Part shown: piece after piece, positions 1 to 57,167 of the stretch | Layout of the letters: each line of letters opens with the position of its first letter | Position numbering within the stretch: position 1 is the first letter of the stretch | NCBI GenBank assembly: GCA_018882885.1 | Contig: VERG01000010.1 | Coordinates: 1 to 57,167 of the forward strand | Length of the DNA: 57,167 nt | Source: Candidatus Nanopelagicaceae bacterium | GTDB taxonomy: Bacteria > Actinomycetota > Actinomycetes > Nanopelagicales > Nanopelagicaceae | Direction: 5' to 3' | Position numbers and translations under genes: made by a program | The notes under the pieces: model-generated | What the model was told of the DNA's origin: nothing | What the model saw: the letters and a program-made list of their open reading frames with translations, nothing else | Database searches by the model: none

Positions 1-212
1 GTCATGCACCACGCACGGGTGGCGAGGCTGCTCGGGCGGGAGATTTTGAATTGGAGCAGTACATTCATTTAAGGCTGCTAAATGATGGATTTTTACTAAC
101 TCCATTTCACAACATGGCTTTAATGTCGCCTTACACAACGGCAGCTGATGTTGATGCTCATACCGCGGCGTTTCGAGCTATGTGTCAGGAGTTAGTCAGC
201 AACGCAAGCTGA
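1..212 (+). CDS. C-terminal end of a class III (PLP) aminotransferase, partial
   Basis: An open frame enters from the left edge (first full codon at 3) and stops with TGA at 210-212. The visible 69 residues include the stretch LLTPFHNMALMSP, followed by an acidic-aromatic helix. This resembles the C-terminus of glutamate-1-semialdehyde-aminomutase-like class III aminotransferases, where the small domain closes over the active site. The PLP lysine lies outside the window, so substrate and exact subfamily cannot be judged. The last 28 bases overlap the 3' end of the opposing aldo/keto reductase, so the two genes converge and share coding DNA. Family call is from memory of the motif, not an alignment. 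Confidence 0.6.
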   Translation, partial: HAPRTGGEAARAGDFELEQYIHLRLLNDGFLLTPFHNMALMSPYTTAADVDAHTAAFRAMCQELVSNAS

Positions 213-1105
213 TCGCTGGTTAATTCAATAACCGGCATCAACTCTTTAATCTGCTCTAACTTTGTAGCCGATGCAATTGGGGTAGCCACAGTGGGCTGGG
301 CGCGTAACCAAGCAAGAGATACCGCTGCCACAGAGGTGTTGTGATCTTTAGCGATTTGATCTAACTTTTCTAATAATTTCCAACCACGATCATTGGCATA
401 GCTATTTGCTACTCCCGTGGCGCGGACTGATTCGACGGTAACTCCTGGGCGGTATTTGCCGGTTAGGAAACCTCGGGCTAACCCATAAAACGGAATTTGT
501 GACAAACCATTTGCTTTAAGTGTTGGCATTAATGTGGTCTCGTAATCACGGTCCATTAAATTGTATTGATCTTGACAGGCAACATAAGAGCTCAGATTCA
601 TCTGCTTTGCGATATCTAGAGATTGTTGCAATCTTTCGGCGGTGAAATTAGAGGCGGCGATATAGCGCACCTTGCCCGCTTTAATTAATGAATCAAAAGC
701 GGTAAGTGTGTCTTCAATTGGAGTGTCTGGGTCATCTTGGTGTGCGTAATAAAGATCGATGTAATCAGTTTGTAGACGCTTTAGAGATTCATCGCAGGCG
801 GCCGCGATATTGGCTGGTTTTAGGCCGGGACGGGTATCGAGTTTTGCTACTTTAGTGGCGATCACCATTTTGGAGCGATTACCCCGTCTTTTCATCCAGT
901 TGCCGATGATGGTTTCTGATTCGCCACCCACATGACCTGGTGCCCATTGTGAGTACATATCTGCGGTATCAATAAAGTTGCCACCGTTATCAAAGTAGTA
1001 ATCAAGGACAACTTCAGAGTTGGCAACATCGGCGCTAAAGCCGAATACATTGCCACCTAGACAGAGCGGGTGAACCGTTAGATCAGTTTTGGGCAGAGTA
1101 ATCAT
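185..1105 (-). CDS. Aldo/keto reductase
   Basis: A 306-residue cytoplasmic NADPH-dependent aldo/keto reductase of the YajO/potassium-channel-beta type. The catalytic tetrad is visible: Asp46 in IDTADMY, Tyr51, Lys85 in ATKV and His122 in YYAHQDD. The TIM-barrel length is normal and the C-terminus carries the usual LAWLRAQP segment. The ATG at 1103-1105 overlaps the stop of mshD (ATGA-type), so this is the last gene of a glnR-mshD-AKR run and is probably translationally coupled. The physiological carbonyl substrate cannot be read from sequence; a detoxification role beside mycothiol synthesis is only a guess. Confidence 0.85.
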   Translation of the reverse strand: MITLPKTDLTVHPLCLGGNVFGFSADVANSEVVLDYYFDNGGNFIDTADMYSQWAPGHVGGESETIIGNWMKRRGNRSKMVIATKVAKLDTRPGLKPANIAAACDESLKRLQTDYIDLYYAHQDDPDTPIEDTLTAFDSLIKAGKVRYIAASNFTAERLQQSLDIAKQMNLSSYVACQDQYNLMDRDYETTLMPTLKANGLSQIPFYGLARGFLTGKYRPGVTVESVRATGVANSYANDRGWKLLEKLDQIAKDHNTSVAAVSLAWLRAQPTVATPIASATKLEQIKELMPVIELTSDQLALLTNS

Positions 1106-2028
1106 TGTGAAATCGTATATCGATAAAGCACATCACGCCCCCACTCGGTAAAGCCGAGTGATTGGTAAAGCTTTATTGCAGCGGAGTTGTCGGCGTCGAC
1201 ATAAAGCATGGCGGAGAAAATGCCTTGGTATCGCATATGGCGCAGACCCGCGATGGTGACCGCTTTACCAATGCCTTTGCCGGAGTGTGCAGGGTCGACA
1301 CCCATTATGTAAATCTCACCGATGGGATCATGGTCATGCTCTTCTTCATGATGAGAGTGTTTGTGGGTGTGGCCACCGTGAATCTTGGTCCAGCAAAAAC
1401 CGGTCATCTTTTGATTTTCTTCTGCGATTAAAAAGCCTTGTGGGTCAAACCAGTTTTCTTTGGTGCGAATCTCTAAATCTCGTGAACTCCAATTACTTTG
1501 ATCTGGGTGGTTAACAAATGCTTTGTTATTCAGTGCAATCCACTCATCATTATCGATTTCAGGGAGAAAGTTTCTGATGGTGATTTCTTTTTTGAGTTCG
1601 GGGATTGGATCGTTGAGAGAGCGACGCATTTGAATAACGGTGCGCACTCGATGGAATCCGCTTTTTTCTGCGATGTTCTTGGCACCTGGCAGATCACCGT
1701 GAGACCAGAGTCTTAATGAGTTTCCAGAGGCTTGGTGAAGTTGTTTCAAGAGTTGCTGACCGAAACCTTTATTTCGTTGACCGGGATGGATAACTAGCTC
1801 TGCGCTGGGGCCTTCGACTTCATCGGTGAGATCTAAGTGTGCGTAACCCACTACTTCATCATTTTGGGTTGCTATGAAATGGGTATCAGCTTTATCGCCA
1901 CCATGCCGCAGGTGAAGAAGAACATGTTCGCTTACCGGTGGGACGCCATCATGATCCGCTGCTGCTGAGATTAACTTTAAAACCTCACCTTGAGTTTTTT
2001 GATCAAGATGTGAAAGCTGGGTAATCAA
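1102..2028 (-). CDS. mshD: Mycothiol synthase MshD (tandem GNAT acetyltransferase)
   Basis: Acetyl-CoA:Cys-GlcN-Ins acetyltransferase, last step of mycothiol synthesis, cytoplasmic. The 308 residues carry two GNAT folds. The N-terminal acetyl-CoA loop is [14 protein letters not shown] (81-94) and the C-terminal one is [14 protein letters not shown] (244-257). The end [18 protein letters not shown] is typical of MshD. Odd: a histidine/glutamate-rich insertion at residues 220-233 sits just before the C-terminal beta strand, where I know only a short loop in mycobacterial MshD. The gene overlaps glnR upstream and the aldo/keto reductase downstream by 4 bases each. mshA lies 4.7 kb away in a different unit. 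Confidence 0.92.
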
Positions 2029-2735
2029 GAGAGTTGATCAGATAGGGATTGTTCTTTGGGGCTGGTGTTGAAGCGATAACCCACATTGCGCACCGTGCCG
2101 ATAATGGCTTCAAACTCTGGGCCCAATTTCGAGCGCAGGCGACGGATGTGAACATCCACTGTGCGGGTGCCGCCAAAGTAGTCATAACCCCAGATCTCTT
2201 GAAGTAATTGGGATCTAGTAAAAACTCTGCCGGGATGTTGCGCCATGTACTTCAATAATTCAAACTCTTTGAAGGTTAAATCAAGTGCGGTGCCTTTGAT
2301 TTTTGCGGTGTAGGTTTTTTCATCAATAACTACATCGCCACTTCGAATTTCACCAGAAGTTGGATCTGCTGCGATGCGTTGAGCTAGCAACTTTCCTATC
2401 GCGACGCGGATACGGGCATCAACTTCGGCTGGGCCTGCGGTATCAAGGATGACATCATCAAATCCCCAATCCGCATTGGTAGCAGAGAGGCCGCCTTCAG
2501 TTGTAATCAAAATTAATGGACAACCAATTCCTGTGGTGGTTACTAATTTGGTTAAAGATTTGGCGGCGGTTAAATCACGACGCGCATCAATAAAGAGGCA
2601 ATCAACCTCTGGAATATCAACCAATACCGAACCAATGGCGGGCAAGATGCGAACTTGATGCTGGAGCAAACCAAGTGCAGGAAGAACCTCCGCACTGGCA
2701 CCAGTGGTGTTCGTCAAAAGTAGAATGCGAGCCAT
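2025..2735 (-). CDS. glnR: GlnR-type nitrogen regulator (OmpR family, orphan)
   Basis: Transcription regulator of nitrogen assimilation, 236 residues. The N-terminal half follows the GlnR pattern ([52 protein letters not shown]). The C-terminal winged helix has the near-invariant blocks [40 protein letters not shown] and [11 protein letters not shown]. GlnR lacks a partner kinase in known actinobacteria, and none is adjacent here. I chose the ATG at 2735, not the upstream GTG at 2774, because homologues begin with this methionine and the longer form would overlap the divergent thioredoxin. A TATTCT hexamer (2745-2750, minus strand) lies 9 bases upstream. Confidence 0.88.
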
Positions 2736-2755
2736 AAGAGTGAAAGAATACCCGC

Positions 2756-3172
2756 GTGGATAATTACCTTCCAATTCTCATTGTTTTTACGCTCGCTACA
2801 GCGTATGGGCTTTGGTATCAGCGCAGCCGTGGAAAATTGAAGAACAAATCATCACGGTTGGGTAAGCCAGCATTGACCGCCAATGAAATTGGGCAGGAGT
2901 TGGGATCTCGGGTAACTCTGGTGCAGTTCTCCTCTGCATTTTGCACACCATGTCGTGCAACCCGCGCCTTGCTTACCGACATCACAGCAGATCTTGATGA
3001 TGTGGTTCATGTTGATATTGATGCCGAGAAGAATTTGGATTTAGTGCGCCGTCTTGATGTGCGTTCCACTCCGACTACCTTGGTTCTAAATGGCGCCGGG
3101 GTAGAGGTCGGTCGAGCTATCGGGGCCCCCAAACGGGCCGATGTAATGGCTACTCTCAACGGGATTAAATAG
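2756..3172 (+). CDS. Membrane-anchored thioredoxin-fold protein
   Basis: A 138-residue thioredoxin-like protein starting with GTG. One hydrophobic segment (residues 4-20) is followed by a basic stretch, so the catalytic domain is predicted to sit on the cytoplasmic side. The active site is CTPC (Cys63, Cys66) rather than the CGPC of classical thioredoxin. The cis-proline loop is RSTPTTLV near residue 113. It is divergent from glnR with only 20 bases between start codons, and the DUF4395 gene follows on the same strand. In actinobacteria I know such thioredoxins beside DUF4395 proteins, which suggests a shared redox role. The specific substrate is unknown. Confidence 0.8.
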
Positions 3173-3302
3173 CTTTTTCCTGCAAGTTATTTGCAACTCG
3201 CATCATTTGCTGAGCTTCTTTATTCTTTACCCCATGTTCTTTGTAGCTGACCAGCTCTTTACCAAGCGGCGCGTGATTGATTTCTGCCGTTTTGCCGGTC
3301 AG
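3165..3302 (-). other. Small open frame without a standard start, possible remnant or unusual small protein
   Basis: The 190 bases between the thioredoxin and DUF4395 genes hold a minus-strand frame of about 50 codons whose composition looks like protein: charged and polar, with GKTAEINHAPLGKELVSYKE and then [20 protein letters not shown]. It stops at 3165-3167, inside the opposing thioredoxin stop region. No ATG, GTG or TTG precedes the main body; the best candidate is a CTG at 3302, and the next in-frame stop upstream is near 3325. It could be a 5'-truncated gene or a rare-start small protein. I do not recognise the family. Confidence 0.3.
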
Positions 3303-3362
3303 CTCTGTCTTGCGTAGTTGTTGATTTATTACTTATCCAACTACCAATCAAATGAGGAAAAA

Positions 3363-3866
3363 ATGTCGATTACTAATGTTTTAAAGTTCAACACCACAGA
3401 GGATGTAAAACTACTTGATGCCCGTGGACCAAGATTTGGCGCGTTGCTTACCACGATTGTTTTGACTGCAATATTGTTGACCGGATCATTGCCATTATTG
3501 CTTTGGCAACTTGGGGTATTTGCACTTGGTGCTTTTGCTGGACCACAGGCATCTCCTTACGCATTTATCTATCGCAAGTTTGTGAAGCCGCGTTTGTCAG
3601 GTGATATGCCGACAGAGGATTCCCGTCCACCACAGTTTGCACAAGTGGTTGGATTTTTGTTTGCATTGACCGCAACGATTTCATTATTAGCTGATGTCAG
3701 CTCTGTCTTTACCGTTGCGGTTGGCTTTGCGTTAGCGGCAGCATTCTTAAATGCGGTCTTCAATTTCTGCCTAGGTTGCGAGATGTATCTAAGGATCGCT
3801 CGAATCCGCAGCGCTATTTCTATGCGTAAAACCCCGGAGGATTCCTACAACCTGCCCAACCTTTAG
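3363..3866 (+). CDS. DUF4395 membrane protein
   Basis: A 167-residue membrane protein of the DUF4395 family. The ATG at 3363 is preceded by a good ribosome site (GAGGAAAAA) and is preferred to the TTG at 3318. Residues 20-60 and 95-140 are strongly hydrophobic and give about four membrane segments in two hairpins. The last one ends in the family's conserved FCLGCEMY block with a cysteine pair at 136 and 139. The neighbouring CTPC thioredoxin plus this cysteine pair suggest the two exchange electrons, but this is inference. The gene ends 9 bases before the Fur-type regulator, which appears to have its own promoter inside this gene's 3' end. Confidence 0.8.
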   Translation: MSITNVLKFNTTEDVKLLDARGPRFGALLTTIVLTAILLTGSLPLLLWQLGVFALGAFAGPQASPYAFIYRKFVKPRLSGDMPTEDSRPPQFAQVVGFLFALTATISLLADVSSVFTVAVGFALAAAFLNAVFNFCLGCEMYLRIARIRSAISMRKTPEDSYNLPNL

Positions 3867-3869
3867 ACT
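3864..3869 (+). promoter_or_regulatory. Probable -10 element of the fur-type gene (leaderless)
   Basis: TAGACT lies exactly 6 bases before the GTG start at 3876, and there is no Shine-Dalgarno sequence between them. It overlaps the stop codon of the DUF4395 gene. The geometry fits a leaderless transcript that starts at or next to the GTG. The same hexamer-and-spacing pattern recurs before several other genes in this window. Confidence 0.5.
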
Positions 3870-3875
3870 TCGCAG

Positions 3876-4292
3876 GTGGCAGATAAGAATCATGAACTTC
3901 GGGATAAGGGCCTGCGCCTAACCCCACAACGCCAATTGGTATTGGAGGCGGTGCGTGCTCTTGGTCATGCCACCCCAGAAGAGGTTGCAGAGAAGGTGCG
4001 CGCGACCCATCCGGGAATCAATCTTTCAACCGTTTATCGCAATTTAGAGACGCTGGAAAATGTTGGTTTGGTACAGCACACCCATTTAGGTCATGGTGGT
4101 GCGACTTATCATGCAGCAGAGGAGCTAACCCATCTGCACTTGGTTTGTGGCAAGTGTGGCTCTGTTGGTGATGCACCTATTGAAACTGCTGCACCTTTTG
4201 TAAATACCTTGATTGATGAGTATGGCTTTAAAACCGATGTCACCCATTTTGCGATTTATGGAACCTGCGCTAACTGCACTGCAAAATCATGA
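3876..4292 (+). CDS. Fur-family metalloregulator
   Basis: A 138-residue metal-responsive repressor. The N-terminal winged helix contains RLTPQRQLVLEAV and the recognition block LSTVYRNLETLE. The dimerisation half has the structural zinc cysteines Cys91/Cys94 (CGKCG) and Cys131/Cys134 (CANC) plus the histidine-rich sensing region HTHLGHGG and THLHL. A Fur-family gene directly before ygfZ matches the Streptomyces arrangement where the regulator is the nickel-sensing Nur, but the metal (Fe, Zn, Ni) cannot be decided here. GTG start, likely leaderless. The stop overlaps the ATG of ygfZ by 4 bases. Confidence 0.88.
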   Translation: MADKNHELRDKGLRLTPQRQLVLEAVRALGHATPEEVAEKVRATHPGINLSTVYRNLETLENVGLVQHTHLGHGGATYHAAEELTHLHLVCGKCGSVGDAPIETAAPFVNTLIDEYGFKTDVTHFAIYGTCANCTAKS

Positions 4293-5197
4293 CCGCGGTA
4301 TTTGTTGAAGAGGGTCTAGACAAAGGTGCGATTTGGCACTTTGGTGAGGTTGCTAAAGAGCAACGCGCCTTAGCTGAAGGAAAAGCTTGGGCGGATTTAT
4401 CTCATCGCGCAGTTATTGAAATCAGCGGCGAGGATCGTTTGATGTGGCTGCACTCTTTGACCACCCAACACCTAGAGAACTTGGTTGCTGGTGATTGGAA
4501 AGAGGCGTTGATTTTGGATCCGCAGGGACATATTGAGCAACAATTATTTTTGGTGGATGATGGCAGCGCCACATTTATTCATTTAGATCAAGAAAAAGCA
4601 CCAGCGCTTTTGGATTACCTAAACAAGATGCGGTTTATGTTGCGGGTTGATGTTAAGGATGTATCGGGTGAGTATGCGATTGTGCGCGCCCCTGGAAAAA
4701 CAGATGCAATTGGCGGTCCATTTGCATTGGTACCACGAAGTGAGTTAGCGGCAACTACCGCTGCATTTAACTCGGCAAATCTGCAGGTTGGTATGTGGGC
4801 GCTGGAAGCGGAGCGGATTGCATCAGGAAGAGCAAGAATTGGGCTAGATAGTGATTACAAATCAATCCCAAATGAACTGGGCCAATTAAATAAAGCGGTT
4901 CATATGAATAAAGGTTGTTATCGCGGCCAAGAAACTGTGGCTAAGGTATTTAACTTAGGGCATCCACCACGTCGCTTAGTTTTGTTGCATCTTGATGGCT
5001 CCAGTGTTGATATTCCATCCCATGGCGATGCGGTGATTTATGATGGCAAAGAGATTGGTTTTGTTGGATCTGTGGCCCGGCATTATGAGTTGGGACCAAT
5101 CGCCCTCGCCGTTATTAAGAGAATGACGCCGGCCGATGCGGTATTGACGGTAAATGGCATCCCTGCCAATCAAGAGATACTTGTACCGATAGATTAA
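4289..5197 (+). CDS. ygfZ: YgfZ/GcvT-like folate-binding iron-sulfur assembly factor
   Basis: A 302-residue cytoplasmic protein of the YgfZ/IbaG57 family, which uses tetrahydrofolate to help maintain or assemble certain Fe-S enzymes. The diagnostic signature KGCYRGQE is at residues 208-215 with the essential Cys210. The GcvT-like N-terminal part contains DRLMWLHSLTTQHLENL. It overlaps the Fur-type gene by ATGA and is followed 4 bases later by a tiny membrane protein gene. Pairing a metalloregulator with an Fe-S maturation factor suggests a metal/Fe-S homeostasis unit. Confidence 0.9.
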   Translation: MTAVFVEEGLDKGAIWHFGEVAKEQRALAEGKAWADLSHRAVIEISGEDRLMWLHSLTTQHLENLVAGDWKEALILDPQGHIEQQLFLVDDGSATFIHLDQEKAPALLDYLNKMRFMLRVDVKDVSGEYAIVRAPGKTDAIGGPFALVPRSELAATTAAFNSANLQVGMWALEAERIASGRARIGLDSDYKSIPNELGQLNKAVHMNKGCYRGQETVAKVFNLGHPPRRLVLLHLDGSSVDIPSHGDAVIYDGKEIGFVGSVARHYELGPIALAVIKRMTPADAVLTVNGIPANQEILVPID

Positions 5198-5201
5198 ACC
5201 T

Positions 5202-5309
5202 GTGGAGATAATTACCACCATCGCATTGATTGTGAGCGCTTTATTTATGTCGCTAGCGATTCTGGGTTACTCTGCAAAACAATGGCGCAAGCTGAAGAAG
5301 GGGCGGTAA
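5202..5309 (+). CDS. Small single-pass membrane protein (35 aa)
   Basis: GTG start 4 bases after the ygfZ stop. The product has a hydrophobic segment (roughly residues 3-24, ending LFMSLAILGY) and a very basic tail WRKLKKGR, giving a predicted inside-facing C-terminus. The stop TAA shares its last base with the ATG of the nitrobindin-like gene (TAATG), so downstream translation is probably coupled to it. The basic tail is encoded by the purine-rich AAGCTGAAGAAGGGG, which also serves as the ribosome site for the next gene. It is easily missed by gene callers. I do not recognise a named family; function unknown. Confidence 0.7.
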   Translation: MEIITTIALIVSALFMSLAILGYSAKQWRKLKKGR

Positions 5310-5809
5310 TGGCTTTTCAAATTCCTGAAGGGTTACATCCTGATCTAAACCCATTGGCTTGGTTGGTTGGTACCTGGCGCGGCAAAGGTCATGGCGAGTA
5401 TCCCGGTATTGAAAACTTTCAATTCGCTCAAGAGGTCACCTTTAGTCATGATGGCAGACCTTTTCTCACCTATTTTTCTCGCTCTTGGATTATTGATGAC
5501 AACAACGAGATTATTAAAACCGCTGCCTCCGAAACCGGTTTTTGGCGGGTCAAACCGGCGAACACACTTGAGGTTTTGATTGCGCACAGCACTGGAATTG
5601 CAGAAGGTTGGGTGGGCAGATTTGATGGACCAAAGATTCAATTAGCAATGGATCACGCTTACTCTGCGCCTTCAGCAAAATCCATGGAGGGTGGACAGCG
5701 TTTGTATGGCTTAGTTGAGGGCGAGCTTTTTTATGCCTATGACATGGCCTACAACGGCAACAAGTTGCAAGCCCATATCTGGTCGACCTTGCCGCGGGTG
5801 CAGGATTAA
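5309..5809 (+). CDS. Nitrobindin-like heme-binding FABP-family protein
   Basis: A 166-residue cytoplasmic beta-barrel protein (DUF1794/THAP4-like). The family signature GxWxGxGxG is present as GTWRGKGHG near residue 25, after the usual LHPDLNPLAWLVG. Related nitrobindins bind ferric heme and react with NO or peroxynitrite. I start at the ATG at 5309, coupled by TAATG to the preceding small ORF, because the longer form from 5282 would read through that ORF's tail. The gene lies within the fur-ygfZ run, consistent with heme/iron or nitrosative-stress function. Confidence 0.82.
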   Translation: MAFQIPEGLHPDLNPLAWLVGTWRGKGHGEYPGIENFQFAQEVTFSHDGRPFLTYFSRSWIIDDNNEIIKTAASETGFWRVKPANTLEVLIAHSTGIAEGWVGRFDGPKIQLAMDHAYSAPSAKSMEGGQRLYGLVEGELFYAYDMAYNGNKLQAHIWSTLPRVQD

Positions 5810-5815
5810 TTGTTA

Positions 5816-6754
5816 ATGAAAACCGGCGAGGTTTTGCTCGAGGTAGTAAGAAATGATTTAGTGGAATCGGTACATGCCGGACACTTAATGATTTTGGATG
5901 CAGCAGGTAAAACGGTTTTACAAATTGGTGATGTCGATTCAATTATCTATCCTCGCTCTGCGGTTAAATCTTTACAGGCTTCAGCGATGTTGCGGGCCGG
6001 TGCCAAGTTAACTGATCAGCAAATCGCGTTGGCCTGCGCTAGTCATGCCGGCAGCGCACAACATTTAGCTGTGGCGATCTCGACATTAGCAAGTGTGGGA
6101 TTGGATGAGAGTGCGCTGCGTAATACCCCCGATAAACCACTGGATCCAAAGGAGCGTGTGGCCTGGGGGGATAAAGCACCAAGTTCACTTGCCGCTAACT
6201 GCAGTGGCAAACACTCTGCGATGTTGGCCACTTGTGTAGCAAATAATTGGGATATCAATACTTATAAGAATTCAACCCATCCGTTGCAGATTGCGATTAA
6301 AAATGAGTTTGAAGAGTTGAGTGGAGAGAAAATCTCCAAGGTTGCGGTAGATGGATGCGGTGCGCCGTTGTTTGCATTGACCCTTAAAGGCTTAGCTAAT
6401 GCGGTCAGAAATCTAAGTATTTCAACAGATCCAATTCATCAAAGAGTTATTAGCGCTTGCATAACCAACCCAGTATTGGTCTCCGGTGTTGGTCGCCTCC
6501 CAACATTGTTAATGGAAAAAGTAAATGGATTATTTGTTAAAGATGGCGCAGAGGGCGTCATGATTATTGCAACCAATAAAGGTGAGGTAATTGTTTGGAA
6601 GATGAGTGATGGGTCCCAGCGCGGAGCAGGAGCTTTGGCTGTTGCGACTCTTTCGCAATTAGGGATTTCAGTAGATATTGAACGGGAAAAAGTGCTCGGA
6701 GATGGCCAGGTTGTAGGAGAAATTAGGGCGAGTAAACTCGTCTCCAATGGCTAA
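5816..6754 (+). CDS. Asparaginase (AnsA/PF06089 type)
   Basis: A 312-residue hydrolase converting L-asparagine to aspartate and ammonia. It belongs to the serine-lysine family known from Rhizobium etli, not to the E. coli AnsA/AnsB fold. Visible signatures are YPRSAVKSLQ (Ser and Lys of the catalytic pair), CASHAG, NCSGKHSAML and VDGCGAP. The ATG at 5816 is preferred over the TTG at 5810. It follows the nitrobindin-like gene by 6 bases and overlaps mshA by 8 bases (ATGGCTAA), so it is in the same transcription unit. It has no signal peptide and is therefore cytoplasmic. Confidence 0.85.
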   Translation: MKTGEVLLEVVRNDLVESVHAGHLMILDAAGKTVLQIGDVDSIIYPRSAVKSLQASAMLRAGAKLTDQQIALACASHAGSAQHLAVAISTLASVGLDESALRNTPDKPLDPKERVAWGDKAPSSLAANCSGKHSAMLATCVANNWDINTYKNSTHPLQIAIKNEFEELSGEKISKVAVDGCGAPLFALTLKGLANAVRNLSISTDPIHQRVISACITNPVLVSGVGRLPTLLMEKVNGLFVKDGAEGVMIIATNKGEVIVWKMSDGSQRGAGALAVATLSQLGISVDIEREKVLGDGQVVGEIRASKLVSNG

Positions 6755-8021
6755 ACACAAACGCCGCATCGCCTCACTGATGTTGCATACCTCCCCGCTC
6801 GAACAAGCGGGTATTGGTGATGCCGGTGGCATGAATGTTTATGTGGTGGAAAGTGCCAAGCGCATCGCAGCAGCTGGAATTGGGGTAGATATTTTTACCC
6901 GCGCAAATAAATCAGGTCTCCCAGAGTCGGTAGAGATTGCAGATGGCGTAACCGTTAGGCATTTAGAAGCCGGTCCTTATGATGGAATCTCCAAAGATGA
7001 ACTGCCGTCACAGATCTGCGCCTTGATGTCATCTTTTATGCATGTAGAGGCCCGATTGCCGATGGGTTATTACGATTTATTGCACTCGCATTATTGGATC
7101 TCAGGTCAACTTGGTTGGTTAATTTCAGAGCGCCACAAGTTGCCTTTAGTTCACACCATGCACACAATGGCAAAGGTAAAGAATCTTTCTTTGGCTGAAG
7201 GTGAAAAGCCAGAGCCACAAACCCGCGCGATTGGTGAGGAGCAGGTGGTTGCAGCCTCATCCGCTTTGATTGCAAACACTGCTGCAGAGGCAGCGAGCCT
7301 GGTTTCACTTTACGATGCCTGTCCTGATCGCACCTTTGTCGTTCCACCTGGAGTAGATCTCACGACCTACAAAGTTGGTGGTGGCAAAAAAGCGGCCCGC
7401 AAGAAATTAAATATTAAAGATGATGCTTTAATGCTCAGCTTCGTTGGTCGTATCCAACCTCATAAAGGTCCTGAGGTTTTAATCCGCGCGGTAGCCGAGA
7501 TGGTAAAACACAATCCTGGGCTACGTTCAAAGTTAAAGACGGTAATTATTGGTGGGGCATCAGGAAATGGTTCACAGGAGCCAGATCGCTTAAAAGGTTT
7601 AACAATTTTCTTAGGTATCAGCGATGTTGTGGAGTTCTTGCCGCCGATGACGCGGGAGGATTTAGCAGAGTGGTATCGCGCCAGTGATTTAGTTTGTGTT
7701 CCTTCTTATTCGGAGTCATTTGGATTAGTGGCGCTAGAGGCGCAAGCTTGTGGCACCCCGGTTGTAGCCACCGCTGTAGGAGGGCTTCGTACCGCTGTGG
7801 CTGATGGAATCTCAGGCTCACTAGTTGATGGCCATGATCCACGAGCTTGGTCTGCGGTCATCTCTCGTTTATTAATGGAGCCAGAGCGCCGCTTGCTCTT
7901 ATCAATGGGTGCAATCGAACATGCTTCACACTTTGGCTGGGATGCGACCGCCCGTGGGATTTTGGATGTTTACGATCGAGTTCTCTCTGAAGGTTCACAA
8001 ACAATCCGTAGTTTGGCTTAA
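6747..8021 (+). CDS. mshA: MshA, D-inositol-3-phosphate glycosyltransferase
   Basis: First enzyme of mycothiol synthesis: transfers GlcNAc from UDP-GlcNAc to 1L-myo-inositol-1-phosphate. 424 residues, GT4/GT-B fold. The N-terminal block has SPLEQAGIGDAGGMNVYVVE, followed by HSHYWISGQLGW and HTMHTMAKVKN. The C-terminal domain has FVGRIQPHKGPEVLIRA and the nucleotide-sugar motif SESFGLVALEAQACGTPVVA. The length and motifs fit mycobacterial MshA. It overlaps asparaginase by 8 bases and precedes a YbjN-like gene, the same neighbour as in Mycobacterium. Confidence 0.95.
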   Translation: MAKHKRRIASLMLHTSPLEQAGIGDAGGMNVYVVESAKRIAAAGIGVDIFTRANKSGLPESVEIADGVTVRHLEAGPYDGISKDELPSQICALMSSFMHVEARLPMGYYDLLHSHYWISGQLGWLISERHKLPLVHTMHTMAKVKNLSLAEGEKPEPQTRAIGEEQVVAASSALIANTAAEAASLVSLYDACPDRTFVVPPGVDLTTYKVGGGKKAARKKLNIKDDALMLSFVGRIQPHKGPEVLIRAVAEMVKHNPGLRSKLKTVIIGGASGNGSQEPDRLKGLTIFLGISDVVEFLPPMTREDLAEWYRASDLVCVPSYSESFGLVALEAQACGTPVVATAVGGLRTAVADGISGSLVDGHDPRAWSAVISRLLMEPERRLLLSMGAIEHASHFGWDATARGILDVYDRVLSEGSQTIRSLA

Positions 8022-8024
8022 ATC

Positions 8025-8510
8025 ATGTCAACCCGAGCAATGGCTTTAGCCACCATTGATGAGTTTTTGGATTCACATGATATTGATTTTGAAAAGAGTA
8101 ATGACAATACCTATTTGCTAACTCTGCCCGGAGAAAAAAAGTTACAGACCCATTGCGCCTTGGTAGTCGGAGATCAATCTTTAAGTATCAACGCCTTTGT
8201 TATTCGCAAACCAGATGAGAACGCGGATGCGGTGCATGAATGGTTGTTGAAGAAAAATGCCACGATGTACTGCGTTGCTTTTGCGGTAAATGAGTTGGGG
8301 GACATTTATTTAGTGGGTCGCTTGCCACTTAGTGCGGTCACTGAAAAAGAATTAGATCGAGTAATTGGCGCGGTATTGCAATACTCCGACTCATCATTTA
8401 ATCCATTATTGGAGTTGGGTTTTAGCAATGCGATTAGACGTGAGTGGGCCTGGCGGGTTTCTCGGGGCGAATCGCTGGCAAACCTTGAGGCGTTTGCGCA
8501 CCTGATTTAA
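8025..8510 (+). CDS. YbjN-domain protein
   Basis: A 161-residue cytoplasmic protein with a YbjN/type III secretion chaperone-like fold: N-terminal helix, then the FVIRKPDENADAVHEWLLKK and FAVNELGDIYLVGRLPL strands, and a C-terminal FNPLLELGF helix. In Mycobacterium the gene after mshA is of the same type (Rv0487), so the order is conserved. Function is unknown; YbjN proteins are often linked to stress regulation. It starts 3 bases after mshA and ends 3 bases before the stop of the convergent phosphate transporter. Confidence 0.8.
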   Translation: MSTRAMALATIDEFLDSHDIDFEKSNDNTYLLTLPGEKKLQTHCALVVGDQSLSINAFVIRKPDENADAVHEWLLKKNATMYCVAFAVNELGDIYLVGRLPLSAVTEKELDRVIGAVLQYSDSSFNPLLELGFSNAIRREWAWRVSRGESLANLEAFAHLI

Positions 8511-8513
8511 TTC

Positions 8514-9518
8514 TTAGTGGAAGCCTAAGAACTTGGTTAGGTAAACCATTGCAGCTGCGCTCAAAGCGGCCATTGGAACGGTAATAACCCAAGCGGTAAG
8601 AATCTTTCCAACCACTGGCCAACTAACCGCTTTCTTTCCACGGGTAGCACCAGAGCCAATAATCGCTGAGGTAATGGTGTGGGTGGTTGAGATTGGCGCC
8701 TTGAAGTTAATTGCTAAAACAAAAAGGATGCTAGAAGCAACGGTTTCAGAGGCAACACCGCGCAGCTGATCGATGTGAACCATACGCTTTCCAAGGGTTT
8801 TCATGATGCGCCAACCGCCAGCGTAAGTTCCGGCTGCGATAGCGAGGGCTGCTGAAATTTTTACCCAAACTGGAATTGAATCACCGGAGTGGAAACCGCC
8901 GACTACCAATGCCAAGGTCATCACACCCATGGTTTTTTGTGCATCTTGTAATCCATGACCTACCGACATAGCGGTAGCCGAACAAATTTGAGCGCCTTTA
9001 AAGTACTTGCTAACCGTACTGCGCTTCGCGTTGCGGAAAATGTATTGCAGTAACGCCGTTAATCCAAAGGCCAATGAGAAACCAACTACCGGTGAAATCA
9101 CCATTGGTATAGCAACTTTTTGAATTACTCCAGTCCAGTGCACGACCTCAGAGGAAGCTAGCGCCGCACCAACAAGTCCACCGATTAATGCATGGGAGGA
9201 AGAGGATGGAATGCCAAACCACCAAGTAATCATGTTCCAGGCGATGGCGCCAAAGACGCCACCAAGTACTACATAAAGACCGCTTACTGATGGTGTTACA
9301 TCAATAATTCCGCTACCAACAGTTTTGGCGACTCCTTCACTTATGAAGGCGCCAACTAAGTTTCCGACCGCTGCAAGAGCTAACGCCTGTTTTGGCCTTA
9401 AAGCTTTTGTTTCAACTGAGGTAGCAATGGCGTTTGCAGCATCATGAAAACCATTTGTGTAATCAAAGATCAGCGCAACAGCGATGATTATTGATACTAA
9501 AAGATAGGCGTCGCCCAC
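8514..9518 (-). CDS. pit: Low-affinity inorganic phosphate transporter (Pit family)
   Basis: A 334-residue integral membrane symporter of the PHO4/Pit family. The inverted-repeat signatures are visible: FDYTNGFHDAANAIATSV near residue 18 and GLQDAQKTMGVMTL around residue 190, with ISTTHTITSAIIGSG in the second half. About ten membrane segments can be counted. GTG start 2 bases after the stop of the DUF47 gene, so the two form one operon, the standard Pit-accessory arrangement. The stop lies 3 bases from the convergent YbjN gene. Confidence 0.92.
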   Translation of the reverse strand: MGDAYLLVSIIIAVALIFDYTNGFHDAANAIATSVETKALRPKQALALAAVGNLVGAFISEGVAKTVGSGIIDVTPSVSGLYVVLGGVFGAIAWNMITWWFGIPSSSSHALIGGLVGAALASSEVVHWTGVIQKVAIPMVISPVVGFSLAFGLTALLQYIFRNAKRSTVSKYFKGAQICSATAMSVGHGLQDAQKTMGVMTLALVVGGFHSGDSIPVWVKISAALAIAAGTYAGGWRIMKTLGKRMVHIDQLRGVASETVASSILFVLAINFKAPISTTHTITSAIIGSGATRGKKAVSWPVVGKILTAWVITVPMAALSAAAMVYLTKFLGFH

Positions 9519-9520
9519 TC

Positions 9521-10135
9521 TTAACTCTCTTTCAAAGAGATAGTACGGATGACTCGGGCCACCTTTGCCATGTGATCGAGAGACTCTTCAAATTGATCAA
9601 TCGTTCCGGTTACTCGCAAAATAGTCATAGCATCAACGCTGCCATCGTAGAGCTGAGCGGTAATGCGTCGATGAATACGATCTCCTTCATCTTCGAGTCG
9701 ATCGACCTCGGCGTAAAAATGGTCTAAATCCTTTAAATTCTTCAATCTCGGCATGGAAGAGGCGGTTAACTCTGCACATTTGCGTACTACCTCAACCAAC
9801 TCTGTAGCGAGAGGAGGAAAGTTTTCTACGCGGTGCAAGACCGCAACATCTGTAGCTTCTTCAATGGCATCCATAGCGTCATCAAGAGAGTTGGCTAGAT
9901 CCTGGAGGTCGCCGCGATCGTAAGGTGTTACGAACATGTCATCGATACGACGCACAATTTTGCCGAGCAGCTCATCTGCTTCAGATTCGATATTTCCAAT
10001 TCTTTTAGCCAACTCACGTCGCTCTTCAATAGGCGCCGCGACAAGTTCGACTGAGGAACGCGCTGCTGAAGCCAGTCGCTCTGCAAGAGAGGTATAGAGA
10101 TCAAAGAGCACAGCATCTTTAGGTGTAAAAGCCAT
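9521..10135 (-). CDS. DUF47/PhoU-like Pit accessory protein
   Basis: A 204-residue helical PhoU-related protein (DUF47, TIGR00153-like). Acidic metal-binding repeats are visible as ESEADELLGKI, SLDDAMDAIEEATD and DRLEDEGDRIHRRI. Such proteins modulate or stabilise the Pit transporter encoded immediately downstream. It is cytoplasmic and probably bound to the inner membrane face. The start ATG is preceded by AGGAG at 5 bases. A separate true PhoU gene lies at 11 kb. Confidence 0.88.
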   Translation of the reverse strand: MAFTPKDAVLFDLYTSLAERLASAARSSVELVAAPIEERRELAKRIGNIESEADELLGKIVRRIDDMFVTPYDRGDLQDLANSLDDAMDAIEEATDVAVLHRVENFPPLATELVEVVRKCAELTASSMPRLKNLKDLDHFYAEVDRLEDEGDRIHRRITAQLYDGSVDAMTILRVTGTIDQFEESLDHMAKVARVIRTISLKES

Positions 10136-10229
10136 ACAAACTCCTATGCAGATAATTCAAATCTCGGTGGTTCAGAGGCGACTTTAAGGGGAATTTCAGA
10201 AAATACCTAATAGATGAGAAAATGTCGCT

Positions 10230-10994
10230 ATGAATTCACGCAGCTCCACACTGGGACAGCTCATCTTGCTTCGACATGGCGAGAGCGAATGGAACGCGAA
10301 AAACCTATTTACTGGCTGGGTTGATGTCCGGCTCTCTGCTAAAGGAGAGCAAGAGGCCAGGCGCGGTGGTGAATTACTGAAAGAACACAACCTACTTCCA
10401 GATGTTCTTCATACCTCTTTACTGCGGCGTGCAATTCATACCGCTCAGATTGCATTAGATGCCTGCGATCGACATTGGATTCCAGTACACCGTAGTTGGA
10501 GATTAAATGAACGCCACTATGGTGCATTGCAAGGTAAAGATAAGAAACAAACCCTGGATACTTATGGTGAAGAACAATTCAAACTATGGCGGAGATCCTT
10601 TGATGTCCCACCTCCACCAATTGATGACAATGATGAGTTCTCGCAAAGCCATGATCCGCGCTACAAAACACTTGGCCCTGATATGCCAAAAACAGAGTGT
10701 TTAAAAGATGTTGTAAATCGTTTAATGCCTTATTTGATGGGGGAAATTAACGAAGATTTGCGCGCCGGCAAAACTGTTCTAGTAGCTGCACATGGAAACT
10801 CAATCCGCGCCATCGTAAAACACCTGGCATGTATTTCAGATGAAGGTATTGCAGAGGTAAACATCCCAACCGGAATTCCTCTGCTGTTCCAATTTGATGA
10901 TGATTACGAGCCGCTAGTAAAAGAAGGTGTCTACCTAGATCCTGATGCGGCTAAAGCAGCGATTGAAGCGGTAGCAAATCAAGGCAAGAAGTAA
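10230..10994 (+). CDS. gpmA: 2,3-bisphosphoglycerate-dependent phosphoglycerate mutase
   Basis: Glycolytic enzyme interconverting 3- and 2-phosphoglycerate. 254 residues. The RHGE signature with the phosphohistidine (His16) is followed by [14 protein letters not shown]. The second histidine is in [12 protein letters not shown], and the substrate loop has [11 protein letters not shown]. The length matches bacterial GpmA. Its place between phosphate-transport genes and the SenX3-RegX3 pair reproduces the mycobacterial order (gpm1-senX3-regX3), except that phoU is inserted here. It has its own promoter in the 94-base gap upstream, which holds nothing else obvious. Confidence 0.95.
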
Positions 10995-11005
10995 GTTTTA
11001 CTTAC
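10991..11005. terminator. Short palindrome covering the convergent gpmA/phoU stop codons
   Basis: GTAAGT and ACTTAC form a perfect 6-bp stem with a 3-base T loop. The TAA stops of both gpmA and phoU lie inside the structure. The stem is short and AT-rich, so termination strength is doubtful. It may simply reflect two juxtaposed TAA stops plus flanking bases. Confidence 0.3.
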
Positions 11006-11654
11006 TGTTGTACTTTCCAGTCACCTGGAAATACACGCGGCGAGACACTGAAACCGCATGGTCGGCATAGCGTTCGTAGTACCTACCAATCAGAGTGATG
11101 TCGATTGCGCTTTCAATTCCATGGGTCCAATTTGGATCAAGCAAAGTTGTAAATAATTTACGATGTAATTTATCCATCTCATCATCATCGTGCTCGACCT
11201 CTAGAGCTCGATCAATATCCTTCGAGTTAATGATGGTTCCGACTTTGTCAGAGATTAGACGGGCAACTTTGCCCATCTCCTCCACGGTGCCACGCAGCTC
11301 TTCTGGAACCGCATGAGCAGGGTGGCGCAATCGAGAAATCTTGGCGACATGGTGGGCCATATCTCCCATTCGCTCTAAATCAGCGCTCATACGCAACGCT
11401 GTCACTAAAGCTCTTAGATCAGATGCAACTGGTTGTTGGCGCGCAATGATGTCGATGATTCGAGAATCTAATTCATGTTGAATTTCATCTACTCGGTCAT
11501 CTGCCGCAATTACCGCTTCAGCCTCTTTAATGTCGGCATTTAGAAGTGCGTGAGTTGCTTTTGAAATTGCATCAGAGACAAGTTTTGATAAATCAACCAG
11601 AGTGGCGGTAACGCCATCTAATTCATCTTGAAAAGCGCTGCGGAGCCAGGTCAT
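10998..11654 (-). CDS. phoU: Phosphate signalling regulator PhoU
   Basis: A 218-residue all-helical PhoU with the two three-helix repeats. Characteristic blocks include the acidic ADDRVDEIQHELD and VEHDDDEMDKLHRKL, LVTALRMSADLERMGDMAHHVAKI and the C-terminal YYERYADHAVSVSRRV. PhoU links phosphate transport to the histidine kinase and keeps the pathway off when phosphate is plentiful. I chose the ATG at 11654 over the TTG at 11690 because it is preceded by TACCTT at exactly 6 bases and homologues start there. It is divergent from senX3, and the shared 133-base gap contains a PHO-box-like repeat. Confidence 0.92.
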   Translation of the reverse strand: MTWLRSAFQDELDGVTATLVDLSKLVSDAISKATHALLNADIKEAEAVIAADDRVDEIQHELDSRIIDIIARQQPVASDLRALVTALRMSADLERMGDMAHHVAKISRLRHPAHAVPEELRGTVEEMGKVARLISDKVGTIINSKDIDRALEVEHDDDEMDKLHRKLFTTLLDPNWTHGIESAIDITLIGRYYERYADHAVSVSRRVYFQVTGKYNSK

Positions 11655-11660
11655 GAGCAA

Positions 11661-11689
11661 AAGGTAATTTAAAGCCAGTTCTATCTCCA
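11661..11689 (-). promoter_or_regulatory. Probable phoU promoter
   Basis: On the minus strand TTGGAG (11684-11689), an 18-base spacer, then TACCTT (11661-11666), which ends 6 bases before the chosen ATG. This gives a plausible sigma-70-type promoter with a leaderless or near-leaderless transcript and supports the shorter PhoU start. Confidence 0.5.
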
Positions 11690-11719
11690 ATGAATTGGGT
11701 TAACGACCGCTGACTTCAA

Positions 11720-11737
11720 AGTGAACAATTGGTGAAG
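11720..11737 (-). promoter_or_regulatory. PHO-box-like direct repeat between phoU and senX3
   Basis: Read on the minus strand, two 7-base units CTTCACC and GTTCACT are separated by AATT, so they repeat every 11 bases. The actinobacterial PhoP/RegX3 binding site is built of GTTCACC-like 7-mers at 11-base spacing. The position upstream of both divergent phosphate-control genes is where autoregulation by RegX3 would be expected. Unit 1 has one and unit 2 one mismatch to GTTCACC. Confidence 0.65.
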
Positions 11738-11775
11738 CAGATTTACCTCGATATGACGCTGAGCAGGCCCTTTCG

Positions 11776-11781
11776 TAGGAT
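11776..11781 (+). promoter_or_regulatory. Probable senX3 -10 element (leaderless)
   Basis: TAGGAT lies exactly 6 bases before the ATG at 11788. A weak -35-like ATGACG sits 17 bases upstream at 11753-11758. The hexamer also contains AGGA, so it could alternatively be read as a ribosome site. Confidence 0.4.
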
Positions 11782-11787
11782 GGGGCC

Positions 11788-12858
11788 ATGAAGTTCCGCA
11801 AGGATGCGAATGATGATTTAGTCGTATCTGAACTGCCCGAAATTCTTCTTACAGTTCTAAACTCTCTAGAAGCCGAGTCCATGATTTTGCTGCCTGGCGA
11901 TGTTCCACTTTTCCAATCAGATGGTATCTCTGCATTTGGATTACTCAGAGATGGCAAGATTTCAACTGAAGAGTTAGCTGCATTGATTCGAGTAGTGAGA
12001 AGAACCAATGAAACTCACCGCGGATCGATAGAGATTGCTCGCGGACCGATCGGTGAAGGCAAACGAGAGGTAAAGATTTCAATTACCCCTCTTAATGAAG
12101 ATGGAATGGTTTTAGTTTTAGTGTCTGATGAGAGCGAAGCTCGTCGTATTAATGCGGTGCGTAGAGATTTTGTAGCCAATGTTTCTCATGAATTGAAAAC
12201 TCCAATTGGGGCCCTTGGTCTATTGAGTGAGGCAATTTTGGGGGCCAAGGATCAACCTGATGCGGTCGTTAAATTTGCTACCCGCATGCAGCATGAAGCA
12301 AAGCGATTAACAGAACTGGTTCAAGAGATTATTGACTTATCCCGACTGCAAAGTAGCGATCCGCTCTCAAAGGCTTTTCCGGTTGAGGTAAGTGAAGTAG
12401 TTCGTGAGGCGGTAAATCAGGCACAGATCAACTCTGAGGCGCGCGGCATCTATGTCGAGATTGGCAAATTAGATGAAGCAACCGTAATCGGTGATCGCGA
12501 TCAATTGATTGCTGCGGTGCACAACCTAATTGAAAACGCTATTAACTACAGTCCGGAAGATACAAAGGTTTCGGTAGTTGCACAACGAAAAGATCAACTA
12601 ATTGAGATTTCAGTAACCGACCAAGGAATCGGAATTGCTGAAGAAGATCAATCCCGAATCTTTGAAAGGTTCTATCGAGTTGATCCGGCTCGCTCTAGAG
12701 AAACCGGCGGCACCGGCCTTGGCTTATCTATAGTGAAACATGTTGCGCTAAATCATGGTGGCGATGTAAAAGTTTGGAGCAAGATCGGCGTGGGTAGTAC
12801 CTTTACATTGATACTGCCCATCGCACAGGAAGAGGAAGGAAATAACCTCGACTCATGA
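11788..12858 (+). CDS. senX3: SenX3/PhoR-type histidine kinase lacking membrane segments
   Basis: A 356-residue sensor kinase of the phosphate two-component system. An N-terminal PAS-like region (residues 1-115) leads to the H-box FVANVSHELKTP with phospho-acceptor His134. An HATPase domain follows with the N-box HNLIENAINYS, G1 DQGIGIAEED and G2 GGTGLGLSIVKH. Odd: mycobacterial SenX3 begins with two transmembrane helices, but here there is no hydrophobic stretch. A TAG stop at 11776 closes the frame upstream, so no anchor can be added by moving the start. The kinase should be cytosolic, presumably sensing through PhoU. The stop overlaps regX3 (ATGA). Confidence 0.9.
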   Translation: MKFRKDANDDLVVSELPEILLTVLNSLEAESMILLPGDVPLFQSDGISAFGLLRDGKISTEELAALIRVVRRTNETHRGSIEIARGPIGEGKREVKISITPLNEDGMVLVLVSDESEARRINAVRRDFVANVSHELKTPIGALGLLSEAILGAKDQPDAVVKFATRMQHEAKRLTELVQEIIDLSRLQSSDPLSKAFPVEVSEVVREAVNQAQINSEARGIYVEIGKLDEATVIGDRDQLIAAVHNLIENAINYSPEDTKVSVVAQRKDQLIEISVTDQGIGIAEEDQSRIFERFYRVDPARSRETGGTGLGLSIVKHVALNHGGDVKVWSKIGVGSTFTLILPIAQEEEGNNLDS

Positions 12859-13538
12859 CCCGGGTGTTGATTGTTGAAGATGAGATTTCTTTTTCTGAAG
12901 CTCTGGAGTTCCTGCTTGGCAAAGAGGGATTTAGTGTGGTCACAGCAGCCACCGGCACTGAGGCGCTGCGTAAATTTGAGCAGGGTGGCATCGACTTAAT
13001 TTTGCTGGATTTGATGATTCCAGAGATTTCCGGCACCGAGGTTTGTCGCCAGATCCGTGCCAAATCCCGAGTTCCCATCATCATGCTTACCGCAAAAGAT
13101 TCAGAGGTCGACAAGGTGGTTGGGCTGGAAATCGGAGCCGATGATTATGTGACAAAGCCATACTCTTCTCGAGAGTTAGTGGCACGAATCCGAGCGGTTC
13201 TACGACGCAACGCTGGTGAAGGAATTGAAAGTGAACCCGGAGTTATGACGGTAAGCGGTATCCGTATGGATATTGATCGCCATCAGGTTTCCGTAAATGG
13301 CATTGCCGTTTCGTTACCCTTAAAAGAGTTTGAACTCCTCGAGTTTTTGATGCGCAATGCAGGTCGAGTATTAACCCGCATGCAATTGATTGACCGAGTA
13401 TGGGGCAGCGATTATGTGGGAGATACCAAGACTTTAGATGTTCACATCAAAAGGCTGCGTGCCAAAATCGAAACCGATCCGGCAAATCCAACTGTTATTC
13501 AAACCGTGCGCGGTTTGGGTTACAAAATGGAGCTATAG
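12855..13538 (+). CDS. regX3: RegX3/PhoP-type response regulator
   Basis: A 227-residue OmpR-family regulator. The receiver domain has EDE near residue 8, the phospho-acceptor Asp in LILLDLMIP near residue 52, the switch Thr in IIMLTAKDSE and Lys in YVTKPYSSREL. The C-terminal winged helix contains LPLKEFELLEFLMRNAGRV and TKTLDVHIKRLR. It is the partner of the overlapping SenX3 and should bind PHO boxes to activate phosphate-starvation genes. The last 19 bases overlap the convergent lipoprotein gene. Confidence 0.93.
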   Translation: MTRVLIVEDEISFSEALEFLLGKEGFSVVTAATGTEALRKFEQGGIDLILLDLMIPEISGTEVCRQIRAKSRVPIIMLTAKDSEVDKVVGLEIGADDYVTKPYSSRELVARIRAVLRRNAGEGIESEPGVMTVSGIRMDIDRHQVSVNGIAVSLPLKEFELLEFLMRNAGRVLTRMQLIDRVWGSDYVGDTKTLDVHIKRLRAKIETDPANPTVIQTVRGLGYKMEL

Positions 13539-13981
13539 ATTCCGGTATTTGCTACTACCAGCGCATCTAGCTCAACCTTGCCACCTTTAGCAAAGTAGAA
13601 CACCACCGGTACGCGATAACCTGGTTTTTCACCCAAAGCAGCGACTTTTGCTTTTGCGTTTGCAGAGTCGCCTTCAAAAATCATTGGTTTGTTTTTACTA
13701 AGGATTGCATCACTAACTAGCACTGCTCTTTGGCCATTAATAAATACCGCAGCTAGTTGATCTGCATCATCGTTGTGATTAACGATAAATGCAATCAATG
13801 TCGCTGAGCCATCTGGCAGTGCAACAACTTTTACATTGCGCAGTTTTAGATCGCCGGCATCTTTTTCGACTCCATCAGTCACTTGTTTGATCATGCGAGT
13901 AGGCGCCCCACCACCTGCTGCGCATCCTGTCAAGAGCATGGTGCTGGCGGCGATTGCGCCAATGAGTCGTTTTGAAATCAT
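13520..13981 (-). CDS. lpqE: LpqE-like secreted lipoprotein
   Basis: A 153-residue exported lipoprotein. The signal peptide ISKRLIGAIAASTMLLTGC ends in the lipobox LLTGC, with Cys near residue 20. The mature domain is beta-rich with LRNVKVVALPDGSATLIAFIVNH and a C-terminal VVFYFAKGGKVELD. The position divergent from carD matches lpqE (Rv3584) beside carD in Mycobacterium, which is the main reason for the name; the fold resembles small PCuAC/DUF461-like domains. The ATG at 13981 is preferred to 14005 because the signal peptide starts there and CATTAT lies 6 bases upstream. Confidence 0.7.
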   Translation of the reverse strand: MISKRLIGAIAASTMLLTGCAAGGGAPTRMIKQVTDGVEKDAGDLKLRNVKVVALPDGSATLIAFIVNHNDDADQLAAVFINGQRAVLVSDAILSKNKPMIFEGDSANAKAKVAALGEKPGYRVPVVFYFAKGGKVELDALVVANTGIYSSIL

Positions 13982-14030
13982 GAGGGAATAATGGCAGAAA
14001 AGCATTGAATAACGCCTACTTTCGACGGTT

Positions 14031-14058
14031 TTGGTGACTGGAATAACTCTGATAAAAT
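14031..14058 (+). promoter_or_regulatory. Probable carD promoter
   Basis: TTGGTG (14031-14036), a 16-base spacer and TAAAAT (14053-14058). The start codon at 14082 is preceded by GAAAGG, so unlike several other genes here this transcript would carry a short normal leader. It is the only good promoter-like pair in the 100 bases between lpqE and carD. Confidence 0.45.
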
Positions 14059-14081
14059 TGCCCTCTAGCGAAAGGCAATCA

Positions 14082-14564
14082 ATGTCATTTAAGGTCGGCG
14101 AAACCGTTGTTTATCCCCATCACGGAGCGGCTCTCATTGAGGCGATTGAGACCCGGACCATCAAAGGCGAAGAAAAGATCTATCTAGTACTAAAGGTCGC
14201 GCAAGGCGATTTAACAGTACGAGTCCCAGCAGAAAACGTTGATTTAGTCGGCGTTCGTGATGTGGTTGACTCATCAGGTCTCGAGCGAGTCTTCGGTGTT
14301 TTACGCCAGCCTTATACAGAAGAGCCAACCAACTGGTCTCGTCGCTACAAAGCAAATCTTGAGAAGTTGGCATCAGGTGATGTCATAAAGGTCGCAGAGG
14401 TTGTTCGCGATCTATTCCGTCGTGATCTTGACCGTGGTCTTTCTGCGGGCGAGAAGCGCATGCTTGCTAAAGCTCGCGCGATTTTGATTTCCGAACTTGC
14501 ACTCGCCGAAAACACCGATGAGTCCAAGGCTGAATCAATTCTCGACGAGGTTCTCGCTTCTTAA
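14082..14564 (+). CDS. carD: CarD, RNA-polymerase-binding transcription regulator
   Basis: An essential actinobacterial protein that binds the RNA polymerase beta subunit and stabilises open complexes, notably at rRNA promoters. 160 residues, close to the mycobacterial length. The N-terminal Tudor-like RNAP-interaction domain has [18 protein letters not shown] and [17 protein letters not shown]. The C-terminal helical DNA-binding part includes [13 protein letters not shown] with the minor-groove tryptophan, then [22 protein letters not shown] use the ATG at 14082 (MSFKVGE), not 14031. ispDF follows after 24 bases holding an inverted repeat. Confidence 0.95.
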
Positions 14565-14567
14565 TTC

Positions 14568-14585
14568 ACTCTCACCAGTGAGAGT
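14568..14585 (+). repeat. Perfect inverted repeat before ispDF
   Basis: Two 8-base arms, ACTCTCAC and GTGAGAGT, separated by only CA, 3 bases before the ispDF ATG at 14589. The 3' arm contains the GAGAG that would serve as ribosome site, so as RNA it could hide the start of translation. There is no T-run, so it is not a standard terminator. It could also be a DNA operator. Confidence 0.6.
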
Positions 14586-14588
14586 CTC

Positions 14589-15737
14589 ATGAACAGTTCA
14601 CCTTCAAGCGCAGCAATTATTGCTGGTGCAGGCATGGGACACCGTCTAGGTGCAGATATTCCAAAAGCTTTAATTCAATTAGATGGAATCACCCTTGTCG
14701 AACGTGCCTTTGCGGCACTTTCTAAAGTGGTTGATGAGATCGTGATTACGGCGCCAGCAGGATATGAAGAAGAGTTTCAAAGGATTGTTGGCGAGAGCGC
14801 AAAGGTAATTACTGGTGGGGTATTACGCAGCGATTCAGTAAATCTAGCTTTAAACGCGCTATCCCCATCAGTGAAATATGTATTGGTTCATGATGCGGCC
14901 CGCGCTCTGGCTACTGAGGATTTAGCTTTTCGAGTATTACAAGAGTTGAAATCTGGAGCCTCCGCCGTAATCCCAGCAGTAAATGTTGTGGACACCATCA
15001 AAGAGGTGGATCGGGATGGTTTTGTGCGTAGCACCCCTGATCGAGCAGCGCTGCGTGCAATACAAACCCCACAAGGTTTTGAAGTTAGTGTTTTGCGCAG
15101 AGCACATGAGGCCAGTGCTGATGCAACAGATGATGCAGCTTTAGTTGAAGCACTTGGCATAAAGGTAAAGACAATTGCCGGCGAAGCGCGCGCTATGAAA
15201 ATTACCAACCCAGAGGATTTGGCGGTTGCCCTTACTCATTTACGTAATTTGGATTCACAACTTCGAGTTGGAGTCGGCACAGATGCCCATGCGTTTTCTA
15301 GCGACCCAAACCGTCAACTTTGGTTGGGCGGAATTTTGTGGAGTGATGTTGTTGGCGTAGATGGACACTCTGATGGTGATGTTGCTGCACATGCGATCTG
15401 TGATGCTTTGTTTAGCGCAACTGGTTTAGGTGATTTGGGATCTAACTTTGGCACCGCAGATCCAAAGTATGCCGGTGCTTCAGGTGTTACCTTGTTACAA
15501 GAAACTTTGGCCCGTATTACCGCTGCGGGTTATGCAATTCAAAATGTTGCGGTGCAAATTGTTTGCAATAAACCAAAGATCGGCAGCCGTCGTAGCGAGG
15601 CAATTGCAGCGCTATCTCAAGCCTTAGGTGGTGCACCGGTATCTGTTACCGCGACCTCCACTGATGGATTGGGATTTACCGGTGAAGGTAAAGGAATCTC
15701 AGCGATCGCAACAGCCTTAGTACAGAAGAGCAAATAG
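14589..15737 (+). CDS. ispDF: Bifunctional IspD/IspF of the MEP isoprenoid pathway
   Basis: A 382-residue fusion. Residues 1-220 are 2-C-methyl-D-erythritol-4-phosphate cytidylyltransferase: the CTP loop AGAGMGHRLGADIPKAL and VHDAARALATEDL. Residues 228-382 are 2-C-methyl-D-erythritol-2,4-cyclodiphosphate synthase: GVGTDAHAFSS, LGGILWSDVVGVDGHSDGDV with metal-binding Asp/His, and GDLGSNFGTAD. The two enzymes catalyse non-consecutive steps, with IspE between them. In Mycobacterium the same locus carries separate ispD and ispF genes, so the fusion is a lineage feature. It is followed by cysS after 9 bases. Confidence 0.95.
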   Translation: MNSSPSSAAIIAGAGMGHRLGADIPKALIQLDGITLVERAFAALSKVVDEIVITAPAGYEEEFQRIVGESAKVITGGVLRSDSVNLALNALSPSVKYVLVHDAARALATEDLAFRVLQELKSGASAVIPAVNVVDTIKEVDRDGFVRSTPDRAALRAIQTPQGFEVSVLRRAHEASADATDDAALVEALGIKVKTIAGEARAMKITNPEDLAVALTHLRNLDSQLRVGVGTDAHAFSSDPNRQLWLGGILWSDVVGVDGHSDGDVAAHAICDALFSATGLGDLGSNFGTADPKYAGASGVTLLQETLARITAAGYAIQNVAVQIVCNKPKIGSRRSEAIAALSQALGGAPVSVTATSTDGLGFTGEGKGISAIATALVQKSK

Positions 15738-15746
15738 GATTACATC

Positions 15747-17135
15747 GTGAGCACAGTTCGCCTTTATGACACCGCCACTCGAGCGGTTAGGGATTTCCAA
15801 CCTTTGAAAAAAGGTGAGGTCTCTATGTATGTCTGCGGTGCAACTGTGCAGGCCGCTCCACATGTTGGCCATATTCGCAGCGGGGTTAACTTCGATATTT
15901 TGCGTCGCTGGTTAACCGCCTCTGGTTACAACGTTACTTTCATCCGCAACGTCACCGATATCGATGACAAAATCCTTCATAAAGCGGTCCATGAGGAGAT
16001 TCCTTGGTGGGCGGTAGCGATGAAATATGAACGGGCCTTTGCTTTGGCTTATGAGTCTTTAAATGTTTTGCCCCCGACCTACGAACCACGCGCCACGGGT
16101 CACATCACGCAGATGATTGAGTTAATGGAAAAGTTGATTGAAAATGGCAGTGCATATGCCCCAGGAAATGGTGATGTTTATCTTGAGGTTCGCAAACTAA
16201 AAAGTTATCTAACCCTTTCCAATCAAAAATTAGATGATTTGTTACCAGCTGGCGATGCAGATGAAACTTACAAACGCGATCCCCGTGATTTTGCATTATG
16301 GAAAGCGGCTAAACCGGGGGATCCATCATGGCCAACACCTTGGGGCGCAGGTCGTCCTGGTTGGCATTTAGAGTGCTCGGCAATGGCGCACGCTTATCTT
16401 GGCGCAGAGTTTGATATTCACGGTGGCGGATTAGATTTGATTTTCCCGCATCATGAAAATGAGATTGCGCAATCACAGGCTGCTGGTTATGGCTTTGCCA
16501 AACTTTGGATGCACAACGCCTGGGTAACTACCTCTGGTGAAAAGATGAGTAAATCTTTGGGCAACTCCTTGCAGGTAATGGAGCTCCTAAAGCGAGTACG
16601 CGGTATCGAACTGCGTTGGTATTTAGGAAGCGCTCATTACCGTTCGATGTTGGAGTTTTCCTTTGAGGCGCTAGAAGAATCGGCAACCGCATTTAGAAGG
16701 GTGGAGAGTTTCTTACAAAGAGCTAAAGAGTTGTTAGGAACTATTCCAAATCCAGCAATTGCTCCTGAGTTTGCTGCGGTAATGAATGATGATTTATCGG
16801 TGCCACAGGGCTTGGCTTTAATCTCTGATTGGCAGCGCACTGGAAATACCGCGTTAAGTAATGGTGATTCGCAAGAGGTCGGCAAATACGCCGGTTACAT
16901 CCGGGGCGCGCTAGATATTTTGGGCTGCGATCCATTTGATGCTGCTTATAATTCCAATTCCGGTGCGGATTTATCTTCTGCGGTTGACGGCTTAATCGCA
17001 CTTTTATTGGAACAACGGGAGGCTGCACGGGCCCGTAAAGATTTTGCTGCTGCGGATTCCATCCGTGATCGCATTACTGCAATGGGAATCTCCATTGAAG
17101 ACACCCCACAAGGCCCGAGATGGAGTATCAACTAA
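15747..17135 (+). CDS. cysS: Cysteinyl-tRNA synthetase
   Basis: Class I aminoacyl-tRNA synthetase, 462 residues, GTG start. The HIGH motif is PHVGHIRS near residue 37, after the zinc cysteine in YVCGATVQ. The second zinc site is in the [15 protein letters not shown] and [18 protein letters not shown] region. The KMSKS loop is [16 protein letters not shown]/anticodon domain follows, and the C-terminus is [18 protein letters not shown]. The mycothiol ligase MshC is a CysS paralogue, but this protein has full synthetase length. The stop TAA overlaps the rlmB ATG by one base. Confidence 0.95.
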
Positions 17136-18085
17136 TGGCAAGACCAAATCGCAAACCAGATAACAAGCCACCGAAAAAAGGTGGCAAGCGCTCATTGCGC
17201 GGTAAAGGACCAACTCCCAAGGCGGAGGATCGTCCGTATCACAAGAAATATAAATCCAAAGAGGAGAATCAACGTAAGCGCACTGAGCGAAAACGCATTG
17301 ATGCCAAGCGTGGCGATCGCAAGAGAGACTTCCGCCGCGAACCTAAGGATCATGTAGATACTGTCGCAGGTCGCAATGCGGTTGTCGAAGCGCTGCGTGC
17401 TGGAATTCCAGCCAAAGAGTTAGTAGTAGCGGTTGGTGTTGATATAGATGAGCGTTTAAATGAAAGTATTCGTTTGGCGCAAAAGATGGGTATCGGAATC
17501 AAAGAGGTAGAACGCCGTCAGATTGAAAACATGACAGGTATCGCCAATCATCAAGGTGTTGCCTTGGTGGTTAAGCCATTCCAATACTCATCTCAAAAAG
17601 AGATCTTTGCTCGCGCAACTGAGCCAGCTCTATTTGTTGCGGTAGATGGCGTTACCGATCCCCGCAATATCGGCGCGATTGCGCGAAGCGCGGCAGCTTT
17701 TGGTGCTGATGGGTTGTTGATTCCAGAGCGTCGCAATGCATCACTTACTGCAGCAGCCTGGAAAACCTCAGCAGGAGCTGCAGCCCGTTTGCCAATAGCT
17801 CAAATCACAAATCTTGCTCGCTCCATAGATGATGCCAAAGCTTTTGGCTGTTTTATCGTGGGATTAGATGGCGATGCCGATACCAATATTGATGAGATGG
17901 AGATTGCTGACCAACCGCTTTATGTAATTGTGGGCAGCGAGGGTAAAGGACTTTCCCGGTTGGTTCGTGAAAAATGCGATCTTTTAATCTCCATTCCAAT
18001 GAGCAGTGCGGTTGAATCACTAAACGCCAGTGTTGCGATGTCGATTGCACTTTATGCGATTGATCGGAAACGAAGTGAGCTATAA
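17135..18085 (+). CDS. rlmB: 23S rRNA (guanosine-2'-O-)-methyltransferase RlmB / TrmH family
   Basis: A 316-residue SpoU-family RNA methyltransferase. It has a very basic N-terminal extension of about 75 residues (many Lys/Arg, KPPKKGGKRSLRGK), an L30e-like substrate domain starting VAGRNAVVEALRAG, and the knotted SAM domain with DGVTDPRNIGAIARSAAAFG, IVGSEGKGLSRLVRE and ISIPMSSAVESLNASVAMSI. The start at 17135 is coupled to cysS by TAATG. The order cysS-rlmB is the same in Mycobacterium. The basic extension probably helps RNA binding. Confidence 0.92.
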   Translation: MARPNRKPDNKPPKKGGKRSLRGKGPTPKAEDRPYHKKYKSKEENQRKRTERKRIDAKRGDRKRDFRREPKDHVDTVAGRNAVVEALRAGIPAKELVVAVGVDIDERLNESIRLAQKMGIGIKEVERRQIENMTGIANHQGVALVVKPFQYSSQKEIFARATEPALFVAVDGVTDPRNIGAIARSAAAFGADGLLIPERRNASLTAAAWKTSAGAAARLPIAQITNLARSIDDAKAFGCFIVGLDGDADTNIDEMEIADQPLYVIVGSEGKGLSRLVREKCDLLISIPMSSAVESLNASVAMSIALYAIDRKRSEL

Positions 18086-18851
18086 CCGTTTTATAGCGCT
18101 CGGTGATTCAATGACCGAGGGCATGCAAGATGAAATCATCAACGGTAAGTACCGGGGCTGGGCTGATCGGGTTGCCGATGTTATGGCCGAGAATTATCAA
18201 GATTTTACTTATGCCAACTTGGCAATTCGCGGCAAGTTGGTGGGGCAGGTTTATGAAGAGCAGGTACCGGTTGCGCTCGAATTAGTTAAGGGCGCAAAGA
18301 CCATAGTCTCTTTTCATGCCGGAGCTAATGATGTTATTAGACCTAAATATGATCCAGAGAAAACCATCGCCACTTATAACGCAGCCGTTGATACTTTGAT
18401 TAAATCCGGAGCTTCACTAATGCTATTTTGCGTCATGGAAGAGTCAGATAAGAAAAATAAAACCGCTCAAATTTGGGCGGAGCGGTTTGCCATCTTTAAT
18501 CAAAACGTTAGAGAAAAGGCTAATTCGGTTGGCGCCATACTCTTTGATCCGAATCAGGATCACTTTTGGAAAGACTCCAGATTTATTCATGAGGATCGCT
18601 TACATCTAAATAGCGAGGGTCATCGCAGAGTGGCGCAAGCGGTGCTAGCTAGATTGAACCTGCCTCATGATCCCGATTGGCGCAAACCGTTACCACCGAA
18701 ACCACCAATCTCTTCATTGGAAAAAGCGCAGATAAATCTGCATTGGCTTGGTGCCTATGCGATTCCATGGATCATGCGCCGGGCCCGACGTAGATCGTCG
18801 GGAGATGGCCGAACCGCTAAATATCCAGCGCCAATTACCTGGCAACGCTAG
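18075..18851 (+). CDS. SGNH/GDSL-type hydrolase
   Basis: A 258-residue esterase-like protein. Block I FIALGDSMTEGM holds the catalytic serine, block III is HAGANDVIRPK, and block V is DRLHLNSEGHRRV with the Asp-x-x-His dyad. No signal peptide. The C-terminal 50 residues are basic and proline-rich (WRKPLPPKPPIS, IMRRARRRSS). I prefer the GTG at 18075, giving an 11-base overlap with rlmB; the longer form from 18030 adds nothing homologous. Its stop TAG overlaps the stop of the opposing lacZ by 3 bases (CTAG core). Substrate unknown. Confidence 0.8.
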   Translation: MSYNRFIALGDSMTEGMQDEIINGKYRGWADRVADVMAENYQDFTYANLAIRGKLVGQVYEEQVPVALELVKGAKTIVSFHAGANDVIRPKYDPEKTIATYNAAVDTLIKSGASLMLFCVMEESDKKNKTAQIWAERFAIFNQNVREKANSVGAILFDPNQDHFWKDSRFIHEDRLHLNSEGHRRVAQAVLARLNLPHDPDWRKPLPPKPPISSLEKAQINLHWLGAYAIPWIMRRARRRSSGDGRTAKYPAPITWQR

Positions 18852-21847
18852 AAGTTAATTACAGTCCAACTCCATTTATAACTGCCAGGTTTGATGCGGT
18901 ACTTGGGCAAGGTATCTGGGCCACAGGAAGCGGTTCCGACACCACGTTGAATTGCGTCAATGCTCACAACTGTGTTGCCACTTGGTTGCACAAATACATT
19001 GTGAGTCGCATCAGCTAAATCACCAGAGCGCATTGGAGTTACGGTAACCATCCGTGGTTTATCTAATTGAACATATAAACCATGGCTAGTTTGGTTGGTT
19101 AAAGTAAACCAGCGCACACCCATGTGACCACCATTTTCTTGTGGCTTTACATATGGCACGTACTGCTGTGCAACAGAGCTGCTCCAGCGGTGAACTTTGC
19201 CGATGCTGCGATCTGGCATAGTCTCAAAAGGTCCGGTGCCAAAATATGTGTATTGATCAAGTGCACCATTAACCTCAAAGTTAATTCCAACTCTGGCTAC
19301 ATCATCTAATTGCTTTGGCAAGATCACTTCGTCAGTAACCCTTAAACCGGAATCGACCGCTTCAACAGTTTGATTATGTTTGATAATTATTCCAGCGCTG
19401 GTTTTCCAGGTATGAACAATCTTTGTTACGCCACCTTTTTTGGTGAGTTTTGATGAGGTGCGATGTAAATCCCGCAACCCCCACTTCTCCCACTTTTCTG
19501 CGATATGACCGATGGCATCATTGTCGGTTGGGGCACGCCAGAGATTTAATCTTGGTGCCACCTCACCAAAGGGAAGAATGATCGCGCCCTCAGCATTCAC
19601 GTAGCTCTGCGGTGATTTGGCCGGCTTTGCTTTTGGTAGCGGCTTTGCAGGTAAAGCGATTTGATACCAAGCAACTTCATGACCGATATGAGCCCAAGGT
19701 GCGCTCGCCGCTAAGGTCAAGGAGAAGTTAACAAAACGCTCGCCAGGTGTGGCATCCGCCTTCAAAGCGCTAGCTGGTAGAGCAAAAACCGCTTTATTTC
19801 TTGGCTTTACGGCCGGCAGCTTCACATCTCCACTTACCGTGGTTTTGCCATTAACCGTGACTTCATAGCGCAACTTCAAATCACGCAGATCGGTGAAGAA
19901 GTTGCGATTGAAGATTTCAAATTTTCCAGTCTTTAAACTCTTTGCAGAGATGGTTACTGGTGCCGCCAAATACTTAAACTCTTGTAGCGCAGGCTTTGGT
20001 GAGCGATCTGGGAAGAACATGCCATCGCAAACAAAGTTGCCATCATGTCGGGTTTCGCCGTAATCCCCGCCGTACGCCGAACGCACGGTGCCATCTTGCA
20101 ATGTTTGGTCTAAACCGTGATCCCACATCTCCCAGATAAAGCCACCTTGCAATCCCTTTAGGGAGTGAATCGCTTCCCAATACTCAGCCAAAGTTCCATT
20201 GCTATTTCCCATGGCATGTGTGTACTCACACATAATCAAAGGACGCTCTGCTTTCTTGGATTTTGCATAAGAGATGATGGCTGAAATATCTGGGTACATC
20301 GGGCAGACCACATCAGTTAAATCCTTGTTGTGGGTCCAATTTCCTCGGATCGCACCTTCATAATGCAATGGACGTGAAGGATCAAAATTTCTGGCATAGG
20401 CAGCGGCAGCTCGATGATTAAGGCCTGCACCGGATTCATTACCTAGCGACCAGAAAATTACCGAAGGATGGTGAATATCGCGTTGCACCATTCGTGCTAC
20501 GCGATCAACCCAAGCGTTTAGATACTTCTGGTCGTTACACAAAGTATTTTGAAAGGCATGTGATTCGATATTTGCTTCACCAACTACATAAAAACCTAAC
20601 TCATCACATAAATCCAAGAAGGCAGGATCATTGGGATAGTGAGAGGTGCGCACCGCATTAAAATTCCATCTCTTAAGTTCGAGAAGATCTTGGCGCATTA
20701 GATCTCGGGTTAGCACGCGACCGGTTTGGCGGTTGAAGTCATGGCGATTGATGCCATAAATAATGATGGGCTGGCCATTGACCAGCAGCTCATTTCCGAC
20801 TATCTCTACACGGCGAAAACCGATCTTTTGGCTAGAAACCTCAATGACCTGACCAGAAGGGTCAATTAATTCATACTCAACATCGTAGAGAGTTGGCGAT
20901 TCAGCTGACCAAGGGGAGATGCCTGGAACTTTTATATCTAGTTCTAGAGGGCCAGGGATTACCGGCTCTGTCGCTAGAAATGCCTCGTAATTGGCCTTTG
21001 GAATGTTGCCATCCCAGAAAGTGGCCAAGAAGTAATCACTTCCGGCTTGTTGCTCTGCTGCAGATTTTTCTGTCCATTGTGGTGCTTTGCGATTAATTAC
21101 AGTTGCAGTTTTGTCGGCGCCCTTAACTCCTTGCACCTTAACCCGCAATTTGTAATTGGATATGTCTGCCTCATTAATGGAGTTGATATGAGCCCGCACC
21201 TTCAGGGTGCCCACTTTATTATTTTTTTCTAAACCTGGTGTGGCGTAAAGCCGTTCTATAAATACATACTCGGTAGCAAACAACTTTACCGATCGAGTAA
21301 TTCCACCATGCCACCACTGATCTTGATCTTCAATAAATGTAGAGTCCGACCACTTGATAACTTTGATCTGAACCCGGTTTGAACCGCCATTTAAATACTC
21401 GGTGATATCAAACTCTGAAGCCAGACGAGAGTCCTTTGCAACACCGACCTCGCTGCCGTTGATGGAAAGAATCGCAACTGATTCAAAGCCGCCAATTGAA
21501 AGCACAACTCTCTTGTTTTTCCAGGATGAAGGAAGTGAAAACTCTCTTTCATAAATTCCAGTCGGATTTTCACTTGGCACATTTGGAGGCAGCTGATCAA
21601 ATGGCATCTGCACATTTGTGTAAATCGGCCTGTCACCAAAAGGTTGTTGACCATTGATCATGGTCCAAAGACCTGGCACTGGAATGCTTTGCCAACGTTT
21701 ACTTGGTTCCTGATCTGGACGATCTAGTAATTGAAAGTTCCAATCTCCATCGAGGGAGATGGACATCAGGTGGCCGATATTGAGCATCGGTAGGCGATTA
21801 ACCGATGTGGTTTCGGGGCTAATCCAGACAGGCGTTGGGTTTGGCAT
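18848..21847 (-). CDS. lacZ: Beta-galactosidase, GH2 (LacZ type)
   Basis: A 999-residue cytoplasmic GH2 enzyme close in length to E. coli LacZ, hydrolysing beta-galactosides. Domain order: jelly-roll sugar-binding (FQLLDRPDQEP to DQWWHGGITRSVKLF), immunoglobulin-like, TIM barrel with RTSHYPNDPAFLDLCDELG, acid/base Glu471 in WSLGNESGAG, nucleophile Glu541 in MCEYTHAMGNSNG and DHGLDQ, then the small-chain domain with APTDNDAIG and TYFGTGPFETMPDR. It is divergent from a large LuxR/STAND regulator that is its likely activator. No galactoside permease is nearby. Confidence 0.94.
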   Translation of the reverse strand: MPNPTPVWISPETTSVNRLPMLNIGHLMSISLDGDWNFQLLDRPDQEPSKRWQSIPVPGLWTMINGQQPFGDRPIYTNVQMPFDQLPPNVPSENPTGIYEREFSLPSSWKNKRVVLSIGGFESVAILSINGSEVGVAKDSRLASEFDITEYLNGGSNRVQIKVIKWSDSTFIEDQDQWWHGGITRSVKLFATEYVFIERLYATPGLEKNNKVGTLKVRAHINSINEADISNYKLRVKVQGVKGADKTATVINRKAPQWTEKSAAEQQAGSDYFLATFWDGNIPKANYEAFLATEPVIPGPLELDIKVPGISPWSAESPTLYDVEYELIDPSGQVIEVSSQKIGFRRVEIVGNELLVNGQPIIIYGINRHDFNRQTGRVLTRDLMRQDLLELKRWNFNAVRTSHYPNDPAFLDLCDELGFYVVGEANIESHAFQNTLCNDQKYLNAWVDRVARMVQRDIHHPSVIFWSLGNESGAGLNHRAAAAYARNFDPSRPLHYEGAIRGNWTHNKDLTDVVCPMYPDISAIISYAKSKKAERPLIMCEYTHAMGNSNGTLAEYWEAIHSLKGLQGGFIWEMWDHGLDQTLQDGTVRSAYGGDYGETRHDGNFVCDGMFFPDRSPKPALQEFKYLAAPVTISAKSLKTGKFEIFNRNFFTDLRDLKLRYEVTVNGKTTVSGDVKLPAVKPRNKAVFALPASALKADATPGERFVNFSLTLAASAPWAHIGHEVAWYQIALPAKPLPKAKPAKSPQSYVNAEGAIILPFGEVAPRLNLWRAPTDNDAIGHIAEKWEKWGLRDLHRTSSKLTKKGGVTKIVHTWKTSAGIIIKHNQTVEAVDSGLRVTDEVILPKQLDDVARVGINFEVNGALDQYTYFGTGPFETMPDRSIGKVHRWSSSVAQQYVPYVKPQENGGHMGVRWFTLTNQTSHGLYVQLDKPRMVTVTPMRSGDLADATHNVFVQPSGNTVVSIDAIQRGVGTASCGPDTLPKYRIKPGSYKWSWTVINF

Positions 21848-21911
21848 AGGGCGGCAATTGTTCCACGCAAGAGGATTTATCCCGCTAATGCGTGCAGGGT
21901 GGGTGAATTTA

Positions 21912-21948
21912 GGGGTGAAGTTCGGTTCAAATCCGGATTTATCACCCC
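21912..21948. promoter_or_regulatory. Two-tier inverted repeat between lacZ and the LuxR/STAND gene
   Basis: Outer arms GGGGTGA (21912-21918) and TCACCCC (21942-21948) are perfect 7-base complements. Inside them TTCGG and CCGGA form a 5-bp stem (one G-T pair) around a TTCAAAT loop. The loop region matches a tRNA T-arm, but there is no D or anticodon arm, so it is not a tRNA gene. It lies in the 132-base divergent gap, where an operator for the adjacent MalT-like regulator would be expected; the G-rich outer arms faintly recall GGGGA-type MalT boxes. Confidence 0.5.
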
Positions 21949-21979
21949 ACCCCGGGCTGATTGGTCAGAGGATTGCCTC

Positions 21980-24550
21980 GTGAGCTCACCCTTGATGTAT
22001 CGCAGAAGGTTGATCAATCAGATCAATACCCCGGAGCATCACATTGTCTACATATTTGGTCCATCAGGTTTTGGCAAAACAATTTTGGCGCGACAGTGGA
22101 TGGAATCTCAACAACTTCCAACAGCCTGGGTAGAGGGATTTTCAACCGCAAACGCCACAGAACTTTTCACTGTGTTTATTGAAGAGATTCAAAAGAAAGT
22201 TCCTCACCTCGCCAAGAAATTGAGTTTGCTGCAAAAAACTAAAAAGGTTTCCATTTCAGATATTGAAATGTTTGTCGAAATTCTGGAAGGGGATAAAACC
22301 CCATTTAACATCGTTATAGATAACGCTGAGGAAATCCGCCGTTCTCACAATGATTTATCTCTAGCGATTGTGCGCAAAATGCCCCGGCATATAAAGCTGG
22401 TTTTAGTGACTACCACCTCTCCAAGATCTGATTTCATTCGAGAAGCCGGTATCAAACGTTTTGCGGTGGTGACCCCAGATCAACTCGCGTTCAACCTTGA
22501 AGAGACCACTCAACTAGCTCATGAGTTATTTCCAGATTTATCGGAACGGGAAATTCAGGAAATCGCTCAATTCACAGAGGGTTGGCCATCCACTACACAT
22601 ATCGTCATGTCATTGCTTCAGATGGATTCAAGCCTACGCAAAGAGCTATCTAATTTAAGGCTAAAAGGAAAGAAGCAGTTTGCCTTGGAAGCTAATCGAG
22701 TCTTGGCAAAATTAGATGATAATCAACGTGTACTTCTAGAGAATCTTTGCTTGCTACAAACCATCAACCCAGAAGAGATTTTCGAGCTTACGAATAATGT
22801 TGATGCGGTCCGTGAATTGACAACAATCAGCCAGGATTCCATTATCGTTACTCAGACCAAGTTGACCCCGCCGGAGTTCAAAATCCATCCGTTATTTAGA
22901 GATACCCTGTTAGATAATTTGCGTAGAAACAAGGGTTTCAATGATCAGGTAGAAAAAACTATTCAAATTCTTCTTAATAAAGGAGAAATCAGGCAAGCCA
23001 CTTCCATTTTGATTGAAATCGGGGAAACCTTCAGGCTTAGTGAAATCTTGAGCAGGCAGGAGTTCGTCCAAGCAATTGGAACAAGTATTCAAGATTCAAT
23101 TGCGCGTTCGGCTGTTAATGAATTGCAGGACTGGCTACCAGTAGCCCGTTTCCTTGCGGGACAAGGTGAAATCGGTGAACGTGTCATTAAGTTTTACATT
23201 GAACTTCTGGGCAATAACATTAAGGCGGCGGAGATTCAACTCAATGAACTCGAGTCTTATTTAGGCACGCAAAGTTCAAAAATGGCAGCCTCCTGGCATG
23301 GCGATTTACTCGCACTGAAATCAATGCTCAGTTATTCCAAAGGTCAACTTGAGGATAATTGGAAATTTGCGATACAAGCATTTGAGGAGAAGTACAAAGA
23401 TAAAAGCGATAAAAATAGACACCAAGTAAGTTTTCTACAATTCGCTTTATGGGGTGCGGTATTGGTAGATGACCACAATAAGGTTAAGAAGATTTCGGAA
23501 ATATTGGATAGATTGAGTGAAAGAAGTCAAGCTCCTTATAGAAACTCGACAATCATCGCCATGCGCTCGTTAATTGCCGCCCAGGAAGGACGTTTAGTCG
23601 AAGCGCAGAATTATTTGATTACTCCGCAATCCCCACTCACAAAAGTAACTGTTTGTGGCTTCTTTGGACCCTATGGAAGCCGGTTAGCTGAAGCCATACT
23701 CGAAGGGGAGGCCGGAAGAATTGAAAGTGCAATCAAACTGCTTAACGAGAATGCCGAACTTTCTATCTCTGCCGGTAATTATCCAGTCGCTATTGGCTCC
23801 CTTGGAAGAGCGGGTTATTACTATTCACTTCTACGAGACTCTGAGCTGGCACTTGAAAGAATTGAACGGGCCCGAGATTTGATTATTGAAAAGTCGTTGT
23901 CTCATGAGCTCAACGCAGTGGTAGATATATGGGAGATTCGAGTTCGCCATTTTATGTTAGACAATGAGAGAGTCCGAGAACTTTTGAAGAGATGCAAACC
24001 CTCTTATTTTGTTAACTCTTTCCAGGCTGCCAGCAGCATTGCCCACGACAATCTTGATAACACTAGAAAGCTCATAGAGAGCTTTGATTTAGAAATTCCG
24101 CGTCAGGCAATTACATATTACTTATTTCAAGCCTATATAGCTAAAGATTCGCCAGCGATGCAGCTGAAAGCTATTTCAAAGGCAATAGAGATTGGCTCCA
24201 AGCATGGCTATTTCCATCATTTCTTGACGCAGAGATCAGACATCATGCAGCAGTACATAACTTTGGCATCAGAGTCACCAACAGCATTTAACGAAAGATT
24301 GGCAAGGGCAGCAGGCGAGGAGCTAAACAAAATGATGACAATGAAAAATAGTTCTGGCGATCCACTGACTCGCCGTGAGGCAGATATCTTGCGACATCTA
24401 GCGACTGGCCTGCCACTAAAGGAGATCGCTTCAAATCTGAATATCTCTAAAAACACCATAAAGACCCACTTGAGAAACCTGTATCGCAAACTTGGCGCTG
24501 AAGATCGTAAAGATGCGGTCGAGAAGGGCAAAAAGCTTTTAAAGGTCTAA
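21980..24550 (+). CDS. LuxR-family STAND ATPase regulator (MalT-like)
   Basis: An 856-residue signal-transduction ATPase. Walker A GPSGFGKT at residues 27-34, Walker B-like PFNIVIDNAEEI and the LVTTTSPRSD sensor block form the NTPase. A long helical-repeat region (about 330-760), likely TPR-like, follows as the ligand-sensing part. The C-terminal 60 residues are a LuxR HTH: TRREADILRHLATGLPLKEI and KNTIKTHLRNLYRKLGAED. MalT proteins of this build bind an inducer sugar plus ATP and activate carbohydrate genes. I start at the GTG at 21980 because of the AGAGGA ribosome site. Divergence from lacZ suggests it controls lacZ; control of the distant mal locus is possible. Confidence 0.85.
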   Translation: MSSPLMYRRRLINQINTPEHHIVYIFGPSGFGKTILARQWMESQQLPTAWVEGFSTANATELFTVFIEEIQKKVPHLAKKLSLLQKTKKVSISDIEMFVEILEGDKTPFNIVIDNAEEIRRSHNDLSLAIVRKMPRHIKLVLVTTTSPRSDFIREAGIKRFAVVTPDQLAFNLEETTQLAHELFPDLSEREIQEIAQFTEGWPSTTHIVMSLLQMDSSLRKELSNLRLKGKKQFALEANRVLAKLDDNQRVLLENLCLLQTINPEEIFELTNNVDAVRELTTISQDSIIVTQTKLTPPEFKIHPLFRDTLLDNLRRNKGFNDQVEKTIQILLNKGEIRQATSILIEIGETFRLSEILSRQEFVQAIGTSIQDSIARSAVNELQDWLPVARFLAGQGEIGERVIKFYIELLGNNIKAAEIQLNELESYLGTQSSKMAASWHGDLLALKSMLSYSKGQLEDNWKFAIQAFEEKYKDKSDKNRHQVSFLQFALWGAVLVDDHNKVKKISEILDRLSERSQAPYRNSTIIAMRSLIAAQEGRLVEAQNYLITPQSPLTKVTVCGFFGPYGSRLAEAILEGEAGRIESAIKLLNENAELSISAGNYPVAIGSLGRAGYYYSLLRDSELALERIERARDLIIEKSLSHELNAVVDIWEIRVRHFMLDNERVRELLKRCKPSYFVNSFQAASSIAHDNLDNTRKLIESFDLEIPRQAITYYLFQAYIAKDSPAMQLKAISKAIEIGSKHGYFHHFLTQRSDIMQQYITLASESPTAFNERLARAAGEELNKMMTMKNSSGDPLTRREADILRHLATGLPLKEIASNLNISKNTIKTHLRNLYRKLGAEDRKDAVEKGKKLLKV

Positions 24551-24611
24551 CTACACGCTTTCCCCGTTGGATTTCTTACTTTTCTCACCCCCTGCCATAA
24601 TTAGCGCCGTC

Positions 24612-24686
24612 GCCTCCCTAGCTCAGTGGTAGAGCATCCGCCTTGTAAGCGGAAGGTCGTCAGTTCAATCCTGACGGGGGGCTCCA
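24612..24686 (+). tRNA. tRNA-Thr (anticodon TGT)
   Basis: A complete cloverleaf. The acceptor GCCTCCC pairs with GGGGGGC (one T-G pair). The D-arm is GCTC-AGTGGTAGA-GC. The anticodon stem TCCGC/GCGGA encloses the loop CTTGTAA, giving TGT. The T-arm GTCAG/CTGAC encloses TTCAATC. The 3' CCA is encoded (24684-24686). A CATAAT -10 candidate lies at 24595-24600. A strong terminator follows 3 bases after the gene. Confidence 0.97.
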
Positions 24687-24689
24687 TCA

Positions 24690-24724
24690 AAAACGGTTGG
24701 CTCAGATTCTGAGCCAACCGTTTT
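24690..24724. terminator. Strong bidirectional terminator after tRNA-Thr
   Basis: A perfect 16-bp stem (AAAACGGTTGGCTCAG and its complement) with a 3-base loop ATT, flanked by A-tract and T-tract arms and then ATCTTTTTG. It can end the tRNA transcript and, on the minus strand, the convergent secreted-protein gene whose stop lies 13 bases away. Confidence 0.92.
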
Positions 24725-24736
24725 ATCTTTTTGTGT

Positions 24737-25150
24737 TTATGGCAGTGAGGCGTGGACTGCGTTGTTCCAGAAGTCGTAGTTACCAGCAAGCAAAATCAAC
24801 TGAGTTCGATTGAGTGTTGCTAATTTGCTGTTGGTCAAAGCGATCAATGCAGATGTGGAATCTGCTCCCGGATAGTCGGCTCCGTAGTAGGCCTTATTAT
24901 CTTGCGCAACCGCGGTAGCGGTATTAACAAATGAACCTCCTGGTAAACCAGTTAGGTAGTAATCATTGGTAACGCACTCAACAAATGCAGCTGGTGCAAT
25001 TGTTGTGCCGATTAGCGCTAAGCACTGAGCTGACAAAGAAATTATGGAAACCCCGCTGATCTGAGCTTTGGATGGGATAGCCATCAAAACTGAAAAAAGC
25101 AAGGTAAACAAAGCTCCGATAATCAGAACCTTTGAATATTTATGTTTCAT
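24737..25150 (-). CDS. Small secreted protein of unknown function
   Basis: A 137-residue protein with a classic Sec signal peptide (basic MKHKYSK, hydrophobic VLIIGALFTLLFSVLMAI, cleavage near SKA-Q). The mature part is rich in Ala, Thr and Asn, has two cysteines (SAQCLALI and FVECVTND) that could form a disulfide, and ends with TQLILLAGNYDFWNNAVHASLP. There is no recognisable domain. ATG with AGAGAGG ribosome site. It shares a terminator with tRNA-Thr and a 138-base divergent region with the GMC oxidoreductase. That region also holds a CTTAAATTTAAG palindrome (25161-25172) and a CCTGC/GCAGG hairpin (25178-25192). I do not recognise the family. Confidence 0.7.
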   Translation of the reverse strand: MKHKYSKVLIIGALFTLLFSVLMAIPSKAQISGVSIISLSAQCLALIGTTIAPAAFVECVTNDYYLTGLPGGSFVNTATAVAQDNKAYYGADYPGADSTSALIALTNSKLATLNRTQLILLAGNYDFWNNAVHASLP

Positions 25151-25240
25151 TTAAACCTCTCTTAAATTTAAGGGTTTCCTGCGGTTGGCAGGTTTCCACT
25201 TATAAAAAGAGACAGGCTCACTAAGGACTAACATTCAAAA

Positions 25241-25255
25241 CACAGAAAATCTGTG
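25241..25255. promoter_or_regulatory. Palindrome at the -35 position of the GMC oxidoreductase promoter
   Basis: CACAGA and TCTGTG are perfect 6-base arms around AAA. The right arm ends 21 bases before the probable -10 TAACCT of the GMC gene, so it covers or abuts the -35 region where a repressor would act. No protein partner can be named. Confidence 0.4.
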
Positions 25256-25276
25256 GCTTTCCATTATTCCTGCGTG

Positions 25277-25282
25277 TAACCT
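25277..25282 (+). promoter_or_regulatory. Probable -10 of the GMC oxidoreductase gene (leaderless)
   Basis: TAACCT lies 6 bases before the ATG at 25289, and no ribosome site lies between them. The spacing is the same as in front of the fur-type gene, DUF3027 and the 35251 MFS gene. Confidence 0.45.
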
Positions 25283-25288
25283 ATTTAT

Positions 25289-26977
25289 ATGTCGAGAGCC
25301 AACAAGGACTTTGATGTAATCGTGATTGGTTCAGGATTTGGCGGCTCAGTTGCAGCTCTACGTTTAACTGAAAAGGGTTATCGCGTCGCAGTTATTGAGG
25401 CGGGACGGAGATTTAAAGAAAAAGATTTCCCAAAAACCTCTTGGCGTTTATCAAAGTTTTTGTATTTGCCCCGCTTGGGTTTACGGGGAATTCAAAGAAT
25501 TCATGCGCTGCCTGATGTATTGGTATTGGCTGGCGCCGGTGTTGGTGGCGGCTCTTTGGTTTATGCAAATACGCTTTATACGCCGCCGGATTCTTACTTT
25601 CAAGATAAACAATGGAGAGAGATTACCGATTGGAAATCAGAGTTAACACCTTGGTATGACCAAGCCTCACGAATGCTTGGAGTGGCACAAAATCCTTACT
25701 TCTCTCCCAGCGATCAAGCGATGAAGGATGCAGCCGATGAGATGGGTGTAGGTCACACCTTCAAAATGGCACCACTTGGTGTGCACTTTGGCAAAGCGCC
25801 TGGAGTAATTGAAAAGGATCCGTATTTTGGTGGGGTTGGTCCAGATCGTCATGGCTGTCAGCAATGTGGCGGGTGCATGACAGGTTGTCGCTTCAATGCA
25901 AAAAATACTTTGCCTAAGAATTACTTGGGATTGGCGGAAAAAGCAGGTGCGGTTGTCTTTCCAGAGACAACTGTTGAAAAGATTGAGCAGTTAGCAAATG
26001 GCGGTTGGAAAGTTACCGCAAGAGGCAGCTCTGCCTGGTTTGGTAAAAAGAAAATCTTTACCGGCGCAGAGGTAGTTGTAGCGGCGGGTACATATAACAC
26101 TCAAAAACTGCTACATAAAATGAGGGATTCAGGAACTTTGCCTAGGCTCTCAGATGCACTTGGCAAGTTATCGCGCACAAATTCAGAGGCTTTAACTGGA
26201 GCGATTATGCCCCACTCTTCTCAGATTGATTTCTCGCAAGGGGCAGCGATTACCTCTTCATTTTTCCCTGATGAAAATACCCATATCGAACCGGTGCGTT
26301 ATGGAAAAGGCTCCAATTTCATGGGATTGCTACAAACCATAATGACCGATGGTGCTCGTGCCAAAGATAGACGCAGCATGTGGTTGAAGAGCTTGCTGCG
26401 CAATCCTTTACTTGCATTGAAAATTCTTGATGTTAGACGTTGGAGTGAGCGCACAGTGATTGCGCTAGTGATGCAAAATGTTGATTCGGCTTTAACCGTT
26501 AGAGGCAAACGAGGAATTTTGGGCTGGCGATTGACCTCAAAAAATAACTCAGAACATCCAAACGCCACCTATATTCCAGCCGCTAATGAGGTAGTTAGAA
26601 AGATTGCAGATAAATACGGCGGCACTCCTGGTGGACATATTGGTGATTTAGTTAGTGCTCCATTTACTGCGCACTTTGTCGGTGGTTGCGTAATCGGTGC
26701 TACCGATAAAGAGGGAGTAATTGATGCTTATCACCGGGTTTGGAATTATCCGAGTTTGCATATCGTTGATGGATCAAGTGTTACCGCAAACCTTGGTGTA
26801 AACCCATCATTAACTATTACCGCCCAAGCAGAGCGGGCTTTCTCTTTCTGGCCAAATAAGGGCGAGAGTGATGCCCGGCCTACGCAAGGTGCGGGTTATC
26901 AGAAAATTAAACCGGTTTCTCCAAAGCAGCCCTTTGTGCCGGAAAGCGCTTATGCAGCTTTAAGAGTTCCCCTGTAA
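25289..26977 (+). CDS. FAD-dependent GMC oxidoreductase (cholesterol-oxidase-like)
   Basis: A 562-residue flavoprotein. The Rossmann FAD motif is IVIGSGFGGSVAALRL at residues 11-26, then VLAGAGVGGGSLVYANTL. The C-terminal substrate/FAD block is YPSLHIVDGSSVTANLGVNP. A cysteine cluster CQQCGGCMTGC (around residue 190) precedes FNAKNTLPKNYL, as in ChoD-like proteins, where it may hold a metal or be structural. No signal peptide, so cytoplasmic. It could oxidise a sterol, hopanoid or other alcohol; the substrate is undetermined. It converges on and overlaps the alpha/beta hydrolase by 18 bases. Confidence 0.85.
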   Translation: MSRANKDFDVIVIGSGFGGSVAALRLTEKGYRVAVIEAGRRFKEKDFPKTSWRLSKFLYLPRLGLRGIQRIHALPDVLVLAGAGVGGGSLVYANTLYTPPDSYFQDKQWREITDWKSELTPWYDQASRMLGVAQNPYFSPSDQAMKDAADEMGVGHTFKMAPLGVHFGKAPGVIEKDPYFGGVGPDRHGCQQCGGCMTGCRFNAKNTLPKNYLGLAEKAGAVVFPETTVEKIEQLANGGWKVTARGSSAWFGKKKIFTGAEVVVAAGTYNTQKLLHKMRDSGTLPRLSDALGKLSRTNSEALTGAIMPHSSQIDFSQGAAITSSFFPDENTHIEPVRYGKGSNFMGLLQTIMTDGARAKDRRSMWLKSLLRNPLLALKILDVRRWSERTVIALVMQNVDSALTVRGKRGILGWRLTSKNNSEHPNATYIPAANEVVRKIADKYGGTPGGHIGDLVSAPFTAHFVGGCVIGATDKEGVIDAYHRVWNYPSLHIVDGSSVTANLGVNPSLTITAQAERAFSFWPNKGESDARPTQGAGYQKIKPVSPKQPFVPESAYAALRVPL

Positions 26978-27754
26978 TTCCTGGGTTTTCTTTAGTCGGC
27001 GGTTGGGGTTCAAAGTGATGGGAAAAGATGGATTGCGATAAAAGTTTTGCAAAATACTTTTGACCATCTCAGGTTTCTCTTTTAGCACCGCATGAGAAGT
27101 ACCGGGCACAATCGCAAGTTGGGCATTTGGAATCGCTTCATAAAGCTCAACTGTATGAGCGGTAGTAAACGGTTCATCATCGCCGGCCAAAATTAAAGTG
27201 GGGCATTTAATCTTCTTTAAAGTTGCCTTTGTCATCTTAGGTTCTGAGGCCCAGACCTTGTGCGCTTTAGCGATAATCTCAACAAGTAGCTCTCGCGGTT
27301 GTCCAGTGCGCGCCGCAAATTGATCTTTTGCTTCATCTGCCACCTCACCATTGAAAATCTGATGATTCAACCCGCATTCATAATGATAATTTGCACCGAT
27401 CGCAACTAAGTTGGTTACGAGATCAGGACGAGCAATAGCCACCATAAGTCCGATAATGCCGCCATCACTGTGGCCAATAATTTCTGTGGGGCCTTTGATT
27501 ACATCTTCTATATAGGCAATCGCCTCATCACGTTGGAATTTAAAGTGATAGTAACCATCGCGCACCTTGGTCTTTCCATGAGCGGTGCGGTCATAGCCAT
27601 ATATGTGATGGGTGCGTTTAACACTAGGCAGAATCTTGGGAGCAAAACTTTCTGTTGAACTTAAACCACCATGAAGAAGCAAAAGCGGTCGAGTTTTGCG
27701 CTTCTTCCACTCTTGATGCCAGATCTCATGACCACGTAAATTTATAAAACTCAT
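26960..27754 (-). CDS. Alpha/beta hydrolase
   Basis: A 264-residue alpha/beta-hydrolase-fold enzyme. Oxyanion HGG (residues 28-30), nucleophile elbow GHSDGG with Ser96, acid in LAGDDEPF (Asp192/193) and His221 in TSHAVL form a complete triad. No signal peptide. The start overlaps the stop of the NDH-2 gene (4 bases), so the two are co-transcribed. Residues after about 240 are a basic tail. Substrate unknown; esterase or lactonase activity is plausible. Confidence 0.85.
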   Translation of the reverse strand: MSFINLRGHEIWHQEWKKRKTRPLLLLHGGLSSTESFAPKILPSVKRTHHIYGYDRTAHGKTKVRDGYYHFKFQRDEAIAYIEDVIKGPTEIIGHSDGGIIGLMVAIARPDLVTNLVAIGANYHYECGLNHQIFNGEVADEAKDQFAARTGQPRELLVEIIAKAHKVWASEPKMTKATLKKIKCPTLILAGDDEPFTTAHTVELYEAIPNAQLAIVPGTSHAVLKEKPEMVKSILQNFYRNPSFPITLNPNRRLKKTQELQGNS

Positions 27755-28974
27755 GAGATATCCATAATGTGTCGATTACCGCGATCAAAGGTGAGGTAGT
27801 TCCAGGTCCAATCCGCCATGGTGCCAATCTTGTTGCGCCCACCTAGTAGATAAAAAAGGTGCAACCAGAGCCACATGTACCAAGCAACAACGCCTCCAAT
27901 ACGAACTCCCTTTACTTCAACAACCGCTTTGTGACGACCGATTGTGGCCATAGAGCCTTTATCTACATACTTAAATGCGGTGAGCGGTGCGGAGTCTTGT
28001 AACCGTTGAATCTGTTTGGCAACAAAACGGGCTTGCTGCATCGCAACCGGTGCCACCATTGGAAGGAAACGCCCATCAGCACCCTTTGCGCCAGCGATAT
28101 CACCGATGGCAAATATGTATGGATAGTTAGTCACCTGCAGGGTTGAATCAACAGCTATACGTCCTGATTCTTCCGGAATGCTCAACTTCTTCATGGTGGG
28201 TTCACCTTTAACACCAGCGGCCCAAACCGTAATCTCTGCGGGAATTTTCTGACCATCAGCAAAGAAAATCTGACGGGGTTTTACCTCTTTTACAGCCGCG
28301 TTGGTTAAAACCTTGACGCCAAGTTTTTCTAAATCTTTTTTAGTGCGCTCAGAAAGTTTTGGGGAGAGCGCCGGTAGCAATCTTTGACCAGCCTCCACCA
28401 AATAAACATCAATATTTTTTGCAGCATCAGCGTTATCAGAGGTGAGCGGCCCCCGTTTCAATTCTGCAATTGCACCAGCCATCTCGACTCCGGTCGGGCC
28501 ACCACCAACTACCGCGATAGAAAACTTAGTGTCATCCTCAAAGCGGCAGAGATCTTCAAAGCGGCGCATGATTTCTGATCTGATATTTAACGCTTCATTA
28601 ACGGTTTTCATGCCAAGGGCATTTTCAGCTACACCTCTGATGCCAAAATCATTGGTTGCAGAACCTAAAGCCACAATCAAATAATCAAAACCCAGCACTT
28701 CGCTGGAATCCAACTTCACACTTTTATTTTTGTGATCAACAGAGATTGGCGAGCCCATGCGGAACTTCACCTTGGTTTTACGCAAAGCGCCACGAATTGG
28801 ATAGGCGACATGATCTGCTGCAAGTCCCGCAGTTGAAACCTGATAAAGCAGCGGCAAAAAGGTTTGAAAATTGTGACGGTCCACCAAAGTGACCTCTGCG
28901 ATTCCATCTAATGCTCGGGCAGCGGTTAAACCACCGAAACCTGCACCGAGAATGACTACCTTTGGCCGCGACAC
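27751..28974 (-). CDS. ndh: Type II NADH dehydrogenase (NDH-2)
   Basis: A 407-residue FAD enzyme passing electrons from NADH to quinone without proton pumping. The FAD motif ILGAGFGGLTAARAL is at 8-22, the NADH motif VVGGGPTGVEMAGAI near 165, and AIGDIAGA with MVAPVAMQQARFV near the C-terminus. The C-terminal amphipathic helix region VVAWYMWLWLHLFYLLG would attach it to the membrane. GTG start with TAGACT 7 bases upstream. The promoter overlaps that of the divergent SDR-DUF2867 gene. Confidence 0.92.
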   Translation of the reverse strand: MSRPKVVILGAGFGGLTAARALDGIAEVTLVDRHNFQTFLPLLYQVSTAGLAADHVAYPIRGALRKTKVKFRMGSPISVDHKNKSVKLDSSEVLGFDYLIVALGSATNDFGIRGVAENALGMKTVNEALNIRSEIMRRFEDLCRFEDDTKFSIAVVGGGPTGVEMAGAIAELKRGPLTSDNADAAKNIDVYLVEAGQRLLPALSPKLSERTKKDLEKLGVKVLTNAAVKEVKPRQIFFADGQKIPAEITVWAAGVKGEPTMKKLSIPEESGRIAVDSTLQVTNYPYIFAIGDIAGAKGADGRFLPMVAPVAMQQARFVAKQIQRLQDSAPLTAFKYVDKGSMATIGRHKAVVEVKGVRIGGVVAWYMWLWLHLFYLLGGRNKIGTMADWTWNYLTFDRGNRHIMDIS

Positions 28975-28981
28975 TCGAGGA

Positions 28982-28991
28982 AGTCTATCGT
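28982..28991. promoter_or_regulatory. Overlapping divergent -10 elements of ndh and the SDR-DUF2867 gene
   Basis: The two start codons are only 24 bases apart. On the minus strand TAGACT (28982-28987) lies 7 bases before the ndh GTG. On the plus strand TATCGT (28986-28991) lies 7 bases before the SDR ATG. They share two bases, so polymerase binding in one direction should exclude the other. Confidence 0.45.
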
Positions 28992-28998
28992 TGTACCT

Positions 28999-30477
28999 AT
29001 GAATCAGGCGCGTCGAATACTGGTCACAGGAGCCTCGGGCTATGTAGGTGGCCGTTTAGTGCGCGCATTACTAAATGATCAAATGCAGGTACGGATATTT
29101 GTCCGAGACAAATCAAAGGTATTGGGCCAACCATGGATAAATGATGTTGAGCTTGCGGTAGGCAACGCTAGTAATTACGAAGAAACTTTGGCGGCTTTGC
29201 AAGGTGTTCATACCGCTTTTTATCTTTTGCATTCAATTGGAGTTGGTACACATTTTGATGAGATCGAAGCAGCTATGGCAGACAACTTTTCCAGAGCCGC
29301 ACAAGCAGCTGGGGTTTCACAGATTGTCTATCTTGGTGGAATTGCAAATGATGATAAGCAGAGTAAGCATTTAGCTTCAAGGGCGCGTACCGGTGAATTA
29401 TTAGCAGCTGGCAAAGTTCCAGTAATGGAACTTCGGGCGGGAATCATTATTGGTTCTGGCTCAGCATCATTTGAAATGTTGCGTCACTTAACGCATCGAC
29501 TTCCTGTCATGACAACTCCAAAATGGGTTTCGAATCTAACTCACCCAATCGCAATCAGAGATGTACTTTGGTATTTAACTAGCGTCGCCAAATTAGAAAA
29601 ACCTGTAGGTGGCATCTTTGACATGGGCGGTCCAGAGATTCTTTCCTACGCCGACATGATGCAAAAGTTTGCGGCCTGCTCCGGGCTTAGAAGACGTTGG
29701 ATTATTCGAGTACCAGTTTTAACTCCAAAGCTCTCAAGTTTGTGGATTGGTCTAGTAACTCCGGTACCGACCGCACTTGCCAGACCACTAATTGGCTCAC
29801 TGATTAATGAAACTGTGGCAGATCCTAAGAAGAGTATTGATGCGATTGTGCCAAAACCTAAAGAGGGTTTGATTGATGTCACCACAGCAATCAACCTCGC
29901 GTTATCAAGAACCTCTAGCAATCAGGTAGAAACACGTTGGTCAGATGCAACCGCACCGACAGCACCTTGGCAGAAGGCGCAGAGTGATCCAGATTGGGCT
30001 GGAGAGATGATTTTGCGGGACAAGCGCGAGGTGTTAGCCGATGCACCTATTAATTGTGTCTGGCGCTCAATAGAGGAGATTGGTGGCGAAACCGGTTGGT
30101 ACGGCGCAGATTTCTTGTGGTGGGCACGTGGCGTATTGGATCGCTTAGTTGGTGGTGTTGGTTTGCGTCGTGGGCGGCGCGATCCTAAACATTTACGGGT
30201 TGGTGATGGTTTAGATTTTTGGCGCGTAGAAGCGGTAGAGAAAGAAAAGATTTTGCGGCTTTATGCTGAAATGATTTTGCCGGGTAAAGCTTGGCTGGAG
30301 TTTCGTATCCACCAAGAAGGTGATCAGGTGCGCATAATTCAAGAAGCGACCTTCTCGCCCCGCGGCTTAGGTGGTCAGCTTTACTGGTATGCGATTTTGC
30401 CTTTACATGCATTTGTATTTCCAACTATGTTGCGCAATATTGTACGTAGCTCGAAAAGAAAGGCATTATTCGGCTAA
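28999..30477 (+). CDS. NAD(P)-dependent epimerase/SDR fused to DUF2867
   Basis: A 492-residue two-domain protein. Residues 1-290 are an atypical SDR with the dinucleotide motif VTGASGYVGGRLVRALL and a middle part typical of NmrA/YbjT-like proteins (YLLHSIGVG, IVYLGGIAND). Residues 330-490 are DUF2867, with VLADAPINCVWRSIEEIGGE and FLWWARGVLDRLVGGVGLRRG, a lipid-pocket-like fold. The domain order is the known YbjT-type architecture. Function uncertain. The stop overlaps the ATG of the PLP decarboxylase by one base (TAATG), so the two are coupled. Confidence 0.8.
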   Translation: MNQARRILVTGASGYVGGRLVRALLNDQMQVRIFVRDKSKVLGQPWINDVELAVGNASNYEETLAALQGVHTAFYLLHSIGVGTHFDEIEAAMADNFSRAAQAAGVSQIVYLGGIANDDKQSKHLASRARTGELLAAGKVPVMELRAGIIIGSGSASFEMLRHLTHRLPVMTTPKWVSNLTHPIAIRDVLWYLTSVAKLEKPVGGIFDMGGPEILSYADMMQKFAACSGLRRRWIIRVPVLTPKLSSLWIGLVTPVPTALARPLIGSLINETVADPKKSIDAIVPKPKEGLIDVTTAINLALSRTSSNQVETRWSDATAPTAPWQKAQSDPDWAGEMILRDKREVLADAPINCVWRSIEEIGGETGWYGADFLWWARGVLDRLVGGVGLRRGRRDPKHLRVGDGLDFWRVEAVEKEKILRLYAEMILPGKAWLEFRIHQEGDQVRIIQEATFSPRGLGGQLYWYAILPLHAFVFPTMLRNIVRSSKRKALFG

Positions 30478-31826
30478 TGCATGAGTTTGATGAAGAGATC
30501 GATGCGCTGGCGGCAAAGATTCTCGAGTACTCACTGGTCCGACTAAAGAAGGATCCGCCACTTGATGGTCCTTGGAGTTATGAAGAGTTGTATGCCGAAG
30601 TCGGGGAGACCATTACTGAAAATGGTTTAGGTGGAGAAAAAGCTTTAGATATTTTTAAACATGTACTAGCGCAGGCCTGTATCTCAACTGATCACCCGAG
30701 ATATTTAGCCTTTATTCCTTCGGCTCCTACAGAATCTGCAAACCTTTTTGATTTAGTGGTCGGCGCATCTGCTTTGTATGGTGGCTCTTGGTTAGAAGGT
30801 GCCGGAGCGGTTTTTGCGGAGAATCAAGCGCTTAAATGGTTAAGTGATTTGGCTGGTTTGCCAGAGGGTTCCGGCGGAGTTTTTGTTCAGGGCGGAACGG
30901 TTGGAAATCTCTCTGCTTTGGTTGCGGCTCGACATGCAGCTCGTAGTAAATATCCCAATGTAAAACGCTGGGCAATCGCCTGTTCTAATGAGGCGCACTC
31001 TTCAATCAAATCCGCTGCCGATGTTATGGATGTTGATGTTTTAGCGATCCCCACCGATGAAAATCACAAATTACAGGGCAGCACTGTTGCATTTGAGATT
31101 GATCAATATCATCGCAACAATCCAGATAACCAAATCTTCGCAGTAGTAGCTACCGCCGGCACAACCAACTTAGGAATCATTGATGACCTACAAGGAATTG
31201 GAAGAGCCGCCAATGAAAGAGGAATTTGGTATCACGTTGATGGCGCTTACGGTTTAGCTGCTTTGGCATCACCTCGTTCTAAACCATTATTTACAGGTGT
31301 CGAGTTAGCAGATTCATTTATTGTTGATCCACATAAATGGCTCTTTGCACCATTTGATGCCTGCGCCCTCATCTATCGCAATCCAGAGTTAGCCCGTAAG
31401 GCACACACCCAACATGCTGGATACCTTGACACATTAGATGATGGACATTGGAACCCATCTGATTACGCCATTCATTTAACCCGCCGCACCCGTGGTTTAC
31501 CATTTTGGTTTTCACTTGCCACTCATGGCACAAAGAAATACGCCGAATCGATGGATAAAACTATGGATGTAGCCCGTGAAGCGGCGCAGTTAATTCAAGA
31601 GCATCCCAACCTCGAGTTATTAATGGAGCCAGAACTTTCCATTGTTGCTTTCACCAGAAAAGGTTGGCAGCAAAGTGATTATCAAAGGTGGAGCGATAAG
31701 TTGTTAAATGATCAGATTGGGTTTGTCACCCCTTCATCCCATGAAGGCCATCCCATTCTGCGTTTTGCAATTGTTAACCCCTGGACCTCAACAACCGATA
31801 TAAAGGTAATTCTGGCCACCCTTTAA
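30477..31826 (+). CDS. PLP-dependent group II decarboxylase
   Basis: A 449-residue cytoplasmic enzyme of the aromatic-amino-acid/glutamate decarboxylase superfamily. The PLP-stacking His is in CSNEAHSSIKSA, the pyridine-binding Asp in WYHVDGAYGLAAL, and the Schiff-base Lys in SFIVDPHKWLFAPFDA. The N-terminal FIPSAPTESANLFDLVVG is like plant/bacterial AADC, but the substrate (Tyr, Trp, Glu, Asp, DOPA) cannot be assigned by eye. It could instead be an aldehyde synthase-type member. Translationally coupled to the SDR-DUF2867 gene. Confidence 0.85.
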   Translation: MHEFDEEIDALAAKILEYSLVRLKKDPPLDGPWSYEELYAEVGETITENGLGGEKALDIFKHVLAQACISTDHPRYLAFIPSAPTESANLFDLVVGASALYGGSWLEGAGAVFAENQALKWLSDLAGLPEGSGGVFVQGGTVGNLSALVAARHAARSKYPNVKRWAIACSNEAHSSIKSAADVMDVDVLAIPTDENHKLQGSTVAFEIDQYHRNNPDNQIFAVVATAGTTNLGIIDDLQGIGRAANERGIWYHVDGAYGLAALASPRSKPLFTGVELADSFIVDPHKWLFAPFDACALIYRNPELARKAHTQHAGYLDTLDDGHWNPSDYAIHLTRRTRGLPFWFSLATHGTKKYAESMDKTMDVAREAAQLIQEHPNLELLMEPELSIVAFTRKGWQQSDYQRWSDKLLNDQIGFVTPSSHEGHPILRFAIVNPWTSTTDIKVILATL

Positions 31827-31864
31827 ATCCCAAATTTCCCGCTCACTTGGGGTTGAATATCGCC

Positions 31865-32122
31865 GTGGAAGAAAGCTCATTGCAACTACAGAGCGCCCTC
31901 TCTGATCTAGAGGTGCGGATCTTGGATTTCGAGCGCCAATGGTGGAAGTACGCCGGCGCCAAAGATGCAGCCATCAAAGAGCTCTTCCAAATCTCCGCTA
32001 AGGAGTATTACGAGCTACTGAACAATCTGATTGACCGGCCTGATGCCCTGGCCGCCGCCCCCTTGCTAGTGAAGCGGCTGCGTCGCCTGCGCGAGGCCCG
32101 GGTCTCCGCACGCTCCCACTAA
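31865..32122 (+). CDS. DUF3263 protein
   Basis: An 85-residue actinobacterial helical protein. The family core is LSDLEVRILDFERQWWKYAGAKDAAI followed by FQISAKEYYELLNNLIDRPDAL and the basic tail VKRLRRLREARVSARSH. The HTH-like core and basic tail suggest nucleic-acid binding, but function is unknown. I prefer the GTG at 31865 to the TTG at 31847, since TTGAAT lies 6 bases before it. In many actinobacteria this gene is followed by a LytR_C-domain protein and groEL; here groEL follows directly. Confidence 0.8.
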   Translation: MEESSLQLQSALSDLEVRILDFERQWWKYAGAKDAAIKELFQISAKEYYELLNNLIDRPDALAAAPLLVKRLRRLREARVSARSH

Positions 32123-32140
32123 TCACTAAACCCTTCGGAT

Positions 32141-32169
32141 TTGAGGGCGGGAATAGTTCCGCATAGGCT
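32141..32169 (+). promoter_or_regulatory. groEL promoter
   Basis: TTGAGG (32141-32146), a spacer of exactly 17 bases, and TAGGCT (32164-32169). It ends 5 bases before the CIRCE operator, so transcription would begin inside or just before the operator, the usual arrangement for HrcA repression. Confidence 0.65.
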
Positions 32170-32174
32170 TGGCG

Positions 32175-32201
32175 TTAGCACTCGCCGGGCGAGAGTGATA
32201 A
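32175..32201. promoter_or_regulatory. CIRCE operator (HrcA binding site)
   Basis: TTAGCACTC, a 9-base spacer, then GAGTGATAA. The consensus is TTAGCACTC-N9-GAGTGCTAA, so there is a single mismatch (C to A) in the right arm. It lies 40 bases before the groEL ATG and downstream of a good promoter. HrcA itself is not in the window. Confidence 0.95.
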
Positions 32202-32238
32202 ATCGCCCAATTACTTCTAGCTAATAGGGAGTCAATAA

Positions 32239-33861
<1,623 letters not shown>

Positions 33862-33866
33862 AGCAG

Positions 33867-33872
33867 TAGACT
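33867..33872 (+). promoter_or_regulatory. Probable -10 of the DUF3027 gene (leaderless)
   Basis: TAGACT is 6 bases before the ATG at 33879, just after the groEL stop, identical in sequence and spacing to the element before the fur-type gene. No ribosome site is present. It would allow DUF3027 expression independent of the heat-shock promoter. Confidence 0.5.
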
Positions 33873-33878
33873 TCTTCT

Positions 33879-34589
33879 ATGTCCCGCGCGACCAAGAAGA
33901 GTTCAGGTAATTCAAAGAAAGTCGGCGGTGTTGATCCATTCAACGCCGCCGATTTTGCGCGCGCAGCCGCTTTAGAAGATGCCAAAAATGAAAAGTATGT
34001 TGGCACTTTAATCTCTATCGATTCCGATGAAGATCATGTCGCTACTTATTTGTTTGAGGCCTTTCTGCCTGGGTATGTCGGTTGGCGTTGGGCGGTCACA
34101 GTTGCAAAAGTTGATGCTGATAGCAACGCAACAATTTGCGATGTAGTTTTATTGCCGGGCAGTGAGGCTTTACTTGCTCCCGAGTGGATTCCATATAGCA
34201 GCCGCATTACCGCGGAAGATGTTGGTGTTGGCACCATCGTTCCAACCGCTCCTGATGATCCACGTTTGGTTCCTAGTAATAATGTGTTGCCATCTGATGA
34301 AGAGTTAGATTTGCATGAGTTATTTGAACTCGGTGCCGGGCGGGTGCGGGTTCTTTCGATTGAAGGTCGCGATCAAGCCGCGAAACGTTGGATTGAAGGG
34401 GATCGTGGACCAAACGCCCCAATTGCTCAATTCGCTCCTAAGAACTGCGGCAGCTGTGGTTTTTATCTGCCAATCGCAGGCTCATTCCGCCAAGCTTTTG
34501 GTGTTTGCGCAAACGCAATCTCACCTGAAGATGCCCGGGTAGTCTCGGTAAATCATGGATGCGGCGCGCATTCAGAGGCGATAAACTAA
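33879..34589 (+). CDS. DUF3027 protein
   Basis: A 236-residue actinobacterial protein with no known role. N-terminal basic segment, then AADFARAAALEDAKNEKYVG, the strand LPGYVGWRWAVTVAKV and the acidic middle VLPSDEELDLHELFELGAGR. A C-terminal cysteine cluster CGSCGFYLPIAG ... GVCANAISPEDARVVSVNHGCGAHSE looks like a zinc site of four cysteines. DUF3027 beside a cold-shock gene is a recurring actinobacterial pair. Cytoplasmic; probably nucleic-acid- or stress-related, by association only. Confidence 0.82.
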   Translation: MSRATKKSSGNSKKVGGVDPFNAADFARAAALEDAKNEKYVGTLISIDSDEDHVATYLFEAFLPGYVGWRWAVTVAKVDADSNATICDVVLLPGSEALLAPEWIPYSSRITAEDVGVGTIVPTAPDDPRLVPSNNVLPSDEELDLHELFELGAGRVRVLSIEGRDQAAKRWIEGDRGPNAPIAQFAPKNCGSCGFYLPIAGSFRQAFGVCANAISPEDARVVSVNHGCGAHSEAIN

Positions 34590-34666
34590 CCCTCTGTCCG
34601 CAAACCGCGGCGCACACGACACCGAAACCTTGTAAAGAGGATTTAAGTAAATAGGAGGCACCCGTC

Positions 34667-35047
34667 ATGCCAGTTGGACGCGTTAAATGGTTTAGCCTCG
34701 AAAAAGGTTTTGGATTTATCTCCTCTGACGAAGGCGAAGATGTTTATCTAGCAGCATCGGCACTTCCAGAAGGTGTTACCACTGTTAAGCCAGGTACCAA
34801 GCTCGAGTTTGGTGTTGCCGAAGGGCGCAAAGGTCCACAAGCACTCTCTGTTCGCATCATTGATGCACCTCCTTCACTTGCTAATTCCAAAGCCGGAGCT
34901 GAAGATCTCGCGGTGATTATTGAAGAGTCAATCAAGATGTTGGACCGTGTTGGTAATGGTCTTCGTCATGGACGTTTTCCAAATGATGCCGAAGCTGCTC
35001 GCGTTGCTAAGGTCTTGCGGGGAATTGCCCAGGAAATCGAAGGTTAA
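34667..35047 (+). CDS. Cold-shock-domain protein with C-terminal extension
   Basis: A 126-residue protein. Residues 1-65 are a cold-shock domain with the RNP1-like KGFGFISSD and GRVKWFSLEKG; the RNP2 position reads DVYLAASAL instead of the usual VFVHFSAI. Residues 70-126 form a conserved-looking helical extension (EESIKMLDRVGNGLRHGRFP and ARVAKVLRGIAQEIEG). Strong ribosome site AGGAGG. RNA binding is likely but altered by the missing His/Phe of RNP2. It ends directly against the stop of the opposing small membrane protein gene. Confidence 0.88.
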   Translation: MPVGRVKWFSLEKGFGFISSDEGEDVYLAASALPEGVTTVKPGTKLEFGVAEGRKGPQALSVRIIDAPPSLANSKAGAEDLAVIIEESIKMLDRVGNGLRHGRFPNDAEAARVAKVLRGIAQEIEG

Positions 35048-35269
35048 TTACTTCTCTTCCCGTTTTGCCCTGCGCTTTGTATATCGAATTCCGATAAAGC
35101 CCAGCACAATTCCAAGTAAGCAGGTCAGGATTATCTTGGCTAGCGCATTTACGATGATTGCGATTATTAACGCAATTGTCCAGATGACAATGCCGGCAAT
35201 GATTACAGGTACCGCGCTGCGCATACCTTGAAGCATACTAGAATTAACCAATGGGAACATTGCGATCAT
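35048..35269 (-). CDS. Small two-helix membrane protein (DUF2530-like)
   Basis: Up to 73 residues, two hydrophobic segments (AVPVIIAGIVIWTIALIIAIIV and IILTCLLGIVLGFIGI) and a basic C-terminus YTKRRAKREEK. It resembles DUF2530 proteins found beside DUF3027/cold-shock/MFS genes. The start is uncertain: ATG codons at 35269, 35260, 35236 and 35224 are all in frame, and the two longest would overlap the divergent MFS gene. The stop abuts that of the cold-shock gene with no gap. Confidence 0.65.
   Translation of the reverse strand: MIAMFPLVNSSMLQGMRSAVPVIIAGIVIWTIALIIAIIVNALAKIILTCLLGIVLGFIGIRYTKRRAKREEK
35239..35244 (+). promoter_or_regulatory. Probable -10 of the MFS gene at 35251 (leaderless)
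   Basis: TAGAAT is 6 bases before the ATG, without any ribosome site. The ATG lies inside the reading frame of the opposing small membrane protein if that uses its longest start. Confidence 0.5.
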
Positions 35270-36504
35270 TCAAACATCGCAACTTCCGAATACTTTTCTC
35301 AGCAAACTTCATCTCAAACATCGGTACATGGGCCCAAGGTGTGGCGCAGGCTTGGCTGATTCTCGAGCTCACTGATAGCGGTTCATATCTTGGCATCGTT
35401 ACCGCTCTGCAATTTGCCCCAGTGCTCTTCTTCAGCATCTCTGGCGGAAAAATCGCCGACAAATTTAATAAGAGAAAAGTTTTAATGCTCACCAACTTAA
35501 CTGGGGGGCTTTCGGCACTTTCAGTTGGAACATTGGTGCTGACAGACAACATAAAGATTTGGCATGTGATGTTTTTTGCCTTCACTTTGGGTATGGGTAA
35601 CGCCATCGATGCGCCGGTGCGACAGAGTTTTAATGTTGAAGTTGTTGGTAAAGATGATCTACCAAATGCTGTGGGCCTCAACTCTGCAAATTTCAATACT
35701 GGCCGACTTCTAGGCCCAGGTCTATCAGGGTTATTGATTGCCGCCTATGGCACCGGAGTTTCCTTTATTTTGAATGGCATTTCTTACCTGATTGTGATTA
35801 TCGCTCTATTAAATATTCGCGAATCTGATCTATTTATTGAAAAGCGTAATTCAACCTCAACCAAAGTAAGAGAGGCGATGCGTTATGTTGCCGCTCGTCC
35901 CGATATTTTGGCGGTCATGATTACTGTTTTCTTTGCCACCAGCTTTGGACTGAACTTCAATATTTTTAATACCATGATGGCCACTCAAGTATTTGATAAG
36001 AGCGCCGCTGAGTATGGAGCTCTGGGAAGTATTCTGGCGATTGGTTCACTCTCTGGTGCCATTATTTCGGCGCGGCTTGAGAAAAAACGTGGTCCCAGGT
36101 TTGTGATGAAGGGCTCAATGATTTTTAGCGCGTTACTTGTGATGGGAGCTTTTGCTCCCTCTTATCTGGTTTATGCAATCTTCCTGCCATTCATTGGTGG
36201 CGTTGCGTTATTAACTTTTATTGGTGCAAACACGATGGTGCAGATGCGCACCGACACTCAAATTCGTGGCCGAGTCATGGGAATTTATCTAACGGTTTTT
36301 CTTGGTGGAACTCCGATTGTTTCGCCTTTTATTGGATGGATGACACAAGAGATTGGAACCAGACCCACCATTGCAATCTGTGGCTCCATCTCATTGCTAG
36401 CCGCTTTAATTACCTACACGCAGTTCCATGACAAGGGTGAAGCTCCCGCCAGCGTTGCGGTAGAGGATGTTCTAGAGCCCGCTTACGAGGACAAAAAAGA
36501 CTAG
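35251..36504 (+). CDS. MFS transporter, EntS/MFS_3-like exporter
   Basis: A 417-residue major facilitator with 12 predicted helices. The N-terminus FKHRNFRILFSANFISNIGTWAQGVAQAWLI is the hallmark of the MFS_3 (enterobactin-exporter-like) group. The loop 2-3 motif is GGKIADKFNKRKVLM, and the second half contains IRGRVMGIYLTVFLGGTPIVSP. Substrate unknown. The acidic C-terminal tail PASVAVEDVLEPAYEDKKD is cytoplasmic. Confidence 0.85.
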   Translation: MGTLRSFKHRNFRILFSANFISNIGTWAQGVAQAWLILELTDSGSYLGIVTALQFAPVLFFSISGGKIADKFNKRKVLMLTNLTGGLSALSVGTLVLTDNIKIWHVMFFAFTLGMGNAIDAPVRQSFNVEVVGKDDLPNAVGLNSANFNTGRLLGPGLSGLLIAAYGTGVSFILNGISYLIVIIALLNIRESDLFIEKRNSTSTKVREAMRYVAARPDILAVMITVFFATSFGLNFNIFNTMMATQVFDKSAAEYGALGSILAIGSLSGAIISARLEKKRGPRFVMKGSMIFSALLVMGAFAPSYLVYAIFLPFIGGVALLTFIGANTMVQMRTDTQIRGRVMGIYLTVFLGGTPIVSPFIGWMTQEIGTRPTIAICGSISLLAALITYTQFHDKGEAPASVAVEDVLEPAYEDKKD

Positions 36505-36552
36505 GCTAAAAAGTATTGCCAAAGTAACGATTCTGCGGGTCTTGTAATTCAT

Positions 36553-37719
36553 TTATGCGGCCGCCTTTTTAGAGTTGGTGTGAGAGGGAACCAAGACAAC
36601 AATAACAAAGGCTAAGCCCACCAAGATTGGAACCAGTAGAAATCCATTTACGATGCCAAATCTGTCGGCGAGAAAACCTAGAAATAACGGGGATAGGCCG
36701 ATAGCGATACCGGCGCTGTAACTGGACTTACCCATCGCCAGATCTGGTTTATCAGGAGCAAAAGAGAGCAGGCGCAAAGAAGTTAATGCAAATTGCATTG
36801 AGGTGCCTAAACCAACAACAAACAAAGCGATGAATGAGGTAGCTGGTATTTCGGATATCCAGAACACCATAAAGCTGAAGCCTTGCAAGGCAATAATTCC
36901 TTTTAAGCGATTATCAATTCCAAGGGCGGGAAATATATAGGTGCCAAACCATCTGCCGAACAGCATCCCTAATGGGAAGGCCAAAACCAGAGTAGTTGAG
37001 GTCGCAGCTGATAATCCGGTTTTCTCTCGCAATAGTGCAGCGCCCCAAAAGGCGATTGCAAACTCGGCAGCGATAGTAAATAACAAACCAGTCCAACTCA
37101 ACCAATACTTAATTGAAAGTGAGCCGGTTTGCTTACCATCTTCATCTGGAATGTGCTCCGGATTGTGTTGTCTTCCAAGCAACAAATAAAGAATGATGGC
37201 AAAGGGTAAAGAGAGTAATAAACCTAAACGCCAACTAAATTGGGTACCAGCAATCATGCCGACGATGAAGTTACCTAGCAATACAAAAAATGAATTGACG
37301 CCGTTGGCTTGAGAAACTGCGCGGGCAGAGTTTTCTTTGTAATGAGCTGATAGATATGTAAATGAATTATTTACGGTCATAGACAGGCCGATTCCCGCGA
37401 TCAAGATTGCGGTGATAGTTTGCCAAGCATCAGGCAGAATTATGAAAGCTAGCGCTCCGATGTTGAAAACAGTTAGCCCTAACCAAATACTGCGATAGCG
37501 ACCAAATTTATGAACAACTGTAGAGTTGAGAAATCCCGCAATAATCGAGGCGATTCCAAGTGCGGTGCCATGCAAGCCGGCTACCGCAGCTGAGACACCT
37601 TGATCGGCGCGCAACAGTGGCAAAGCGGGACCAAAGCCACCCATAAATATGCCAAAAACACCGGTTTGTAGCGCGAGTAACCAAAAAACTTGATCCCGCT
37701 GATATTTGGTTGTATTCAA
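36553..37719 (-). CDS. MFS transporter
   Basis: A 388-residue major facilitator with 12 predicted helices. TM1 has LLALQTGVFGIFMGGFGPALPLL; the loop after TM2 is HKFGRYRSIWLG. It resembles the sugar/FucP-like subgroup only loosely, so no substrate is assigned. It starts with TTG at 37719, 10 bases after the serC stop on the same strand, and may be read through from serC. It converges with the MFS gene at 35251, leaving a 48-base gap with no clear terminator. Confidence 0.8.
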   Translation of the reverse strand: MNTTKYQRDQVFWLLALQTGVFGIFMGGFGPALPLLRADQGVSAAVAGLHGTALGIASIIAGFLNSTVVHKFGRYRSIWLGLTVFNIGALAFIILPDAWQTITAILIAGIGLSMTVNNSFTYLSAHYKENSARAVSQANGVNSFFVLLGNFIVGMIAGTQFSWRLGLLLSLPFAIILYLLLGRQHNPEHIPDEDGKQTGSLSIKYWLSWTGLLFTIAAEFAIAFWGAALLREKTGLSAATSTTLVLAFPLGMLFGRWFGTYIFPALGIDNRLKGIIALQGFSFMVFWISEIPATSFIALFVVGLGTSMQFALTSLRLLSFAPDKPDLAMGKSSYSAGIAIGLSPLFLGFLADRFGIVNGFLLVPILVGLAFVIVVLVPSHTNSKKAAA

Positions 37720-37729
37720 TGTTTTGCGA

Positions 37730-38863
<1,134 letters not shown>

Positions 38864-39568
38864 CTAAGGGTAGAGGCGTTGTAACTCCCAATTCTGGGTA
38901 CCGGCATCACGTGTAAACCGCAACCGATCATGCAATCTTGAGTACCTACCCTGCCAAAACTCAATACTTACTGGTCTTACCAAGAAACCTCCCCAATGCG
39001 GGGGCTTAGGAACGTTGCTGCCTTCCGGATAGAGCAAAGAGTATTTTTCCCAATTCTTTTCCAATTCAGCTCTTGATTCCAGTTTTTGAGATTGAGAGCT
39101 GGCCCAGGCACCAATCTGACTAGACCAAGGTCTTGTTGCAAAGTAGGTAGCAGAATCAATTTCAGAGATGCGCTCAGCTTTTCCTAAAACTATTACCTGT
39201 CGCTCCATTGCAAACCAAGGAAAGAGCAGAGAGACATTGGGATTCTCTTCTATCGCATTTGATTTACGAGAGTTGTAATTAGTAAAGAAGGTGAAACCTT
39301 CCTGAGTGACATCTTTTAATAGAACGGTTCGAGAGGTTGGAACTGCAACAGAAACAGTGGAGAGCACCATCGCGTTTGCTTCGACAATCACTGAGTTTTC
39401 AGTCGCCGCCTTTAGCCAAATTTGAAATTGGGTTATTGGTTCGGAAGCGATATCGGATTCAGAGAGTCCTGCCTCGCCATAAGAGCGGCGCATCGCGTTA
39501 ATCGCAGCTCGATCTAGGCCCAGGCCCTCATTCAAATTCTTGTCGCCCACGGATGTATCGAACCTCAC
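38864..39568 (-). CDS. pdxH: Pyridoxamine 5'-phosphate oxidase
   Basis: A 234-residue FMN enzyme producing pyridoxal phosphate. Diagnostic segments are MRRSYGEAGLSESDI, FTFFTNYNSRKSNAIEENP (FMN site), WSSQIGAWASSQS and PPHWGGFLVRPVSIEFWQGRYSRLHDR. The listed GTG start adds 25 residues before MRRSYGEAG; the ATG at 39493 is an alternative start. It is divergent from citrate synthase across about 70 bases. Confidence 0.93.
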   Translation of the reverse strand: MRFDTSVGDKNLNEGLGLDRAAINAMRRSYGEAGLSESDIASEPITQFQIWLKAATENSVIVEANAMVLSTVSVAVPTSRTVLLKDVTQEGFTFFTNYNSRKSNAIEENPNVSLLFPWFAMERQVIVLGKAERISEIDSATYFATRPWSSQIGAWASSQSQKLESRAELEKNWEKYSLLYPEGSNVPKPPHWGGFLVRPVSIEFWQGRYSRLHDRLRFTRDAGTQNWELQRLYP

Positions 39569-39636
39569 TTTAAGGGGTAGGGCATCTTGGAGTGAATTGG
39601 TTGGCGGCCTGTGTCCTTAGGGGCAGAATACGGCGC

Positions 39637-40752
39637 ATGGCAGATGACTTTAAACCCGGTCTTGAAGGCGTAATCGCATTTGAATCAGAGATTGCAGAAC
39701 CAGATAAAGAGGGAAGTGCGCTGCGTTATCGCGGCGTTGATATCGATGATCTAGTCGGTCGTGTCTCCTTCGGCAATGTTTGGGGTTTGTTGGTTGATGA
39801 TGAGTTCAATCCGGGACTTCCTGCCGCCGAACCTTTCCCAATTCCAATTCACTCCGGTGATGTACGTGTTGATGTGCAATCAGCGATTGCGATGCTTGCA
39901 CCAGCTTGGGGTTTGAAGCCACTCCTTGATATTTCAGATGAAGAGGCGCGCAGCAATTTAGCCCGCGTTTCAGTCATGCTTCTCTCTTATGTTGCGCAAT
40001 CAGCTCGCGGTACTTGGCAGCCGATGGTTCCACAATCAGAGGTTGATAAAGCACACACAGTTGTAGAGCGCATGATGATTCGCTGGAGAGGCGAACCAGA
40101 TCCAAAGCATGTTCGCGCCATAGATGCATACTTTGTTTCAGCTGCAGAACATGGAATGAATGCTTCAACCTTCACCGCACGTGTAATTGCTTCAACCGGT
40201 GCTGATGTTGCTGCATCAATTTCTGGTGCAATTGGTGCAATGTCTGGACCACTTCATGGTGGTGCGCCGTCACGTGTACTTCACATGATTGAAGAGGTTG
40301 AAAAACGCGGAGATGCACGCGCCTATGTAAAAGATTTGTTGGATAAAGGTGAGCGCTTGATGGGATTTGGGCACCGGGTCTATCGTGCACAAGATCCGCG
40401 CTCACGCACTTTGCGTCGTACCTGCGAAGAGCTTGGTGCACCACGTTATGAAGTAGCAAAAGCTTTGGAAGAAGCTGCACTTGCCGAGTTACGTGAGCGT
40501 CGACCAGATCGCGTTCTAGAAACAAATGTTGAGTTCTGGGCAGCTGTACTACTTGATTTCGCAGAGGTTCCTGCTCATATGTTCACACCAATGTTTACCT
40601 CTGCACGAACTGCAGGTTGGTCAGCACATATTCTCGAGCAAAAGCGCACCGGTCGTTTGATCCGTCCATCAGCTAGATACATTGGAAAGGCGCCGCGTAA
40701 GCCAGAAGATGTAAAGGGCTGGGATGCCAGCGTCCCAGGTGTTCATAAGTAG
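39637..40752 (+). CDS. citA: Citrate synthase (type 2, CitA-like)
   Basis: A 371-residue TCA-cycle enzyme. Catalytic histidines lie in GPLHGGAPSRV and GFGHRVYRAQDPR. At the third catalytic position, where classical enzymes read NVDF, this one has NVEFWAAVLLDFA. I recall the same Glu form in mycobacterial CitA, so it is probably a clade trait. ATG at 39637 (MADDFKPGLEG) is chosen over the TTG at 39592. A small hairpin TTCAGA/TCTGAA (40753-40768) follows the stop but has no T-run. Confidence 0.92.
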   Translation: MADDFKPGLEGVIAFESEIAEPDKEGSALRYRGVDIDDLVGRVSFGNVWGLLVDDEFNPGLPAAEPFPIPIHSGDVRVDVQSAIAMLAPAWGLKPLLDISDEEARSNLARVSVMLLSYVAQSARGTWQPMVPQSEVDKAHTVVERMMIRWRGEPDPKHVRAIDAYFVSAAEHGMNASTFTARVIASTGADVAASISGAIGAMSGPLHGGAPSRVLHMIEEVEKRGDARAYVKDLLDKGERLMGFGHRVYRAQDPRSRTLRRTCEELGAPRYEVAKALEEAALAELRERRPDRVLETNVEFWAAVLLDFAEVPAHMFTPMFTSARTAGWSAHILEQKRTGRLIRPSARYIGKAPRKPEDVKGWDASVPGVHK

Positions 40753-40844
40753 TTCAGAGCAATCTGAAAACTGGCGTGAAAAAAACAGGGTTTATAACAA
40801 AACTGTAAATCCCTAATTTTGCGGCGAGTACGCTCAAACTGCGC

Positions 40845-40873
40845 TTGACTGCCCGATTTGTACGGGTTGAAAT
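40845..40873 (+). promoter_or_regulatory. malE promoter
   Basis: TTGACT (40845-40850), a 17-base spacer and TGAAAT (40868-40873). It precedes a leader of about 40 bases that includes an inverted repeat and the strong ribosome site GGAGG before malE. It is the clearest -35/-10 pair in the 169-base gap after citrate synthase. Confidence 0.65.
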
Positions 40874-40881
40874 GGCCTCCT

Positions 40882-40900
40882 CTGTAACCCCTCGTTACAG
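40882..40900 (+). promoter_or_regulatory. Inverted repeat at the malE transcription start
   Basis: CTGTAAC and GTTACAG, perfect 7-base arms around CCCTC, starting 9 bases after the -10 element. The position at or just after the transcription start suits a repressor operator. It could also act as a stabilising 5' hairpin in the mRNA. Confidence 0.55.
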
Positions 40901-40921
40901 ATACTTCCATGGAGGAAATTA

Positions 40922-42178
40922 ATGAAGCAGAAATTCTTTAAGGGTTTCGCTGTCGCAGCCGTTGCAGCTCTTGCTGCCGGACTTGCTGTGACACCTGCAC
41001 AAGCCAACAAGAATATTGTGGTCTGGGCGGATGAAACCCGTGGTCCAAACCTTGTTAAGACTCTTGCAGCAAAGAGTGACTGGGTCTCTGGCTACACAAT
41101 CACCGTAAAATCATTTGCAAACTTTGATGCGCTTAAGGATGCAATTGATAAGGCAACCGCAACCACTGGTCCAGATATCGTGGTCGGTGCAAATGACTGG
41201 GTTGCAACACTTGCTAAGAACGGCAAGCTTGCTCCGCTAACACTTACCGCTTCACAGCGTGCCCGATTCTCAGCATCACAGTTCTATGATCTTTCATACA
41301 AGAAGAAGTTGTATGGAATTCCAGTTGACGTAAACAACGTCGCAATGATCTACAACACCAAGCTAGTGACAACTGCGCCAAAGACTTTTGGTGACATGGT
41401 TGATTACTACAAGGCAAACAAGACCTCTAAGAGCCTAAAGGCCGGTCTATGCGTTGCAGGTGGCGGTATGTCATGGGGAGCTCACTCAGTGTTCTCAGCT
41501 CTAGGCGCCAACGCTTACTACTTCAATTCAAATGGTGCGATTAACAAGTCACAGTCATTTAATCCAAATGAATTTGGCCGCAATGTTAAGCAGTACCTAA
41601 TGGATGGCAAGAAGAGCAATGGCTTCTTCCCAGCAACAGACACTGGATGTAAGGACAACTTCCTTGCTGGAACAGTTCCATTTGCAATTATTGGAAACTG
41701 GGAGTGGGAAGATTACAAGGCAAAGGGATTCACAATGAATCTAATGCCAGTTCCAGGTGTTAAGGCTGGAGATCCAGGAAAGGCATTCGGATCAGTTTCC
41801 GGAGCCCTCCTAACAACATTCGCCGCATCTAATGGAGTTGAAGCTGCTGCTAAGTCACTTCTTGTTGACTTCTTCGGTTCAACCGCTGGACAGGTTGCTT
41901 ATCAGAAGTTTGAAAAGCGTCCACCAGCTGAAAAGGGTGCTGCAAGCGATGCATCTGTAACCGATGGTCAGAAGGGCTTTGGCGCATCTGCTGCAGCTGC
42001 GAGCGTTCCTCAGGTTGGAGCAATTCTTAACGGTGCTTCAGGTAGCAAGAGCTACTGGGATTCAGCACCTGCTTACTGGACCGCTGTACTTGTCGATGGC
42101 AAGGATGCAGTGACAGAGGCTAAGAAATTGGCTGCGATCTGGCGTACCAACCTCAGAGGTGCAGCTAACGACATCTAG
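40922..42178 (+). CDS. malE: Maltose/maltodextrin-binding protein of an ABC importer
   Basis: A 418-residue extracytoplasmic solute-binding protein, cluster B MalE type. Sec signal peptide with cleavage after TPAQA (about residue 28); there is no lipobox cysteine, unusual for a Gram-positive-type binding protein. Core motifs are VVWADETRG, GPDIVVGANDWVATLAKNGKL, YGIPVDVNNVAMIYNTKLV and VPFAIIGNWEWEDYK. The codon pattern (AAG, CTT) suggests high expression. SD GGAGG 8 bases before ATG. It is separated from malF by a terminator, which should make MalE more abundant than the permease. Confidence 0.9.
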   Translation: MKQKFFKGFAVAAVAALAAGLAVTPAQANKNIVVWADETRGPNLVKTLAAKSDWVSGYTITVKSFANFDALKDAIDKATATTGPDIVVGANDWVATLAKNGKLAPLTLTASQRARFSASQFYDLSYKKKLYGIPVDVNNVAMIYNTKLVTTAPKTFGDMVDYYKANKTSKSLKAGLCVAGGGMSWGAHSVFSALGANAYYFNSNGAINKSQSFNPNEFGRNVKQYLMDGKKSNGFFPATDTGCKDNFLAGTVPFAIIGNWEWEDYKAKGFTMNLMPVPGVKAGDPGKAFGSVSGALLTTFAASNGVEAAAKSLLVDFFGSTAGQVAYQKFEKRPPAEKGAASDASVTDGQKGFGASAAAASVPQVGAILNGASGSKSYWDSAPAYWTAVLVDGKDAVTEAKKLAAIWRTNLRGAANDI

Positions 42179-42217
42179 TCGTTGGTAAGACTCTGGGAGA
42201 TTTTCCAGATTAGAAGT

Positions 42218-42251
42218 GAACTGACGTGGTTTATTTAAGCCACGTCAGTTC
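42218..42251 (+). terminator. Intergenic terminator/attenuator between malE and malF
   Basis: A perfect 12-bp stem, GAACTGACGTGG with its complement, around a 10-base AT-rich loop, followed by CTTTTATACTTTTATTC. It has the form of an intrinsic terminator. Partial read-through would lower malF-malG expression relative to malE. Confidence 0.88.
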
Positions 42252-42270
42252 CTTTTATACTTTTATTCAC

Positions 42271-42292
42271 ATTAATCGAAAATTAATCGAAA
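42271..42292. repeat. Exact 11-base tandem repeat before malF
   Basis: ATTAATCGAAA occurs twice head-to-tail without mismatch, between the terminator and the malF ribosome site (AGGTG at 42294-42298). The 11-base period is about one helical turn, which suits side-by-side protein binding, but slippage-generated duplication is equally possible. Confidence 0.8.
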
Positions 42293-42304
42293 TAGGTGAA
42301 CCAA

Positions 42305-43840
42305 GTGTTATCGGGATTGATTAGAGGCAAGGTAGCGCTCTTCATAAAGATTGCGCTAGTTGCTCTGTCTACCGCTGTTTTGTTGACCTTAAGCCAAAGC
42401 GCTTTTGCTAAAGGCGAGTATGTAATCGCAGGTTTTCTATTTATTGTTATTTTGCTAATCAATTACACCTATTTCAGTAAACGCACTGTTCCGCTCAAAT
42501 TTTTCTTACCTGGCATTATTTTGTTGGCCGCTTTTGTTCTTACTCCGATTCTTTATACCCTGGTGATGTCCACCTATAACTACAAAACCGGTAACTACAT
42601 CAGTAAAGAAGAAGCACTGAGTCGAATTCAAGCACTAGCCCTTGAGCCAGATGCGAACGCCTCAGCATTTGATATTGTCGTGGGAGAGTTTCAATCCACT
42701 CCCGCAATCTTGGTCTCTGATATCAATAACAACTCCTACTTCATCTCGACTCCAAAAGAGAAAATTGCATTAGATGCCACAAAGGTTGAGATCGATGAGT
42801 ATCAGGTAGCTCAAAGTGCAGAGGGTTTTACCGCACTTGAATCAGGTGACATATCCTCTAGCGCTGCCGCCAAAAAACGTTACTTTTTTGATGGTACATA
42901 TTTCATCGTCGTAGAGAATTTAAATGTCGGAGCGGTATTTCGCCAATCACTTGAGTATCTGCCCGAACAGGATGTTTTCCGCAGTTTGATAACTGGCGAT
43001 ATCTATCGTGATAACAACAATGGTAATTATGTGAATGAAAATAACCAAGATGATTTCCTTGAGCCAGGCTGGCGTGATCCCAGCTGGCTAACCAATTACA
43101 TTAGGTTGTTTAATGATGAACGGGTTAGAGATCCACTAATCTCGGTATTTATCTGGACCGTTGTATTTGCAACTTTAACGGTGCTTACGCAATTTGCCTT
43201 TGGTTTGCTGCTGGCTTTGGCATTAAACAAGCCGATTCGAGGTCGACGCATATATCGATCGATTTTGGTGCTGCCTTATGCGATGCCGAGCGTTATGTCG
43301 ATCTTAATTTGGGGCGGTATGTTCAATACCGAGTTTGGTGCGATTAACGAGATTTTGGGTAGGGATATCGCTTGGTTCCAAGACCCCACCTTCGCTCGGG
43401 TAGCGGTTATTTTGGTAAACCTTTGGCTTGGTTTCCCTTACTTCTATTTGGTTTCTAGCGGTTCCTTGCAGGCTATTCCAAGTGAGTTGCTTGAGGCGGC
43501 TGCCATAGATGGAGCAAATCCGCGACAGATTTTCCGGAAAGTTACTCTGCCATTACTGCTTCAGATTCTCTCTCCGTTGTTAATCGCTTCCTTTGCCTTC
43601 AACTTTAACAACTTTAATCTCATCTACCTGTTGACAGGTGGTGGACCGCGAAATCAATTAGATGGTGAGATAGCAGGCGCAACCGATATCTTGATTAGCT
43701 ACACCTATCAAATTGCTTTCGGAAACAATCTGCAGGATTTAGGTTTGGCAAGTGCAATATCTGTTTTGATCTTTTTCTTGGTTGCCTCAATCTCTCTTTA
43801 TGGTGTGCGCAAATCTAAGGTTTTGGAGAGTTTCTCATGA
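42305..43840 (+). CDS. malF: Maltodextrin ABC transporter permease MalF
   Basis: A 511-residue inner-membrane permease. Like E. coli MalF it has several N-terminal helices and a large extracytoplasmic domain (about residues 80-270) before the core. The cytoplasmic EAA loop EAAAIDGANPRQIFRKVTLPLL contacts the ATPase. The start is the GTG at 42305, because AGGTG lies at proper distance from it; the GTG at 42296 is part of that ribosome site. It overlaps malG by 4 bases. Confidence 0.9.
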   Translation: MLSGLIRGKVALFIKIALVALSTAVLLTLSQSAFAKGEYVIAGFLFIVILLINYTYFSKRTVPLKFFLPGIILLAAFVLTPILYTLVMSTYNYKTGNYISKEEALSRIQALALEPDANASAFDIVVGEFQSTPAILVSDINNNSYFISTPKEKIALDATKVEIDEYQVAQSAEGFTALESGDISSSAAAKKRYFFDGTYFIVVENLNVGAVFRQSLEYLPEQDVFRSLITGDIYRDNNNGNYVNENNQDDFLEPGWRDPSWLTNYIRLFNDERVRDPLISVFIWTVVFATLTVLTQFAFGLLLALALNKPIRGRRIYRSILVLPYAMPSVMSILIWGGMFNTEFGAINEILGRDIAWFQDPTFARVAVILVNLWLGFPYFYLVSSGSLQAIPSELLEAAAIDGANPRQIFRKVTLPLLLQILSPLLIASFAFNFNNFNLIYLLTGGGPRNQLDGEIAGATDILISYTYQIAFGNNLQDLGLASAISVLIFFLVASISLYGVRKSKVLESFS

Positions 43841-44688
43841 CCCGTTGGTTGAAGGAAAATTTATGGCGTCACATTACCGGTGTTGTTATGTGTCTATTTG
43901 CATTGTTCCCCTTGTACTTGGTGGTGCTTTCCTCATTTAATGAATCTGGAAGTTTGCAGGTTTCATCCTTTTATCCAAAGGATATTTCCTTTGCTAATTA
44001 TCAAGTGTTATTTAATGATGAGAGAATTCCATATCTAACCTGGATGAAAAACTCATTAATAATCTCAGGTTTTGTCGCAATGACATCTGTAATTATCGGC
44101 GCTGCATCAGCCTTTGCTTTTAGCCGCTTGAAGTTCCAAGGCAAGAGATTTGGAATTCAACTTCTGTTGTTGATCCAAATGTTCCCAGCCATCTTGGCGC
44201 TTTCTGCCTTATATGTAATCATGGAGCGGGTTTACAAATTTGCTCCTGGCCTGGGCATTGGTACTCAAGCTGGTTTGATTTTGGTGTACCTCGGTGGCGC
44301 TATGGGCGTGAATATTTGGCTTCTCAAAGGCTTTGTTGATTCGATTCCTGCAGAGCTTGATGAAGCGGCAAAGATTGATGGCGCTAGCGCCATGCAAACT
44401 TATTGGCAGATCTTTGTGCCGCTGGCAGCGCCAGTACTAGCCGTGGTTTCTCTGCTTAGCTTCATCGGCACCTTCAATGAGTTCATCTTGGCCCGCTTAT
44501 TTTTGATTGAGGTTGAGACCCGAACCGTTGCAGTAGGTTTACAGCAGTTTATTGGTGGACAGTTCTCAGAGAACTGGGGACCTTTTGCCGCGGGTTCAAT
44601 AATCGCCTCAATCCCTATTGTTGTTATCTTCCTCAGTTTGCAGAAGTACATCGTAAGCGGCTTAACCGCAGGTTCTGTAAAAGGTTAA
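43837..44688 (+). CDS. malG: Maltodextrin ABC transporter permease MalG
   Basis: A 283-residue permease with six predicted helices. EAA motif DEAAKIDGASAMQTYWQIFVP. C-terminal VIFLSLQKYIVSGLTAGSVKG is the typical MalG end that reaches the ATPase dimer. Coupled to malF by ATGA and to the secreted GH13 gene by TAATG. No ATP-binding subunit (MalK/MsmK) follows. Confidence 0.92.
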   Translation: MTRWLKENLWRHITGVVMCLFALFPLYLVVLSSFNESGSLQVSSFYPKDISFANYQVLFNDERIPYLTWMKNSLIISGFVAMTSVIIGAASAFAFSRLKFQGKRFGIQLLLLIQMFPAILALSALYVIMERVYKFAPGLGIGTQAGLILVYLGGAMGVNIWLLKGFVDSIPAELDEAAKIDGASAMQTYWQIFVPLAAPVLAVVSLLSFIGTFNEFILARLFLIEVETRTVAVGLQQFIGGQFSENWGPFAAGSIIASIPIVVIFLSLQKYIVSGLTAGSVKG

Positions 44689-46637
44689 TGAGGACTGCAG
44701 CTCGCTTCATAGCTATTGCTTTAGTTGCTGCATTCATATCTGCCAGCCAAAGCGCTGGAGCCAATCAAGTTGTTGATACCAATCGAACTGGCTTGGATAA
44801 AGAGGTTATTTACTTTGTGATGCCAGATCGATATCGCAATGGTGATTCTAGTAATGACAATCTTCCGGGCTTTAACCCGGCTCACACCGCTTTCTTCCAT
44901 GGTGGAGATTTGAAAGGTTTGACCGGGAACTGTGTAGATGATGATGGGCTGGTAAGACTAAAGAAGTTGGGCTTCACAGCAATTTGGGTTACTCCGCTGG
45001 TTGTTCAACAACCCCCAACAGATGGAGGCGCTGGTTATCACGGATATTGGGGGGTCGACTTCCTCAATGTTGATCCTCATTTAGGAAGTAATGCAGATTT
45101 ATCTGCCATGAAAGCTTGTGCAGATAAATTGGGCTTGAAGTTAATTCTTGATGTGGTAACCAATCACACTGGCGACATTGTTTGGTATGAGGATCGAGCT
45201 GCTTACATTCCAGAGAAGTACAAGACCATTAAAAATCCGGCTTGGCTAAACAACCTCAATAATTATCACAACACAGGGGATATGAATCGGTGCTGGAGTG
45301 ATGGTCCCTGCACTAAAAACGGCGATTTCTTTGGTCTTGACGACCTAGCAACTGAGAAAGAGGAGGTATATCGCGGTTGGGGCGAGGTCTATGGTTCTTG
45401 GATTAAAGAGTATGGATTTGTGGGATTTCGGGTTGATACCGCCCGCCATGTAGATGATGAGTTTTTTAAAAACTGGAGCCCGTTAATCAATAAAGCGGCG
45501 CAGGAGGCTGGCATATCCAACTTCACCATCTTTGGTGAGGTATGGGAACAAAACCCAATTGATTTAGTGAATTACATAAGAGTAAATAAGTTACAAACCG
45601 CTCTCGATTTCCCCTTCCAAAAGTTTGCGGTTGATTTTGCGGCACAAAGTTCTGATGCTTCAATATTGCGCAATTTGTTTGAATATGATGATTACTACAC
45701 AAGCGCAAACTCATCTGCCTCAAATTTGGTTACCTTCTTGGGTAATCATGATATGGGTCGGTCTGCATTTTTGATTGAACGCACCAAAGTAAACCCAGCC
45801 TCGCAATTATTGAATCGGGTCAAGTTGGCAAATACTCTGCTTTACTTTAGTCGTGGAGTTCCAGTCGTTTACTATGGCGATGAAGTCGGGATGCTCGGAA
45901 GTGACAATGGCAATGATCAACGAGCCCGGCAGGATATGTTTGCCACTCAGGTTGATATCTGGAAAACCGAAAAGAGATTAGGTAGCGACCCTGTTGGTAA
46001 TGGTGACTCCTTTTCCAAAACCTTTGCCAGCCCAGTAGCGCAACATCTAATAAAGTTATCTGAACTTCGCAAACAACATCCCGCATTAGCAAATGAACAG
46101 ATGCAGATCCGTTATGCCAAGGGAGCGGTCTTCGCTTTTTCAAAGAGAGAGCTAACTTCAAATCGTGAGTACTTGGTGGTATTAAATAACAGCGCCAAAA
46201 CTCAAAAAGTCACCGTGCCAACCGCCAGCAGCTCTGGATGGCGTTTTTTGCTTGGGAAAGCGGCAATTTCCACCAAATCGACCGATGTTACTTTGACCCT
46301 TAGACCATTGGAATCTGTCGTACTTCAGGCAAAACAGAGTATCTCTAGCAATAATGTTTCAACTGCAAAGATCGTGGTGAAGGAGGACTTCCTAACTGGA
46401 TTTCATCGTCTTACCGCCGCAGTACAAACCAAGGATCTAGCAGTGGTGGAGTTTTTGGTTAAGAAATCTGGAGTCAATACCTGGCAATCATTGGGGGTTG
46501 ATCTAAATCAACCGTTTCGAGTTTATCTAGATCCAAAGGAACACTCTGGGCAATTAGAGGTTAAAGCTGTTGTAACCAACTCTGCAGGAAGGAAATATGA
46601 GCTCCCAAGCACCGCTCTACGCATTGCCACACCATGA
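44688..46637 (+). CDS. Secreted alpha-amylase-family glycoside hydrolase (GH13)
   Basis: A 649-residue exported enzyme. Sec signal peptide ending near SAGANQ. The (beta/alpha)8 barrel has region I DVVTNHTGD, nucleophile Asp250 in GFRVDTARHV, acid/base Glu284 in IFGEVWEQ and Asp355 in FLGNHDMG, so it is catalytically complete. A disulfide is plausible between the cysteines in NRCWSDGPCTKNGD. The C-terminal beta domains follow from about residue 480. It probably trims extracellular alpha-glucans to maltodextrins for MalEFG. The gene's 3' end overlaps the next GH13 gene by 41 bases. Confidence 0.9.
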   Translation: MRTAARFIAIALVAAFISASQSAGANQVVDTNRTGLDKEVIYFVMPDRYRNGDSSNDNLPGFNPAHTAFFHGGDLKGLTGNCVDDDGLVRLKKLGFTAIWVTPLVVQQPPTDGGAGYHGYWGVDFLNVDPHLGSNADLSAMKACADKLGLKLILDVVTNHTGDIVWYEDRAAYIPEKYKTIKNPAWLNNLNNYHNTGDMNRCWSDGPCTKNGDFFGLDDLATEKEEVYRGWGEVYGSWIKEYGFVGFRVDTARHVDDEFFKNWSPLINKAAQEAGISNFTIFGEVWEQNPIDLVNYIRVNKLQTALDFPFQKFAVDFAAQSSDASILRNLFEYDDYYTSANSSASNLVTFLGNHDMGRSAFLIERTKVNPASQLLNRVKLANTLLYFSRGVPVVYYGDEVGMLGSDNGNDQRARQDMFATQVDIWKTEKRLGSDPVGNGDSFSKTFASPVAQHLIKLSELRKQHPALANEQMQIRYAKGAVFAFSKRELTSNREYLVVLNNSAKTQKVTVPTASSSGWRFLLGKAAISTKSTDVTLTLRPLESVVLQAKQSISSNNVSTAKIVVKEDFLTGFHRLTAAVQTKDLAVVEFLVKKSGVNTWQSLGVDLNQPFRVYLDPKEHSGQLEVKAVVTNSAGRKYELPSTALRIATP

Positions 46638-48402
46638 TGGAAGTGAGATCTATCTAAGCTCCTCTGCGCCAAAGTTGGGCGACACAGTCACGTTCAAGTT
46701 TCGCGCTGCGGCCGATATGAGTATCGAAAAAGCGATTTTGCGTCTCTATCATGATGGTGAACCAAGATTCTTTCCTATGAGCAAGAGTGTTAAGGGTAAA
46801 GAACAATGGTGGCAGGTAAAGGTCAAGATTTTTAACCCAAAGACACCTTATAGATTCTTGATTGTAAATGGTGAGCGCTACTCCTGGCTAAATGCACAAG
46901 GATTTCATAGCAATGATGTAACCAGTACCCATGATTTCCAATTACTTGCCACACCGGAGTTTCCAAAGTGGATCCGTAGCTCCGTGTTCTATCAGATCTT
47001 CCCTGATCGTTTTGCAACAACCGGCAAATATAGAAACTTAATGCCAAAGGAGTTTGTACCAAGGGATTGGAACCAATTACCTAAAGGCAGAGACAAGACA
47101 ACAGGTGTTGAGTATTTTGGCGGGGATATGGATGGGGTCGCTCAAAATCTTTCGCACATCCAAAAACTTGGTGCCAACGGCATATATTTCACGCCCTTTT
47201 TTCCAGCTAGATCCACCCATAGATATGACGCCAGTTCCTTCGATGAGGTTGACCCGCTCCTAGGCGGAAACTCTGCATTTTTAAGATTACTGAAGTTAGC
47301 GCGCGCCAAGAAAATCCATATTATGGGTGATTTAACAACAAATCATTGTGGGGCGGGACATTCCTGGATAAAAAAGGCTTTAACCAATAAGAAGTCGAAG
47401 GAACGAGAGTATTTCTACTGGGATAAATCAGTTAAGCATGGTTATGAGGGTTGGTGGGGGCTTGCCTCATTACCGAAGTTAAATTACAACTCTAAGAAGT
47501 TAAGGGATTTGATGTACTCCGGTAAAGGCTCGATTGTAAAGAAGTGGTTAAGTAAACCATTCTCATTATCCGGATGGCGTATCGACGTTGGAAATATGAC
47601 AGGGCGTTATCGCGGCGAAGACATGAACCGTGAAGTAATCCGGGGAATTCGCGAAGCTGTGCAACAAACCAATTCTGATGCTTGGTTGCTTGCGGAAAAC
47701 GCTGATCACTTCCCATCGGATTTAGATGGCTTTGGGTGGCATGGCACCATGAACTACAACGGATTTATGAGACCTGTTTGGGGCTGGCTAAAACATCAGC
47801 CGCAGGTTGACTCTGGTTTTTTTGGAGTACCAGTAGAGGTTCCGCGTTTTAGTGGCAGGGAGATGGTTGCTGCCATGAAGGAGTTTTCCTCAACCATACC
47901 TTGGCGCAACTTTGTTTCATCGATGTTACTACTTGATTCCCATGACACCGCAAGATTTAGAAATGTCGTTGGCGCAAACTCGAAGCTACATCTATCAGGC
48001 ATGGGGTTGTTACTTACCTATCCCGGTGTGCCATCTATTTTTGCTGGAGATGAGATTGGTTTGCAGGGTGCGTGGGGAGAGGATGCCCGCCGTACCATCG
48101 ATTGGAGCGGTGAAAATTGGGATAAAGATTTCTTCGCAGAGGTGCAAAAGCTAGTGAAAATCAGGCGCAATTCTCATGCTCTAGCTAATGGTGGCTTACG
48201 TTGGTTGGTGGTTGATGATGATGCGATTGCCTTTATCCGTCAATCCTCTAGAGAAAGCATTTTGGTGGTTATCACCCGTCAGGCAACCCAACTTGGGTTA
48301 CCTCAAATCGATGGCAACCTCACTACGGTTTATGGAAGTGATTTGTTTAATGGTGTGTATCGCAGCTCTGATGCCTCTGTTGGTATCTATCGAATTAGCT
48401 AA
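46597..48402 (+). CDS. Cytoplasmic GH13 alpha-glucosidase/neopullulanase-like enzyme
   Basis: A 601-residue enzyme without a signal peptide. Residues 1-120 form a carbohydrate-binding N-domain like that of cyclomaltodextrinase/neopullulanase (GH13_20). The barrel has SSVFYQIFPDRFA, EYFGGDMDGV, DLTTNHCGAGH, nucleophile Asp330 in GWRIDVGNMTG, acid/base Glu367 in LLAENADHF and Asp450 in LLLDSHDTARF. It should cut imported maltodextrins. Start at 46597 inside the previous gene (41-base overlap) is supported by AGGAAG upstream and by the N-domain homology. It ends 8 bases into the opposing esterase gene. Confidence 0.88.
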   Translation: MSSQAPLYALPHHDGSEIYLSSSAPKLGDTVTFKFRAAADMSIEKAILRLYHDGEPRFFPMSKSVKGKEQWWQVKVKIFNPKTPYRFLIVNGERYSWLNAQGFHSNDVTSTHDFQLLATPEFPKWIRSSVFYQIFPDRFATTGKYRNLMPKEFVPRDWNQLPKGRDKTTGVEYFGGDMDGVAQNLSHIQKLGANGIYFTPFFPARSTHRYDASSFDEVDPLLGGNSAFLRLLKLARAKKIHIMGDLTTNHCGAGHSWIKKALTNKKSKEREYFYWDKSVKHGYEGWWGLASLPKLNYNSKKLRDLMYSGKGSIVKKWLSKPFSLSGWRIDVGNMTGRYRGEDMNREVIRGIREAVQQTNSDAWLLAENADHFPSDLDGFGWHGTMNYNGFMRPVWGWLKHQPQVDSGFFGVPVEVPRFSGREMVAAMKEFSSTIPWRNFVSSMLLLDSHDTARFRNVVGANSKLHLSGMGLLLTYPGVPSIFAGDEIGLQGAWGEDARRTIDWSGENWDKDFFAEVQKLVKIRRNSHALANGGLRWLVVDDDAIAFIRQSSRESILVVITRQATQLGLPQIDGNLTTVYGSDLFNGVYRSSDASVGIYRIS

Positions 48403-49207
48403 GCCAAAACCGCAGAGCATCATCGACATATCTGGACCAGGATCTCTCATTGTGTCCAGTGCGATGATAAACCTTGGTGACAAAGTTGGAGTGCCAGCCA
48501 TTTTTGCGAGCTAAATCATCGGCCAACTCTTGAAATGGTTGATAGCTGGCGTCCAGACCCTTGGTACCGCGACTCATCCATAACTTTCGCTCTGGATGTT
48601 GCGGTAAGTTATCAATCAAATATTCGACCAGTGGATTTCCAGCCAGCACCCAGTGCGGTGAGAAAGCCAATGTGGTTTGAAAATGTTCAGAGTATTTTGC
48701 CGCTGCATAAAGTGTAGCCAAACCGCCCATGGAAGATCCCACCATTGCGGTGTTACTTGGTGAGGCAACTGTGCCAGTTGTTTGCGCGATGCTGGGCAGT
48801 ATTTCCTCAAAGATTTGAGATAAGTACGCATTACCGCGGAGATCGGCTATATCAAGAGTCGCTATTGGGTTACTTGGTTTGATTCCATTTCGAAATGCAT
48901 CTTCAGGAGAGAGATCTTTAATGCGTCCATAAGGATCTTGTTTGTTTGAGCTATGAAAGACCGCGATTATCAATGGGGGCTTGCGATGATTGTCTTTTGC
49001 GACTCTGATGGCATTTTGCGCTAAGCGCCAGGTTTGTCGCAGATGTGTAGCGGTCCTTGGATCGAAAATATTCTGGCCATCATGAGCAATCAATACGGAA
49101 TCAGAACCACCTTCAGGCGCCCAAAAATCCACGATCCGGCCGGAAAAATCCGCCCTATTCACTTGGTCTGGGATGCCCCGAACTTGGAAGCGCTTAATCT
49201 CCTTCAT
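48395..49207 (-). CDS. Putative esterase (esterase D/PF00756 type)
   Basis: A 270-residue alpha/beta hydrolase. N-terminal VDFWAPEGGSDSVLIAHDGQNIF and nucleophile elbow VGSSMGGLATLYAA are typical of the esterase D/Fes-like family. The C-terminal histidine is in YHRTGHNERSWSRYVDDALRFWL. No signal peptide. In other bacteria such genes sit beside GH13 clusters, here too, but the substrate is unknown. It is divergent from the photolyase with 17 bases between starts. Confidence 0.82.
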   Translation of the reverse strand: MKEIKRFQVRGIPDQVNRADFSGRIVDFWAPEGGSDSVLIAHDGQNIFDPRTATHLRQTWRLAQNAIRVAKDNHRKPPLIIAVFHSSNKQDPYGRIKDLSPEDAFRNGIKPSNPIATLDIADLRGNAYLSQIFEEILPSIAQTTGTVASPSNTAMVGSSMGGLATLYAAAKYSEHFQTTLAFSPHWVLAGNPLVEYLIDNLPQHPERKLWMSRGTKGLDASYQPFQELADDLARKNGWHSNFVTKVYHRTGHNERSWSRYVDDALRFWLS

Positions 49208-49224
49208 GGTGGTTGAATCATGCC

Positions 49225-50580
49225 ATGAGCAAAAGAGCTATCTTTTGGTTTCGCAGGGATCTTCGGCTAACTGACAATCCAGCATTGCTAGCAGCCTTTG
49301 ATGAAGCAGATGAGGTCATCCCACTTTTCATTTTGGATGATGAAATATCTGAGCGTGCAGGAGAGCACCGCAGGGCTTACTTGGCCGCATCACTAAGTGC
49401 GTTGAATCAATCTTTGGGTGGGAATCTATTTGTAATTAGCGGTGATCCAGTAAGTGTTTTACAAGATGTTATGAAAAGGTATAAAGCAGATTCAGTACAC
49501 AGCGCCTTCCCATTTGCTCCTTACGGCGAAGCCAGAGATGCCGAGTTAAAGGCCGCCGGTATTGAGTTGCAACAACTCGGTAGTGGTTATGCGGTAGCGC
49601 CGGGCCGAGTTCGTAAAGATGATGGCACCCCTTATCGGGTTTACACCCCTTTTTATCGAGCATGGTTGGCACATGGTTGGCGGGCACCGGTGGCCGCTCC
49701 CAAAAATCCAAAATGGGTTGCGCCAAAGAGTGTTGATCAAAAGATTCCTAATTGGAAATCTCCAAATGAAGTTGCTTTGCAAGAAGCTGGAGAAAAAGCC
49801 GCTTTGGCGCGATTTAAGAACTTTCTCAAAAAAGCTGCTGATGATTATGGCGATGCCCGCAATATTCCTGGAGTTGAGGGAACTAGTCGATTAAGTCCGC
49901 ACTTACGTTGGGGAGAAATACATCCACGCACTATTTTGGCAGCACTGGGAAATTCAAAGGGTCATGAGGTATATCGCAAAGAGATTGCTTGGCGTGAGTT
50001 TTATGCTGATGTACTGCATCACAATCCTCATACCTCTAGGGATTATTACGATGCCAAGTTCAAAAAGATGAAATATGACAAGCCTGGCAAACAGTTTGAG
50101 GCTTGGTGTCAGGGCAAAACCGGCTATCCATTTGTTGATGCTGCAATGCGGCAATTGGTGGCAGAGGGTTGGATGCACAACCGCACTCGAATGGTCGTGG
50201 CCTCCTTCCTAGTAAAGGATCTACACATCGAGTGGCAACATGGTGCTAATTTCTTTATGAAATACCTGATTGATAATGATGTTGCCTCCAACTCTCATGG
50301 CTGGCAATGGACCGCAGGTTGTGGCACCGATGCCTCTCCTTATTACCGGGTATTTAATCCAATAGAGCAGGGCAAAAGATTTGATCCAGAGGGTGTTTAT
50401 ATAAAGAGATTCATTCCGGAGCTATCTCATCTAGATGGCGATGAAGTTCATGAGCCTTGGGAAGCAGATAATGGCTATGAAAATGGATATGTAAAGCGCA
50501 TTGTTGATCACGCAGCAGAAAGGCTTGAGTCGCTGGCTCGCCTTGAAGAGATCAAAGCGGCCAAACCACTCAAGCCTTAG
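49225..50580 (+). CDS. phrB: Deoxyribodipyrimidine photolyase (class I CPD type)
   Basis: A 451-residue flavoprotein repairing cyclobutane pyrimidine dimers with blue light. N-terminal antenna domain starts SKRAIFWFRRDLRLTDNPALL. The FAD domain has TSRLSPHLRWGEIHPRT, WREFYADVLHHNPH, MHNRTRMVVASFLVKDL and DNDVASNSHGWQWTAGCGTDASPYYRVFNP with the tryptophans of the electron-transfer chain. The antenna chromophore cannot be told. ATG 49225 is preferred to TTG 49213; TTGAAT lies 6 bases before it. Consistent with a sunlit surface-water habitat. Confidence 0.93.
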   Translation: MSKRAIFWFRRDLRLTDNPALLAAFDEADEVIPLFILDDEISERAGEHRRAYLAASLSALNQSLGGNLFVISGDPVSVLQDVMKRYKADSVHSAFPFAPYGEARDAELKAAGIELQQLGSGYAVAPGRVRKDDGTPYRVYTPFYRAWLAHGWRAPVAAPKNPKWVAPKSVDQKIPNWKSPNEVALQEAGEKAALARFKNFLKKAADDYGDARNIPGVEGTSRLSPHLRWGEIHPRTILAALGNSKGHEVYRKEIAWREFYADVLHHNPHTSRDYYDAKFKKMKYDKPGKQFEAWCQGKTGYPFVDAAMRQLVAEGWMHNRTRMVVASFLVKDLHIEWQHGANFFMKYLIDNDVASNSHGWQWTAGCGTDASPYYRVFNPIEQGKRFDPEGVYIKRFIPELSHLDGDEVHEPWEADNGYENGYVKRIVDHAAERLESLARLEEIKAAKPLKP

Positions 50581-50603
50581 TTACTGCTATTTAAATTAGC
50601 TAT

Positions 50604-52037
50604 TTAGACTAAGAAGTTAGTGAACTGCCAGGGATCGTTGCGATCAACCTTCTTGTCATTCCATCCTTCAAAGAGGTCTTTGCGGTTCTGCAATGGATCC
50701 CAATCAGCAGCTTGAGAGTGTATTCCGCCCCAGTACTTCTCGGCATAACCCAAAACTTCGCGCCAAGGCAGATCATCGGGCACCAACAAACCTTTATCTG
50801 GATTCTTCATCGCCCAAGCAACGGCTGCGTAAACAGCTGAGGAAACCTGAACTGTTGTAGCTGATTGACCAGGAATCAACTTACGAGAGTCATGAATGTT
50901 AAGTAATGATCCGGTCCACCAAGACTTGTAAGGGTGTCCCATAAGAAGCACACCAAGACGATCATCACCTTCGGTAATTTCATCATTCATGATGCGTTGA
51001 TTCTTATGAAGGTCCCAGGAACGCATCTCCAGCTCTTTTAGTGAAGAGATTGCCTCATTGGTTGGGCAGTATGCGTAATGAACTGTTGGGCGATAAACCG
51101 GGTTGTCACCATTCCAGACAGTTAAGTGATCGGAGATAGTGAAAGCTTCTCCATGACGGATTACCATGCCATGAATTTCGAAGTTAGGAACCCAGGAACG
51201 TACCCAGGTGGTTGCACCTGGTTGTGCAATCGCAATCTGATTCTTTGGGCCGGTTTGATGTTCATAACCATTAACTGGAAGGGTTTTTTCATGTGTACCC
51301 CAGCCCAACTCAGCTGGAGCTACGCCCTCTTCATAAAGCCCTTCAACTGACCAGGTGTTAACAAACTCGCCCCATTGCTTTGGCTTGTTAGTTACCTGAG
51401 TGTCACGTTCTGAGATGTGAATGACTTTTACTCCAAGAAGATGTGCCAGTTGGTTATAACTTTCAGCGGTTAGTGCAGCCTCTACACCATTAGCTGCCTT
51501 GCCATCCTTTAATGCTTGGGTTGCGATATCGACAAGTGATTTCTTAACTAAGTGTGAAACTAAACCTGGGTTTGCGCCATGCTCAACAATTGCGGTGGCA
51601 CCGGTCTTGGTCCACTTAGATTTCATCTCACGCATCCGCATGTGACGGTAGTAAAGAGTGCGCTCTAGCGGATGCTTATTTGATCCACCTTCATATGGAT
51701 CCCATTCTTCAACAGAGGTGTTTAGGTACATGACGCCATGGTCATAGCACCAGGTAAGGATTGTGTTGGCATCGATGTTCCATGCCAAATCAAGTAAGAA
51801 ATCTCCGGCCTTTAAATACTTCGAAAGTTGGGCATCTAGATTTTCACGGGTAATGACATCTTGTACATAGGTTGCACCTTTATTTAGCGCATCTTGTACG
51901 CGAGCACGATTGTCTCGCTGATCCATAATTGTGATTTGTTTTGCATCAACAAGATGCTCGATAAGAAGTGGTAATACAGATTGTGAAACGGAACCTGCGC
52001 CGAGAATTAAAACTCGATTAGCGAACTTTTCTGCCAA
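50604..52037 (-). CDS. hss: Homospermidine synthase (HSS)
   Basis: A 477-residue NAD-dependent enzyme, exactly the usual bacterial HSS length, which transfers an aminobutyl group to putrescine to give sym-homospermidine. Rossmann motif VLILGAGSVSQSVLPLLIEH at residues 9-28; then DLAWNIDANTILTWCYDHGV, EHGANPGLVSHLVKKSL, ERDTQ followed by EFVNTWSVEG, APAELGWGTHE and YRPTVHYAYCPTNEAI. TTG start decided by a full AAGGAGG site 8 bases upstream. The leader contains a nested hairpin. A related dehydrogenase lies 3.6 kb away. Confidence 0.88.
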   Translation of the reverse strand: MAEKFANRVLILGAGSVSQSVLPLLIEHLVDAKQITIMDQRDNRARVQDALNKGATYVQDVITRENLDAQLSKYLKAGDFLLDLAWNIDANTILTWCYDHGVMYLNTSVEEWDPYEGGSNKHPLERTLYYRHMRMREMKSKWTKTGATAIVEHGANPGLVSHLVKKSLVDIATQALKDGKAANGVEAALTAESYNQLAHLLGVKVIHISERDTQVTNKPKQWGEFVNTWSVEGLYEEGVAPAELGWGTHEKTLPVNGYEHQTGPKNQIAIAQPGATTWVRSWVPNFEIHGMVIRHGEAFTISDHLTVWNGDNPVYRPTVHYAYCPTNEAISSLKELEMRSWDLHKNQRIMNDEITEGDDRLGVLLMGHPYKSWWTGSLLNIHDSRKLIPGQSATTVQVSSAVYAAVAWAMKNPDKGLLVPDDLPWREVLGYAEKYWGGIHSQAADWDPLQNRKDLFEGWNDKKVDRNDPWQFTNFLV

Positions 52038-52045
52038 TTAGGGAA

Positions 52046-52052
52046 CCTCCTT
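52046..52052 (-). promoter_or_regulatory. Ribosome site fixing the TTG start of hss
   Basis: AAGGAGG on the minus strand, 8 bases before TTG at 52037. It is the strongest Shine-Dalgarno sequence in this part of the window and explains use of a weak start codon. Confidence 0.8.
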
Positions 52053-52082
52053 AAGGGGTCTTCTTTTCTCACCTCATATGTC

Positions 52083-52110
52083 GAGCCGCCAGGGTTCTGG
52101 GTTGTGGCTC
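52083..52110 (-). promoter_or_regulatory. Nested hairpin in the hss leader
   Basis: Outer arms GAGCC (52083-52087) and GGCTC (52106-52110); inner arms CCAG (52089-52092) and CTGG (52097-52100) around GGTT. It lies 30-60 bases upstream of the hss ribosome site in a gap of about 100 bases that holds no gene. A regulatory RNA role is possible but unproven; it could also serve as an operator or as a terminator of the upstream minus-strand GGDEF gene, although no T-run follows. Confidence 0.4.
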
Positions 52111-52135
52111 ATTGGTTTATACGGACGGCGGAAAT

Positions 52136-53536
52136 TTACAACCTCATGCCTTGCGAACCTAATTCTGAACTCCAAGCGATGACTCCAGCGCGGGTGCGCT
52201 TGGCTTGATACATCGCCTCATCAGCCCGTCGCATCAACTGGTCCGCCAAACTCTCTCCGGGAAGATTTTTCGCCTCCCCGATAGAGACATCTAACTTCAA
52301 CTCCAAACCCTCCAAAATAAATGGATAGGAGAATGTGGCACGAAGCGCCTGGGCTATTTCAAAGCCATCCTCACCGAGGATTAAAGCACCAAACTCATCT
52401 CCGCCTAGGCGGGCTAATAATGAACCTTCAGGAATTAAACGCTTCAATCTATTTGCCACTTGTGCCAACAACTGATCACCAACATCATGACCGTAGCTGT
52501 CATTAACCGGTTTGAATCCATCTAAATCCATAATCAATACCGAACCAGGCATCTGTAGGAACTCTTCAAACTCCACCATAAATTTTCTGCGATTAGCCAA
52601 ACCAGTCAGCTCATCAGTGCGAGCCAGAATCTGTTCATTACTCATATTACGAGCGTCATGTATCGCAACACCCATACGCATGAAGGAGAGTGAGATGGTG
52701 GCAAATGCTGGAACCAGAATGAATCTTGGGAAGTACTGTGGTTGGAAAACCGCGATTGCCAGGATTGCAGAGCTTCCTAACAGAGCTAATGTGGCAACGG
52801 TCGGATTAAAGCTACGTGGAGCACTGGTTTCATCTCCTTGATGCCAGATTGATTCTGACAACAATATAAATCCCAATAGCCATCCGATATCTGTTAAAGA
52901 GCCGAACTCATAAGTCCCGGCTTGCGAGGTGTAAAGAAAGTAAAAATCAGCGGTGGTATATACCAATACACCTAAAGTCAAAAGTAGATTTCGAAACGAG
53001 AACTTATGCTGAACAGAGAGAACAAGAACACTCACCAACAAAATGACATCACCAACCGGATAGAAAATCGCTAGAAATACCTCGAAGCTACTTCCAGAAA
53101 TACTGGTCATTGCAGGTCTGATGAGAAATGCGGAGAGAATAGTGGTGCAGCCAAGTGCAATGATTAAGGTATCTAGAATCTCCAAGGACTTGCTAGAAAC
53201 TTTGAACCGAATCGCTCTGGCGATTCCATATAGTGCGGTTGGATAAAACAGGGCATAAGAGATTTGCGCCAACTGATTGAGATTGAATTCAAAGAAGGTT
53301 TCCAGTGATGACGCGATTGAGCCGATGCTCCAAAACAGGATGGCTGCGGTAATTCCAACTCTGCCCTGCCGGTCATCTGGAACAGGGGAAAGCAGAAGAG
53401 TTAAAGCCGCAAATATTGCGATTAAGTTGAAGAGTAAGAGATCTAGCTGCCATATTGGTGCTGAGTCATTTCTGAGAGTTACATAGGCAATCAGAGTTGC
53501 GATAGCCATGACTCGGAAAAGCAGATAAATTCTCAC
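52136..53536 (-). CDS. Membrane-bound diguanylate cyclase (GGDEF)
   Basis: About 466 residues. The N-terminal 290 residues are hydrophobic, with roughly ten membrane helices. The C-terminal 165 residues are a GGDEF domain: ARTDELTGLANRRKF, the metal Asp in VLIMDLDGFKPVNDSYGHDVGD and an intact GGDEF in RLGGDEFGALI. The inhibitory I-site RxxD expected just before is absent (PEGS at that place), so product inhibition is probably lost. No EAL partner is nearby. Start: GTG at 53536 has TACGAT 6 bases upstream; the adjacent GTG at 53539 is equally possible. Confidence 0.87.
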   Translation of the reverse strand: MRIYLLFRVMAIATLIAYVTLRNDSAPIWQLDLLLFNLIAIFAALTLLLSPVPDDRQGRVGITAAILFWSIGSIASSLETFFEFNLNQLAQISYALFYPTALYGIARAIRFKVSSKSLEILDTLIIALGCTTILSAFLIRPAMTSISGSSFEVFLAIFYPVGDVILLVSVLVLSVQHKFSFRNLLLTLGVLVYTTADFYFLYTSQAGTYEFGSLTDIGWLLGFILLSESIWHQGDETSAPRSFNPTVATLALLGSSAILAIAVFQPQYFPRFILVPAFATISLSFMRMGVAIHDARNMSNEQILARTDELTGLANRRKFMVEFEEFLQMPGSVLIMDLDGFKPVNDSYGHDVGDQLLAQVANRLKRLIPEGSLLARLGGDEFGALILGEDGFEIAQALRATFSYPFILEGLELKLDVSIGEAKNLPGESLADQLMRRADEAMYQAKRTRAGVIAWSSELGSQGMRL

Positions 53537-53562
53537 CACTTAATCGTATTTAGGAGCAGCTA

Positions 53563-53988
53563 GTGGAAAATCAAAAAGAGGTTTCTCGTCGGGCAGTCTT
53601 GTGTGGTTTAGCGGTGCTCACGCTTGGTTTAGTTCCTGATAAAGCTATTGCAGCAACCGGTGTCAAAGTGCTAGCCAATGGCAAAGTTGATGTAACACTT
53701 TCGCGGAACCCGGCGCTACGCAAAGTCGGTGGGGTTGTTCAATTCACCGATGGCGCGGGTCAAGAGATTGCCTTAGTGAGAACTGGAAAAGCCGCAAATG
53801 CCTATCGCGCATTAAATCTTTCCTGTACCCATGAAGGAACTACCGTAATGAGAAGCGGCAGCAAGTGGGTTTGCCCAAATCACCGCGCTGAGTTTGCAAT
53901 AAATGGTGATGTAAAGATTGGTCCCGCCAGAAGTAATCTAGTTATGGTTCCCGTTAAGGTTGCAAAAACAAAGGTCACGGTTGGTTAG
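53563..53988 (+). CDS. Tat-exported Rieske [2Fe-2S] protein
   Basis: A 141-residue protein. Twin-arginine signal VSRRAVLCGLAVLTLGLVP at the N-terminus. Rieske cluster ligands: Cys-x-His in LSCTHEGTT and Cys-x2-His in WVCPNHRAEF, so both pairs are complete. The final GPARSNLVMVPVKV is the usual Rieske C-strand. Single-domain, not part of a bc1 gene set, hence an electron carrier or ligand-binding domain on the outer membrane face. GTG with an AGGAG ribosome site; divergent from the GGDEF gene with 26 bases between starts. Confidence 0.88.
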   Translation: MENQKEVSRRAVLCGLAVLTLGLVPDKAIAATGVKVLANGKVDVTLSRNPALRKVGGVVQFTDGAGQEIALVRTGKAANAYRALNLSCTHEGTTVMRSGSKWVCPNHRAEFAINGDVKIGPARSNLVMVPVKVAKTKVTVG

Positions 53989-54001
53989 ACCGTGACCTTT
54001 G
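53969..54001. terminator. Bidirectional terminator between the Rieske and secreted coiled-coil genes
   Basis: A 13-bp perfect stem (CAAAGGTCACGGT with complement) around the loop TGGTTAG, which contains the Rieske stop codon. On the minus strand a T-run TTTGTTTTT follows directly, making it a strong terminator for the secreted-protein gene; on the plus strand it is followed by an AT-rich stretch. Confidence 0.88.
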
Positions 54002-54015
54002 ATATTTAATTCGTT

Positions 54016-54714
54016 TTATAGACCTGGCTTGCAGGCATTCTTCCTATTTTGAAGTGTTGAGGACACTTCAACTTTGCTGTTTTCAACTGTTTGCAGAACA
54101 TTGAGCTTCTGCTTTTCCTTCTTGGCAACCTCATTAATCTTGTCGCGAAGACTTGCAGCTGATCTTTCAAAATTCTTTGCCGCTAACTCATAGCTTCGGG
54201 CCGCCTTGGTCCAAGTGGCAGCGTTGGTTGTGTACTGCTTTCCTGCCGCGGTTGTAGCGCCGACCTTTGTGGCGTTATCGGTGTTTAATTTGGCATCAGC
54301 AAGTGCAGCTGCTTGCTTAACTTTGGCATCTGCGGCTTTCTGATCAAATACCTTTGCATCTGCTTCATCCTTAGGAGCTTCTGCCTTTAGGGCTGCGATC
54401 TCTGTATCCAACATGGTTACAGCCTGAGCAGCTGATTCAGTGATTGTCTTCAACCGAGCATTTGATTCCAAATACAACTTGTTGGACTCGATGCAACCAA
54501 CCCAAACCCAGGTCAGTTTGGCTTTCTTAACAGTTGGATTCTTGGTGCAGACATAACTGTCTCCGCCAATCTTGGTTTTTGCATTTGCCTTGGTGCAGCT
54601 GGCTCCCGCTTTGTTAGCAGCCTCCGCTGGAATTACAGCGGTCATCGCCATTAGCAGTGATGATGCCGCCAAGAGGGTTGCACCTTTACCAATGAACTTG
54701 AATGAGTTACGCAC
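54016..54714 (-). CDS. Secreted alanine/lysine-rich coiled-coil protein of unknown function
   Basis: A 232-residue exported protein. Signal peptide FKFIGKGATLLAASSLLMAM with cleavage near AEAANK. A short cysteine domain follows (ASCTKANAKTKIGGDSYVC, then LTWVWVGC). From residue 80 to 215 there is a long Ala/Lys/Glu/Asp heptad-like coiled coil (SAAQAVTMLDTEIAALKAEA, ARSYELAAKNFERSAASLRD). The last cysteine (KNACKPGL) may bond with the N-terminal domain. GTG start with AGGAGG. Possibly cell-wall associated. I do not recognise a named family. Confidence 0.75.
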   Translation of the reverse strand: MRNSFKFIGKGATLLAASSLLMAMTAVIPAEAANKAGASCTKANAKTKIGGDSYVCTKNPTVKKAKLTWVWVGCIESNKLYLESNARLKTITESAAQAVTMLDTEIAALKAEAPKDEADAKVFDQKAADAKVKQAAALADAKLNTDNATKVGATTAAGKQYTTNAATWTKAARSYELAAKNFERSAASLRDKINEVAKKEKQKLNVLQTVENSKVEVSSTLQNRKNACKPGL

Positions 54715-54828
54715 CAGATTCCTCCTACTAAAGCCCTTTAATGCTTTGAAATGTGTTCTAATACTAAAGGCAGGTAACTCACAATTAGGTTAGGGAAACT
54801 CCACAAAGTTCACAGAGTTTGCTGAGAA

Positions 54829-55605
54829 CTAACGCCTTTGTCGGACACGAACGTTCATGCCCATCTTTCTTACAAGTGGCCTTGGTCCAAATCGTGTTAT
54901 GAAGGAGATCACCTTGTAAATCCCACCAGGCACCGAAATCGCCTTGCCAGCTTTTGCCGCTTTCCAGGCATCGGCTACTACATCATCAGCGGTTAGCCAC
55001 AACCACTTTGGGACCGCACCCATCTTCATTCCGCCTCGTTGGTGAAACTCAGTTCTGGTGAATCCAGGGCAAAGGGCATGAACCACTACATTTGTATTTC
55101 TCAACTCTGTATGAAGCGATTCACTCAAAACTGTTAAGTAAGACTTGGCCGCGCTGTAACTTCCACCAGCGATCCAGCTAGCGACGCTAGAGACGTTAAT
55201 TATGGTGCCACTGTTTCGCTCTTTCATACCCGGTAGAGCGGCGTGCATTAATCTCATGGGCGCAGTCACCAAGACATCCAACAAGGCAATCTCTTCTGCA
55301 GTGTCGCTGGATGTAAAACTCTTGTTGATTCCAAAGCCAGCGTTGTTTACCAGCACCTCAACCGGTCTACTGATGTTTTGCAAACGCAGCTCGATTCGTC
55401 GAATATCTTCATCCCGCGATAAATCAGCTTGAATTACTTCGACTTCAATTCCAAACTTATTACGCCAATTTTCAGCTTTTTCATTTAATCGATTCAAGTC
55501 TCGCGCCACGATAACGAGATCATGATTCTCTTTCGCCAAAAGTTCTGAAAAGGCCGCACCAATTCCGACTGTAGCGCCGGTTACGAGTGCAATTGGTCTA
55601 TTCAT
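54829..55605 (-). CDS. Short-chain dehydrogenase/reductase
   Basis: A 258-residue classical SDR. Cofactor motif VTGATVGIGAAFSELLAK at 8-25 with Arg near 36 (VARDLNRL), suggesting NADP(H). NNAGFG, catalytic Ser in NVSSVASW, and YSAAK with Tyr and Lys follow. The C-terminal MGMNVRVRQRR is basic. It resembles DltE/YqjQ-like reductases, substrate unknown. It lies 8 bases after the dehydrogenase at 55614 on the same strand, so they are probably co-transcribed. Confidence 0.87.
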   Translation of the reverse strand: MNRPIALVTGATVGIGAAFSELLAKENHDLVIVARDLNRLNEKAENWRNKFGIEVEVIQADLSRDEDIRRIELRLQNISRPVEVLVNNAGFGINKSFTSSDTAEEIALLDVLVTAPMRLMHAALPGMKERNSGTIINVSSVASWIAGGSYSAAKSYLTVLSESLHTELRNTNVVVHALCPGFTRTEFHQRGGMKMGAVPKWLWLTADDVVADAWKAAKAGKAISVPGGIYKVISFITRFGPRPLVRKMGMNVRVRQRR

Positions 55606-55613
55606 GGCTACAA

Positions 55614-56840
55614 CTATGGCTTGATATCGCCAGAATCCTCATCGCGAATATGCCATGAGGTTCCATACTCTGGAAGAAGTTCGAGGAAAGGCTTTGGATC
55701 AAACCACTCTGGTCCATTGACACCTAGCGGTTGCCAAACGCCCTTATGGATTAACTCCATCGCAATTACTGGGTTAACCGCGGTCTGCCATACAACTGCT
55801 TGATCGCCATACTCTTTCATCGACCATTCATTATCAATTACATTGTAGATATACACGGCTTTTGGATGGCCGGATTTATCTAAACCACGAACCAATGCAC
55901 CGGCGCAGGTCTTTCCCTTCATTCGCGAACCAAGGGTCGCTGGATCTGGAAGTGAGGCTGCAAGTAGATCTCGCGGTGCCACAGAAACGCCCTGCACCTC
56001 AACATTTTCCTTGCGATCCATTCCCAACATATTTATGGTTTTCAGGATTTGAATGAACTCAGCACCTAAGCCGTACTTGAAGTTAACCTTCTTGGCATCA
56101 ATCTTTTGCGGAATTAAAACAACCTCTTCGTGCTCTACATTGACGCATTCAACAGCTCCAATTCCTTCCGGAAAATCAAAGGTCTCAAGCTCGCTAAATG
56201 GTTCGGTAGTAAACCAACCACGTCCATCCTCCCAAACCAAAGGTGGGTTTAGGCACTCTTCGATCGTGGTCCAGATTGAAAATGACGGAGCAAAGTTGGC
56301 ACCCTCAACACGCAGATTGGAACCATCTAGAACGGTTATTGAATCAATACGACTAAACAATTGATCATCTGCGTACTTGGCAAAGATGTCACTCATTCCA
56401 GGTTCTACACCCATTCCCACAAGTGCATAAATCTTGCGCTCTTCCCAGTTCCAATCACGAGCAAACTGCTCATCACCTAACTTCACGCCGGTTTCGCGGT
56501 GTGGGTAGTGGGGATGTGGGCGAGATAGCGACATCGCCATATCGATGTAATTTGTATTTTCAATTTCGCAGGCCAAGAAAATCGGCATCACAAAACGTGG
56601 ATCGACCGCATTAATAACAACATCAGGATCGGCTTTACGGATCAACTCACGAAGATCCTCTAGCTCTGCAGCATTTACCTGGGCTGCGGAAAAACGAGGG
56701 TCCTTAACGCGATAAACAGCTTCTTCTGCGCGGGCAAGGGTTCGGTCAGCAATTACCATTGAGGTGATAAATGATCTACGTGCTGCGATATTAGCTATCG
56801 CTCTACCTACACCACCGGCACCTATTACTAGGGCTTTCAT
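55614..56840 (-). CDS. Saccharopine dehydrogenase-family enzyme, carboxynorspermidine-dehydrogenase-like
   Basis: A 408-residue Rossmann enzyme: LVIGAGGVGRAIANIAARR at 3-21, NYIDMAMS, and VGMGVEPGMSDIFAKYA. The C-terminal half matches in layout what I recall of Vibrio carboxynorspermidine dehydrogenase: LLAASLPDPATLGSRMKGKTCAGALV, VYIYNVIDNEW, and PFLELLPEYGTSWHIRD at the end. It could therefore reduce a diamine-aspartate semialdehyde adduct in alternative spermidine synthesis, or be a true saccharopine dehydrogenase. No carboxynorspermidine decarboxylase is in the window. hss nearby supports a polyamine role. SD GGAG before ATG. Confidence 0.75.
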   Translation of the reverse strand: MKALVIGAGGVGRAIANIAARRSFITSMVIADRTLARAEEAVYRVKDPRFSAAQVNAAELEDLRELIRKADPDVVINAVDPRFVMPIFLACEIENTNYIDMAMSLSRPHPHYPHRETGVKLGDEQFARDWNWEERKIYALVGMGVEPGMSDIFAKYADDQLFSRIDSITVLDGSNLRVEGANFAPSFSIWTTIEECLNPPLVWEDGRGWFTTEPFSELETFDFPEGIGAVECVNVEHEEVVLIPQKIDAKKVNFKYGLGAEFIQILKTINMLGMDRKENVEVQGVSVAPRDLLAASLPDPATLGSRMKGKTCAGALVRGLDKSGHPKAVYIYNVIDNEWSMKEYGDQAVVWQTAVNPVIAMELIHKGVWQPLGVNGPEWFDPKPFLELLPEYGTSWHIRDEDSGDIKP

Positions 56841-56946
56841 TATGAAATCAACTCCAAACGAGATTCATGCGTACGCTAGCCGATGAATAGATATTTAGCA
56901 ATTTACCGTTCATTTATGCTGCTTTATTATTCTCAGATTCACTTAA

Positions 56947-57019
56947 GTCCTTGTAGCTCAGTGGATAGAGCAACCGCCTCCTAAGCGGTAGGTCGCCGGT
57001 TCAACTCCGGCCAAGGACA
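56947..57019 (+). tRNA. tRNA-Arg (anticodon CCT)
   Basis: A complete cloverleaf. Acceptor GTCCTTG pairs perfectly with CAAGGAC; D-arm GCTC-AGTGGATAGA-GC; anticodon stem ACCGC/GCGGT around CTCCTAA, giving CCT (reads AGG); T-arm GCCGG/CCGGC around TTCAACT; discriminator A. Unlike the tRNA-Thr in this window, the CCA end is not encoded. Confidence 0.97.
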
Positions 57020-57030
57020 CAAAATAAAAA

Positions 57031-57167
57031 TTAATTAAAAACGACGGTTCGATTGCCGACAATAAAGATTTTGTCCTCTGCATATAAACGCACCGCTTTA
57101 GCTAGAACTCTTCTTTCAATATCGCGTCCGATTGCAATCAACTGCTCTGGGGTAGAAGCATGGGTTA
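57031..57167 (-). CDS. purU: C-terminal end of formyltetrahydrofolate deformylase PurU, partial
   Basis: A minus-strand frame enters from the right edge and stops with TAA at 57031-57033. The visible 44 residues THASTPEQLIAIGRDIERRV, then LAKAVRLYAEDKIFIVGNRTVVFN, match the conserved PurU C-terminus, in particular the final GNRTVVF. The enzyme releases formate from 10-formyl-tetrahydrofolate for purine synthesis. The catalytic part is outside the window. Confidence 0.85.
   Translation of the reverse strand, partial: THASTPEQLIAIGRDIERRVLAKAVRLYAEDKIFIVGNRTVVFN

Follow-up and report, generated by a model that had tools for sequence, protein, structure and literature searches.

A small gene ahead of nitrobindin in a Candidatus Nanopelagicaceae bacterium probably descends from the complex II subunit SdhF

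The window analysed here is a stretch of 57,167 nucleotides of DNA from a Candidatus Nanopelagicaceae bacterium. Directly upstream of its nitrobindin gene lies an ORF of 35 codons that codes for a protein and evolves under purifying selection. In relatives from the class Actinomycetes, the small ORF in this slot is SdhF, a subunit of complex II. The window gene quite probably descends from SdhF, from which it has strongly diverged. The full reading, in which a real gene of SdhF descent is translated from a leaderless mRNA, is coupled to nitrobindin and supplies a protein to a respiratory complex, is reasonably likely.

SdhF is a 3 kDa subunit of the complex II of Mycobacterium smegmatis and corresponds to chain E of 6LUM (Gong et al. 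2020, PMC7447783). In the trimeric, diheme enzyme Sdh2, it is located near helix I of SdhC and seals the proximal quinone site (PMC7447783). Homologues of SdhF were described as mainly mycobacterial (PMC7447783). In a review, the synteny of the SCO4179-type actinobacterial nitrobindin with an adjacent fur gene is noted as conserved (PMC4255298). The SCO4179-type locus has the same nitrobindin and Fur neighbourhood as the window, but a small gene beside nitrobindin is unmentioned in the passages of the review that treat this locus (PMC4255298). Among open-licence PMC papers, supplements excluded, no literature joining SdhF to nitrobindin was found, though it may be in print elsewhere. In their accessible text, further open-licence PMC papers name SdhF in a figure legend or a reference list only.

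With the present results, an orphan respiratory subunit gains a findable gene address, the slot before nitrobindin, and its host range is much wider than its describers reported. For annotators, the slot marks a place at which a cistron can easily be overlooked. Lineages that keep, diverge or lose SdhF after loss of the enzyme amount to a natural experiment. Moreover, laboratory strains of Streptomyces or M. smegmatis now allow a direct test of what SdhF does and of whether complex II and nitrobindin are linked.

The small ORF is a conserved coding gene

The features of the locus in the window are as follows.

3876..4292, + strand: Fur-family regulator, upstream neighbour (PF01475, E=9.2e-23)
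4289..5197, + strand: ygfZ, upstream neighbour (TIGR03317, 87.4 bits, cut-off 49)
5190..5195, + strand: TAGATT, a -10-like TANNNT box overlapping the last codons of ygfZ (box position in 40/52 loci)
5202..5309, + strand: small ORF, probable SdhF-derived positional homologue with one predicted membrane helix (sequence, conservation, pN/pS, AlphaFold2)
5297..5303, + strand: GAAGGGG, SD-like motif for nitrobindin, within the small ORF (sequence)
5307..5311, + strand: TAATG, small-ORF stop overlapping the nitrobindin start (sequence)
5309..5809, + strand: nitrobindin (PF08768, E=6.2e-47; starts aligned in relatives)

The small ORF opens with a GTG at 5202, 4 bases beyond the ygfZ stop codon (5195-5197), and closes with a TAA at 5307-5309 on the + strand. 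Its product, MEIITTIALIVSALFMSLAILGYSAKQWRKLKKGR, has an acidic N-terminus, a single hydrophobic stretch and a C-terminal part with a net charge of +6. AlphaFold2 models the 35-residue product as a single helix from residue 2 to residue 34 (mean pLDDT 91.5). The initial annotation had placed the start 4 bases past ygfZ and had described one hydrophobic helix with a basic tail, and both descriptions hold. The gene is present as a single copy in the genome of the window (G000). Neither the small protein nor any of six relatives had a match above a curated cut-off in scans of Pfam and NCBIfam. Weak matches to DUF3188, YniB, FixQ and other families were inconsistent from relative to relative and were set aside.

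Nitrobindin was searched in 100 related genomes and found in 84, and 70 loci were read (L001-L070); the remaining nitrobindin places, which were truncated, second copies or of low identity, were left out. The window family contributes 43 of the loci read, two of which have no upstream DNA, leaving 41 that could be evaluated. By one mechanical rule, a hydrophobic small ORF ending at the nitrobindin start is present at 35 of these 41 loci, and the same rule recovers it at 18 of the 27 loci that represent other Actinomycetes. Shuffled upstream DNA gave a mean of 0.20 such ORFs for the window family and 0.10 for the other Actinomycetes, and shifted positions gave 0/158 and 1/108, respectively. Among nine genus members, the pN/pS of the small ORF is 0.336 in frame and rises to 1.14 and 1.81 when the frame is shifted. 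It is 0.36 when the last ten codons, the part that overlaps the SD-like motif, are omitted.

A chance open frame without function would fit the shortness of the ORF and the lack of a family model in Pfam or NCBIfam, but the shuffle, shift, pN/pS and promoter controls all speak against it and make it extremely improbable. The small ORF of the window is almost certainly a genuine gene. A small membrane protein under selection had been proposed for this place, together with a search for a short frame between the neighbouring genes in other actinobacteria. The selection is confirmed, and the frame was found at the 18 non-family loci. The outcomes that had been named beforehand as counter-evidence, a frame that is not conserved or carries stops in relatives, were not encountered.

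Nitrobindin is the constant neighbour of the small ORF, and fur and ygfZ are inconstant upstream neighbours among relatives. Directly upstream of fur in the window lies the gene of a DUF4395 membrane protein (3318-3866). At one relative locus (L053), a DUF4395-like frame ends directly ahead of the SdhF ORF.

The slot ORF of class relatives is SdhF

Outside the window family, the slot ORF reads like MLExFFTxLLVxVxxxIxWFAxYVVYKLYKGQx. A profile composed of 14 slot proteins from outside the window family (A3) was compared with the PDB and gave one convincing chain, 6LUM chain E (succinate dehydrogenase subunit F), at E=1.6e-7. The slot ORF of one genus-g20 genome aligns with this chain over all 32 residues (E=5.9e-13). 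Its GTG is preceded by a TAGACT box, and nitrobindin lies downstream of it. The g20 genome is taken to be mycobacterial because its slot ORF matches 6LUM chain E. The match is upstream of nitrobindin, and therefore the SdhF gene is the small gene before nitrobindin. The slot ORF of class relatives is SdhF. The small gene had first been described as unnoticed; it does exist, but the occupant of the slot across Actinomycetes is a subunit that had already been described.

From 175 A3-positive genomes, 80 were picked for family spread, and an SdhF place was listed for 78. A nitrobindin gene on the same strand follows within 1.2 kb downstream at 75 of these 78 places, and within 300 nt at 74; 13 of the 78 genomes had fed A3, and 62 of the 65 independent ones are linked to nitrobindin. 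The three places that are unlinked all belong to genus g27 (L089, L107, L108). In L089, the SdhF gene (1493-1596) has a TAGGCT box and comes after a deacetylase-like frame, which we take from its sequence to be a PIG-L/LmbE-like deacetylase.

The linkage at 75 of 78 places and the fact that the two genes overlap in the window could mean that the small protein is a membrane partner of nitrobindin, with the helix recruiting this heme protein to the membrane or to a respiratory complex harmed by NO or peroxynitrite. However, the ORF is missing beside nitrobindin in 64 of 80 loci of a named set (by A3) and in 6 of 41 window-family loci, the SdhF genes of g27 are unlinked, SdhF was found in Sdh2 and not with nitrobindin, and no fusion of the small protein and nitrobindin was seen among the loci read. 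A nitrobindin partnership is thus considered very unlikely.

SdhF follows Sdh2, with exceptions

By A3, SdhF is present in 175 of the 296 class genomes (171 of the 291 of high quality), and Sdh2-type SdhC, scored as a TIGR02970 match above cut-off, is encoded in 139 of the 296. SdhF is present in 135 of the 139 genomes with Sdh2-type SdhC versus 35 of the 157 without it, a comparison in which 7 weak TIGR02970 and 5 weak A3 matches were counted as absent and in which the relatedness of the genomes makes the Fisher value overstate their independence. Because SdhF persists in 35 genomes in which no Sdh2 was recognised, the tie is not strict, and these are real exceptions; in 33 of the 35, the model for Sdh2-type SdhA likewise has no match at E up to 1e-100. 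The Sdh1-type (NF005866) and b558-type (TIGR02046) enzymes have a weak negative association with SdhF.

The named set was collected by nitrobindin alone and has an A3 match upstream in 16 of its 80 loci, which include Kribbella, Embleya, Catenulispora, a Streptomyces and a Candidatus Nanopelagicales MAG. Sdh2 is found in 14 of 16 A3-positive versus 1 of 33 A3-negative genomes (Fisher 2.5e-9), for which all 16 A3-positive genomes and 34 of the 64 A3-negative ones were chosen and one (L203) was left out.

Three genomes (G069, G101, G266) possess a strong Sdh2-type SdhC and have no SdhF match by A3. A small hydrophobic ORF was looked for in three sdh regions (L114, L115, L117) and not found, in a search that covered the sdh region of G266. 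In genus g35, many NF005866 matches contain a single in-frame TGA, at which the match probably extends beyond the end of the gene.

Descent and possible partner of the window protein

The window protein is not recovered by direct comparison with SdhF. A3 gave no match in G000, the WF..YVVYKL motif is absent from the protein, and the window-family profile (A2) produced only chance matches against the PDB, 6LUM chain E not being among them. In the window family, 16 of 40 genomes have A3 matches at E up to 10, at 21 places. These weak matches were rejected as markers of the slot, in which one of the 21 places lies (G032, E=1.15). When the two profiles were compared with each other, A2 matched A3 with a probability of 80-87%. 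Among 200 column shuffles none reached this remote similarity, and among 200 block shuffles one did; the reversed control gave a probability of 0.8%.

The window protein and 6LUM chain E share a length of about 32-35 residues (35 in the window), a single helix, the nitrobindin slot, a leaderless-type promoter and this remote profile match. The position directly upstream of nitrobindin was adopted here as a mark of SdhF and does not come from the SdhF paper. The window protein is unlike chain E in that it lacks the WF..Y motif, has a more basic tail and is missed by A3. Descent from SdhF is the best reading because of the profile match, the shared slot, the promoter, the size, the topology and the presence of canonical SdhF in the slot, together with Sdh2, in a Candidatus Nanopelagicales MAG (L200). 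The SdhF gene would then be an orphan that stands before nitrobindin in most Actinomycetes with Sdh2, and the window gene would be one of its descendants.

The M. smegmatis host of SdhF has Sdh2, whereas the genome of the window is without it and encodes Sdh1 only. No match to TIGR02970, TIGR02046 or TIGR01816 was found in G000. Its Sdh1-type SdhA matches 7d6v_A (E=7.1e-297) and also NF005866, and its Sdh1 membrane subunit matches 7d6v_C (E=5.4e-94). The 7D6V structure is presumably the Sdh1 of M. smegmatis, an enzyme with a Rieske cluster in the membrane. Because the direct sequence match and the Sdh2 partner both fail, the window protein is not filed as SdhF. It is best described as a probable SdhF-derived positional homologue, not a proven SdhF, and its role as a succinate dehydrogenase subunit is putative.

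The protein probably inserts into the membrane with its basic tail inside, where it would pack against a respiratory membrane complex. In the window lineage, Sdh2 is absent and Sdh1 remains, and the present partner is uncertain; it may be Sdh1 or another membrane complex. That the window protein has a respiratory complex as its partner today is proposed tentatively. The initial annotation had suggested a membrane partner for Fe-S or heme/NO protection. As the subunit of a heme and Fe-S enzyme, SdhF is indeed near to this suggestion, but protection against NO is unsupported, and Sdh2, the enzyme that SdhF is known to bind, is absent. According to a broader scenario, SdhF is an old actinobacterial complex II subunit rather than a peculiarity of mycobacteria, with its gene tied to nitrobindin as a respiratory heme/NO unit, and in the small-genome lineage of the window it outlived Sdh2 and was remodelled into a helix with a basic tail that serves a new partner, Sdh1 or nitrobindin. 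This scenario is speculative and somewhat doubtful.

Start of the small ORF, overlap with nitrobindin and loss of the ORF

The TAGATT at 5190-5195 overlaps the ygfZ stop and leaves a spacer of six bases to the GTG at 5202. Among 52 small ORFs, which include 17 of the 18 rule-positive non-family loci and whose start codons were chosen by hand where the frame offered several (in most cases the conserved M-(L)-E, a choice that could favour the box), a TANNNT box is located 11-14 bases before the start in 40, the window included, and 12 or 13 bases before it in 38. In shuffles, 3.2 of the 52 had such a box on average and never more than 10, and the nitrobindin starts of the same 52 loci gave 0. 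An SD-like motif precedes 7 of the 52 small ORFs versus 25 of the 52 nitrobindins.

A box shortly before the start codon, without an SD, is the look of leaderless actinobacterial genes, and the window has a TANNNT box within 6-8 bases of the start codon and no SD. Judged from these letters, the small ORF of the window is probably read leaderless, from an mRNA that its own promoter would start at or near the GTG. Leaderless initiation from its own promoter is more likely than initiation through nearness to ygfZ. The placement of the gene had been read as a sign of selection for translation; the frame is indeed under selection, but nearness to ygfZ is the less likely route of initiation. The box is missing at that place from L006, L007 and L008, which are three of the nine genus members, and transcription from ygfZ may serve their small ORF.

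Leaderless small uORFs have been described in mycobacteria, with cysteine-rich regulatory candidates as examples (Shell et al. 2015, PMC4633059). Like these, the window gene appears to be a small leaderless first cistron that overlaps the next gene and carries the SD in its 3' codons. It differs in that the mycobacterial examples are cysteine-rich regulatory candidates, and none of those met in the text of that paper is the window locus (PMC4633059).

The stop codon of the small ORF overlaps the nitrobindin ATG (5309-5311) in the sequence TAATG, and the SD-like GAAGGGG (5297-5303) ends 5 bases ahead of this ATG. The nitrobindin ribosome site thus lies inside the small ORF, as had been stated. 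An upstream ATG at 5282, which had been pointed out as a rival start for nitrobindin, is present in the window. The start at 5309 is favoured because the relatives aligned here start at this position and because the SD is downstream of 5282. Ribosomes that end at the TAATG could help nitrobindin to initiate, with the SD being inside the small ORF. The ORF after nitrobindin is listed from a TTG at 5810, and the in-frame ATG at 5816 may be its true start.

Six of the 41 window-family loci are without the small ORF (L014, L019, L024, L029, L030, L031). The TANNNT box is kept in all six. In four it is directly before the nitrobindin GTG, and two have a frame of 13 or 7 codons that encodes no helix and still overlaps the nitrobindin start. 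A search of the six genomes for an ORF that had moved elsewhere gave no convincing copy (best E 0.06). Promoter and overlap can therefore outlive the small protein. An Sdh1 SdhA match is found in four of the six genomes (partial in two), which means that Sdh1 does not need the small protein and weakens the idea that the protein is a requirement of Sdh1.

The boxes and mini-frames kept at these loci, along with the TAATG overlap and the SD within the small ORF, are consistent with a cis leader, whose main effect would be to load ribosomes for nitrobindin, with little function for the peptide itself in this lineage. Yet selection at the level of residues extends outside the SD part (the pN/pS of 0.36), the hydrophobic helix and the basic tail are kept in 35 loci, the relatives in genus g27 stand alone with no adjoining nitrobindin, and the SdhF relative is a physical subunit. 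A pure leader role is unlikely. It ranks below a role in a respiratory complex, Sdh1 or other, which is the preferred reading, and above a partnership with nitrobindin.

At four loci (L018, L027, L028, L038), a TANNNT-like box precedes an extra ATGGAG shortly upstream of the start of the small ORF. The GGAG could act as an SD for the ORF's own ATG, and a leaderless start may have become leadered at these loci.
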